From NCBI GenBank assembly GCA_005879535.1, contig VBKI01000096.1:1-41402 (forward strand): 41,402 nucleotides of DNA, read 5' to 3'. The position numbers and the translations under genes are program-made. This stretch comes from Deltaproteobacteria bacterium. Its GTDB lineage: Bacteria; Myxococcota; Myxococcia; Myxococcales; 40CM-4-68-19. Under the pieces are notes generated by a model. The model did no database searches. It worked only from the letters and a program-made list of their open reading frames with translations, and was not told the DNA's origin. Positions 1-41,402 of the stretch are shown here, one piece after another; position 1 is the stretch's first letter, and each line of letters starts with the position of its first letter.

Positions 1-210
1 CCGGACGTCCAGCCCCTCGCCCCCGCGGAACACCGCGGGTCCCATCTGATCGAAGAAGATGAAGGGACCGACCATGCGCCGCCGCATCGAGGGGAGCGCC
101 CGCCGGACCGTGAAGCCGCCCAGATCTCGCGTGCGCGGAAGGATCACCGTCTCGACCGGCGAGGCGGCATCGCGATCCACAAACGGTTCGTCGGGCATCG
201 TCCAGCTCAT
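1..210 (-). CDS. Pirin family protein (N-terminal part, runs off the window)
   Basis: The minus strand from the ATG at 210 reads open for 70 codons to the window edge. The translation contains GGFTVRRALP, then RRMVGPFIFFDQMGPA, which is the N-terminal signature of pirin cupins. A GGGGGAGG ribosome binding site lies about 8 bases before the ATG and fixes the start. Pirins are bicupin metal proteins; some have quercetinase activity and others act as regulators, and their role in most bacteria is unclear. The metal-binding histidines lie beyond the window, so activity cannot be judged. It is divergent from the oxidase operon, and the two share the 172-base region 211-382. Confidence 0.85.
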   Translation of the reverse strand, partial: MSWTMPDEPFVDRDAASPVETVILPRTRDLGGFTVRRALPSMRRRMVGPFIFFDQMGPAVFRGGEGLDVR

Positions 211-382
211 CGAAAGCCTCCCCCGCAACGATGCCGATGCGCCCGCGGCGTTGCTGTCGGCGTTCTGGCCACTGCCTACGTATTCTGACGCAGGTAGCGG
301 CCCGCGGAGAATGTTTGAGCACAAACGATCTGCGCGATCTGTCGCTTGTGGCGTGCGAGTTGCCATTGCTCTCCTCGGGCGC
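211..382. promoter_or_regulatory. Divergent intergenic region, pirin / oxidase operon
   Basis: This 172-base gap must hold the promoters of both the pirin gene and the oxidase operon. I see no convincing sigma-70 boxes. A short perfect inverted repeat, GTTTG-AGCA-CAAAC at 313-326, sits about 57 bases before the chosen ctaD start and could be a regulator site or a chance hairpin. An in-frame ATG at 311 would extend CtaD by 24 residues but has poor start-site spacing. Confidence 0.3.
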
Positions 383-2313
383 ATGAGCCGACCCGCGCGA
401 CGGCAGGAGGCCTTGCCGGCCGAAGGCAGCCCGAAAAGCTCGGACGAGGAGCTGGAAGCGAGCCTCGAGAAGATCTGGGAAGCGCCGCATACGCTGTTCG
501 GATGGCTGGGGACCGTCGACCACAAGCGGATCGGCATGCGGTACCTCGTCACCGCCATGGTCTTCCTGGTCGTCGGCGGCGTCGAAGCGCTGGTGATGCG
601 CATCCAGCTGTCTGGTCCCGAGCGCGACGTGCTCTCGCCGGAGGCATACGGCCAGTACTTCACCATGCACGGCGCGACGATGCTCCTCTGGTATGCCGCG
701 CCCGTTCTCTCCGGTTTCGGCAACTATCTCGTGCCGCTCCTGATCGGCTCGCGGGACATGTCGTTCCCCAGGCTGAACGCCTTCAGCTACTGGGCGTTCC
801 TGCTCTCCGGGCTGCTGCTCTACGCCAGCGTCTTCATCGGGCAGGCGCCCGACACAGGGTGGTTCTCCTACGTTCCGCTCAGCAACCGGCGCTACGATCC
901 CTCGTACAACCTGGACTTGCCATCAACTTCGTAACCACCATCTTCAAGCATCGGGCGCCGGGGATGAGCATCTCGCGCATGCCGCTGTTTCTGTACAGCA
1001 CGGGGACGACGGCGTTTCTCTCCATCCTCGCCATGCCGGCCTTGGCGGTGGCGTGCGTATTTCTCGAGCTCGACCGGCAGTGGAACTTCCATTTCTTCGA
1101 CGTGCGCGCCGGCGGCGATACCGTCCTCTGGCAGCACCTCTTCTGGTTCTTCGGCCATCCCTGGGTCTACATCGTCTTCCTCCCCTCTACGGGGATGATC
1201 TCGATGGTGCTGCCGGTCTTCGCCCGCCGTCCCATCGTCGCCTATCCCTGGGTCGCGGCTTCCACCGTGCTCACCGGCATCGTGGGGATGGGCGTCTGGG
1301 TCCACCACATGTTCGCCATCGGAATGAACCAGATGGCGATGAGCTTCTTCGCCGCCGCCAGCATGACCATCTCGCTTTTCTCCACCATCCAGATCTTCGC
1401 CTGGATCGCCACGCTCTGGGCCGGACGGCCGGTGCGCACAACCTCGCTGCTGTTCGCGCTCGGGTTCATCGCCACGTTCGTGATGGGCGGACTCTCCGGA
1501 GTGGTCACCGCGGTGATCCCGTTGGACTGGCAGGTGCACGACACCTACTTCGTCGTCGCGCACCTCCATTACGTGTTGATCGGCGCGAACGTCTTTCCGG
1601 TCTTCGCCGCCTTCTACTACTGGCTACCGAAGATCACCGGCCGGATGCTCGGCGAGCGCTTGGGCAAATGGAGCTTCTGGGTGATGTTCGCCGGGTTCAA
1701 CGTCGGATTCTTCCCCATGCACATGAGCGGCCTGCTCGGGATGCGGCGTCGCATGTACACGTTCGAGGCGGCCGATGGGATCACCGGCCTCAATGCCGTC
1801 ACCACCGCAGGCGCATTCGTGCTCGGGCTGGGAATCCTCCTCAGCTTGATCAACTTCTTCCTCTCGCTGCGCGGCGGCCGGACTGCGGGAAACAATCCCT
1901 GGAACGCGGACTCGCTGGAGTGGGCGACGACCTCTCCGCCGAAGGCGCACGCGTTCACGCATCTGCCGACCGTCGCGACACTGCATCCGCTTTGGGACGA
2001 TCACGACGAGTTCCACGACCCGGAGGGTGCGCGCGTCCTCGATCACGGGCGCCAGACGCTCTCCACCACCCCGTTCGAGGCGGAGGCCGAGTCGGTGTCG
2101 AGCGGCGAGCCGGAGAGCGTGATGCCGCTCTTGATGGCGCTGGCGCTGACTGCGACGCTTCTGGCGGTGCTCGCCCAGTCGCTGCGTCTGGCCGGTGCGT
2201 TCACCACCGTCGCAACGGTGGTCGCCGCGCTCTGGATGTGGCCGCGCCACGCGGAGACCGCCGAGCATCCGGACACCCACGAACAGCGACGCAAGGTGGA
2301 GCAGGCGAGATGA
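383..2313 (+). pseudogene. ctaD: Cytochrome c oxidase subunit I, frameshifted by a deletion
   Basis: This is the catalytic heme-copper subunit that reduces O2 in the inner membrane. The N-terminal part (383 to about 920) carries the heme-ligand region MHGATMLLW and the D-channel entrance, Asp at 755-757 and Asn at 776-778. The remainder is in another frame (about 921-2313). It has the CuB/heme histidines in GHPWVYI, VHHMF, VHDTYF and AHLHY. At the junction, SYNLD runs directly into AINFVTT, so about 15 residues of one transmembrane helix are missing and the frame is lost; the deletion is of 3n+1 bases, about 46. Two residues are unusual: Trp (1162-1164) replaces the D-channel Glu of the A1 motif HPEVY, and Gln (1390-1392) replaces the K-channel Lys. 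Two extra hydrophobic segments follow near the C-terminus. It is the first gene of the operon and its stop overlaps the next start (ATGA). Pseudogene or assembly error cannot be decided here; the family call is certain. Confidence 0.9.
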
Positions 2314-2909
2314 GCACTACTGCTTTGCGTGCGCATGCGCTGCCGCTCGACGACAGCCGCGGCACGCTGGGAATGTGGCTATTCATCGCCAGCGAAGCGC
2401 TGGTATTTGTCTGCCTCTTCTTCGCCTACTTCTACGTCGGGCACCGGCATCCCGAGTGGCCACTCGAGCCTCCCAAGCTGATGAAGGCGATGGTGATGCT
2501 CGTCATCCTGCTGGCGAGCAGCGCGGTCCTCTATGCGGCCGAGCACCGGCTGAAGAAGGGCGACGCCGCTTCTACGCGTGGGCTGCTCGCGGTCACCATC
2601 GTGCTGGGGTTCGTCTTCGTCGGCGTGCAGGTCAGCGAATACCGCGAGCGCCTGCAGGAGCTAAGCCCGGTGCAGAACGCGTACGGCTCCGTCTTCTACA
2701 CGCTGACCAGCTTCCACGGCGCGCATCTGGCGATCGGGCTCTCGATGCTGCTCTTCGCGCTGCTGCTGCCCAGGCTCGACCCCCGGGAGCACACGCCGCA
2801 CCGGCCACTGCACAACGTGGCGCTCTACTGGCATTTCGTCGACGTGGTGTGGGTCCTCATCGTGGCGCTCATCTACGTGCTTCCTCATTTCACCCGGTCG
2901 ATCCGATGA
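2310..2909 (+). CDS. ctaE: Cytochrome c oxidase subunit III
   Basis: This 199-residue integral membrane protein is the third core subunit of the heme-copper oxidase. It supports the stability of subunit I and proton uptake. It begins GTLGMWLFIASEALVF, the usual start of the short, five-helix form of subunit III. Later segments include YGSVFYTLTSFHGAHLAIG, with the conserved Thr-Ser-Phe-His-Gly, and the last helix ALYWHFVDVVW. The ATG overlaps the ctaD stop (ATGA) and its own stop overlaps the next start, so translation is coupled in both directions. It is intact, which suggests that the break in ctaD is recent or artefactual. Confidence 0.93.
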   Translation: MSTTALRAHALPLDDSRGTLGMWLFIASEALVFVCLFFAYFYVGHRHPEWPLEPPKLMKAMVMLVILLASSAVLYAAEHRLKKGDAASTRGLLAVTIVLGFVFVGVQVSEYRERLQELSPVQNAYGSVFYTLTSFHGAHLAIGLSMLLFALLLPRLDPREHTPHRPLHNVALYWHFVDVVWVLIVALIYVLPHFTRSIR

Positions 2910-3256
2910 CGACCCGCACCCGCCTCACGCTCGCTGTCGCGCTGCCGCCTCTTGTCTGGGCGGCGCAGGGGCTCTTCGGCTGGTTCGCCGCCTCCCACGC
3001 GTGTCCCGGCACGGCACAGCCGTGGTCGCTGTCCACCGCGCGCTGGACGGTCGCATTCGCCACGCTGATCGCGCTGGCGGTGAGCGTACCGGGGTTGACC
3101 GTCGCGGTCCGGCGGCGGCATGGCGGCAACGGAGATCCGGAGCGCATCCATTACCTGTCGATGGTCGGGCTCGTAGTCGGCTCGACCCTCATCCTGGGCG
3201 TGCTCCTCGCCGGGCTGCCGGCGCTGATGCTAAGCGCTTGCGGAGAAATGCGATGA
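2906..3256 (+). CDS. Small membrane protein in the oxidase operon
   Basis: The 116-residue product has three predicted membrane segments, at about residues 8-28, 45-66 and 85-108. I do not recognise the family. Its position directly after ctaE, with start and stop codons overlapping both neighbours, is where small accessory subunits (subunit IV-like) or assembly proteins of caa3 oxidases are often found. That role is inference from position. A Cys at about residue 33 and one near the C-terminus lie outside the predicted membrane segments. It could be a structural subunit specific to this oxidase type. Confidence 0.75.
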   Translation: MTTRTRLTLAVALPPLVWAAQGLFGWFAASHACPGTAQPWSLSTARWTVAFATLIALAVSVPGLTVAVRRRHGGNGDPERIHYLSMVGLVVGSTLILGVLLAGLPALMLSACGEMR

Positions 3257-3618
3257 AGCGCGCGGCGCTCTTGCTGCTGGTTGCCGGCGGCTGCCGGGGC
3301 AGCTTCGGTACTCCGCCGTACGCGCCAGTCGAAACCGGTGGCGATCCGCAACGCGGCGAACAGGCCATCGTCGATCGACACTGCGGCGCCTGCCACGCCA
3401 TTCCCGGAATCCGCGGCGCAAGGGGAGTGGTGGCGGCGCCGCTGACGCAGTTTGCCCTGCGCACGTACATCGCCGGCCAGGTTCCGAATACGCCGGACAA
3501 CCTCGTCCGCTGGATCCGGAACCCACACCAGATCGACCCGGGCAACGCGATGCCCGCGCTGGGGCTCGACGAGAACGAGGCGCGCGACGTGGCGGCGTAC
3601 CTCTACACGCTGCGGTAA
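3253..3618 (+). CDS. Lipoprotein monoheme cytochrome c
   Basis: This 121-residue c-type cytochrome has one heme site, CGACH, at residues 44-48. A likely methionine axial ligand follows in NAMPALGL, near residue 99, before the typical C-terminal helix EARDVAAYLYTL. The N-terminus LLLLVAGGC has a lipobox-like cysteine, so the mature protein is probably lipid-anchored to the periplasmic face. The ATG overlaps the preceding stop. It lies immediately before the PQQ dehydrogenase gene and is a good candidate for its electron acceptor (the XoxG/MxaG role), passing electrons to the CuA or cytochrome domain of subunit II. That role is inferred from context. Confidence 0.88.
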   Translation: MKRAALLLLVAGGCRGSFGTPPYAPVETGGDPQRGEQAIVDRHCGACHAIPGIRGARGVVAAPLTQFALRTYIAGQVPNTPDNLVRWIRNPHQIDPGNAMPALGLDENEARDVAAYLYTLR

Positions 3619-3628
3619 CGGAGGACCG

Positions 3629-5470
3629 ATGCGCATCCGATGTGTGCTGCTGCTCGCGCTGCTCGCGCTTGGATGTCGCAAGGAGGAGAAATCCCTGCGT
3701 ACCGAGCGGGAAGGGCCGGTGACGACGCTCTCGGTGCAGGGTGCGAAGCCGAACGTCCGGCTGATCGCCCCGCTGGCGAACGGCGAGTGGCGGATTCCCG
3801 CCGGCGACTACGCGCATACGCGCTTCAGTCCCCTCGCGCAGATCGATGCCGGGAACGTCGGCAACCTCAAGATGATCACCGCGCTGCAGACCGGAGTGCC
3901 GCGCGGCCACGAAGGATCGCCGCTGGTGGTCGGGCACACGATGTACGCGGTCACGCCGTTCCCCAACAACCTGATCGCCGTGGATCTGACGAAGCCGGGC
4001 GGCCAGCTCAAATTCCTCTACGAGCCGCACCCTGATCCGCGGGCGGTGGGTATCGCCTGCTGCGACCTCGTCAACCGTGGGGCGTCGTACGGCGAGGGAA
4101 AGATCGTCTACAATCTGCTCGACGCGACGACGGTGGCGGTCGATGCGCAGACGGGCAAGGAAGTCTGGCGCACGCGGGTGGGCAACATCGACATCGGCGA
4201 GACCACCACCATGGCGGCGCTGGTGGTCAAGGACAAGGTGCTGGTCGGGTCCAGCGGCGGCGAGCTGGGCGTGCGCGGATGGATTGCTGCGCTCGACCTG
4301 AAGACGGGGAAGGAGCGCTGGCGCGCCTACAATACCGGCCCCGACAAGGACGTCCTCATCGGCGCAAGCTTCAAGCCGTTTTACGCCAAGGACCGGGGCA
4401 ATGACCTGGGCGCGACTTCCTGGACCGGCGACCAGTGGAAGCTCGGCGGAAGCAACGTCTGGGGATGGATCTCCTACGATCCGGAGCTGAACCTGATCTT
4501 CTACGGCACCGGGAATCCCGGCGTCTGGAACCCGGACCTGCGACCCGGCGACAACAAGTGGTCCTGCACGCTTTTCGCCCGCAATCCCGACACCGGCGAG
4601 GCGCGCTGGGCATACCAGGTCACCGCGCACGATCACTGGGACTACGACGAGATCATGGAGAGCGTCCTCGTCGACCTGGAATGGCGCGGGAAGATGCGCA
4701 AGCTGGTGCTGTATCCTGGACGCACCGGATACATGTACGTGCTCGACCGCGAGACCGGCGAGTTGCTCTCGGCGGAGCCGTTCCAGCCGGTGAACTGGGC
4801 CACCGGCTACGATCTTTCGACCGGCAAAGCGCGCGAGGTCGAGTCGAAGCACACGAAGATGGGAGAGGTGGTGGAGGACATCTGCCCGTCCTCGACCGGC
4901 GGCAAGGAATTCATTCCTTCGGCGTTCTCGCCACGCACGGGCCTGCTCTACATCCCGGCGCACAACACCTGCATGAACTACGAAGGGGTCGAGGCGAATT
5001 ACATCGCCGGCACGCCGTATCTGGGCGCGAGCGTGAAGATGTATCCCGGTCCGGGCGGGTATCAAGGCGAGCTCGTCGCCTGGGATCCGCTGAAGGCCAG
5101 GAAGATCTGGGGGATCCGCGACGAGAAGCTGCCCATCTACAGCGGCGTGCTGGCGACGGGCGGCGATCTCGTCTTCTTCGGGACGATGGACGGCTGGTTC
5201 GAGGCCGCCGACGCGCGCACCGGCACCGTCCTCTGGAAGCAGCAGACCGGCTCCGGGATCGTCGGCAACCCGATGACGTACGTCGGTCCGGACAAGAAGC
5301 AGTACGTCGCCGTCTATTCCGGCGTCGGCGGCTGGATGGGAGCGGTGGCGCAGCCGGACATCTCGGCGGACGACCCCTACGCCGCGCTCGGCGTCGTCGG
5401 GGCGATGAAGGAGATCAAGAAGATGACCGCGCCGGGCGGGACCCTTTACGTGTTCGGGCTGTCACCATGA
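3629..5470 (+). CDS. PQQ-dependent alcohol dehydrogenase, lanthanide type (XoxF-like), lipoprotein
   Basis: This 613-residue quinoprotein oxidises a primary alcohol in the periplasm and passes electrons to cytochrome c. Repeated propeller motifs (DAQTGKEVW, DLKTGKERW, DPLKARKIW) show the eight-bladed fold. The vicinal disulfide is Cys144-Cys145 (ACCDLVNRG). PQQ/metal residues visible by family alignment are Glu212 (GGELGVRG), Asn276 (GGSNVWGW) and Asp338. Asp338 begins an Asp-Tyr-Asp triplet (WDYD, 338-340). The second Asp is the extra ligand known from lanthanide-dependent XoxF/ExaF/PedH enzymes, where calcium-type MxaF has Ala. The N-terminus LLALLALGC is a classical lipobox with Cys16, unusual for XoxF, which is normally soluble. 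The gene has a GGAGG site 5 bases before its ATG and sits inside a cytochrome oxidase operon between two cytochromes c. The substrate (methanol, ethanol or other) cannot be read from the sequence. Confidence 0.92.
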   Translation: MRIRCVLLLALLALGCRKEEKSLRTEREGPVTTLSVQGAKPNVRLIAPLANGEWRIPAGDYAHTRFSPLAQIDAGNVGNLKMITALQTGVPRGHEGSPLVVGHTMYAVTPFPNNLIAVDLTKPGGQLKFLYEPHPDPRAVGIACCDLVNRGASYGEGKIVYNLLDATTVAVDAQTGKEVWRTRVGNIDIGETTTMAALVVKDKVLVGSSGGELGVRGWIAALDLKTGKERWRAYNTGPDKDVLIGASFKPFYAKDRGNDLGATSWTGDQWKLGGSNVWGWISYDPELNLIFYGTGNPGVWNPDLRPGDNKWSCTLFARNPDTGEARWAYQVTAHDHWDYDEIMESVLVDLEWRGKMRKLVLYPGRTGYMYVLDRETGELLSAEPFQPVNWATGYDLSTGKAREVESKHTKMGEVVEDICPSSTGGKEFIPSAFSPRTGLLYIPAHNTCMNYEGVEANYIAGTPYLGASVKMYPGPGGYQGELVAWDPLKARKIWGIRDEKLPIYSGVLATGGDLVFFGTMDGWFEAADARTGTVLWKQQTGSGIVGNPMTYVGPDKKQYVAVYSGVGGWMGAVAQPDISADDPYAALGVVGAMKEIKKMTAPGGTLYVFGLSP

Positions 5471-5904
5471 AGTCGGCGCTGCGCGCGTGGATGGTTGTGG
5501 CGGCGTCGTGCGCCTGCGCCAGGCCGCCCGACACGGCCCCGGACGGGCAGCGGTCCGTCGTACGTCAGGCAGTCGGACCCATTCCTGGCGTGGGCGATCT
5601 TCCGGTGGCGAAAAACCCGCGCGGCATGGATCGCAACGTGCTTCAGGAAGGCCGGCGGCTCTTCCGCCAGTACAACTGCGAGGGGTGCCACGGCGGCCAC
5701 GCCGGCGGCGGCATGGGTCCGAGCCTGCGTGACGAGATCTGGCTGTATGGGAACACGCCCGGGAAGATCTTCAACTCCATCGCCGAGGGGCGTGCGCACG
5801 GGATGCCGGCTTGGGGGACGCGGCTTCCCGACCGCGACATCTGGGCGCTCACCTCGTACATCCAGTCGCTGCGCACGCGCGACGAGCCGGAGCCGCCGAG
5901 ATGA
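5467..5904 (+). CDS. Lipoprotein monoheme cytochrome c
   Basis: This 145-residue cytochrome c has its heme site CEGCH at residues 71-75 and a probable Met ligand in GRAHGMPAWG. The layout resembles class I cytochromes c of the cbb3/XoxG type, with an unstructured linker of about 45 residues between the N-terminus and the heme domain. The N-terminus (MVVAASCACA) ends its hydrophobic stretch in Cys, so lipid anchoring is likely. Its start overlaps the dehydrogenase stop and its stop overlaps the ctaC start. It is a second candidate relay between the dehydrogenase and the oxidase. Confidence 0.87.
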   Translation: MKSALRAWMVVAASCACARPPDTAPDGQRSVVRQAVGPIPGVGDLPVAKNPRGMDRNVLQEGRRLFRQYNCEGCHGGHAGGGMGPSLRDEIWLYGNTPGKIFNSIAEGRAHGMPAWGTRLPDRDIWALTSYIQSLRTRDEPEPPR

Positions 5905-6893
5905 GACGCGCTCCGTTCCTGGTGGTGCTCGCAAGCGGCTGCGCGTCGGACCTCGACGCCCTTTCGCCGGCCGGACCGGCGGCGCGGAAGCTCGCGGACC
6001 TGGGCTCGCCGGTGCTCGTGTTCTTCATCATCATCTCGGCGGTGATGTGGGCCCTCCTCATCTGGGTGGCCCTTCGCAAGACCGGGACGCTGGCCGAGCA
6101 CGCCGCGCCCGACGCGGGCGGGGGCAAAGGCTGGGTCGCATATGGCGGCTTCGTCGTCCCTGGCGCCGCCTTCACGGCGGTATTCATCGCAACGCTTCGG
6201 ACGATGAACGCCTTTCCCGTCGATCATCAGCAGCATGCGGCGCCCGAGATCCGGGTCGTGGGGCATCAGTGGTGGTGGGAGATGCACTACCTCTCGAAAG
6301 ACCTGAACCAGGTGTTCGTCACCGCCAACGAGATCCATATCCCCGCCGGCCGGCCGGTGGATCTCGAGCTGCTCTCGTACGACGTCATCCACTCGCTCTG
6401 GGCGCCGCGTCTGCACGGGAAGGTCGATCTGATTCCGGGGATGCGAAATTTCATCCGGCTCCAGGCGGACCAGCCGGGGCGCTATGCCGGAGCGTGCGCC
6501 GAGTTCTGCGGCTTGCAGCACGCGCACATGAAGTTCGTGGTGGTGGCGGACGCGCCGGAGGACTACGGCAAATGGCTCGCGCAGCAGCGCAAGCCCGCGC
6601 GGCAGCCGGATACGGAAGAGACGCGCAGGGGAAAGCAGATCTTCCTCGGCGGTCCCTGCGTGCTCTGCCATACCGTCCGCGGCACGGACGCGCGGGGAAC
6701 GGTGGGACCCGACCTGACCCACCTGGCGACCCGGTCGACGATCGCAGCCTGGTTGCCGCGCGATCTGGCGAATCTGCACGCCTGGGTCGTCAATGCTCCC
6801 TCGCTGAAGCCGGGTGCGCAGATGCCGCCGCTCAACCAGTTCAGCGGACAGGAGCTGCACGACCTCGTGGCGTACCTCCAGATGCTCAAATGA
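5901..6893 (+). CDS. ctaC: Cytochrome c oxidase subunit II with fused cytochrome c domain (caa3 type)
   Basis: The 330-residue product accepts electrons at the binuclear CuA centre. A lipobox-like LASGC near the N-terminus is followed by two membrane helices, at about residues 35-58 and 75-98. The cupredoxin domain starts with VVGHQWWWE. CuA ligands are His164 (VIHSLW), Cys199, Glu201, Cys203, His207 and Met210 (CAEFCGLQHAHM). A C-terminal cytochrome c domain carries CVLCH at residues 253-257, with a Met in GAQMPPLNQF. The fusion defines a caa3-type oxidase, which needs no separate soluble cytochrome c at the CuA step. The gene comes at the end of the oxidase genes, separated from ctaD and ctaE by the dehydrogenase, an unusual order. 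The subunit looks intact. Confidence 0.93.
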   Translation: MRRAPFLVVLASGCASDLDALSPAGPAARKLADLGSPVLVFFIIISAVMWALLIWVALRKTGTLAEHAAPDAGGGKGWVAYGGFVVPGAAFTAVFIATLRTMNAFPVDHQQHAAPEIRVVGHQWWWEMHYLSKDLNQVFVTANEIHIPAGRPVDLELLSYDVIHSLWAPRLHGKVDLIPGMRNFIRLQADQPGRYAGACAEFCGLQHAHMKFVVVADAPEDYGKWLAQQRKPARQPDTEETRRGKQIFLGGPCVLCHTVRGTDARGTVGPDLTHLATRSTIAAWLPRDLANLHAWVVNAPSLKPGAQMPPLNQFSGQELHDLVAYLQMLK

Positions 6894-6907
6894 GGAAAGG
6901 ACGACCC

Positions 6908-7666
6908 ATGATTTCCATTGTCGCGGCGCTGCTGATCGCGCAGGCAGGCGTTCCCCGGACGACAGAGGGCGCGGCGAAGGAAAAGCAGGATGTACCGGGG
7001 GAGCGCAGGGGAGGCGGATGCGCGGACGTTCCTTCGGCGGATGATCTGCGCAAGCTGCTCAAGGACGCACCCGCACAGGCGGAGGTGGGCGGAATGGCGT
7101 CGGGGAAGTTCGAGTGGGCGGCCGTCGTCGATCGGTCGGGTCAGGTCTGCGCGGTGGTCGTCTCCACCGACGATCCGACCGCCGCCTGGCCAGGAAGCCA
7201 GGCCATCGCCATCGCCAAGGCGTATACGGCCAACGCGTTCAGCACCGACTCGGTGCCGATGTCGACCGCGCGGCTGTACACCATGAGCCTGCCCGGCCAT
7301 TCGCTGTGGGGTGCCGCGAACGGAAACCCGCTCAATTCCGAATGCCTGGTCAAGCCGGAGGATCACGGCAAGCAGAAGGGCAAGGTCTGCGGCGGCACCA
7401 TTGCCTTCGGCGGCGGCGTTCCTCTCTACAAGGGCAACACCAAGGTCGGCGGCCTGGGCGCGAGCGGCGACACTCCCTGCGCCGATCACGAGATCGCCAA
7501 GCGCATCCGCGACAAGGCCGGTTTCAACCCCGCAGGCGGCGCCTTCGCCGACGACATCCAGTACACCAAGGCCGACAAGGAGAGCGTCTTCACTCACCCG
7601 CTCTGCATGCACACCTGGCGCAACGGAAAGAAGATCGGCGAGGAGCCTCCCGCGAAAGGCTACTGA
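6908..7666 (+). CDS. Secreted GlcG/HbpS-like heme-binding-family protein
   Basis: The 252-residue product has a short hydrophobic N-terminus (MISIVAALLIAQAG) that looks like a signal peptide. The body resembles the GlcG/HbpS family: AIAIAKAYTANAFSTD, then a later stretch IAFGGGVPLYKGNTKVGGLGASGD, which is the family's GG-P-L and G-V-G-SG pattern. Members are often found next to PQQ dehydrogenases and bind heme or corrinoid in some cases. The biochemical role is unproven. Several Cys residues in the body (for example GGGCAD, QVCAV, SECLV, KVCGG, TPCAD, PLCMH) suggest disulfides in the periplasm. A GGAAAGGA site precedes the ATG by 7 bases, and the next gene starts 1 base after its stop. Confidence 0.75.
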   Translation: MISIVAALLIAQAGVPRTTEGAAKEKQDVPGERRGGGCADVPSADDLRKLLKDAPAQAEVGGMASGKFEWAAVVDRSGQVCAVVVSTDDPTAAWPGSQAIAIAKAYTANAFSTDSVPMSTARLYTMSLPGHSLWGAANGNPLNSECLVKPEDHGKQKGKVCGGTIAFGGGVPLYKGNTKVGGLGASGDTPCADHEIAKRIRDKAGFNPAGGAFADDIQYTKADKESVFTHPLCMHTWRNGKKIGEEPPAKGY

Positions 7667-7667
7667 G

Positions 7668-8411
7668 ATGGCGCTCTTGCTCGCGCTGGTCCTGCGCGTC
7701 TGCGCGGACCCGAACAACATGCCTTTCTCCAACCGCGCCGGCGAGGGCTTCGAGAACGCGATGGCGCGGATGATGGCGCGGGAGCTGGGCGCGGAGCTTC
7801 GGTACACCTGGCTGCCGCAGCGGCGCGGCTTCGTCCGCAACACCATGGGCGCGGACAAGTGCGATGTGATGATGGAGGTTCCGGCGGGTTACGGGCGGAC
7901 CCTGTCGACGAGGCCCTGGTACCGGTCGAGCTACGTGTTCGTGTACCGGAAGGATCGGGGGATCTCGCTGCACTCTTTCGACGACGAGTCGCTGCGCGCG
8001 CTCCGCATCGGGGTGCAGATGGTCGGCGATGACTACGCGAACACGCCACCTGCGCATGCGCTTGGCAAGCGGGGGCTGGCCAGGAACGTGGTCGGTTTCT
8101 CCGTCTATGGCGACTATTCGCAGCCGGCGCCGCTGACGCCCATCCTGGACGCGGTGCGTAAAGGCGACGTGGACGTGGCGGTGGTCTGGGGTCCGCTCGG
8201 TGGATGGTACGCGCGGACTGCGGACGTGCCGTTGGAGGTCGTGCCCGTATCGCCGGCGGATGATCCGCCCGTATCGTTTGTGTTCGACATCGCTGTCGGC
8301 GTGAAGAGGGGGGACGATCGGCTCCGCCGCCTCCTCGATGCGGCGCTTTCGCGTCGCAAACAAGAAATCGACGCAATTCTCGCGCGGTACGGGATCCCTC
8401 GCGTGCCCTGA
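7668..8411 (+). CDS. Quinoprotein-associated substrate-binding-like protein (XoxJ/MxaJ family)
   Basis: The 247-residue product matches the periplasmic binding-protein-like family found beside PQQ alcohol dehydrogenases. It has LRVCADPNNMPFSN at the start and GEGFENAMARMMAREL next, then GRTLSTRPWYRSSYVFVYRKD and the second lobe GVQMVGDDY. XoxJ is thought to help mature or activate XoxF rather than import a solute. Its presence supports the lanthanide-type assignment of the dehydrogenase upstream. The N-terminus is short: only about nine hydrophobic residues precede RVCADP, so the signal peptide may be minimal or the start misplaced, and I see no better upstream start. It is the last gene of the operon and is followed at once by a palindromic repeat array. 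Confidence 0.85.
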   Translation: MALLLALVLRVCADPNNMPFSNRAGEGFENAMARMMARELGAELRYTWLPQRRGFVRNTMGADKCDVMMEVPAGYGRTLSTRPWYRSSYVFVYRKDRGISLHSFDDESLRALRIGVQMVGDDYANTPPAHALGKRGLARNVVGFSVYGDYSQPAPLTPILDAVRKGDVDVAVVWGPLGGWYARTADVPLEVVPVSPADDPPVSFVFDIAVGVKRGDDRLRRLLDAALSRRKQEIDAILARYGIPRVP

Positions 8412-8419
8412 CCGGACCG

Positions 8420-8510
8420 ACTCGCCCCGGGGTGAGTTGGGTTGGTGGACACTTGAACTCGCCCGGGGGCGAGTTGCGTAGTGAGCACTCGGACTCCCCC
8501 CGGGCGAGTT
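8420..8510. repeat. Palindromic 36-37 base repeat array, three units
   Basis: Three imperfect copies of the 20-base palindrome AACTCGCCCC/GGGGCGAGTT are centred near 8428, 8465 and 8501. The 16-17 base spacers between them are themselves loosely similar (ending in CTTG or CTCG). The array begins 9 bases after the stop of the last gene of the oxidase operon. The same unit with the same period recurs at 27520-27611. Each palindrome can form a hairpin in either strand. A role in transcription termination or mRNA 3'-end protection is inferred from position only. Confidence 0.8.
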
Positions 8511-8556
8511 GGCCAAGGGCGTGGTTGGGAACAGAGGCCGCAAGTCCGAGGTTAAA

Positions 8557-8578
8557 GTGAACCCCGTGTGAACCCCGT
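8557..8578 (+). repeat. 11-base tandem duplication at a start codon
   Basis: GTGAACCCCGT occurs twice in direct succession (8557-8567 and 8568-8578). The second copy supplies the GTG start of the lipoprotein gene; the first GTG is in another frame. It is probably a slippage duplication. Confidence 0.7.
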
Positions 8579-9587
8579 GCCGCTCAAAACGATTGCGCTG
8601 CTCACCCTGCTCGTGTTCGGTTGCGCGACCGTGCGCGTTCCGGCCACTGCGCCCGCGGAGCCCGCGGACAGCGCCGGCGTGATCGCGCCGCCGATCGTCG
8701 ACCTCTTTATCGAGAGCTCCGATCCGGTCCCGCCGGAGCTGGCGGCGAGCCTCGATGCGCAGGCCCGTGGGGCCTTGGCGACGGCGCTCTCCGCCAGGGA
8801 GATTGCCTCCGATGCCGCGGGGGCGACCGACGCGGTGCTGTTCGTCCGCGAGCGCGCCGTTGCGCTCACCGAGGCGCGTCACAGCCAGCAGACGTGGGCG
8901 AAAGTCGGCATCGTCGCCGGATTCGTAGTGGTCGTCGCCGCGGTGGTCATCCTTGCCGTGAGCGGGAGCAAGGGCTCGTCGTCGGTCGGCAAGGGCGCGA
9001 AGGCGCCGACGCCGAAGGCGGCGCCGGTCGCCGTGAAGCCCCGCGTCGTTCCGGTGTCGTCACCCAAGGTCGCGCCTCAGGTCGCGCGGGTGACGCCGCT
9101 GCCCAGGTCCCCGATGCCGAGGTATCCCGCGCCAGGCTACCCCGTGGCGAGGTACTACCGGCCTTCGCCGGTGTTCATCGGCTTCTACTTCGATTTCTGG
9201 ATCCCTCCGCGGCCTCTCGTCCTTGCGCCGGAGCCCGTCGAAGACGCGTGGTATGCGGCCGACGCTCCGCCACCCCTCTCGCCGGATGCCCCATTTGACG
9301 ACCCTGCGGATCTCTCCGAGCCGCCGCCGCCCGAGACCGAACCCCTCGCCGGCGTCGCCCTGCAGCTCCCTCCGCTCGCGCAAGCGGTGAACTTCCCGGT
9401 CGAGGATCGTGGGTTCTTCGAAGGTCCGAAGACGTCCGTGCAGCTCGACCTGCTCGACCGGGCCACCGGTCGGCTGCTCTGGTCGAAAGCAGTGACCGCC
9501 GACGAGGATCCCGCAGACGTGAAGGCCGTGGCGAAGCTGCTCGACAATGCGTTCGCGGGACAGACCTGGGCGCGCCGCAGCCGCTGA
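8568..9587 (+). CDS. Lipoprotein with a membrane helix and a Pro-rich middle, function unknown
   Basis: The 339-residue product starts at GTG 8568 with a clear lipobox, LLVFGC, at Cys19. Residues about 20-100 form a domain containing VDLFIESSDPVPPEL. A hydrophobic segment rich in Val, Ile and Ala at about residues 113-132 could cross a membrane, followed by a Lys/Pro/Val linker. The middle is rich in Pro and Tyr (about residues 180-225), and the C-terminal domain has VQLDLLDRATGRLLWSKAV, resembling the end of GNA1162 or CsgG-like lipoproteins that describe a value per component. I do not recognise a named family. It is a single gene between a repeat array and an intrinsic terminator. Confidence 0.75.
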   Translation: MNPVPLKTIALLTLLVFGCATVRVPATAPAEPADSAGVIAPPIVDLFIESSDPVPPELAASLDAQARGALATALSAREIASDAAGATDAVLFVRERAVALTEARHSQQTWAKVGIVAGFVVVVAAVVILAVSGSKGSSSVGKGAKAPTPKAAPVAVKPRVVPVSSPKVAPQVARVTPLPRSPMPRYPAPGYPVARYYRPSPVFIGFYFDFWIPPRPLVLAPEPVEDAWYAADAPPPLSPDAPFDDPADLSEPPPPETEPLAGVALQLPPLAQAVNFPVEDRGFFEGPKTSVQLDLLDRATGRLLWSKAVTADEDPADVKAVAKLLDNAFAGQTWARRSR

Positions 9588-9611
9588 CTGAGCCGCATCG
9601 GTGAATTGAGA

Positions 9612-9635
9612 CGAAGGGCCGCCCCCTTCGCTTTT
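9612..9635 (+). terminator. Intrinsic terminator after the lipoprotein gene
   Basis: A seven-pair stem, CGAAGGG (9612-9618) with CCCTTCG (9624-9630), closes a five-base loop and is followed by CTTTT (9631-9635). It lies 25 bases after the stop at 9587 and just before the promoter region of the GntR regulator. Confidence 0.7.
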
Positions 9636-9648
9636 GCCGCGATTCGTC

Positions 9649-9698
9649 TTGACAAGGCTCCAATGGTCTGATGATCAGACCCCCTGAAGGTCAGACCA
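9649..9698 (+). promoter_or_regulatory. Promoter and GntR operator sites before the oxalate-type operon
   Basis: A TTGACA box at 9649-9654 could be the -35 element; the -10 region is not obvious. A perfect 17-base palindrome, GGTCTGAT-G-ATCAGACC, lies at 9665-9681 where the -10 would be. A second site, AGGTCAGACCA at 9688-9698, repeats one arm and touches the start codon of the regulator gene. GGTCTGA/TCAGACC arms fit the TGGTnnnACCA-like sites of FadR-subfamily regulators. The likely effect is autorepression and control of the whole downstream operon, relieved by a carboxylate ligand. Confidence 0.65.
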
Positions 9699-10421
9699 AT
9701 GCCTCCGCCCCGTGACTCCTCCAGCGCGCACCAGTTCGAGACGGTCCGCAAGGTCCGCCGCTACGAGCAGGTGGCCGAGCAGATCCGCCGGCTGATCTCG
9801 GAGGGTGCGCTGAAGCCCGGCGATCTGCTCCCGCCGGAGCGCGACCTGGCCGTCCGCCTCGGCGTAGGGCGCAGCTCGGTCCGGGACGCGGTGCGGACGC
9901 TGGAGGTGATGGGCATCCTCGAACCGCGGCAGGGCCACGGCACGGTGGTGCGCGATCTCTCCACCGACTCGCTGGTGGTGCCTCTCGCCAGCGTCCTCAC
10001 CCGCAAGCGCGAGATGGTCGCGGAGCTCCTCGACGTCCGGCGAATCATCGAGCCGGCGCTGGCTGCGCGCGCCGCCCGCAACGCCAGCGAGGACGAGGTC
10101 GAGGAGCTGGCGGAGATCCTCCGCCGCCAGGAGGAGAAGATGCGCCGCGGCGAGCCCGCCATGGAGGAGGACTCGCAGTTCCACTACGCGCTGGCGCTCG
10201 CCGCCCGCAACAGCGTCCTGCACCGCGTCCTCGACGTGCTGATGGACCTCTTGCGCGAGAGCCGCGCCCGGTCGCTGCAGGTCCCCGGGCGCCTCGAACG
10301 CTCGTACGCGGGCCACCGGCGCATCCTGCGCGCCATCAAGCGCCGAGATCCGGCGGCGGCGGAGAAGGCAGTCAAGCAGCACTTGAGCGAGATCGAGGCA
10401 ATCCTGATGCGTCAGATTTGA
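9699..10421 (+). CDS. GntR/FadR-family transcriptional regulator (FCD domain)
   Basis: The 240-residue product has an N-terminal winged helix (about residues 20-85) with the GntR signature LKPGDLLPPERDLAVRLGVGRSSVRDAVRTLE, split here as LKPGDLLPPERDLA and GVGRSSVRDAV. The C-terminal all-helical FCD domain (about residues 100-230) has the usual metal/ligand residues Asp158, His162 (DSQFH), His206 (AGHRRI) and His228 (KQHLSEI). FCD regulators sense small carboxylates such as lactate, glycolate or pyruvate. The gene sits directly upstream of the oxidoreductase genes with only 11 bases between them, so it is probably their regulator and also controls itself through the palindromes before its start. 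The actual effector is not visible in the sequence; oxalate is a reasonable guess. Confidence 0.92.
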   Translation: MPPPRDSSSAHQFETVRKVRRYEQVAEQIRRLISEGALKPGDLLPPERDLAVRLGVGRSSVRDAVRTLEVMGILEPRQGHGTVVRDLSTDSLVVPLASVLTRKREMVAELLDVRRIIEPALAARAARNASEDEVEELAEILRRQEEKMRRGEPAMEEDSQFHYALALAARNSVLHRVLDVLMDLLRESRARSLQVPGRLERSYAGHRRILRAIKRRDPAAAEKAVKQHLSEIEAILMRQI

Positions 10422-10432
10422 TGGAGGTGGAG

Positions 10433-11599
10433 ATGGGCCGTCTTTTCGCAGTGGAGATCGTCTACCGGGGCATCTTCCAGAAGAAGCTCGCCGCGAACAT
10501 CAGCCGCGCCATCGTGCTCGCGGCGCACAAGGAAGGAAAGCCGGGCATCTCGTTCGGGCGCTACGGCGACAGCCCCGAGCGCAACGGAATCCCCGCCAAG
10601 TATTTCGCCATCGTGGCCAGCGACGAGCTCACGCTGGAGGAGGGCAAGGCGAAATACGAGCCGAAGGAGGTGGACATCAGCATTTGCGTCGATGACACCC
10701 TCTTCAAGGGCGTGGAGTCGTGGGCCTGGTACGGTCTGCAGCCCATCAACAAGCTGCTCAAGCCCGGCGGGACGCTGATCGTCACCTCGCTCAAGGAACC
10801 GGAGCAGCTGATCCCGCTCGCCCACCGCAAGGAGACCCCGTACAACCTCGCCGTCCTCAAGGGTACGCCGAGCTTCTCCGGGCTCTGGGTCTACAAGGAC
10901 GACCACACCGACGTGCGCGTCCTCGGCGTGATGGCCCGGGTGCTTCCGGAGCTGTTCAGCCTCGGTTCGGTGCAGGAGACCATCCGCGAGGAATGGAAGA
11001 ACGAGCTGAAGGCCACCTCCGCGCTTCGCGCCTTCGAGCGCGTCAGCACCGTCACGGTCAACCCCAACCAGGGCAACCCGGAGGAACCCTACAAGTTCGA
11101 CATGCCGAAATGGACCGAGATGCGCGAGGGAATCGCCATTCCCGGAATCCCCCTCGGCGGCCAGATGAAGGATCCGGTCACGGGCGAGGAAGGCGGGTGG
11201 CGTCCCGGCCGCAACACCACCTTCAAGAAGTGGGCGACCCGCACCATGCGTCCGGTGGTCGACTTCGAGAAGTGCATCAAGTGCACGCTGTGCTGGTTGC
11301 AGTGCCCGGACAGCGTCTTCGACGTCACCCCCGACGGGCTCTATGACGCGAACCTCGAAGCCTGCTGCGGCTGCGGCGTCTGCGAGGCGGTCTGCCCGGT
11401 AGAGAAGTGCGTCACGATGGTGAACGAGACGCAATTCACGGACAACGCCAGCCAGTGGGAGGCGTGGCGCACTGACAAGCCCGCCTACGAAGCGCACCTC
11501 GCCGAGTGGATCAAGGATCGGCCGGAACGGTCGCACGGCTTCCGCTTCCGCGGCCAGTACCAGCAAGAACTTCCCAACGAGTTCGCCCGGCAGGGCTGA
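10433..11599 (+). CDS. 2-oxoacid oxidoreductase gamma-delta fusion subunit (oxalate oxidoreductase type)
   Basis: The 388-residue product fuses the gamma domain (about residues 1-190: VEIVYRGIFQKKLAANISRAIVLAAHKEGK) to the ferredoxin-like delta domain. Delta has two [4Fe-4S] motifs: C281-x2-C284-x2-C287-x3-C291 (CIKCTLCWLQCP), and Cys311 or 312, Cys314, Cys317 and Cys321 (CCGCGVCEAVCP), with another Cys at 326. It carries electrons from the thiamine site to ferredoxin. Such a fusion is characteristic of oxalate oxidoreductase, as described for Moorella. About 50 residues follow the second cluster, with no cysteine. I chose ATG 10433 because GGAGGTGG lies just before it; ATG 10421, overlapping the regulator stop, is an alternative. 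It is the first enzyme gene of the operon. Confidence 0.85.
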   Translation: MGRLFAVEIVYRGIFQKKLAANISRAIVLAAHKEGKPGISFGRYGDSPERNGIPAKYFAIVASDELTLEEGKAKYEPKEVDISICVDDTLFKGVESWAWYGLQPINKLLKPGGTLIVTSLKEPEQLIPLAHRKETPYNLAVLKGTPSFSGLWVYKDDHTDVRVLGVMARVLPELFSLGSVQETIREEWKNELKATSALRAFERVSTVTVNPNQGNPEEPYKFDMPKWTEMREGIAIPGIPLGGQMKDPVTGEEGGWRPGRNTTFKKWATRTMRPVVDFEKCIKCTLCWLQCPDSVFDVTPDGLYDANLEACCGCGVCEAVCPVEKCVTMVNETQFTDNASQWEAWRTDKPAYEAHLAEWIKDRPERSHGFRFRGQYQQELPNEFARQG

Positions 11600-11611
11600 G
11601 AGAGGGCTGCC

Positions 11612-12844
11612 ATGGCTGAAGTGATTGCCCATACCCCCGAGCAGAAGCCCGCAACGGACCAGACCTCGCTGATCACCGGCAGCGAGGCGATCGCCGTCGC
11701 CTGCAAGCTGGCTGACGTCGACGTGATCACCGGATATCCGATCCGGCCCTACGACACCGTGATGCAGTACATCGCCAAGCTCGTCTCCAACGGCGAGATG
11801 GACTGCGAGTACATCATCGCCGAGGGCGAGCACTCGCAGTTCGAGATCGTCAAGCACGCCAGCGCCTGCGGCGCGCGCGTGTTCTGCGGCTCGTCGGGCG
11901 TGGGCTGGATGTACGCGATGGAGGCGCTCACCGTCACGCCGGCCTTGCGCATCCCGATGGTGGCGATGGTCGGCAACCGCGCCCTCGACGATCCCGGCGC
12001 CTTCGGCGTCGAACACAACGACGCCCTCGCCGTCCGCGACCTGGGCTGGCAACTGGTCTGGGTGGACAACGCGCAGGAGGCGCTGGACACGGCCTTGATC
12101 GCCTACAAGGTGGCCGAGGACCGCCGCGTCTTCCTCCCCTGCGCCATCTCCTGCGACGGCGCCTTCCTCACCCACTCGCAGGCGATCGTGAAGATTCCCT
12201 CGCAGGCGAAGGTTGACCAGTTCCTGCCAAGATACGATCGCGGTGACCTGCTCTTGCATCCGGACAATCCGATCACCGTCGCGCCGCAGGCCAACGAGGA
12301 CTGGCTGATGGAGATCCGGCGCCAGACGGCGGCGGGGATGGAGCGCTCTCCGCAAGTCATCCGCGAAGCGTACACGCAGTTCACGAAGATCTTCGGGCGC
12401 GACTACGGCAATCCGTTCTTCGAGGAGTACATGACCGACGACGCCGACGTGGTGATCGTCGGGATGGGCACCTTGTCGAACCCGGTGCGCGTCGCGATCC
12501 GCGAGATGCGGAAAGACGGCAAGAAGGTCGGCTTCGTCCGCGTCCGCTGGTTCCGCCCCTTCCCCGCCGAGGAGCTGGCGAAGTCGCTAACGCGGTTCAA
12601 GGCGGTGGGGATCATCGACCGCGACTTCTCGCTCGGCGCGCCGCACTCCAGCGGCGTGCTGGCGACGGAAGTGCGCGCCGCGCTGTACCCGGTGGCGAAC
12701 CGCCCGCCGCTGCTCGCGTTCATCTGCGGCCTGGGAGGCCGCGAGGTGACGCTGCCCGACGTGAAGAACATGACCGACAAAGTCTACGCCGCCGCGGCCG
12801 GCAAGCCGCAGCCCTTGACGCAGTGGATCGGCCTGCGGGAGTGA
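11612..12844 (+). CDS. 2-oxoacid oxidoreductase alpha subunit, oxalate oxidoreductase active-site residues
   Basis: The 410-residue product is the alpha subunit (pyrimidine-binding domain I and domain II) of a thiamine-dependent 2-oxoacid:ferredoxin oxidoreductase. The motif GYPIRPYD places Arg45 where pyruvate enzymes have Thr (GYPITP). Further on, GNRALDDPGAF gives Arg123, Asp126 and Phe131. From memory, Moorella oxalate oxidoreductase uses alpha Arg31, Arg109, Asp112 and Phe117 for binding oxalate and for its switch loop. All four positions match with one constant offset of 14. Glu71-Gly-Glu73 (IIAEGEHSQ) is the usual conserved stretch. A GAGAGG site precedes the ATG, and the next gene follows 12 bases after the stop. 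Substrate by homology of residues: oxalate to two CO2 plus two electrons. Confidence 0.87.
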   Translation: MAEVIAHTPEQKPATDQTSLITGSEAIAVACKLADVDVITGYPIRPYDTVMQYIAKLVSNGEMDCEYIIAEGEHSQFEIVKHASACGARVFCGSSGVGWMYAMEALTVTPALRIPMVAMVGNRALDDPGAFGVEHNDALAVRDLGWQLVWVDNAQEALDTALIAYKVAEDRRVFLPCAISCDGAFLTHSQAIVKIPSQAKVDQFLPRYDRGDLLLHPDNPITVAPQANEDWLMEIRRQTAAGMERSPQVIREAYTQFTKIFGRDYGNPFFEEYMTDDADVVIVGMGTLSNPVRVAIREMRKDGKKVGFVRVRWFRPFPAEELAKSLTRFKAVGIIDRDFSLGAPHSSGVLATEVRAALYPVANRPPLLAFICGLGGREVTLPDVKNMTDKVYAAAAGKPQPLTQWIGLRE

Positions 12845-12856
12845 CGGGAGAAAACC

Positions 12857-13845
12857 ATGGCCATCAATGAGCGCGAGCTTGCGGACCTCGTCAACCTGCG
12901 CCCCACCCAACACACCGGACCTGTCAGGGGTGCGAGTCGGCGCTGGTGATGAAGATGATGGTGAAGGCGGCGGGCCCGCGCACCATCGTGCTCGGCAGCA
13001 CCGGATGCATGTACGTCGCCAACACCACCTACTACTCGACGAGCTGGGTGGTGCCCTGGATGCACACGCAGCTCGGCTCCAGCGGCTCCGCCGCGCTCGG
13101 CGCCGCCGCGGCGCTGAAGGCGCTGATGCGCAAGGGCAAGATGAAGGAGGAGCCCATCAACGTCATCGCCTTCTGTGGCGACGGCGGCGGAGCGGACATG
13201 GGCCTTGCCGCCATCTCCGCCACGCTCACGCATCCCGACTACAACTGCCTGATCCTCATGTACGACAACGAGTCGTACGCCAACACGGACATCCAGCTTA
13301 GCGGCTCGACTCCCTGGGGCGCGCACACCACCTTCAGCCCGCCGGGCACCAAGAAGCGGATCATGCACCACCGCTGGAAGAAGAACATGGCGGGGATGAT
13401 GGCGGCCGGCCACCCGGAGTGCCGCTACGTGGCGACGGTGGACATGTCCTATCCCGTGCTGGCGATGAACTCGGTGCGCAAGGCGCTCTCCATCGGTGGA
13501 CCGACCTTCATCCACTCGCTCGATCCGTGCCCCAAGGGCTGGGACTACGATCCGATGCAGTCGCACGAGCTGGGTGAGCTGGCCGTGCTGAGCGGCGTGT
13601 GGCCGCTCTACGAGGTGGAGAACGGCGTGCTGCGGCTCGTGGGCAAGACGCGCGACCTCGCCGACGGAAGGCTGAAGCGCGTGCCGGTACGCGACTACCT
13701 GAACCGGCAAGGGCGCTTCGCGCACTTCACCGACGACGACATCGAGTACTTCCAGTCCAAGATCGACCAGATGTGGACCAAGTGGCTCGTGCCCGGAGTG
13801 ATTCCCTTCCGCATGCAGGTGGAAGAGGATCGTCCGCCAGCCTGA
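12857..13845 (+). CDS. 2-oxoacid oxidoreductase beta subunit (thiamine-binding), frameshifted near the N-terminus
   Basis: From ATG 12857 the frame reads MAINERELADLVNLRPTQ and then shifts. The continuation is in another frame from about 12907, with HRTCQGCESALVMKMM, and stays open to the stop at 13845. One missing base or a small insertion at about 12905-12913 explains it. With the frame restored the protein has about 330 residues. The Cys pair in TCQGC, a third Cys in GSTGCMYV and a fourth in LDPCPKGW match the cluster ligands of this family. GDGGGADMG followed by YDNESYANTD is the thiamine diphosphate/Mg site. If translation began at GTG 12946, the first two cluster cysteines would be lost and the enzyme would probably not work. 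A sequencing or assembly slip is the likeliest cause, but a true lesion cannot be excluded. Confidence 0.85.
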
Positions 13846-13856
13846 CCTTCAGGAAA

Positions 13857-13892
13857 CGGGTCGTCGGTCGGAAGAGTCCGGCCGGCGACCCG
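13857..13892 (+). promoter_or_regulatory. 15-base-pair RNA hairpin after the beta subunit gene
   Basis: Arms 13857-13871 and 13878-13892 pair along all 15 positions (13 Watson-Crick, 2 G-U) around the loop AAGAGT. It begins 12 bases after the beta stop. No T-run follows, so it is more likely an mRNA-stabilising or processing hairpin, or a partial terminator, than a full intrinsic terminator. The G-U pairs make it stronger on the plus-strand transcript than as DNA. Confidence 0.65.
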
Positions 13893-13894
13893 CC

Positions 13895-13917
13895 GTCGGG
13901 GTGAAACCCCCTCCGAC
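13895..13917 (+). promoter_or_regulatory. Second hairpin in the enzyme-transporter gap
   Basis: GTCGG (13895-13899) pairs with CCGAC (13913-13917), extended by G-C pairs with one bulged T. It lies two bases after the larger hairpin, so the two form a tandem structured element between the enzyme and transporter genes. Confidence 0.5.
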
Positions 13918-13948
13918 TTGACCGCGACCTTCGGCTTGTGCCTCCAAT

Positions 13949-13980
13949 AGGACCATCGTCCGTCAGGACCATCGTCCCTC
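13949..13980 (+). repeat. 16-base direct repeat, two copies
   Basis: AGGACCATCGTCCGTC (13949-13964) is followed directly by AGGACCATCGTCCCTC (13965-13980), 15 of 16 identical. Each copy contains the small inverted repeat GGAC/GTCC. It lies 47 bases before the tctC start and might be a regulator site or a chance duplication. Confidence 0.6.
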
Positions 13981-14027
13981 AGACGCTGGTCGCGCGCGTC
14001 CTGCAGAAAAAATCCGGGGAGGACACC

Positions 14028-15008
14028 ATGAGGCAGCTGGGCTGGATGGGAAGGTCTCTCTTTCTCCTCGCCGTGGCGGTGGTGCTCGTTCCCCGGAGGG
14101 CTGCCGCCGCATGGCAGCCGACGAAACCGGTCGAGTTCGTCATCCCCGCGGGCACCGGGGGAGGGGCCGATCTGATGGCCCGGTTCGTCACCGCCATCAT
14201 CCAGAAGGAGAATCTCGCCCCAGTGACCTTTCTCCCCACGAACAAGTCCGGAGGCGCGGGCGCGGAAGCTTTCCTCTACGTGAAGGAGAGCAAGGGCAAT
14301 CCGCACGTCATCGTCATCACCCTCTCCAACCTCTTCACCACGCCGCTGCACACCGGGGTCCCATTCAACTGGAAGGACCTGACGCCGGTCTCCATGCTGG
14401 CGCTCGATTACTTCATCCTCTGGGTGAACGGCGAGACGCCGTACAAGACCGCGACGGACTACATCAACGCGGCGAAGGCCGGACAATTCAAGATGGGCGG
14501 CACGGGGGCGGCCCAGGAGGACCAGATCCTCACCATCCAGCTGGAGCAGAATTTCGGAATCAAGCTGATCTATGTGCCGTTCAAGGGCGGCGGCGAGGTC
14601 TGCACCAACCTGGTCGGCAAGCACGTCGACTCCACCGTCAACAACCCCTCCGAGTGCGTCGGCAACTGGAAAGCGAACCGCGTGCGCCCGCTGGCGGTGC
14701 TGGACAGCTCGCGGATCAAGCTTCCCGATTGGGACAAGATCCCCACCATGAAGGAAGCTACGGGCAAGGACGTCGCGTATCTCATGTTGCGCGGGATCTT
14801 CACCGCGCCCGGCGTCTCCAAAGACGTGCAGGACTACTACGTCGGACTGATGAAGAAGGTGACCCAGTCGGCGGACTGGAAGAAATACATTTCCGACAAC
14901 GCCTTGAAGGACGACTTCATGTCCGGCCCCGAGTTCGTCAAGTGGCTCGAGCAAGCCGAGATCCTGCACAAGGATCTGATGAGCAAGGGCGGCCTGCTGA
15001 AAAAATAG
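14028..15008 (+). CDS. tctC: Tripartite tricarboxylate-type transporter, periplasmic binding protein
   Basis: The 326-residue product has an N-terminal signal peptide (hydrophobic SLFLLAVAVVLV, cleavage near residue 27 after AAA). The mature part has the Bug/TctC pattern: KPVEFVIPAGTGGGADLMAR for the ligand-clamping loop, then KSGGAGAEAF, and later GAAQEDQILTIQLEQNFGIKLIYVPFKGGGE. Bug proteins bind carboxylates without a positive pocket, using backbone and waters. The acid cannot be read from sequence; the upstream oxalate-type oxidoreductase makes oxalate or another C2-C4 acid the best guess. A GGGGAGG site precedes the ATG. It is separated from the enzyme genes by a 182-base structured gap and is followed by tctB and tctA. 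Confidence 0.88.
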   Translation: MRQLGWMGRSLFLLAVAVVLVPRRAAAAWQPTKPVEFVIPAGTGGGADLMARFVTAIIQKENLAPVTFLPTNKSGGAGAEAFLYVKESKGNPHVIVITLSNLFTTPLHTGVPFNWKDLTPVSMLALDYFILWVNGETPYKTATDYINAAKAGQFKMGGTGAAQEDQILTIQLEQNFGIKLIYVPFKGGGEVCTNLVGKHVDSTVNNPSECVGNWKANRVRPLAVLDSSRIKLPDWDKIPTMKEATGKDVAYLMLRGIFTAPGVSKDVQDYYVGLMKKVTQSADWKKYISDNALKDDFMSGPEFVKWLEQAEILHKDLMSKGGLLKK

Positions 15009-15025
15009 CCGGGGAGGTCCTCGCC

Positions 15026-15493
15026 ATGCGGACGGGACAGATCCTGATGGCGCTTGGCATCATCGCCTTCGCCGTCGCGGTGATGGTGCAGGCGGTCGAT
15101 GTCGGATCGAGGTGGGTCGACGGTCAGGCAGGGGCGGGGTTCTTCCCCTTCTGGCTGGGAGTGCTGCTCGCGGTCTGCGGCGTGATCGCGCTCGTCCAGG
15201 CGGTGCGGACGTCGCCGGGAGCGGCGAAGTTCTTCCACGACCGGACCGGCGTGATGTCGGTGGTGAAGGTAACGGTGACCGCCGCCGGCATGCTCGTCCT
15301 CACCTACCTGGTCGGCTTCCGCCTGGCGTCGATCGCCTACCTCTTCGTGTACCTCCGCTTCATCGGCAAGCACCGCTGGCCGGCGGTCATCGCGATGAGC
15401 CTGCTCATCCCCATCAGCGGCTACTATCTCTTCGAGCGCGTTCTCCAGGTCGCTCTTCCCCGTGGGATCATCGAGATCCCCTACCTCGACTGA
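15026..15493 (+). CDS. tctB: Tripartite tricarboxylate-type transporter, small membrane subunit
   Basis: This 155-residue membrane protein has four predicted helices, at about residues 6-25, 40-58, 77-95 and 110-130. It contains GQAGAGFFPFWLGVLLAVCG, the usual TctB start (GPGFFP-like), and ends in the LPRGIIEIPYLD-type tail. TctB is a poorly understood partner of the large TctA subunit. It lies 17 bases after tctC with a GGGGAGG site and 9 bases before tctA. The order C-B-A is standard for this family. Confidence 0.88.
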   Translation: MRTGQILMALGIIAFAVAVMVQAVDVGSRWVDGQAGAGFFPFWLGVLLAVCGVIALVQAVRTSPGAAKFFHDRTGVMSVVKVTVTAAGMLVLTYLVGFRLASIAYLFVYLRFIGKHRWPAVIAMSLLIPISGYYLFERVLQVALPRGIIEIPYLD

Positions 15494-15502
15494 GAGTGGA
15501 CC

Positions 15503-17107
15503 GTGGGGACGACCCTTCATGATTTGAGCTACGGCCTCGGGGTTGCAGTACACCCGGTCAACCTGCTCGCCGGCGCGCTGGGAGTGATCGTCGGGACCAC
15601 TATCGGCGTGATCCCCGCGCTGGGCCCCACGCAAGGGGCGGCGCTGCTCCTGCCCATCGTCTTCCGCCTTCCACCCGCCACCGGGTTGATCTTTCTCTCC
15701 GGCCTCTACATGGGGGCGATCTACGGCGGCTCGGTGACCTCCATCCTCTTCAACATCCCCGGCACCCCGATGTCGGTCGCCAGCGCCTTCGACGGGTATC
15801 CGATGGCGCTGAAAGGGCACGGCTCCCGCGCTCTCGCCGGGTCGGCGTTGTCCGCGTTCATCGCCGGAACGGCGTGCATCGTCCTCTTCACCTTCTTCGC
15901 CCGGCCGCTGGCCGAATACGCCCTTACCTGGGGACCCCCGGAATACTTCTCGGTGATGCTCCTCGCCTATGCCGCGTTGGCCGGGCTCGAAGGCGGGAGC
16001 CTGGTCAAGAGCAGCATTTCCGTGCTCATCGGACTGATCCTCACCGGCGTCGGCGTCGACATCATCACCGGCATGCCGCGCATCACCTTCGGGTCCACCA
16101 ACCTGCTGGCGGGCGTGAAGTTCCTGGTGGTGGTGGTGGGCATGTTCGGCATCGGCGAGCTCCTCCGCGCGGCGGAGGAGAACATCATGACGAAGTCGGC
16201 GGTGAAGGCGAAGGTCCGGATTGCGGACATCGTCGGCGCCCTGAGGGAGATGGCGGGGTACTGGAAGACGTTCCTCCGCTCCACGCTGATTGGGTTCTGG
16301 ATCGGCGTCCTTCCCGGCACCGGCGCTACCCCGGCCTCGTTCGTCGGCTACGGGCTGGCGAAGCGCTTTTCGAAGAACCCGGAGAAGTTCGGCACCGGCG
16401 CGCTGGAGGGCGTGGTCGCGCCCGAGTCAGCCGCGTCTTCCGCTGAGGTAGGCTCGTTGCTCCCGCTGGTGACCCTCGGCATTCCCGGCTCGCCGACGGC
16501 GGCGGTGATCCTCGGCGCGCTGATGATCTGGGGCCTGCAGCCCGGGCCTTTGCTGATGATCGATCACCCGGAGATCGTCTGGGGCTTCATCGCCAGCATG
16601 TACATCGCGGCGACGCTCTCGATGATCCTCAACCTGTTCGCAATCCCGCTCTGGACCCAGATCCTCAAGATCCCTTTCACCGTCCAGGTCCCGCTGATCG
16701 TGTTCCTCTGTTACATCGGCGGGTACACCGAGAACAACACGCTCTTCACCATGTGGATGGTGCTGGTCTTCGGCGTGATCGGATTCCTGTTCAAGAAGTT
16801 CGGATACCCCCTCTCGCCGCTGGTGGTCGCCATCGTGCTGGGCGACGACACAGAGTCTTCGTTCCGCCGCAGCCTGATCCTCTCCAGCGGAAACCCGTCC
16901 ATTTTCTTCACCCGACCCGTATCGCTCGTTCTGCTGCTGCTCGCGCTCGCGCTCTTCCTCTTCCCGCTCGTCTCGCCGGCGATGAAGAAATTCCGCAAGC
17001 GGCCGGCCGCGAGCGCGCGCATCGCGAAAGAAAGCGAGGCGGCGTCACCGGCGCCGCCGCTGCCTGAAAACGTCCAGGTCGACGGGTCCAAGGTGGAAGG
17101 AGGATGA
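15503..17107 (+). CDS. tctA: Tripartite tricarboxylate-type transporter, large membrane subunit
   Basis: The 534-residue product starts at GTG 15503 and is the ion-coupled permease of the transporter. Both family repeats are visible. The first is [20 protein letters not shown] with [20 protein letters not shown], and the second is [17 protein letters not shown] with [30 protein letters not shown]. About twelve hydrophobic segments follow the expected pattern. The cytoplasmic tail after about residue 495 is rich in Lys, Arg and Ala. Its stop overlaps the start of the exchanger gene (ATGA), so the exchanger is translated with it. Confidence 0.92.
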
Positions 17108-18330
17108 GCTTTGCCAGGCGCACGAGACACATCCTCTGGCTCCTCGCAGCCAGTCTTGTCGCCCTGCAATGGATCGTCGTGCGGCTTGCCGGCGTGCAAC
17201 TCCCGCATCTCTGGGTAGCGATTCTCTCCGGCGTCGGCATCTTCGGGGCAGCGGTCCTCCTCTCCTGGGCAGCGGAGGTCGCGCAGGTCGACATCCCGCA
17301 GAGCCTGGCGCTCGCGTTCCTGGCGCTGATTGCCGTGCTGCCCGAGTACGCGGTCGACATGTATTTCGCCTGGCAAGCGGGAAAGGACCCCACGTACACG
17401 CAGTACGCCACCGCAAACATGACCGGCGCGAACCGGCTGCTGATCGGCTTCGGCTGGGCGGCAGTGGTGGTGTGCTACTGGCTCAAGACTCGAAAGAAAG
17501 CGGTGGAGCTGGAGCCGTCGCATTCCATGGAGATTTCGTACCTGACGCTGGCGACGGCGTACTCCTTCGTCATCCCGCTCAAGGGCACGCTCTCCCTGAT
17601 CGACACGGCGGTGCTGCTCGCCATCTTCGGGTTCTACGTCGTCTCCGCGTCCCGCGCGGGAATGTCGGAGCCCGAGCTGGGAGGGCCGTCCGAGCTGCTG
17701 GGCGAGCTACCCAAGTTCCAACGCCGGTCCGCGACGGTCGCCTTGTTCGCGATCGCGGGTTTGACCATCGGCCTGGCCGCAGAGCCGTTCGCGGAGAGTC
17801 TCCTGGCGACGGGCCGGGCCTACGGGGTGGAGGAGTTCATCCTCGTCCAGTGGATCGCTCCCCTGGCTTCCGAATCGCCGGAGTTCATCGTCGCCATTCT
17901 CTTTGCGCTGCGCGGCAATCCAGGCGCGAGCATCGGTACGTTGATCTCCTCGAAGGTGAACCAGTGGACGCTGCTCATCGGAATGCTTCCCCTTGCATAC
18001 TCCGCCTCCTCCGGCCAAGCCACGGCGATGTCCCTCGATCGCCGGCAGGTCGAGGAGGTCCTCCTCACCGCGGCGCAGTCGCTGTTCGGCGTGGCGGTGA
18101 TCGCGAATTTGCGCTTCTCGCTGATCGAGGCGCTGGTGATCGCGGTCCTCTTCGGAAGCCAGCTCTTCTTTCCCTCGCCCGCCGTGCGGTACGTCTATTC
18201 GTTCGGATATATCGCCCTCACCCTGATGTTCCTGATCACGAACCGGGATAACCGCCGCGGGTTCTTCGACGTCCGTCGCCTCCGTCCTGGTCATGCGACG
18301 AATGGCCCTGCGCTGACCTCGCGCTCCTGA
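17104..18330 (+). CDS. Sodium/calcium exchanger (CaCA) family antiporter
   Basis: The 408-residue membrane protein has the two alpha repeats of the CaCA family. The first, [14 protein letters not shown] with [12 protein letters not shown], places Glu81; the second, [15 protein letters not shown] with [20 protein letters not shown], places Glu260. These Glu residues bind the transported cation in the family. About ten membrane segments are present. CaCA proteins usually export Ca2+ in exchange for Na+ or H+. The start overlaps the tctA stop, so it belongs to the oxalate-type operon. That suggests removal of calcium that enters with, or is freed from, an oxalate salt. Transport specificity for Ca2+ rather than another cation is inferred. 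The gene converges with the antiporter gene only 2 bases away. Confidence 0.82.
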
Positions 18331-18332
18331 CC

Positions 18333-19658
18333 TCAGAGCAGGAACACCCAGGTCAAGACGACGAACAGCGGAATCAGGATGGCCACGCTGTAGGCCATGT
18401 ATCCGAAGAAGCCCGGCATCCGGACCCCGCCCTGCTCGGCGATGGCCTTGACCATGAAGTTCGGGCCGTTGCCGATGTACGTGTTGGCGCCCATGAAGAC
18501 CGAGCCGATGGAGATGGCCTCGAGCAGCGCGGCGCCGCGCTCGCTGAGCAGCAGCTCGCCCAGGTTTTCCGAGTTGGTGCCTACGGTGCCGCTCGCCGCG
18601 GAAGCGAAGGTCAGATAGGTAGGCGCATTGTCGAGAAAGGAGGAGAGCGTGCCGCTGGCCCAGAAATACTGCCAGGGGTGCTGGAGCCCGAGCTCGCTGC
18701 CTCTGGCGTTGAGGATGGCGAGAGCGGGGATCATGGTGGCGAAGATGCCCGCGAACAGCGCCGCCACTTCCAGGATGGGGCCCCAGGCGAAGCCGTTCTC
18801 GCCGCGCAGGCCTTTGGGGGTGGTCCACAGGGAGAGCGCCGCCATGGCCAGCATGCCCGCGTCCTGGAACAACGGGTGCAAGCGCAGGGTGCCGGACGCC
18901 AGCAGCACCGCCGCTACGCCTCCCAGATAGAGCAGGTTTCTCTTCCCGGCGATGCTCAGGGGAACCTGGTGCTTGACTGCGATCCGATCCAGGTCGCCGG
19001 GCCGGGCAAGGTCCTCCTGGCGGAAGATCGTCGAGTCCACGATGTAGAAGAGGACGAGCAGGATGCCGTTGACGAACATCCATTCCCGCCAGAGCCGCAA
19101 CGTCCAGGTGAAGGGAACGCCGCGGAGGAAGCCGAGGAAGAGCGGAGGGTCGCCCATCGGCGTCAGCAAGCCGCCGCCGTTCGCGACCACGAAGATGAAG
19201 AAGACGAAGACGTGCGCCTTCCGCAGGCGGATGGAGTTGGCGCGCAACAGCGGCCGGATGAGCAGCATCGACGCGCCCGTCGTCCCGATCACCGAGGCGA
19301 GCACGGCTCCGATGGCGATCAGCACGGCGTTGAGGCCTGGAGTTCCGGCGAGGGTGCCCCGGACGACGATCCCTCCGGAGATGACGAAGAGGGCTCCGAG
19401 CAGGACGATGAAGGCCACGTACTCGCTGGCGGCATGCACCACTGCCGTGGGGTCGAGCGTGGCCGTCCAGATCGCCACGGGCACGCCGAGCACGGCGCTG
19501 AGGACCGCCTTGTTGAGGTTGGACTCCCAGAGCTTCCCGGCCGCCAGCGGCAGCACCGCGATGCAAACGAGCATGGCAGCGAAAGGGACCACGCTCCAGA
19601 GCGGAAGGAGGGTCCCGAGGTGCGGTGCGTTGGGGGTCGCTGCCAGGAGGCCGTGCAC
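18333..19658 (-). CDS. Sodium:proton antiporter-like transporter (NhaD/CitMHS-like)
   Basis: This 441-residue membrane protein has about twelve segments. It carries SVIGTTGASMLLIRPLLRAN, GGLLTPMGDPPLFLGFLRGV and SSFLDNAPTYLTFASAA, the pattern of the NhaD/CitMHS/ArsB ion transporter superfamily, where the NAPT and TPMGDPP loops lie at the transport site. I favour Na+/H+ exchange; carboxylate transport cannot be excluded. The start is a GTG at 19658, and a nearby ATG was not found in a better position. It is convergent with the calcium exchanger and divergent from the M13 peptidase, sharing 93 bases with it. Confidence 0.8.
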   Translation of the reverse strand: MHGLLAATPNAPHLGTLLPLWSVVPFAAMLVCIAVLPLAAGKLWESNLNKAVLSAVLGVPVAIWTATLDPTAVVHAASEYVAFIVLLGALFVISGGIVVRGTLAGTPGLNAVLIAIGAVLASVIGTTGASMLLIRPLLRANSIRLRKAHVFVFFIFVVANGGGLLTPMGDPPLFLGFLRGVPFTWTLRLWREWMFVNGILLVLFYIVDSTIFRQEDLARPGDLDRIAVKHQVPLSIAGKRNLLYLGGVAAVLLASGTLRLHPLFQDAGMLAMAALSLWTTPKGLRGENGFAWGPILEVAALFAGIFATMIPALAILNARGSELGLQHPWQYFWASGTLSSFLDNAPTYLTFASAASGTVGTNSENLGELLLSERGAALLEAISIGSVFMGANTYIGNGPNFMVKAIAEQGGVRMPGFFGYMAYSVAILIPLFVVLTWVFLL

Positions 19659-19751
19659 CGGGGCAACCTAGACGGCGCTTTCGCTGCAGTCCACAGCAGC
19701 TCCAGCGGTTCTCGTATTGAAATCTTCCGCTGCGAGGAGCGTATTGGGGCA

Positions 19752-21788
19752 ATGAGTCCTGCCCGCGTTGCGCTGCTCGCGGCGGCCGCGGCCGCCTGCG
19801 CTAGCCAGAAGGGTCCGACGGCGCCACCTCCGGCGCAGCAGCACGGCGTGGAGCTCTCGGACATCGACCGCGGCGCCAACCCCTGTACGGACTTCTTCCA
19901 GTTCGCCAATGGGGCCTGGCGCAAGGCGAATCCGATTCCTGCCTCGATGCAGCGCTGGAGCCGCCGCTGGCAGGCGGGCGAGAAGAACAAGGAGCGTCTC
20001 AAGGACATCCTCGAGGAGATCTCGAGGCGGTCCGACTGGCCAGGCGGAAGCGTCGAGCGGATCGTCGGCGACGATTACGCCTCCTGCATGGACGAGGCGC
20101 GCGCGGAAGCATCGGGGATTGCCCCCTTGGCCCCGATGCTTGCGGAGATCGACGGAATCCGGTCGCAGGCGGATCTGCAGCGCGCGATCCGCCACCTGCA
20201 AACCGCGCTGGTCTTCGCGCCCTTCGCGCTCGGCGCGCAGCCCGACCAGCACGACCCGACGCGGACGACCGCGGACATTGGAGCGGCCGGGCTTGGCTTG
20301 CCCGATCGCGACTACTATCTGAAGCCTGAGCCGCGCTTCGCGGACGCGCGCGAGAAGTACCGCCTGCACGTGCAGCGCATGTTCGAGCTGGCGGGGGCGG
20401 CCGGAGCGAAGGAAGCCGCGGACGTCGTCTTCGCCTTCGAGAAACGGCTGGCGGAAGCCTCGCTGGACAACGTCGCGCTCCGCGATCCGAACAACCTCGA
20501 TCATCCGACCTCGTTCGAGAAGCTCCGCGCCCTGACCCCGCACTTCGACTGGTCGGCGCTGTACGACGAGGCGAAGCTGCCGCAGGGAGAGCTGAACGTG
20601 GAGCAGCCGGCTTTCCTTGCCCAGTTCGAGAAGGAGCTGGCGCAGACGCCGCTGCCGGCCTGGCGCACCTATCTGCGCTGGCAGCTGCTCGCTTCGGCCG
20701 CGCCGTGGCTCTCGAAGGCTTTCGTCGAGGAGTCGTTCGCGTTCGATCAGAAGTACCTCGCTGGCGTGGCCGAGCTGAAGCCGCGCTGGAAGCGGTGCGC
20801 CGAATCCGCGGACTTCCGGCTCGGGGAGGCGCTGGGACGCAAATACGTCGAGCGCTACTTTCCTCCCGCGGCCAAGGGCAGGGTGCAGGAGCTGGTGCGC
20901 AACGAGCTCGCGGCGATGAAGGACATCATCGAGGGCCTGGGCTGGATGGGGCCGGAGACGAAACGGCGGGCGCTGGAGAAGCTCGCCACCTTCAACCCGA
21001 AGATCGGATATCCGGACAAGTGGAAGGACTATTCGGGCGTGCGCATCCGCCGTGATGCGCCAGTCTGGGAGAACGTGCTGGAGGGTCGGAAGTTCGTCGT
21101 CGACGACTTCCGCTCGACCATCGGGAAGCCCACGGATCGAGGGCGCTGGGGCATGACTCCGCCCACCTCCGATGCGTACTACAACCCGCTGCTCAACGAG
21201 ATCGTCTTTCCGGCGGGCATCCTCCAGCCGCCGGCCTTCGATCTCGAGGCTACCGACGCCGTCAACTATGGCGCCATCGGCGTCGTGATCGGCCACGAGA
21301 TCAGCCATGGTTTCGACGATCAGGGGGCGCAGTTCGACGCCTCCGGGCGGCTGCACAACTGGTGGACCGCGGCGGATCTCGAGTCCTTCCGCCAGCGCGG
21401 CCAGTGCGTGGTGAACCAGTTCGAGGGCTTCTACATCGAGCCTGCCATCCATCACAACGGGCGCCTGGTCCTTGGCGAATCGATCGGCGATCTCGCCGGC
21501 GCGCGCATCGCGTTCGCCGCGTTCCAGAAGGCGCTGGGCCAGCATCCGCAACCGGTCCGCGACGGGTTCACGCCCGAGCAGCAGTTCTTCATCGCCTGGG
21601 GACAATTCCGCGGCGACGAGACGCGGCCCGAGACGCAGCGCTTGATGGTCCAGGGCGATCCGCACCCCATCGCCAAATACCGGGTGATCGGACCTCTCTC
21701 GAATCTGCCGTCGTTCCAGCAGGCCTTTTCTTGCCGTTCGGGCGACGCCATGGTGCGGCCGGCAGCGGAGCGCTGCGAAGTCTGGTGA
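19752..21788 (+). CDS. M13-family zinc metallopeptidase (PepO/neprilysin-like), probably lipoprotein
   Basis: The 678-residue product has an N-terminal hydrophobic Ala-rich stretch ending in ACAS (Cys16), a likely lipid anchor. M13 N-terminal motifs follow: GANPCTDFFQFANGAW and later DRDYYLK. The catalytic zinc site is HEISH at residues 515-519 with Glu516 as base; the third ligand is Glu576 in GESIGD, and Asp580 supports it. The substrate-cradle motif NPLLNEIVFPAGILQPP precedes it. M13 enzymes cleave oligopeptides up to about 40 residues. The length is normal for the family. The open frame runs upstream across the antiporter gene, but the family start fits ATG 19752, just after an AGGAG-containing stretch. 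Adjacent genes encode an AsmA-like protein and an M48 peptidase. Confidence 0.93.
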   Translation: MSPARVALLAAAAAACASQKGPTAPPPAQQHGVELSDIDRGANPCTDFFQFANGAWRKANPIPASMQRWSRRWQAGEKNKERLKDILEEISRRSDWPGGSVERIVGDDYASCMDEARAEASGIAPLAPMLAEIDGIRSQADLQRAIRHLQTALVFAPFALGAQPDQHDPTRTTADIGAAGLGLPDRDYYLKPEPRFADAREKYRLHVQRMFELAGAAGAKEAADVVFAFEKRLAEASLDNVALRDPNNLDHPTSFEKLRALTPHFDWSALYDEAKLPQGELNVEQPAFLAQFEKELAQTPLPAWRTYLRWQLLASAAPWLSKAFVEESFAFDQKYLAGVAELKPRWKRCAESADFRLGEALGRKYVERYFPPAAKGRVQELVRNELAAMKDIIEGLGWMGPETKRRALEKLATFNPKIGYPDKWKDYSGVRIRRDAPVWENVLEGRKFVVDDFRSTIGKPTDRGRWGMTPPTSDAYYNPLLNEIVFPAGILQPPAFDLEATDAVNYGAIGVVIGHEISHGFDDQGAQFDASGRLHNWWTAADLESFRQRGQCVVNQFEGFYIEPAIHHNGRLVLGESIGDLAGARIAFAAFQKALGQHPQPVRDGFTPEQQFFIAWGQFRGDETRPETQRLMVQGDPHPIAKYRVIGPLSNLPSFQQAFSCRSGDAMVRPAAERCEVW

Positions 21789-21828
21789 GTTGCGGGAAGT
21801 CGCGGCGGGTCCCATTTGAACTGGCAAG

Positions 21829-23727
21829 GTGCGAGCCGTCCGCGATCGAAGCCCCCGCTCGCTTGCCTTCGGAGCGGCGCGCGGAGTCGTCCTGGCGCTC
21901 GCCTGCGCATGGGGTTTGTGGCTGCTCGCTGCGCAGGTGTTCCTCTGGACGCCGCTCCTCCGCCACCTGATCAATGCGCACACGCCGAAGGTCCACCTCG
22001 AGTACCGGTCGGCATGGTCCTGGTGGCCCGGGAGCGTGCATGCGCGCGGCCTGGTGCTGACCGGGCAGGACCGTGCGGTGCAGTGGCGTCTTGCTCTCGA
22101 TGAGGTGACGAGCTCGATCGCCATCGGGCAGCTTCAGTCGCGGCTCTTTCATGCCACCGCCGTGCACGTTCGCGGGGTCGAGTTCGCACTCCGGCGCCGT
22201 CTGCGTCCCGTCGAGATGACGCTGGGTCGCCTGCGCGGCCTTCCGGTGATCGCCGGTCTCGAGGAGCTGCCGCTCCGCGAAGAGGGACCCAACGACGAGC
22301 TTCCCGACTGGCGTTACCGGTTGTTCACCGTCTGGCTGGAGGACATCGCGGCTTCCGAAGTGCGCCAGATCTGGATCGATCAATGGCGCGTAGACGGAGC
22401 AGCGGAGCTCGCCGGTGCCTTCTACCTGAAACCGCTCCGGGAGGTCCTCGTCGCTCCCGGCGAGGCGCGCCTGCACGGCGTCGCGGTCAGCGGCGCGGGA
22501 GCTCCGGTCGCCGGACGAGTCGAGGGGAAGCTGCTGGTGACCCTCAGCAAGTTCGATCCACGGCAGCTGACGATGGAGCGGTTCTTTCACGCCGCCAATG
22601 CGGACGCGGATCTGCGGGGGCGGATCGCCGGCATCGATGTTCTCGGCGGCATCGGCGGCGCCGGTCCGGCGCACTTGTCCGCGCGCATGCGGAAGGGGCG
22701 GATCGAGACGGGGGATGCGTCGTTCGATGCCGGTCCTCTGGCTGTTCGCGGTGTACGCGCCGCGGGCGCGACGGTGCGATTCGCTTCCGGTGACCGGATG
22801 CGCGCAACGCTCTCCGTACAGCGCGCGCGGCTGCAACAGCGGATCCTCCGGGCGCGGACCGTGGAGACCACGGTCGCCGGCGCTCCGATTGATTTCGCCG
22901 CGCTCAGGCCTCCGGGTTGGTTCGCGTTCGACGTCCGCGGAGGACGTGTCGACGATGCCCGCCGCCTCGGAGGCCGGCTGTTCGGAAACGAGCGGGTCAG
23001 GGCAGGGAGAGGATCGTTCTCCGCACACCTCGCGGGTCCGCTCCATCGGCTCGCCGGACACGCGCGCGTGGCGCTCTCGCAACTCCAGATTTCCGCCCGC
23101 GGCCTGCAGATCCGGGGAGAGTCACGGGCCGACCTGCGCATCGCAGGTCTGGACCCCTGGCGCGGCGCCGATCTCGCGGGCACGCGCGTGTCCGTGGACG
23201 CTGGCCGCCTCGTTCCCGACGAGGAGATCGGACCCGGATGGTGGGGCCGGGCCGTGCTCACGACGGCGCGGCTGCGCTTCCACCCCTTGCGCGTCGATGC
23301 GGCAGTGGAGGCGCAATGCCGCGACGCGCGCCCCATCGTCGGCGTTTACGCGCATCTGAAGGATCTGCCTGGGTTCCTCAACAGCCTGTTCGGAATGGAC
23401 GGCCTGTCCGTGCGCGCGTCAGCGCAGGGCGGGCGGGGCTGGTTCCTGCTGCCGCTGCTCGCCGCGGAGGGCAATGGTGCGTCGATCCGGGCCACGTTGC
23501 GCCAGGACGTGAGAGGGCAGCGTGGGGCGGCGCTGCTCACCGCGCACGGCATTCCCGTCGCCCTCGATCTCGACGGCGGAGGCAGCAGTCTGCACCTCTT
23601 CGGTCCGGGCGACTTCTTCGCCGACCGCGAGCGGGAGCTGCGCGCCGAGCCCGTCGTCCGGCCCGCGCCGCGGCTGGCTCGGCGCGCCACTCCTTTGGCC
23701 CGACGCCCGCTACCGCGCCCGCGCTGA
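21829..23727 (+). CDS. AsmA/DUF748-like envelope protein, single N-terminal membrane helix
   Basis: The 632-residue product starts at GTG 21829. It has one membrane helix at about residues 18-40, then a long periplasmic part full of short beta-strand repeats (LRFHPLRVDAAVEAQ, DLRIAGLDPW, VHVRGVEFALRRRL). This architecture, anchor plus beta-helical or groove-like repeats, is that of AsmA-like proteins, which move lipids or assist outer-membrane assembly. The assignment rests on architecture and general pattern, not on a recognised motif. The C-terminus is Arg/Pro-rich. It sits between two metallopeptidase genes on the same strand: 40 bases after the M13 gene and 13 bases before the M48 gene. 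Confidence 0.65.
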   Translation: MRAVRDRSPRSLAFGAARGVVLALACAWGLWLLAAQVFLWTPLLRHLINAHTPKVHLEYRSAWSWWPGSVHARGLVLTGQDRAVQWRLALDEVTSSIAIGQLQSRLFHATAVHVRGVEFALRRRLRPVEMTLGRLRGLPVIAGLEELPLREEGPNDELPDWRYRLFTVWLEDIAASEVRQIWIDQWRVDGAAELAGAFYLKPLREVLVAPGEARLHGVAVSGAGAPVAGRVEGKLLVTLSKFDPRQLTMERFFHAANADADLRGRIAGIDVLGGIGGAGPAHLSARMRKGRIETGDASFDAGPLAVRGVRAAGATVRFASGDRMRATLSVQRARLQQRILRARTVETTVAGAPIDFAALRPPGWFAFDVRGGRVDDARRLGGRLFGNERVRAGRGSFSAHLAGPLHRLAGHARVALSQLQISARGLQIRGESRADLRIAGLDPWRGADLAGTRVSVDAGRLVPDEEIGPGWWGRAVLTTARLRFHPLRVDAAVEAQCRDARPIVGVYAHLKDLPGFLNSLFGMDGLSVRASAQGGRGWFLLPLLAAEGNGASIRATLRQDVRGQRGAALLTAHGIPVALDLDGGGSSLHLFGPGDFFADRERELRAEPVVRPAPRLARRATPLARRPLPRPR

Positions 23728-23740
23728 TACTGTTTGCCCG

Positions 23741-25033
23741 ATGACGCCACTTCTCCTCGCCGCGATGCTGGCGGCCGCGCCCGCCGAGCTCGTCCCGCCC
23801 TCGCCTCCGCCCGCAGCGGCGAGCGGCGCTTCCGGGTCCATCGATCCCGCCGCCGCGACGCGGGCGTATCTCGACGAGCTACCGCCCGATCAGCGCGCCC
23901 GTTCCGACGCCTACTTCGAGGGCGGTTATTGGCTTCACCTGTGGACCTTTCTCTGGGCAGCCGCCATCTTCGTCGTGCTCCTTCATACCGGGCTCTCGGC
24001 GAAAATGCGGGATCTGGCTGTGCGGGCGACGAGGATTCGTGCGCTGCAGACGGCGCTCTACTGGACGCAGTTCGTCATCGCGGTGGCCGTCCTCTCCTTC
24101 CCTCTTTCGGTCTACAGCGATTTCGTCCGCGAGCACCGATACGGGCTCTCGAATCTGTCGTTCGCGGCGTGGATGGGTGAGGAGCTGAAGGGCCTGGCGA
24201 TATCGATCGTGCTCGGGGGATTCGCCATGATGGCGCTCTACGCGATCGTGCGGAGGCTGCCGCGGACCTGGTGGATCTGGGGCGCCGCGGTCACCATCGC
24301 CTTCGCCGCGTTCGGCGCGCTGATCGCGCCCGTGCTGATCGTGCCGTTGTTCAACAATCCGAAGAAGCTGCAGGACGCGCGCGTGGTCGCGCCCATCCTC
24401 TCGATGGCGCGCGCGAACGGCATCCACACCGGCGAGGTCTGGGAGATCGACGCCTCGAAACAATCGAAGCGCGTCAGCGCAAACGTCAGCGGCCTCTTCG
24501 GTACCGAACGAATCACGCTCAACGACAACCTGCTCAATCGCGCCTCGCTGCCGGAGATCGAGGCCGTGATGGGCCATGAGATGGGGCACTACGTCCTCAA
24601 CCACATCCACAAGGGGCTGATGGAGATCGGGATCGTGATCGTGGTCGGTTACGCGCTGATCGCCTGGCTCTTCGAGCGCCTCCGCCGCCGGTACGAGGCG
24701 CGGTGGCGAGTCCAGGACGTCGGCGACCTCGCCGGCCTCCCTCTGGCCGCGTTGCTCTTGTCGACGTATCTGTTCCTGCTCACTCCGGTGCTGCACTCCA
24801 TCGTCCGCGGGCAGGAGTACGAGGCGGATATCTTCGGGCTGAACGCGGCGGGCAAACCGGACGGCTTCGCCCAGACGGCGCTCAAGCTGTCGGAGTATCG
24901 GAAGCTGGATCCGGGTCCGCTCGAGGAGTTGTTCTTCTACGACCATCCCAGCGGCCGCACCCGCATCTTCGCGGCCATGCGCTGGAAGGCGGAGCACCCG
25001 GAGACCTGGGCTACCGCCGGCGCCAGCAAATGA
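23741..25033 (+). CDS. M48-family (Ste24-like) membrane zinc metallopeptidase
   Basis: The 430-residue product has an N-terminal hydrophobic stretch followed by a Pro/Ala-rich linker, then several membrane helices (about residues 62-82, 100-122, 150-170, 182-205, 303-325 and 347-367). The zinc site HEMGH is at residues 279-283 with Glu280 as base; the third ligand is the Glu of EYEADIFG further on. This is the layout of CAAX prenyl protease Ste24. Bacterial homologues act on misfolded or membrane proteins. Its natural substrate here is unknown. The last 23 bases overlap the end of the convergent MYXO-CTERM-like gene (25011-25033). Confidence 0.93.
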   Translation: MTPLLLAAMLAAAPAELVPPSPPPAAASGASGSIDPAAATRAYLDELPPDQRARSDAYFEGGYWLHLWTFLWAAAIFVVLLHTGLSAKMRDLAVRATRIRALQTALYWTQFVIAVAVLSFPLSVYSDFVREHRYGLSNLSFAAWMGEELKGLAISIVLGGFAMMALYAIVRRLPRTWWIWGAAVTIAFAAFGALIAPVLIVPLFNNPKKLQDARVVAPILSMARANGIHTGEVWEIDASKQSKRVSANVSGLFGTERITLNDNLLNRASLPEIEAVMGHEMGHYVLNHIHKGLMEIGIVIVVGYALIAWLFERLRRRYEARWRVQDVGDLAGLPLAALLLSTYLFLLTPVLHSIVRGQEYEADIFGLNAAGKPDGFAQTALKLSEYRKLDPGPLEELFFYDHPSGRTRIFAAMRWKAEHPETWATAGASK

Positions 25034-27404
25034 CGTGAAGAGCGGAGCCGCGCTTTCGCCGGATCGCGGTCAGAAGGCCGAGCAGACCGACGGCCTCCCA
25101 TCCGCCGCCGGCAGCGGAGCATCCGCACCCCCCCTGGTTCTGGACGCGGAGCGGAAGCGGGCTCGGGCCGCCGCCCTCGGTGGACCAGGTGATCTCGGCC
25201 GGCGGCGACTCCTGCGCGCGAAGATGGAAGAGTGCGACGTGCGCGGTGGACGGCGCGGTCGCGCTGATCGCGAGCGCCGCGTTCGCCAGACGAGCTCCCG
25301 CAGCGGCCGAGATCAGCAAGTCTGCGCTGCCGCCGGCGACGATTTGCGCCGGCTCGAAACGAGCCGTGGCGCCGCCGGGCAGTCCCGACGCCGAGAAGGT
25401 GATCGGCTCGGCGGATCCGAAGAGCGGCCGAGTCCCGACGCGCATGCGGGCGGTGGCACCGGCAGCGACGGTGATCGTGTCGGCTTCGAGATCCATCGCG
25501 AAATCGGCATCGACCAAGTCCAGCGCGCCCCCGCTCGTTGACGCGGTTCCGTCGGCGGCGACGGCTCGGACTGCATATCCCTGACCCCGCCCGACCTCGG
25601 CGTCCACCGCTGCGCTGAGCGTCAGGGTCGCCGTCTCGCCCGGGGAGACGGTCGCGGGCTCGATTCGCGCGTCCACGCCGGGCGGCAATTCCACGACCGA
25701 CAGCGAGAGCACCTTCGTCGCCGCTGCCAGCCGCAGCGCCGCCGTGTCCAGTGGGAAGGAGAGCGTCCTCCCGCGCCCCAGCACCTCTGCCCCTCGCCGG
25801 GGCCACACGGCGAAATCGGGCGACGAGGCGCAGCCCGGGAGCTGGAAGCTGAAGATGCGCGTGCGCCAGTTGAACACGCCGTCCGCGGGAATGTACTCGT
25901 TGGTGTACCAGAAGGTGCACTCGTCGCCGGGGTCGACGGACATGCTGCTGTAGTCGCCCCAGCGCAGCGACGACGACTGCGACCCGCCGCTGCTCGCGGC
26001 AACGGCTTCTCCCTGAGCCATCTCTCCGGGCGGATCCGAGGCGAGGTGACCGGTGTACGCGATGGACGGCATGGTGTCGGCGCTGGAAAGGCTGAATCCC
26101 AGGCCGATGTTGCCGGCGCGATCGCTGGCGGCGCTGGCCATCCAACGGTAGCCGTCGTCCGGCGCATATGTCCCTTGCTGCGCGAGCGCGGGGATCCCTC
26201 CCGGGTCCTGGATCTCGTACCAACGGACGCCGACTGCGTCCCGCACGGAGACCGAATGGTTCACGACCAGCGACCGGCGGCCTCCGAAATTTCGATACGC
26301 CGCCCGGAACATCATCCGGTCGCCGAGGGCGTCGAGCCTGGAAGAGCCGGCACCGGGTTGCGGGATGCAAGCGCTGCCCCGGGAAGCGATGCACGCTTCC
26401 GCGAAGGGAGCGACGGGAAGCGTCGCGCGCTCGACGAAGCTATTGAGCGGCTCGCTCCAGTCGGCGTGGAACCGGTAGAGGGCGAGCGCGTTGCCGACGA
26501 AACCGACGGCCGTGTTCGGTTCGTCCTGTGCCGGCGGGAGGATGCCGTCGAGATCCGCCGGAGTGATCCCGCTCGATGGGTCGTCGATGGGAATGCACTG
26601 CTGCGCCGCCGGCTCCGCCGCCAGCATCTTCAGGCGGTCGAAGACGCAGTAGACGATCCCGCGGAACTCGCCTCCGCCGGAGCTCGCAAAGGTGTTGTAG
26701 GTCGCGTAGTACCCGTCGGACCAGACGCCGAGCTTCGGGTAGTCGTGGAACTCGGCGTACGAGTAGTCGTAGCGCGCCCACTGACCCATTGGATCTCCGT
26801 CGCGCGAGACGGCGAGGCACACGTGGTAGGGGCGGTCCCCCTCGCGCGTGTTCGCGAGCTGCGAGATCAACCAGCGGTCGGCGAGCGGGTCGTAGAGGAC
26901 GATCCCGTCGCCGTCGCCCCGGGCCTCGCACGCACCACCGAAGCCCGCGAACAGCGTCCGCGTGGAGATGGGTCCGAGCAGAGCACGGCCGTCTTTTGCG
27001 AACATGGCGATGCTTGCGTTGACGATCTGCACGAAGTGGAGGGGCCCGACGTCGCCTTGCGGATCGGGCGGTACGCCCTTGACGTCGAATGCCCGGGAGC
27101 TGGCGCCGAGAAAGCCGCTGCCGATGCCGTCGAAGGTGATCGCAGTCCGGGGAAGCAGCAGCGGGGCAACGCTGTCCTGGAGCACCGGATCGCGGGAAGG
27201 TGGCGCTGCCTGCATCTCGTGCGGCACCGGCCGCGGGCCCAGCTCGATCTCTTCGTCGTTGTCTTCCGCGGGGGCCGCCGCGAGCAGCGTCAGGGGAGCG
27301 GAGATGTCATGATGCTCGGCCCGCAACAGCGTCCCACGCGAGCGTGGCGCGGCGAGCGCGCTCCCGGCGAGGCACAGCAGCAGCGCAGCGGCGGCCCGGG
27401 GCAT
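25011..27404 (-). CDS. Large secreted protein with MYXO-CTERM-like sorting tail
   Basis: The 797-residue product has a signal peptide (MPRAAAALLLCLAGSALA), a catalytic-looking or propeller-like central region (YDPLADRWLISQLAN, DYSYAEFHDYPKLGVWSDGYYATYN, VRWYEIQDPGG) and two Ig/Cadherin-like beta domains near the C-terminus (VSPGETATLTLSAAVD, IVAGGSADLLISAAAG). The tail, from about residue 758, reads GGCGCSAA, then a hydrophobic stretch, then RRKRG. This is the cysteine/hydrophobic/Arg pattern of the MYXO-CTERM sorting signal of Myxococcota, so the protein is probably lipid-attached and displayed at the cell surface. Eleven residues (ending CWRRR) follow, encoded in the 23 bases that overlap the M48 gene. 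Function otherwise unknown; a propeller-like carbohydrate- or protein-binding role is possible. Confidence 0.82.
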   Translation of the reverse strand: MPRAAAALLLCLAGSALAAPRSRGTLLRAEHHDISAPLTLLAAAPAEDNDEEIELGPRPVPHEMQAAPPSRDPVLQDSVAPLLLPRTAITFDGIGSGFLGASSRAFDVKGVPPDPQGDVGPLHFVQIVNASIAMFAKDGRALLGPISTRTLFAGFGGACEARGDGDGIVLYDPLADRWLISQLANTREGDRPYHVCLAVSRDGDPMGQWARYDYSYAEFHDYPKLGVWSDGYYATYNTFASSGGGEFRGIVYCVFDRLKMLAAEPAAQQCIPIDDPSSGITPADLDGILPPAQDEPNTAVGFVGNALALYRFHADWSEPLNSFVERATLPVAPFAEACIASRGSACIPQPGAGSSRLDALGDRMMFRAAYRNFGGRRSLVVNHSVSVRDAVGVRWYEIQDPGGIPALAQQGTYAPDDGYRWMASAASDRAGNIGLGFSLSSADTMPSIAYTGHLASDPPGEMAQGEAVAASSGGSQSSSLRWGDYSSMSVDPGDECTFWYTNEYIPADGVFNWRTRIFSFQLPGCASSPDFAVWPRRGAEVLGRGRTLSFPLDTAALRLAAATKVLSLSVVELPPGVDARIEPATVSPGETATLTLSAAVDAEVGRGQGYAVRAVAADGTASTSGGALDLVDADFAMDLEADTITVAAGATARMRVGTRPLFGSAEPITFSASGLPGGATARFEPAQIVAGGSADLLISAAAGARLANAALAISATAPSTAHVALFHLRAQESPPAEITWSTEGGGPSPLPLRVQNQGGCGCSAAGGGWEAVGLLGLLTAIRRKRGSALHVICWRRR

Positions 27405-27519
27405 CGCGGTACGCTAGGGGCGGGCGATGGCAAACGGCGCCCCCCGCGCTGCCGATCTGACCGAAAGAAGCGAAAACCGGCCGGTTTCCCGCCTCTGCTA
27501 CCTGTGCACTTCCACACGC

Positions 27520-27611
27520 AACTCGCCGCGGGGCGAGTTTGAATGTTCGGTTCTGAACTCGCCCCGGGACGAGTTGGAGTGTTGGCTTTTGAACTCGCCC
27601 CGGTGCAAGCT
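27520..27611. repeat. Palindromic 36-base repeat array, three units
   Basis: Three copies of the AACTCGCCCC/GGGGCGAGTT palindrome start at 27520, 27556 and 27592, exactly 36 bases apart; the third copy is degenerate in its right arm. Spacers of 16 bases are alike (TGAATGTTCGGTTCTG and GGAGTGTTGGCTTTTG). It is the same element as at 8420-8510. Because 36 is a multiple of three, one frame reads as a 12-residue peptide repeat (LNSPRGE...), which can be mistaken for a gene. The array lies in the 278-base gap between the 3' end of livF and the start of the MYXO-CTERM-like gene. Confidence 0.8.
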
Positions 27612-27618
27612 CCCGCCT

Positions 27619-27643
27619 AGCCCGGCGCGGGGTCGCGCCGGCT
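27619..27643 (-). terminator. GC-rich hairpin 3' of the liv operon
   Basis: Arms 27619-27629 and 27634-27643 pair over about ten positions with one bulged C, around a GGGT loop. It lies about 40 bases beyond the livF stop on the minus strand. No T-run is seen, so termination is possible but unproven. The rest of the gap holds the repeat array. Confidence 0.4.
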
Positions 27644-27682
27644 GTCCCGCAGGGCCGCGGTGGTCCGCGCGCTGCCAAGGGA

Positions 27683-28392
<710 letters not shown>

Positions 28393-28396
<4 letters not shown>

Positions 28397-29124
28397 GCCT
28401 TCGCGCCTCCGCTGTCGCCGAGGTAGGCAGCCATCACGCGCGGATCGTTGACGATCTGTTGGGGCGACCCCTCGGCGAGCTTCTCGCCGGAGTTGAGCAC
28501 GACGATGCGGTCGCAGGTGCGCACGATGGCCTTCATGTCGTGCTCGATCACCACCTGGGTCAGCCCGTGCTTCTTCACGTCGAGGATCAACCTGATGATC
28601 TCCTCGCTCTCCCGCGCATTGAGGCCACCCATGACTTCGTCGAGCAGGATCATCCGGGGCTTCGTCGCCATGACGCGCGCCAGCTCCAGCTTCTTGCGCT
28701 CGCCGATGGGCAGACCTCCGGCGAGGACCTCCGTGCGCTTCTCCAGCCCGACCACGCGCAGCTGCTCGAGAGCAATCTTCTCCGCTTCCGCGACGGAGTT
28801 GGTGCGGCACAGCGCCCCGACTACGGTGTTCTCGAGCACGGTCAGTTTCGCCAGGGGCCGCACTTTTTGCCAGGTCCGCGCCATTCCAAGCTTGCACACC
28901 TTGTCGGGCGAGAAGCCGTTGATGCGCTGGCCGTCGAAGATCACTTCTCCGCGCGAGGGCGGGTAGAAGCCGGTGATGCAGTTGAACAGCGTGGTCTTGC
29001 CAGCACCATTGGGGCCGATCAGTCCAAGGACGATGCCGGGCTCGACGGAGAAGGAGACGTCCTGGTTTGCCTTCACGCCGCCGAAGAACCGGCTGACGTT
29101 CCGCACTTCGAGCAGCGCCGTCAC
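28393..29124 (-). CDS. livG: Branched-chain amino acid-type ABC transporter ATPase LivG
   Basis: The 243-residue ATPase has Walker A GPNGAGKTT and the LivG-type signature LPIGERKKLELARVM. The LivG features are RFFGGVKANQDVSFSVEPG, the Q-loop region MARTWQKVRPLAKLTVLENT and the typical VVIEHDMKAIVRTCDRIVVL after Walker B. Its start overlaps the livM stop and its own stop overlaps the livF start, so the whole set is translationally coupled. Confidence 0.93.
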
Positions 29125-30080
29125 CTCGCCGCCGCCTTCCTGCGCAGCCGGTGCGCGATGAAGCCGAGGAAACCGTCCGGCATGACGAGGATCACCACGA
29201 TCACCAGGATCCCGTACACCAGCAGGTGCGCCTGCGCGATGGAGGCGCGGAGCGCCTCGGAGATCAGCACCAGAACCACCGCGCCGAGCACGGGCCCGGC
29301 CACGGTGCCGATGCCGCCGATGATGGCCGTCAGCACCATCTGGATGGAGACGTCGATCCCGAAGACCTGATTGGGCTCGATGAAGCCGACGTAGAACGCG
29401 GCGAAGCTGCCGACCAGCGCGGTGCAGGCCGCCGAGATACCCAGCGCGGCGTTCTTGACCATCGTGAGCGGGATGCCGAGGGAGTGGGCAGCATCCTGGT
29501 CCTCGCGGATGGCCTGCAGGTAGTACCCGAGCTTGCTCCGCTTCACCACGTAGTTGACGGCGATGGTGAAGACCGCCATCGCCAGTCCCATATAGAAGTA
29601 CGGGGTCTTGCTGTTCCAGTCGGTGATCACGGTGCCGCCCAGCTTCAACGGCGGCAGGTCCGAGGCGAGGATTCCTTCGGCGCCGTTCGTGAGGTCCTTG
29701 GTGTTGAGCGCGAGCAGGCGGATGATCTCCGCGACCGCGATACTCGCCAGCACGAAGTAGGGCCCGCGCAGGCGGAAGGTGATCCAGCCCACCACCAGGG
29801 CGATGATCACGCTCAGCGCCACCGCCGCCCAGACGCCGAACCAGGGCGCGATCCCCTTGCGCTGCAGCAGGACGAACGCGGTGTAAGCGCCGAGTCCGTA
29901 CCAGGCGGAGTGGCCGACGGAGTACTGACCCGCGAACCCGCCGATCACGTTCCAGCTCTCGCCGAGGGCGATGGCGATGAACAGCAGGATGAAGATGTGC
30001 AGAGCGTACGGGCTCTCGACCCAGATCGGGATCAGGGCCAGGACCACGGCAGCGGCTGCGCAGACGACGAGCGTCTTCAC
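29121..30080 (-). CDS. livM: Branched-chain amino acid-type ABC transporter permease LivM
   Basis: The 319-residue permease has about eight to ten helices and the LivM signatures NVIGGFAGQYSVGHSAWYGLGAY and TFRLRGPYFVLASIAVAEIIR. It ends LVMPDGFLGFIAHRLRR. The GTG at 30080 overlaps the livH stop (GTGA), which is the best-supported start; an upstream extension over livH is unlikely. It pairs with livH to form the membrane channel. Confidence 0.92.
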   Translation of the reverse strand: MKTLVVCAAAAVVLALIPIWVESPYALHIFILLFIAIALGESWNVIGGFAGQYSVGHSAWYGLGAYTAFVLLQRKGIAPWFGVWAAVALSVIIALVVGWITFRLRGPYFVLASIAVAEIIRLLALNTKDLTNGAEGILASDLPPLKLGGTVITDWNSKTPYFYMGLAMAVFTIAVNYVVKRSKLGYYLQAIREDQDAAHSLGIPLTMVKNAALGISAACTALVGSFAAFYVGFIEPNQVFGIDVSIQMVLTAIIGGIGTVAGPVLGAVVLVLISEALRASIAQAHLLVYGILVIVVILVMPDGFLGFIAHRLRRKAAAR

Positions 30081-30943
30081 ATGCGGCTCTTTCCGAGAAG
30101 GCCGGAAGGCTTGAGCAGCAGCACGAGGAGGAAGATGACGTAGACGCAGAGATCCTTCCACCCCGAGCCGATGTACGTCGCGGAGACCGACTCCGCCACG
30201 CCGATCAACACCCCGCCGAGCGTTGCCCCGATGATGCTGCCCATTCCGCCGAGCACGACGACCACGAACGCCTTCAGCGTGAACGCGCCGCCCACCTGCG
30301 GGTAGATGTAGTAGATGGGTGCGACCAGCGCGCCTGCCGCTCCGGCGAGCGCCGCGCCGAGCCCGAACGCCACGATGCCCATGGTGCGGACGTTCACGCC
30401 CATGAGCTGCGCGGCGTCCCGGTCCTGCGCAGTGGCGCGGATGGCGTGACCGATGTCCGTCTTGACCAGGAACCAGTACAGGGCGGCCGTGATCACCGCC
30501 GTGATCAGGAAGCAGTAGATCAGCGGCGTGGACAGGTGCATGGGCCCGAGCGCCACGCTCGACGATGAGTAGCTGGTGGAAAGGATCCGGTAATCGCTGG
30601 TGAAGGCGAGCATGGCCACGTTCGAGAGCACGAGGCCGATCCCGATGGTGAGCAGGATCTGGTTCTGCGGCAAGGCGTCGAGGACCCGGTTGATCAGCGA
30701 GCGCTGCAGGATGGCTCCGAGGAGGAAGAGGACGGGCATCGTCACCAGCACGGAGACGAACGGATCGACTCCCAGCAGCACGAAGACCCAGAACGTCGAG
30801 TACATTCCCACCATCACCAGCTCGCCCTGGGCGAAATTGATCACGCGCATCACGCCGAAGATCAGCGTGAGCCCGATGCCGGTGAGCGCGTAGACGCCCC
30901 CGATCAGGACGCCGCTGAAGATGGACTGCATCAACACTGCCAT
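30077..30943 (-). CDS. livH: Branched-chain amino acid-type ABC transporter permease LivH
   Basis: The 288-residue permease begins MAVLMQSIFSGVLIGGVYALTGIGLTLIFGVMRVINFAQGEL, the standard LivH start (split here into shorter motifs GGVYALTGIGLTLIFG and VINFAQGELVMVG). GHAIRATAQDRDAAQLMGVN and FVVVVLGGMGSIIGATLGG are further family marks. Its ATG directly abuts the stop of the flavoenzyme gene upstream with no gap. No substrate-binding protein gene is present in this operon. Confidence 0.93.
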   Translation of the reverse strand: MAVLMQSIFSGVLIGGVYALTGIGLTLIFGVMRVINFAQGELVMVGMYSTFWVFVLLGVDPFVSVLVTMPVLFLLGAILQRSLINRVLDALPQNQILLTIGIGLVLSNVAMLAFTSDYRILSTSYSSSSVALGPMHLSTPLIYCFLITAVITAALYWFLVKTDIGHAIRATAQDRDAAQLMGVNVRTMGIVAFGLGAALAGAAGALVAPIYYIYPQVGGAFTLKAFVVVVLGGMGSIIGATLGGVLIGVAESVSATYIGSGWKDLCVYVIFLLVLLLKPSGLLGKSRM

Positions 30944-32008
30944 TCAGCGCTCCGGAGCGAGGCGCGCAAGGACCGCGTCTGCCTCGCGAATGATCTGCGC
31001 CACCAGCTCGGCGGCAGGAACCTCGCGCGCCAGGGCCGCCGCCTGGCCGGCCCAGAGCGAGAGCAGCCCGGAGTCGCCGCGCTGGGTCGACGCGGCGCGC
31101 ATGTCCCGCGTGAGCGAATTCTGTACTTGGTAGGGTGCGAGCGGCGCGCCGGCCATCTCGCGGGTGAATCGGTTGCCCAGCCCGCGCGCTGCGCGCCCGG
31201 AGAACGCTCGCGTGATCACGGTGGCGTCGTCGCGGGCTTCGCGCAGAGCGGCCCGGTAGGGCGCGCTCGTCCCCGCCTCGGGACAGCGGAGGAATGCCGT
31301 GCCCAAGGACACGGCGCTGGCGCCGAGAGCCAGGGCCGCGGCGAAGCCCCTTCCGTCCATGATCCCGCCGGCGGCGATCACGGGGACACGCACCGCATCG
31401 ACGATCTGCGGGACCAGCGCCATCGTCCCGATCAACGGCGGCTCCACGTCCCGATCGAAGGTGCCGCGATGACCTCCTGCCTCCGCTCCCTGGGCGCAGA
31501 CGAAGTCCACTCCTGCCTGTTCCAGCGCCCGCGCCTCGGCGACCGTGGTCGCTGTGCCCATCGTTGCCACTCCTGCTTTCCTGCAGGCGTCGAGCATCTC
31601 GGGGGGCGGGATGCCGAAAGTGAAGCTGAACACCGGCACGCGCTCCTCGATCAGCACCGGAAATACGTCCTTCAGTAGCACCGGCGCCGGCGGAGCGGGC
31701 GGTGGAAGGTCCAACTCGGTACGAAAGCGCGCGAGCACCCTTTGGGCAGCCGCCAGCGTCGCGTCGTCCGCCGGGACGCCGTCGTCCGCAAAGAGGTTGA
31801 TCGCGAACGGCCGTGACGTCGCTGCCCGGATCGCGCGGATCACCTCGCGCGCCCTCTCGGGCGCGAGATAGGCCGCACCATACGATCCGAGCCCACCCGC
31901 TTCGCTCACCGCCGCGCAGAGGGCAGGCGTGGAAGGACCGCCCGCCATCGGCGCAAGGACGAACGGATGCTGGATGCCCATCCGCGTGGTGAAAGCAGTG
32001 GGCCGCAC
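30944..32008 (-). CDS. Nitronate monooxygenase-like FMN enzyme (NPD family)
   Basis: The 354-residue product has the TIM-barrel flavin motifs of the 2-nitropropane dioxygenase family: QHPFVLAPMAGGPSTP near the N-terminus, FGIPPPEMLDACRKAGVATMGT, then the FMN/phosphate and catalytic stretch CAQGAEAGGHRGTF, where His180 is the base of true nitronate monooxygenases, and PVIAAGGIMDGRGFAAALALGASAVSLGTAFLRC. Members oxidise nitronates such as propionate-3-nitronate or act as enoyl reductases. The start is GTG 32008, ten bases after the transporter stop. Its place between a transporter gene and livHMGF suggests the imported compound is acted on here. Confidence 0.87.
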   Translation of the reverse strand: MRPTAFTTRMGIQHPFVLAPMAGGPSTPALCAAVSEAGGLGSYGAAYLAPERAREVIRAIRAATSRPFAINLFADDGVPADDATLAAAQRVLARFRTELDLPPPAPPAPVLLKDVFPVLIEERVPVFSFTFGIPPPEMLDACRKAGVATMGTATTVAEARALEQAGVDFVCAQGAEAGGHRGTFDRDVEPPLIGTMALVPQIVDAVRVPVIAAGGIMDGRGFAAALALGASAVSLGTAFLRCPEAGTSAPYRAALREARDDATVITRAFSGRAARGLGNRFTREMAGAPLAPYQVQNSLTRDMRAASTQRGDSGLLSLWAGQAAALAREVPAAELVAQIIREADAVLARLAPER

Positions 32009-32018
32009 GTCCGGCGGC

Positions 32019-33647
32019 CTAGGTGAACACCTGGTCCCGGATCTGCACGTGCTTCGGCTCGCGGACGAAGAGCGCGCCGATCACCACGGTCATGATCGAC
32101 ACGATGATCGGGTACCAAAGGCCGGCGTAGATGTTGCCGGCCTTGGCGACGATGGCGGTCGCGAGCAGAGGGAGCATGCCGCCGAACCAGCCGTTGCCGA
32201 TGTGGTAGGGCAAGGACATCGACGTGTACCGGATCTGCGTCGGGAACAGCTCCACCAGGAACGCGGCGATGGGGCCGTACACCATGGTCACGTAGATGAC
32301 CATGATGACCAGCAGGAGCTCGGCCATCACCCAGTTGACCTGGTTAGGGTCGGCCTTCGCCGGATAGCCGGTGGAGGTCAGCGCGGCCTTGTACTTGGCC
32401 TCGTCCCAACCGCGCAGCTCGGTGTTGCCGATCTTCATCACCACCGCTTCGCCGGCCATCGCCGGGTGCGAGTTGAAGGAGAGCCCGGCCTTGCCCAGGA
32501 AGTCTTTGGCCCTGTCGCAAGGCGTCTGCTTCGACCAGGGGCCGATGAAGATGTGGAAATTGCATTCGGAGGCGTAGATGTCGATCGGCACCTTCTCCTG
32601 GTACGCCTCGAGCGCCGGGTTCACGTAGTGCGTGAGGCCCTTGAAGAGCGGGAAGTACGTCACTGCCGCGATCAGGCATCCGGCGAGGATGATCTTGAGC
32701 CGGCCGATCCTGTCGGAGAGAGCCCCGAAGACGAGGAAGAAGGGCGTGCCGATGAGCAACGAGAGCCCGACGAGCCAGTACGTCTTGATGAAGTCGAGCT
32801 TCAGGTAGATGAGGAGGAAGAACAGCGCGTAGAACTGGCCAGTGTACCAGACCACGCCCTGGCCGGCCGTCGCCCCGAACAGAGCCAGCCCGACGAACTT
32901 GTTGTTCGGATACTTGAAGAAGCTGTCGTGGATGGGGGACTTGGACCGCTTGCCCGAGCTCTTCATGCGCTGGAAGACCGGCGACTCCTGCAGCTTGAGC
33001 CGGATGTAGATGGAGATCAGCAGCAGGGGGATCGAGACCCAGAACGCGATGCGCCAGCCCCAGTTCGAGAACGTGCCCGCCGCCATCGTCGAGCGGCAGA
33101 TGCCGATCACGAACAGCGCCAGGAACATCCCCAGCGTCGCCGTGGTCTGGATCCAGGCCGTGTTGTAGCCGCGCTTGGTATCCGGCGAGTGCTCCGCCAC
33201 GTAAGTGGCCGCGCCGCCGTACTCGCCGCCGAGCGCGAGGCCCTGCGCGAGGCGGAGACCGACCAGGATCAGCGGAGCCGCGAAGCCGATGCTGGCGTAG
33301 GTCGGCAGGAAGCCGACCAGCACGGTCGCCATGCCCATCACCACGATGGTGACGAGGAAGGTGTATTTGCGCCCGACGAGGTCGCCGATGCGCCCGAAGA
33401 TCAGGGCGCCGAAGGGACGCACGAGAAAGCCGGCCGCGTACGCGCCGAACGCGCCGAGCAGCGCGGCTGTCTGGTTGCCCGGAGGGAAGAAGAGAGCCGC
33501 GAAGAAGGGGGCGAGAATCGCGTAGAGATAGAAATCGTACCATTCGAAAACGGTTCCAACGGACGACGCGATGATGACCCGTCGTTCTGCTGCTGCGTCG
33601 ACGCTGGTAGCTGCTCCGACAGGCACTGCTTCGGTGGCCGAGCTCAT
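32019..33647 (-). CDS. MHS-family MFS transporter with a long loop insertion
   Basis: The 542-residue product belongs to the metabolite:H+ symporter branch of the major facilitator superfamily (ShiA/ProP/KgtP-like). Marks are GTVFEWYDFYLYAILAPFF in helix 1, RPFGALIFGRIGDLVGRKYTF for the loop between helices 2 and 3, and AQGLALGGEYGGAATYVAEH. Residues about 338-434 form an unusually long hydrophilic insert with two Cys residues (SECNFH and TPCDRA), possibly disulfide bonded outside the membrane. A GGAGGAGGAGG site precedes ATG 33647. It is the first gene of the operon with the flavoenzyme and liv genes. The substrate, a small acid or osmolyte, is unknown. Confidence 0.88.
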   Translation of the reverse strand: MSSATEAVPVGAATSVDAAAERRVIIASSVGTVFEWYDFYLYAILAPFFAALFFPPGNQTAALLGAFGAYAAGFLVRPFGALIFGRIGDLVGRKYTFLVTIVVMGMATVLVGFLPTYASIGFAAPLILVGLRLAQGLALGGEYGGAATYVAEHSPDTKRGYNTAWIQTTATLGMFLALFVIGICRSTMAAGTFSNWGWRIAFWVSIPLLLISIYIRLKLQESPVFQRMKSSGKRSKSPIHDSFFKYPNNKFVGLALFGATAGQGVVWYTGQFYALFFLLIYLKLDFIKTYWLVGLSLLIGTPFFLVFGALSDRIGRLKIILAGCLIAAVTYFPLFKGLTHYVNPALEAYQEKVPIDIYASECNFHIFIGPWSKQTPCDRAKDFLGKAGLSFNSHPAMAGEAVVMKIGNTELRGWDEAKYKAALTSTGYPAKADPNQVNWVMAELLLVIMVIYVTMVYGPIAAFLVELFPTQIRYTSMSLPYHIGNGWFGGMLPLLATAIVAKAGNIYAGLWYPIIVSIMTVVIGALFVREPKHVQIRDQVFT

Positions 33648-33756
33648 GCGTCCTCCTCCTCCGGATTCTGCGTCGCAAACAGGGGGTCCCGAAGGACCAA
33701 AAGGGGTTTGCTACGGCCGCAACAGGAGAGAACAGCGCTTGCAAAATCGTGCAGGC

Positions 33757-33786
33757 TCTGTAGCACGAGCTTAGAAAATTTTTCAA
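33757..33786 (-). promoter_or_regulatory. Possible sigma-70 promoter for the MFS-liv operon
   Basis: Read on the minus strand, TTGAAA (33786-33781) and TACAGA (33762-33757) are separated by 18 bases in an unusually AT-rich patch. This would start transcription near 33750, about 100 bases before the ATG at 33647. The rest of the 150-base gap holds no other recognised signal. Confidence 0.35.
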
Positions 33787-33797
33787 ATGCAAGCGAC

Positions 33798-34562
33798 TCA
33801 GGTCTGTTCGTCGCGCTCGTGGCGCCGTTGTTCCTCGCGGACCATCTGCGTGACTGCCCGGAGGGCAGCCGAGAATGCGGGCGACGCCTCGTCGCGCGGC
33901 CTGGGCAGCGTGACCTGCACGATTTCTTTCACGGTTCCGGGACGATACGTCATCACCACCACGCGGTCGGCGAGCAGAAGGGACTCTTCGATGCCGTGCG
34001 TCACGAACACGATGGTCTGCTTCAACTCTGTCCAAATGCGTAGCAATTCGTCTTGCATTGAACGCCGCGTCAGCGCGTCGAGCGCGCCGAACGGCTCGTC
34101 CATCAACAACATCGGCGCATCGAGCGCGAGCGCGCGGGCGAGCGCGACCCGTTGTCGCATTCCTCCCGAAAGGTCCTTCGGAAAGCGGTCGCCAAAGCCG
34201 CGCAGCGCCAGCTTTCCCAACAGCGCGTCGGCCTTCTCCCGCGCTCCGGGATCGCCGCGGATCTGCAGCCCGAACGCGACGTTCTCCCGGACCGTCATCC
34301 AGGGAAAGAGCGCGTATTCCTGGAACACCATGGCGCGGGCGGGCTCGGGCTCCTGGACCGGCTTACCAAAGGCAAGGATCTCCCCCGAGCTGGGCCGCGT
34401 GAATCCGGCGATGGCGTTGAGCAGGGTGGATTTGCCGCAGCCCGAGGGCCCGAGCAGGCAGACGAACTCACCCGCCGCCACCTCGAGGTCGATCCGGTCC
34501 AAGGCGACGATGCCGCCGAACTCCTTGCGCACGCTCCGCACCTGGATGGCGGCCTCAGGCAT
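33798..34562 (-). CDS. ABC transporter ATPase (SsuB/TauB-like)
   Basis: The 254-residue ATPase has Walker A GPSGCGKST (Lys44), Q-loop MVFQEYALFPWMTVRENV, signature LSGGMRQRVALARAL and Walker B/D-loop LLMDEPFGALDALTR. The short length and these variants are typical of nitrate/sulfonate/taurine-type importers. Its start overlaps the permease stop by 8 bases. The C-terminal residues after about 235 are charged, with no extra domain. Confidence 0.92.
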   Translation of the reverse strand: MPEAAIQVRSVRKEFGGIVALDRIDLEVAAGEFVCLLGPSGCGKSTLLNAIAGFTRPSSGEILAFGKPVQEPEPARAMVFQEYALFPWMTVRENVAFGLQIRGDPGAREKADALLGKLALRGFGDRFPKDLSGGMRQRVALARALALDAPMLLMDEPFGALDALTRRSMQDELLRIWTELKQTIVFVTHGIEESLLLADRVVVMTYRPGTVKEIVQVTLPRPRDEASPAFSAALRAVTQMVREEQRRHERDEQT

Positions 34563-35310
34563 GCTCGAGCCCGCGGTGCCAGCGGAGCAGGCGATCGTTG
34601 ATCCGCGCCATCACGGTGTCGATGCCGAGGCCGATCACGCCGATGGAGATCATCCCGGCGAGGATCTTGTCGCTCCAGAAATACTCGCGGGCTTCGAGGA
34701 TCCGGTATCCAAGGCCACTGTTGACGGCGATCATCTCCGCCACGATCACCACGATGAACGCCACGCCGACCCCGACGCGCATTCCGGCGAGGATGGAGGG
34801 CATCGCTGCGGGGAAGAGGACGCGCCAAAAGAGTGTCCGCCCAGGTGCCCCGAGGTTCTGCGCCGCGCGGACGTAGATCGCGTCCACGTTGCGGACGCCG
34901 GCGATGGTGTTCATCAGCACTGGAAAGAACGCGCCGAGCGAGATGAGGAAGAAGGCGGGCGGGTTCCCCAGCCCGAACCAGAGAATGGCAAGAGGGATGT
35001 AGGCGATGGGCGGGATGGGGCGGAGCAGTTGCACCAGCGGGTTGAACACTTCATAGACGCGGTCGCGCGCTCCCATCCAGAGGCCGAGCGGCAGCGCAAG
35101 GCCGGCGCCGATGGCGAAGCCGACCGCGACGCGCAAGAGCGTCGCGGCGGCATCCCGCGGCAGCTCGCCGGTGACCAGGTACTCCCACCACTTGCGGGCC
35201 ACCTGCGACGGCGGCGGAAGGATGGCCGGGCTCACGTGCGCGAGACGGCACACCAGCTCCCAGATGACGAGCGCGGCGGCGATGATCGCGATGGAGCGCA
35301 GCGCCTTCAT
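34555..35310 (-). CDS. ABC transporter permease (SsuC/TauC-like)
   Basis: The 251-residue permease has about six helices. The coupling (EAA) loop reads AAQNLGAPGRTLFWRVLFPAAMPSILAGMR (shortened: NLGAPGRTLFWRVLFPAAMP), and ILPPPSQVARKWW opens the periplasmic segment typical of this subfamily. The ATG overlaps the stop of the binding protein gene (ATGA) and the stop overlaps the ATPase start. Confidence 0.92.
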   Translation of the reverse strand: MKALRSIAIIAAALVIWELVCRLAHVSPAILPPPSQVARKWWEYLVTGELPRDAAATLLRVAVGFAIGAGLALPLGLWMGARDRVYEVFNPLVQLLRPIPPIAYIPLAILWFGLGNPPAFFLISLGAFFPVLMNTIAGVRNVDAIYVRAAQNLGAPGRTLFWRVLFPAAMPSILAGMRVGVGVAFIVVIVAEMIAVNSGLGYRILEAREYFWSDKILAGMISIGVIGLGIDTVMARINDRLLRWHRGLEHA

Positions 35311-36257
35311 TTCACGGCGAGGGCGCGCTTGGCTTCCAGCAGCAGATCGAGGCGGACGAATTCGGTCGCCTTCGGCGTCTTTGCCATCTTCCCCACGCCG
35401 TACTTCGACATCAGATCGGCGGTGATCTGCACCTGCCCGGCGCTGATGTCGTAGGTGAAGGCGGCGTTCTCCAGCGCGTCCTTGTACTCCTCGGCGGTGA
35501 GCTGCCCGCGGAACATCTTCTCGCGCACGTACTTCTCCGCCTCCTGGGGATTGTCGATGAACTCCTTGGTGGCCTCGACGAAGCACTTCATCGTCCGCAG
35601 CGCGACGTCGCGGTTGGCGTAGAGCTTCTCGGTCATCACCAGCGCGCGGACCGGCTCTCCGAGCGGCGTGTCGTACGGCTTCACCAGCTCGACCGCGTAA
35701 CCCTGCCGGATGGCCTGCGAGGATTGGGGCTCGCTCTGGCTGATCGCGTCGAGCTGCCCCGACTGCAGCGCCTGGTTCAAGTCGGCGTAGGCGAGGAACA
35801 TGATGCGCACGTCCTTGCCGGACTGGTCGCTCCAGCTCAGCCCCACCTTGGCCAGCTCGGCGTAGAGGAGCAGCTCCTGCGCTCCTCCGCGGGCGGTGCC
35901 CACCTTCTTTCCCTTCAGGTCGGCGAGCTTGGTGACTCCACCATCCTTGCGCACGATGATCCGCGCTCCGCCCTTGGCGAACCCGGCGACCACGAACACC
36001 GGCGCGCCGGAGGCCCGCCCGGCAATGGCTCCGTCGAGCGCGCTGGCGGCGAGGTCGATCTCGCCGGCGAGGATGCCGGGCACGATGTCGAGCCCTTTGG
36101 CAAACATCCGCTCGTCGAGGCGGATGCCGTGCTTGGGACAGACTTCCTTCATGTGCGAGACGGCGCCGTAGTGCGCGAATTTGAGGTTACCGAGACGGAC
36201 GACGTCCTCGGCGCGGACAGCGAACGACAGAGTCAGAGCGAGGAGGAGGGGGCGCAT
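35307..36257 (-). CDS. ABC transporter substrate-binding protein (NMT1/SsuA-like)
   Basis: The 316-residue product has a signal peptide (MRPLLLALTLSFAVRA) and a two-lobe binding fold of the NMT1/SsuA/TauA type. Marks include MFAKGLDIVPGILAGEIDLAASALDGAI, GAPVFVVAGFAKGGARIIVRKD and LKGKKVGTARGGAQELLLY. Such proteins bind sulfonates, taurine, nitrate or thiamine precursors; the ligand here is not known. It is the first gene of a three-gene importer operon and is divergent from the liv lipoprotein gene. Confidence 0.88.
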   Translation of the reverse strand: MRPLLLALTLSFAVRAEDVVRLGNLKFAHYGAVSHMKEVCPKHGIRLDERMFAKGLDIVPGILAGEIDLAASALDGAIAGRASGAPVFVVAGFAKGGARIIVRKDGGVTKLADLKGKKVGTARGGAQELLLYAELAKVGLSWSDQSGKDVRIMFLAYADLNQALQSGQLDAISQSEPQSSQAIRQGYAVELVKPYDTPLGEPVRALVMTEKLYANRDVALRTMKCFVEATKEFIDNPQEAEKYVREKMFRGQLTAEEYKDALENAAFTYDISAGQVQITADLMSKYGVGKMAKTPKATEFVRLDLLLEAKRALAVK

Positions 36258-36330
36258 GGCGGCGCACTGTACACTCTCCGCCGTTACCCGACTTGAACAA
36301 TGCAAAAAGAAGTGGTTTTGGTAGCGCGCC
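36258..36330. promoter_or_regulatory. Divergent promoter region, 73 bases
   Basis: This short gap must drive both the sulfonate-type importer (minus) and the liv-type importer (plus). I see an AT-rich stretch (AATGCAAAAAGAAG, near 36298-36311) and a TTGAAC just before it, but no clear -10 box. No terminator or known riboswitch is visible. Confidence 0.3.
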
Positions 36331-37605
36331 ATGCGACCTACCAATCTCGTTTGCGGCCTCTGCGCGCTGGCGCTCGGCGCGTGCAAGCAGTCCTCGACTG
36401 ACCAGGCGAAGCAGCCCGCCCAAGGAGGATCGGCGGCGGCGACGGCACCCTCGGGCTCCGAAATTCTCATCGGGGCCACCCTTCCATTGACGGGCTCGGA
36501 GGCGCGGGTCGGGGGCTTCTACAAGGAAGGCTACGAGCTCGCTTTCGAAGAGGCGAATCAGAACGGCGGCGTGTCCGTCGGCGGCAAGAAGATGCCGGTG
36601 AAGCTGATGCTGCTCGACGACACCAGCACCCAGGCCACTGCCGCGTCGCTCGCCGATCGCCTGATCAACAGCGACAAGGCGCAGTTCCTGCTCGGCACCT
36701 ACGCCAGCCACCTGGTGGAGGCGCAAAGCGTCGTGGCCGAGCAGAACCACGTCCCCTACGTCAACGGCGGTGGTGGTGCGAGGGAGATCTACAAGCACGG
36801 TTACAAGTACGTGTTCGGGCTGCTGGCGCCAGTGCAGCTGCTGTCCACCGCGCTGATGGAGTGGGCAGACGCGCAACAGAAGGCCGGCAAATTGCCAAAT
36901 CCGTCCAAGATCGCGGTGCTCTGGGAGAACACCGCACACGGCAAGGACTTCCGCGCCGGCGTCAACGACTACGTTGGCCAGCACAAGGACGGTTACAAGA
37001 TCCTCGTCGACGAATCGTTCGAGCTGAACGGCAAGGACTTTTCCGGCCTGCTCGGCAAGGTGAAGAACGCGGGCGTCGACCTGTTCCTCTCCGACGCGCA
37101 CCTGGCCGACTACATCACCATGCAGCGCCAGTACGTCACACAGGGCATGTGCCACAAGGTGCAAAGCTACGGGGCGCGCGGGAGCGAGAAGCAAGCCGCC
37201 GAAGCGCTCGGAGCGGACAACGTCCGATACATCCTCTCGGCGGTGTGGTGGAACGCCCAGCTCGGCACGCAGGGCATCACCAAGAAGTTCGTCGACGCGT
37301 TCAAGGCCAAGCACAAGCGTGACCCGGAGTGGTACCAGGCGATGGGGTACGAGAGCGCGCGTGCGCTCTTCCTCGGAATCGAGAAGGCGGGGACCTTGGA
37401 CCGCGACAAGGTGCGCGACGCGCTGGCGGCTCTCGACGTCGAATCGATCGTGCCGGGCGGCAAGCTGCAGTTCAAGCAGGAGAACGGGCAGCAGGCGATG
37501 TTCCCGTTCGTCGTGCAGCAGAACCAGCCGGACGGGACAGCGCCGATCGTCTGGCCGAAGGAGGCGGCCAAGACCCCCGGTACGCCGAACCCGAGCTGTA
37601 AGTAA
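36331..37605 (+). CDS. Branched-chain amino acid-type ABC transporter binding lipoprotein
   Basis: The 424-residue product has a lipobox, LALGACKQ (Cys18), and a Ser/Thr/Ala-rich linker to about residue 42. The LivJ/K-like domain follows: IGATLPLTGSEARVGGFYKEGYELAFEEANQNGG, then VKLMLLDDTSTQATAASLADRLINSDKAQFLLGTYASHLV, and later ENTAHGKDFRAGVNDY. Such type I binding folds carry amino acids, amides, urea or aromatic acids. The ligand is unknown. TAATG overlap couples it to the livH start. It supplies the binding component that the minus-strand liv set lacks. Confidence 0.92.
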   Translation: MRPTNLVCGLCALALGACKQSSTDQAKQPAQGGSAAATAPSGSEILIGATLPLTGSEARVGGFYKEGYELAFEEANQNGGVSVGGKKMPVKLMLLDDTSTQATAASLADRLINSDKAQFLLGTYASHLVEAQSVVAEQNHVPYVNGGGGAREIYKHGYKYVFGLLAPVQLLSTALMEWADAQQKAGKLPNPSKIAVLWENTAHGKDFRAGVNDYVGQHKDGYKILVDESFELNGKDFSGLLGKVKNAGVDLFLSDAHLADYITMQRQYVTQGMCHKVQSYGARGSEKQAAEALGADNVRYILSAVWWNAQLGTQGITKKFVDAFKAKHKRDPEWYQAMGYESARALFLGIEKAGTLDRDKVRDALAALDVESIVPGGKLQFKQENGQQAMFPFVVQQNQPDGTAPIVWPKEAAKTPGTPNPSCK

Positions 37606-38480
37606 TGGGCCACATCGTTGATCTGGCCATTTCCGCGGTGCTCCTCGCGGGGCTGTACGCCACCATGGCGTATGGGCTGGGCATCATCTATGGCGTGCTC
37701 CGGATCGTGAACCTGAACCATGGCGGAATGATCATGGTCGGGGCGTATGCCGGGTGGTGGCTGCACACGCAGTTGGGAATCGATCCGTATCTGTCGCTGA
37801 TTCCGGTGACAGGGCTGGCGTTCCTCGCCGGCGTGGTGCTCTATCGCGTCCTGGTCAGGCGCCTTCCCCGCGGCGCGGCCGGCGGCGTGCAGTCGCTCTT
37901 GCTCCTCTTCGGGGTCTGGCTGGTGCTCCGCAACGCCGCGTATCTATTATTCACCGGCAACGACCAGACCATCCGCACGGAATACTCGACGCGGGCCCTG
38001 TCGATTGCAGGCGCCTTTCTTTCCGTGAACCGGCTGGCGGTGTTCGCCCTTGCGCTCCTCGTCTTGCTGGCCTTGCACGTCCTGCTCACGAAGACGTACC
38101 TGGGAAAGGCCATCCGCGCGGTGGCGCAGAACCCGGACAGCTGCACGCTCGTGGGAGTGCCCGTGGAGCGGATCTACGCGCTCACCTTCGGTCTGGGAAC
38201 CGGGCTTGCCGCCCTCGCGGGGCTGCTCGCCGCGACGCTGTTCTCCTTCAATCCTGATTTCGGCGCGACGGAGCTGCTCAAGTCGTTCGTGGTCGTCGTG
38301 CTCGGCGGTCTCGGCAGCGTGGCGGGGACGGCGATTGCGGCGCTGATCCTGGCGGTGGTGGAGGTGTTCGCGATTCTGGTCCTGCCGGCGTACTTGACCG
38401 CGGCCGTCGGATTCGTGCTGCTCGTCCTCGTGCTCGTGATCCGTCCCGGCGGTCTGTTCGGCCAGCGCGTGCTCGGATGA
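37605..38480 (+). CDS. livH: Branched-chain amino acid-type ABC transporter permease LivH (second set)
   Basis: The 291-residue permease begins with the LivH pattern AGLYATMAYGLGIIYGVLRIVNLNHGGMIMVGAYAG, in which NLNHG replaces the usual NFAQG. GKAIRAVAQNPDSCTLVGVPVER and FVVVVLGGLGSVAGTAIAAL are further marks. Start and stop codons overlap both neighbours. It is clearly distinct from the minus-strand livH, so the two sets are not a recent duplication. Confidence 0.92.
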   Translation: MGHIVDLAISAVLLAGLYATMAYGLGIIYGVLRIVNLNHGGMIMVGAYAGWWLHTQLGIDPYLSLIPVTGLAFLAGVVLYRVLVRRLPRGAAGGVQSLLLLFGVWLVLRNAAYLLFTGNDQTIRTEYSTRALSIAGAFLSVNRLAVFALALLVLLALHVLLTKTYLGKAIRAVAQNPDSCTLVGVPVERIYALTFGLGTGLAALAGLLAATLFSFNPDFGATELLKSFVVVVLGGLGSVAGTAIAALILAVVEVFAILVLPAYLTAAVGFVLLVLVLVIRPGGLFGQRVLG

Positions 38481-39502
38481 AACTCATCGTGCCGCCCTGG
38501 GTGCGGCCGCGGGCCGTCATCGCGCTTGCGATCGCTACTGCCATCCTCGCGATCGCGCCGCTGCTCCACGGCAACAGGTACTGGCACAACCAGCTCACCG
38601 AAACCCTCGCCGCCATCGCCACTGCTCTCGCCTGGAACTGGCTCGGCGGCTACCTGGGTCAGGTGAGCTTCGGTCACGCCGCGATGATCGGCGTCGGTGG
38701 ATTCGTCGCCGGCCGGCTGCAACTCGCCCTTGGAGTGCCGATGCTCGCCGCGTGGGTGATCGCGGGCGTCATCGCCGGGCTGTACGCGCTGGTCTGGGGA
38801 CATCCGACGCTCCGTCTCCGCGGGCCCTACTTCTCCATCGCGACCATCGGCGTGGGAGAAGCGACACGCCTCATCTGCACGTATTGGGTCTGGCTGACCG
38901 GCGGGTCCTCGGGCATGTCGTTGCCGGTGCAGGCGAACCTCAAGTACCAGCTGTACTGGTACGCGCTCGCCCTGGCCGTGATCGCGCTCGCGGCTTCGTA
39001 CGTGCTGCGGCGTTCGCCTCTCGGCCTCTCGCTGCTGGCGATCAAGAGCGACGTGGACGCCGCGGGCGACGTAGGGGTGTCGTCGGTCAGGCTGCAGGAC
39101 CTGGTGCTCTTCCTCTCCGGCCTGACGATGGGCGTGTGCGGCGGCTTCTACGCCTCGTACTACAGCTTCATCGAGCCCAACGACATGTTCGGCTTTTTGC
39201 GGAGCATCTCGTTCGTGCTCATGGGGGTGATCGGCGGCATCGGCACCATCGGTGGACCGGCGATTGGCGCGGTAGTGTTCGTCCTGCTCCGGAACAACCT
39301 CATCGCCTCGTTTCCGCAGCTCTACCTGGGATTGTACGGGCTGCTGCTGATCTTCGTGATCCTCTTCGAGCCGCTCGGCCTCACCGGGTTGTTCCTGCGT
39401 ATCTTCCACCGCGTGCGGCCGGACCTCGCGGTCGGCGGTCCCGTGGAGGAAGCGCCCGTCGCTGCGACCGGCGCCACGGCGGCGCCGCGGGAGGCGAAAT
39501 GA
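38477..39502 (+). CDS. livM: Branched-chain amino acid-type ABC transporter permease LivM (second set)
   Basis: The 341-residue permease has the LivM signatures NWLGGYLGQVSFGHAAMIGVGGF and TLRLRGPYFSIATIGVGEATRL. FVLMGVIGGIGTIGGPAIGA is the conserved helix before the end. The tail after about residue 315 is Pro/Ala-rich. The ATG overlaps the livH stop and the TGA overlaps the livG start. Confidence 0.92.
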   Translation: MKLIVPPWVRPRAVIALAIATAILAIAPLLHGNRYWHNQLTETLAAIATALAWNWLGGYLGQVSFGHAAMIGVGGFVAGRLQLALGVPMLAAWVIAGVIAGLYALVWGHPTLRLRGPYFSIATIGVGEATRLICTYWVWLTGGSSGMSLPVQANLKYQLYWYALALAVIALAASYVLRRSPLGLSLLAIKSDVDAAGDVGVSSVRLQDLVLFLSGLTMGVCGGFYASYYSFIEPNDMFGFLRSISFVLMGVIGGIGTIGGPAIGAVVFVLLRNNLIASFPQLYLGLYGLLLIFVILFEPLGLTGLFLRIFHRVRPDLAVGGPVEEAPVAATGATAAPREAK

Positions 39503-40227
39503 CGGCGGTCCTGCGCGCGGACGGTCTGTCGAAGCGATTCGGCGGCCTGAAGGCGAACGACAACGTCTCGCTGTCGCTGCAGAAGGGACAGATCCTGGGT
39601 TTGATCGGTCCGAACGGGGCGGGAAAGACCACCTGCTTCTCGATGCTCGCAGGGTCCATTCCGCCGACTTCGGGACGCGTCTTCCTCGAGGAAGAGGAGA
39701 TCACGGGCCGTCCGGCGTTCCTCGTCGCCCGCACCGGGGTCGTCCGCACACACCAGATCGTGCGTCCCTTCGCGAATCTCACCTTGCTCGAGAACTGCAC
39801 GGTGGCCGCCGCCCAGTGTTCCGGCAGGGACGACGCAGGCTCCCGCGAGCTGGCGAACGAGATGTTGCAGTTCGTCGGCATCGACAAGCGGCGCAACGAG
39901 TATCCGGCCCGCTTGACGCTGGCAGGACGCAAGAAGCTGGAGATGGCGCGGGCGCTGTCGTGCGCGCCAAAAGTATTGCTGCTCGACGAAGTGATCGCCG
40001 GAGTGAACCCGGTGGAGGCGCGGGACATGGTCACCCTCATCCGGCGCGTCCGCGACGAGCGCGGGATCTCCGTCCTGATGATCGAGCACGTGATGGCCGC
40101 GGTGATGAGCCTTTGCGAGCACGTCGTGGTGCTCGACGCGGGCAAGCTGATTGCCGCGGGAGCGCCGAAGGAGATCGTGCAGAACCCGGCGGTGGTCGAG
40201 GCGTACCTGGGGAAGAAGCATGCTTGA
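39499..40227 (+). CDS. livG: Branched-chain amino acid-type ABC transporter ATPase LivG (second set)
   Basis: The 242-residue ATPase has Walker A GPNGAGKTT, LivG-type signature LTLAGRKKLEMARAL, Walker B/D-loop VLLLDEVIAGVNP and the typical VLMIEHVMAAVMSLCEHVVVLDAGK. The Q-loop region is VVRTHQIVRPFANLTLLEN. It shares its first bases with the livM stop and overlaps livF by 8 bases. Confidence 0.92.
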   Translation: MTAVLRADGLSKRFGGLKANDNVSLSLQKGQILGLIGPNGAGKTTCFSMLAGSIPPTSGRVFLEEEEITGRPAFLVARTGVVRTHQIVRPFANLTLLENCTVAAAQCSGRDDAGSRELANEMLQFVGIDKRRNEYPARLTLAGRKKLEMARALSCAPKVLLLDEVIAGVNPVEARDMVTLIRRVRDERGISVLMIEHVMAAVMSLCEHVVVLDAGKLIAAGAPKEIVQNPAVVEAYLGKKHA

Positions 40228-40924
40228 GGTGCGCGGGATCAGCGCCGGGTACGGCGACGTGCAGGTGCTGTTCTCGCTTTCGCTGAGCGTGAACGAGAAA
40301 GAGATCGTCACGCTGCTGGGCAGCAACGGCGCGGGGAAGACGACCACGCTGCGCTGCATCTGCGGCGTGGTGCCCCCGCGCAACGGGGAGGTGCTGTTCA
40401 AGGGTGAGTCGCTGGTCCGTGCTCCCGCCGCGGAGCGCGCCGGAATGGGAATTGCGCTGGTGCCCGAAGGGCGCGAGCTGTGGCCGCAGCTCACCGTGCG
40501 CGAGAACCTGGAGCTCGGCGCCTATCATGGGCGCGCCCGGGCGCGCTCGAAGCAGAACCTCGATCGCGTGAACACCCTCTTTCCCCGACTCCTCGAGCGC
40601 AAGTCGCAGGTCGCCGGCAGCCTCTCCGGCGGCGAGCAGCAGATGTGCGCCATCGCCCGCGCGCTGATGTCGGAGCCGTCGCTGCTCCTGCTCGACGAGC
40701 CCTCGCTCGGGCTCGCGCCCATCGTCGTGGATCAGATGTTCGACGTCATCCGGCAGCTGCACGCGTCGGGAATGACCATCCTGCTGGTGGAGCAGAACCT
40801 GGCGGCGGCGCTGGAGATCGCGACGCGCGGGTACGTGATCGAGACCGGCCAGGTGAAGCTGCAGGGGAGCGCGGAGGAGCTGCGCAGCGACCCGAAGATC
40901 CGCTCCGCCTATCTGGGACTGTGA
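40220..40924 (+). CDS. livF: Branched-chain amino acid-type ABC transporter ATPase LivF (second set)
   Basis: The 234-residue ATPase has Walker A GSNGAGKTT, ALVPEGRELWPQLTVRENLELGAYHG, signature LSGGEQQM and LLLLDEPSLGLAP. I took ATG 40220 because the protein then starts MLEVRGISAGYGDVQVLF, the family's usual start; longer readings extend into livG. It closes the five-gene importer operon. Its last 16 bases overlap the convergent TPR gene. Confidence 0.92.
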   Translation: MLEVRGISAGYGDVQVLFSLSLSVNEKEIVTLLGSNGAGKTTTLRCICGVVPPRNGEVLFKGESLVRAPAAERAGMGIALVPEGRELWPQLTVRENLELGAYHGRARARSKQNLDRVNTLFPRLLERKSQVAGSLSGGEQQMCAIARALMSEPSLLLLDEPSLGLAPIVVDQMFDVIRQLHASGMTILLVEQNLAAALEIATRGYVIETGQVKLQGSAEELRSDPKIRSAYLGL

Positions 40925-41402
40925 GCCGCATCGATGTCGCGGGCAAGCTGACCTGCTTCGCTCATCGCTGTGAGCACCTCTTCGTCGGATGGGTGATCGA
41001 CTTTGAGGTTCCGCACCAGGGCGAGCGCGCGCGCGCGGGAGGCCGCGTCCTTGCGAGCGGTGACGAGAAGGCGTGCGAGCTGCGCGGCGGCGACTTGATC
41101 GTCGGGTCGGAGCCGGAGCGCCGTATCGAAGGAACGGATCGCCGCCTCGCGATCGCCGAGCGATAGCCAGGCCCGCCCCTGCAAGAGGTGCAGGTCGGGG
41201 TCCGCCGGAAATCGTGCGATTCCATCGGCCGCAGTAGAGATCGCCTCGCTGGCGCGGTCGACGAGGAGGAAGAACGTGGCCGCCTCCCGATAGGGGAGGG
41301 ACGACGCCGGGAGGAGGCTGAACATCCTGCGGATCGTCTGCTCCGCCTGCCGGGGCTGTGAAGCCTCGAGCCACGCCCGTGCGGCAATCGGGAGAGGATA
41401 CG
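40909..41402 (-). CDS. TPR-containing protein (C-terminal part, runs off the window)
   Basis: The minus-strand frame is open from the window edge at 41402 to the stop at 40909-40911. It contains TPR-like helices: AARAWLEASQPRQAEQTIRRM, then LHLLQGRAWLSLGDREAAIRSFDTALRLRPDD and QVAAAQLARLLVTARKDAASRARALALVRNL (quoted in part). Four or five TPR helices are visible and the start lies outside the window. TPR proteins mediate protein contacts; no partner can be named here. Confidence 0.8.
   Translation of the reverse strand, partial: YPLPIAARAWLEASQPRQAEQTIRRMFSLLPASSLPYREAATFFLLVDRASEAISTAADGIARFPADPDLHLLQGRAWLSLGDREAAIRSFDTALRLRPDDQVAAAQLARLLVTARKDAASRARALALVRNLKVDHPSDEEVLTAMSEAGQLARDIDAAHSPR

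Follow-up and report, generated by a model that had tools for sequence, protein, structure and literature searches.

A predicted second clade of oxalate oxidoreductase in oxygen-respiring bacteria, represented by an operon from a member of the Myxococcota

Oxalate is a major product of plants and fungi, and its removal from soil is credited to oxalotrophs that are detected via the marker genes oxc, frc and oxdC. Oxalate oxidoreductase (OOR) converts oxalate to two CO2 with ferredoxin and independently of CoA, and is known until now from oxygen-avoiding acetogens. A survey of oxalotrophy from 2023 set aside the types of pathway described as acetogen-specific or eukaryote-specific (PMC10192776). 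A paper on Tectomicrobia, in the part of it that was accessible, predicts oxalate as an energy source and does not name the enzyme. No paper on OOR in aerobes was found in a literature search that covered few subscription papers, and an earlier mention is possible.

The closest described system is OOR of Moorella thermoacetica (PDB 5c4i, 5exd, 5exe), which is both the best sequence match and the best fold match of the locus described here. Both are composed of three subunits with a fused gamma-delta chain and share the YPIRP motif, the residues Arg31, Arg109, Asp112 and Phe117 (Moorella numbering), eight delta cysteines, the TPP motif and the beta cysteines, the latter two being intact in relatives of our locus. 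Arg31 and Asp116 are named as key residues of the bait-and-switch mechanism of OOR in a publication (PMC5020499) on which statements about OOR catalysis in this text draw. Pyruvate:ferredoxin oxidoreductase (PFOR) of Methanosarcina acetivorans (PDB 9bt4) has the same fold, domain set and TPP plus 4Fe-4S chemistry, but differs in its separate gamma and delta subunits, a YPITP motif, a plug loop without Asp and Phe, an identity of 33%, and its position in a separate clade. Oxygen-tolerant enzymes of aerobes such as Sulfolobus (PDB 5b46/5b48; PMC5020499) belong to the same superfamily of 2-oxoacid:ferredoxin oxidoreductases (OFOR). They consist of two subunits, lack a ferredoxin (Fd) domain and have pyruvate or 2-oxoglutarate as substrates, whereas the enzyme described here keeps the Fd domain. 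The oxalyl-CoA decarboxylase / formyl-CoA transferase route of aerobic oxalotrophs also involves TPP-dependent breakdown of oxalate, but depends on CoA and yields formate.

We analysed a stretch of 41,402 nucleotides (the window; contig VBKI01000096.1 of assembly GCA_005879535.1, Deltaproteobacteria bacterium, Myxococcota). With a probability of about 0.8, the enzyme encoded in the window belongs to a second OOR clade ("type 2"), which serves oxygen-respiring bacteria in the oxidation of oxalate. Type 2 is a new OOR variant that probably acts on oxalate. Occurrence of such a divergent OOR in this soil bacterium and in many uncultured oxygen-respiring relatives from several phyla suggests a widespread route of oxalate consumption that would be missed by current marker-gene surveys.

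Operon layout and the gamma-delta subunit

The conserved gene order in the window, on the forward strand, is GntR/FCD regulator, fused gamma-delta, alpha, beta, and a TctCBA transporter. The first gene of this cluster (9699–10421) encodes a GntR/FCD-family transcriptional regulator (Pfam FCD 4e-30, GntR 4e-20). Homologues are present in 51 of 81 loci (window counted), at a median position directly upstream.

Gamma and delta are fused into one subunit of 388 amino acids (10433–11599) with a two [4Fe-4S] ferredoxin domain, as in OOR. Its best PDB match is the OOR delta chain 5c4i_B (7e-23), and all top Foldseek matches are OOR delta chains. The eight Fd-domain cysteines (C281, 284, 287, 291, 311, 314, 317 and 321) are invariant in an alignment of 42 sequences. 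The fusion named in the original prediction is confirmed. Compared to Moorella OOR, the type-2 chain contains further inserts and extends past the Moorella C-terminus by about 50 additional conserved residues; it is a matter of speculation that this extension might shield a cluster from oxygen.

Alpha subunit and phylogenetic placement

The alpha subunit (11612–12844, forward strand, 410 amino acids) matches 5c4i_A with 330 bits in a PDB search, versus 222 bits for PFOR 9bt4, and displays 43% identity to Moorella OOR and 33% to PFOR. Foldseek likewise places 5c4i_A first (TM 0.88). Arg45, Arg123, Asp126 and Phe131 had been proposed to correspond to Moorella Arg31, Arg109, Asp112 and Phe117 at a constant offset of 14, and alignment to 5c4i_A reproduces this exactly. 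Arg45 is part of the YPIRP motif, and Arg123 opens the plug loop RALDDPGAFG (123–132); the motif is accompanied by the equivalents of Arg109, Asp112 and Phe117. Chance matching of these residues is ruled out by their conservation across about 100 homologues.

That all four residues distinguish OOR holds in part. Equivalents of Arg31, Asp112 and Phe117 are kept in essentially all of 101 type-2 sequences and occur in none of 17 pyruvate or other 2-oxoacid enzymes. Arg109, described as conserved (PMC5020499), is common to all families; because its equivalent is present in all 17 other OFORs, it is not diagnostic of OOR. The list of distinguishing residues also left out Asp116, the second key residue named above, which in the window is replaced by Ala130. 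At this position, Ala is found in 99 of 101 type-2 rows (the others being one Ser and one gap) and Asp in all four Moorella-type rows. On the other hand, the Moorella loop (RTLDPPGDFG) has Pro at position 113, where type 2 has an additional Asp (Asp127 in the window). About 14 further columns of the alpha alignment are specific to the clade. With Ala at 116 and Asp at 113, catalysis by type 2 may therefore differ. Since Asp116 is missing, our claim is limited to a variant within the OOR clade and does not extend to a Moorella-type OOR. If type 2 does oxidize oxalate, it would offer a natural variant for probing the bait-and-switch mechanism. A structure model of alpha alone has pLDDT values below 50 at residues 123–141, exactly the plug-loop region, and therefore has no bearing on oxalate binding.

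In an alpha tree rooted on other OFORs, the window sequence and Moorella OOR form one clade (support 100/100) apart from pyruvate enzymes, within which type 2 (100/99) is a distinct sister of the Moorella-type clade (100/99). Upon addition of 2-oxoglutarate-type sequences, OOR remains a single clade with support 1.0. The OOR models of NCBIfam score best for each subunit, although none of the three reaches its equivalog cut-off (alpha 375 of 500, beta 319 of 590, delta 103 of 230). The PorA models follow closely for alpha with 358 bits, which, together with the general presence of Arg109, could indicate that a pyruvate or general 2-oxoacid:ferredoxin oxidoreductase has been mistaken for OOR. 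We regard this as very improbable: the tree and the YPIRP motif in place of YPITP rule out such an enzyme, the window alpha does not group with PFORs, and both the PDB scores and the linkage to oxalate genes described below argue against it. Firm grouping with pyruvate or other 2-oxoacid enzymes, or loss of the Arg residues in close homologues, had been named as grounds for abandoning the original prediction. Neither applies, since the tree joins alpha to Moorella OOR and close homologues retain the Arg residues.

Type 2 occurs in Myxococcota, Acidobacteriota, Rokubacteria/Methylomirabilota, Chloroflexota, Nitrospinota and others. It was found in 55 of 95 tested genomes of the Methylomirabilota/Rokubacteria phylum. 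If it oxidizes oxalate, over half of these genomes, as well as parts of Acidobacteriota, Chloroflexota and Myxococcota, would represent unrecognised oxalate consumers. Plasmid records contain only distant relatives (36% or less). Contamination by an acetogen is ruled out by coxA on the contig, by relatives in further genomes from this genus and family, and by the lack of CdhC in the genome.

The interrupted beta gene

The beta gene (12857–13845, forward strand) is interrupted. Its ATG at 12857 lies 65 nt upstream of the CQGC motif (12922), versus 123 nt in relatives, which amounts to a net deletion of 58 nt that none of the relatives examined has. The frame starting at this ATG stops at about 12949. 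The main frame is open from 12871 to 13845 and contains no ATG, GTG or TTG upstream of CQGC. A query joining the N-terminus from the relative's locus L006 to the window body has an OOR chain as its best PDB match (5c4i_C, 286 bits). The cysteine set expected of an OOR beta subunit exists in the window, as does the TPP site, but only across the frame break: the first CxxC is frameshifted off its start, while these sites are intact in relatives. Hence, either this strain has an inactive enzyme or the interruption was introduced by the assembly.

With 58 nt and the reading frame of beta gone, the operon could be read as a decaying remnant in this strain. The absence of the deletion from the relatives examined and the finding that three of six further genomes from the genus contain no alpha match are in line with such decay. 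Alpha and gamma-delta, however, are intact with every key residue present, and the same assembly contains two split COX1 genes (C96:527-1821, C48:53-1368) beside three intact ones, which suggests assembly errors. The 58-nt deletion is possibly one of them, and we consider decay unlikely. A pseudogene in the strain would be compatible with a type-2 OOR in the clade at large. The assignment of the locus to OOR stands with regard to the tree, the Arg residues and the neighbouring genes in relatives, with the qualification that it belongs to a sister clade lacking Asp116 and that beta is interrupted here.

Oxygen-respiring hosts and neighbouring genes

The organism had been said to carry caa3-type oxidase genes, and heme-copper oxidase genes are indeed found in the window (59–2313, 5811–6893) and elsewhere in the genome. 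COX1 is present in all 36 host genomes tested, and 35 of these 36 lack CdhC of CODH/ACS, by which type-2 hosts differ from Moorella. Among 34 host genomes, an oxalyl-CoA decarboxylase passes the cut-off in none and an oxalate decarboxylase in three. Hosts include SAR202-type bacteria, and many originate in soil, groundwater or sediment, habitats with fluctuating oxygen.

We infer aerobic use of type-2 OOR from this gene content; it would be a natural case of an OFOR with an Fd domain in oxygen-respiring bacteria. A more specific version is that a mechanistically altered OOR, whose switch aspartate has shifted from 116 to 113 and whose ferredoxin subunit bears a C-terminal cap, works with oxygen present and serves several abundant uncultured lineages of soil, groundwater and sea as their main enzyme for oxalate consumption. 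We put this forward tentatively, at somewhat less than even odds. Alternatively, hosts may be facultative and turn to OOR when short of oxygen, in which case nothing new would follow for oxygen tolerance. This has a reasonable though minority chance of being correct, given the habitats of many hosts and the retained Fd domain, which oxygen-tolerant archaeal OFORs lack (PMC5020499). Against it, at the level of genome content, stand the heme-copper oxidases in every host tested, SAR202-type bacteria being among the hosts, and the nearly general lack of CdhC. Use in anoxia would be compatible with oxalate as substrate of type 2.

Gene context in relatives independently supports oxalate as the substrate. 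A gene for an OxlT-type oxalate/formate antiporter (MFS) is present in 33 of 80 loci, mostly within 200 nt after beta. One representative (L024:12381-13781), to which cut-off and residue analysis was confined, scores 481 against the NCBIfam oxalate/formate antiporter equivalog TIGR04259 (cut-off 335), has OxlT as its best PDB match, and keeps OxlT Arg272 and Lys355. Seven loci contain an AMP-forming ligase beside a PanE-like reductase; the representative ligase finds its best match among oxalate-CoA ligases (422 bits, versus 257 for the next kind), which identifies it as an oxalyl-CoA synthetase. In 14 further type-2 loci TctC directly follows beta. Among 52 loci with sufficient sequence downstream, 14 have neither transporter type in the clusters scored. 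In the window itself, beta is followed by genes for the substrate-binding protein TctC of a tripartite tricarboxylate transporter (14028–15008; Pfam 2.7e-22), the small membrane subunit TctB (15026–15493; 5.5e-19) and the large membrane subunit TctA (15503–17107; 2.9e-144), all on the forward strand. This TctC is predicted to serve oxalate uptake. Tct transporters carry a wide range of carboxylates, and no oxalate-specific gene adjoins the window operon except this ambiguous system.

It is also conceivable that type 2 oxidizes another small acid (e.g. glyoxylate, mesoxalate or oxaloacetate), in which case the plug loop would mirror a changed specificity and the nearby oxalate genes would belong to a shared pathway. 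The exchanges at 116 and 113, the other clade-specific columns, room for drift at 43% identity, the breadth of Tct substrates, and an FMN-dependent dehydrogenase and other TPP enzymes near the Chloroflexota copies would fit. We judge it improbable, as OxlT-type antiporters are directly linked in many loci, with oxalate-binding residues kept in the copy analysed, oxalyl-CoA synthetase is linked as well, and the Arg31 and Arg109 equivalents are kept.

Based on oxalate as substrate, we hypothesize a mechanism in which oxalate would enter via TctCBA in the window and via OxlT elsewhere, and TPP on alpha/beta would attack it, with the carboxylates kept in place by Arg45 and Arg123. Being mobile, the plug loop (123–132) would then change the electrostatics, with Asp127 perhaps in the role of Moorella Asp116, and two CO2 would be released. 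Two low-potential electrons would travel via the clusters of beta and delta to ferredoxin and from there into the respiratory chain. Such bacteria would thereby obtain low-potential electrons with no need for activation by CoA.

Overlapping the end of tctA, the window encodes a Na+/Ca2+-exchanger-family protein (17104–18330, forward strand; Pfam Na_Ca_ex 7.6e-28), with a possible role in calcium efflux during the use of calcium oxalate. A homologue is present in one further OOR locus (L073).

Ancestry and active site of the alpha subunit

The genome holding the window (5.16 Mb, 118 contigs, the window being one entire contig, C96) carries on the plus strand, between 9.7 and 18.3 kb, genes for a GntR/FCD regulator, the gamma-delta fusion (10433–11599), alpha (11612–12844) and beta (12857–13845) subunits of an oxalate oxidoreductase (OOR), TctC, TctB, TctA and a Na/Ca-exchanger-family protein. 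Among PDB structures, Moorella OOR alpha is the best relative of the window alpha (330 bits), followed by Methanosarcina pyruvate:ferredoxin oxidoreductase (222 bits). OOR is also the top PDB match for delta and for beta, the beta query being a chimera of the N-terminus from a relative (locus L006) and the window beta body. Foldseek ranks OOR first for the predicted models of alpha (TM 0.88) and gamma-delta (TM 0.42–0.45, with two domains not packed as in the complex).

An alpha tree of 47 sequences (IQ-TREE, mixture model) groups the window with Moorella OOR in one clade (100/100), which was again single (support 1.0) in FastTree after addition of 2-oxoglutarate-type rows. It splits into a Moorella type (100/99; Moorella, genome G073 and two Acidobacteriota) and a new variant clade, type-2 (100/99), to which the window operon belongs; this sister relation hangs on the outgroup root, because the tree holds only three groups. 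In the alpha tree, the closest named relatives of the window are Myxococcota. Deep type-2 branches are barely sampled (loci L101, L104 and L106, and Acidobacteriota/Chloroflexota matches at 56–64% identity).

The original prediction of an OOR was based in part on window Arg45, Arg123, Asp126 and Phe131, which indeed align with Moorella Arg31, Arg109, Asp112 and Phe117 and are kept in 101 type-2 sequences wherever the position is covered. Three of them set OOR apart: in 17 sequences of pyruvate or 2-oxoglutarate type, Thr (or Ser) occupies the Arg31 position, and both the Asp and the Phe are absent. Arg109 is not diagnostic, since all 17 possess it. The Moorella motif YPIRP has been called unique against YPITP of the 2-oxoacid:ferredoxin oxidoreductase (OFOR) family, and Arg31 and Asp116 have important roles in a bait-and-switch mechanism (PMC5020499). 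Asp116, left out of the original list, is Ala130 in the window (Ala in 99/101 type-2 rows), and Pro113 is Asp127 (Asp in 101/101). The window plug loop (alpha 123–132) thus reads RALDDPGAFG, against RTLDPPGDFG in all four Moorella-type rows, which is the main reason for speaking of a variant rather than of plain OOR. L101, L104 and L106 combine a type-2 plug loop with YPIRPYTEV, resembling YPIRPYT of Moorella, and may reveal the path of this change.

Gene neighbourhood and substrate

The variant clade very probably acts on oxalate. Gene neighbourhood provides independent evidence, which stems from relatives because the window has the Tct system only. The regulator cluster occurs in 51/81 loci, window included. 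An MFS gene is present in 33 loci, mostly within 200 nt downstream of beta; its representative scores 481 bits (cut-off 335) with the NCBIfam oxalate/formate antiporter equivalog, finds OxlT as best PDB match, and retains OxlT Arg272 and Lys355, which we take to be the oxalate-binding residues. TctC lies directly downstream, as in the window, in 14 further loci. At 52 loci the sequence extends 3.5 kb or more past beta; 38 of these carry at least one of the two transporter types, and the other 14 carry none.

Seven loci encode an AMP-forming, oxalyl-CoA synthetase-like ligase, whose representative matches oxalate-CoA ligases best (422 bits versus 257 for the next kind), with an adjoining PanE/ApbA-like reductase (L024:5300–7826; homologues in L006, L012, L016, L020, L021 and L022), mostly upstream of OOR. 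The pair presumably parallels the glyoxylate-forming route via oxalyl-CoA reductase, and is a possible means of oxalate assimilation.

In the window, the Na/Ca-exchanger-family gene (17104–18330) overlaps tctA and is followed on the minus strand by a CitMHS_2 citrate-transporter-family gene (18333–19658). A possible role of both is calcium handling during calcium oxalate use.

Hosts and oxygen

COX1 is above cut-off in 36/36 host genomes searched (about 34 distinct, as G010/L005 and G002/L008 apparently are the same genomes under two handles), and CdhC of the CODH/ACS complex was not found in 35/36. The hosts are equipped for oxygen respiration, and the predicted OOR in an aerobic-type bacterium holds for ancestry and for oxidase-bearing hosts, though not as a plain Moorella-type enzyme. 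Terminal oxidases indicate a capacity, from which OOR working in air does not follow. Oxalyl-CoA decarboxylase was above cut-off in 0/34 host genomes (best 521 of 739 bits) and oxalate decarboxylase in 3/34; most hosts therefore probably rely mainly on OOR to break down oxalate.

The Fd domain is missing from the known oxygen-tolerant OFORs of aerobes, and a C-terminal domain protects the Desulfovibrio africanus pyruvate enzyme (PMC5020499). In contrast to the former, type-2 gamma-delta retains the Fd domain, through which a putative electron path may run, followed by about 50 further conserved residues, an extension that we hypothesize to be protective.

With the window alpha as query (E up to 1e-90), matches occur in 55/95 genomes of the phylum of the Rokubacteria locus, 21/400 Chloroflexota and 12/396 Acidobacteriota; the weakest of these matches, at 43–46% identity, possibly belong to the Moorella type or to deep branches. 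In Myxococcota, 7/195 genomes match at 1e-100. In the phylum of genome G080, 33/43 genomes match Moorella OOR at a loose cut-off of 1e-60, a few of these matches not being OOR.

The beta gene of the window and second copies in relatives

The start codon of beta precedes the CQGC motif by 123 nt in relatives and by 65 nt in the window (12857–12922): about 20 codons are missing there, and the net 58-nt deletion throws the gene out of frame. Reading from the ATG meets a stop near 12949, and in the main frame no ATG or GTG occurs before GTG 12946, which is past the first two cluster cysteines. Any function of the window copy is putative. COX1 is split between frames in 2/5 copies of the same genome (window 527–1821; C48:53–1368), so that an error of assembly or sequence must be seriously considered as the cause of the beta break. 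Taken together, the breaks suggest either misassembly or decaying genes in this genome.

Two Acidobacteriota loci (L016:6361–8850 and L021:12409–14921, plus the alpha/beta copies that come next) carry a second, Moorella-type alpha/beta pair behind the type-2 OOR, beside a flavoprotein of 613–680 aa with Fer4_20, Pyr_redox_2 and Fer4_7 domains (scan of L016); together they are a candidate NAD(P)-coupled OOR.
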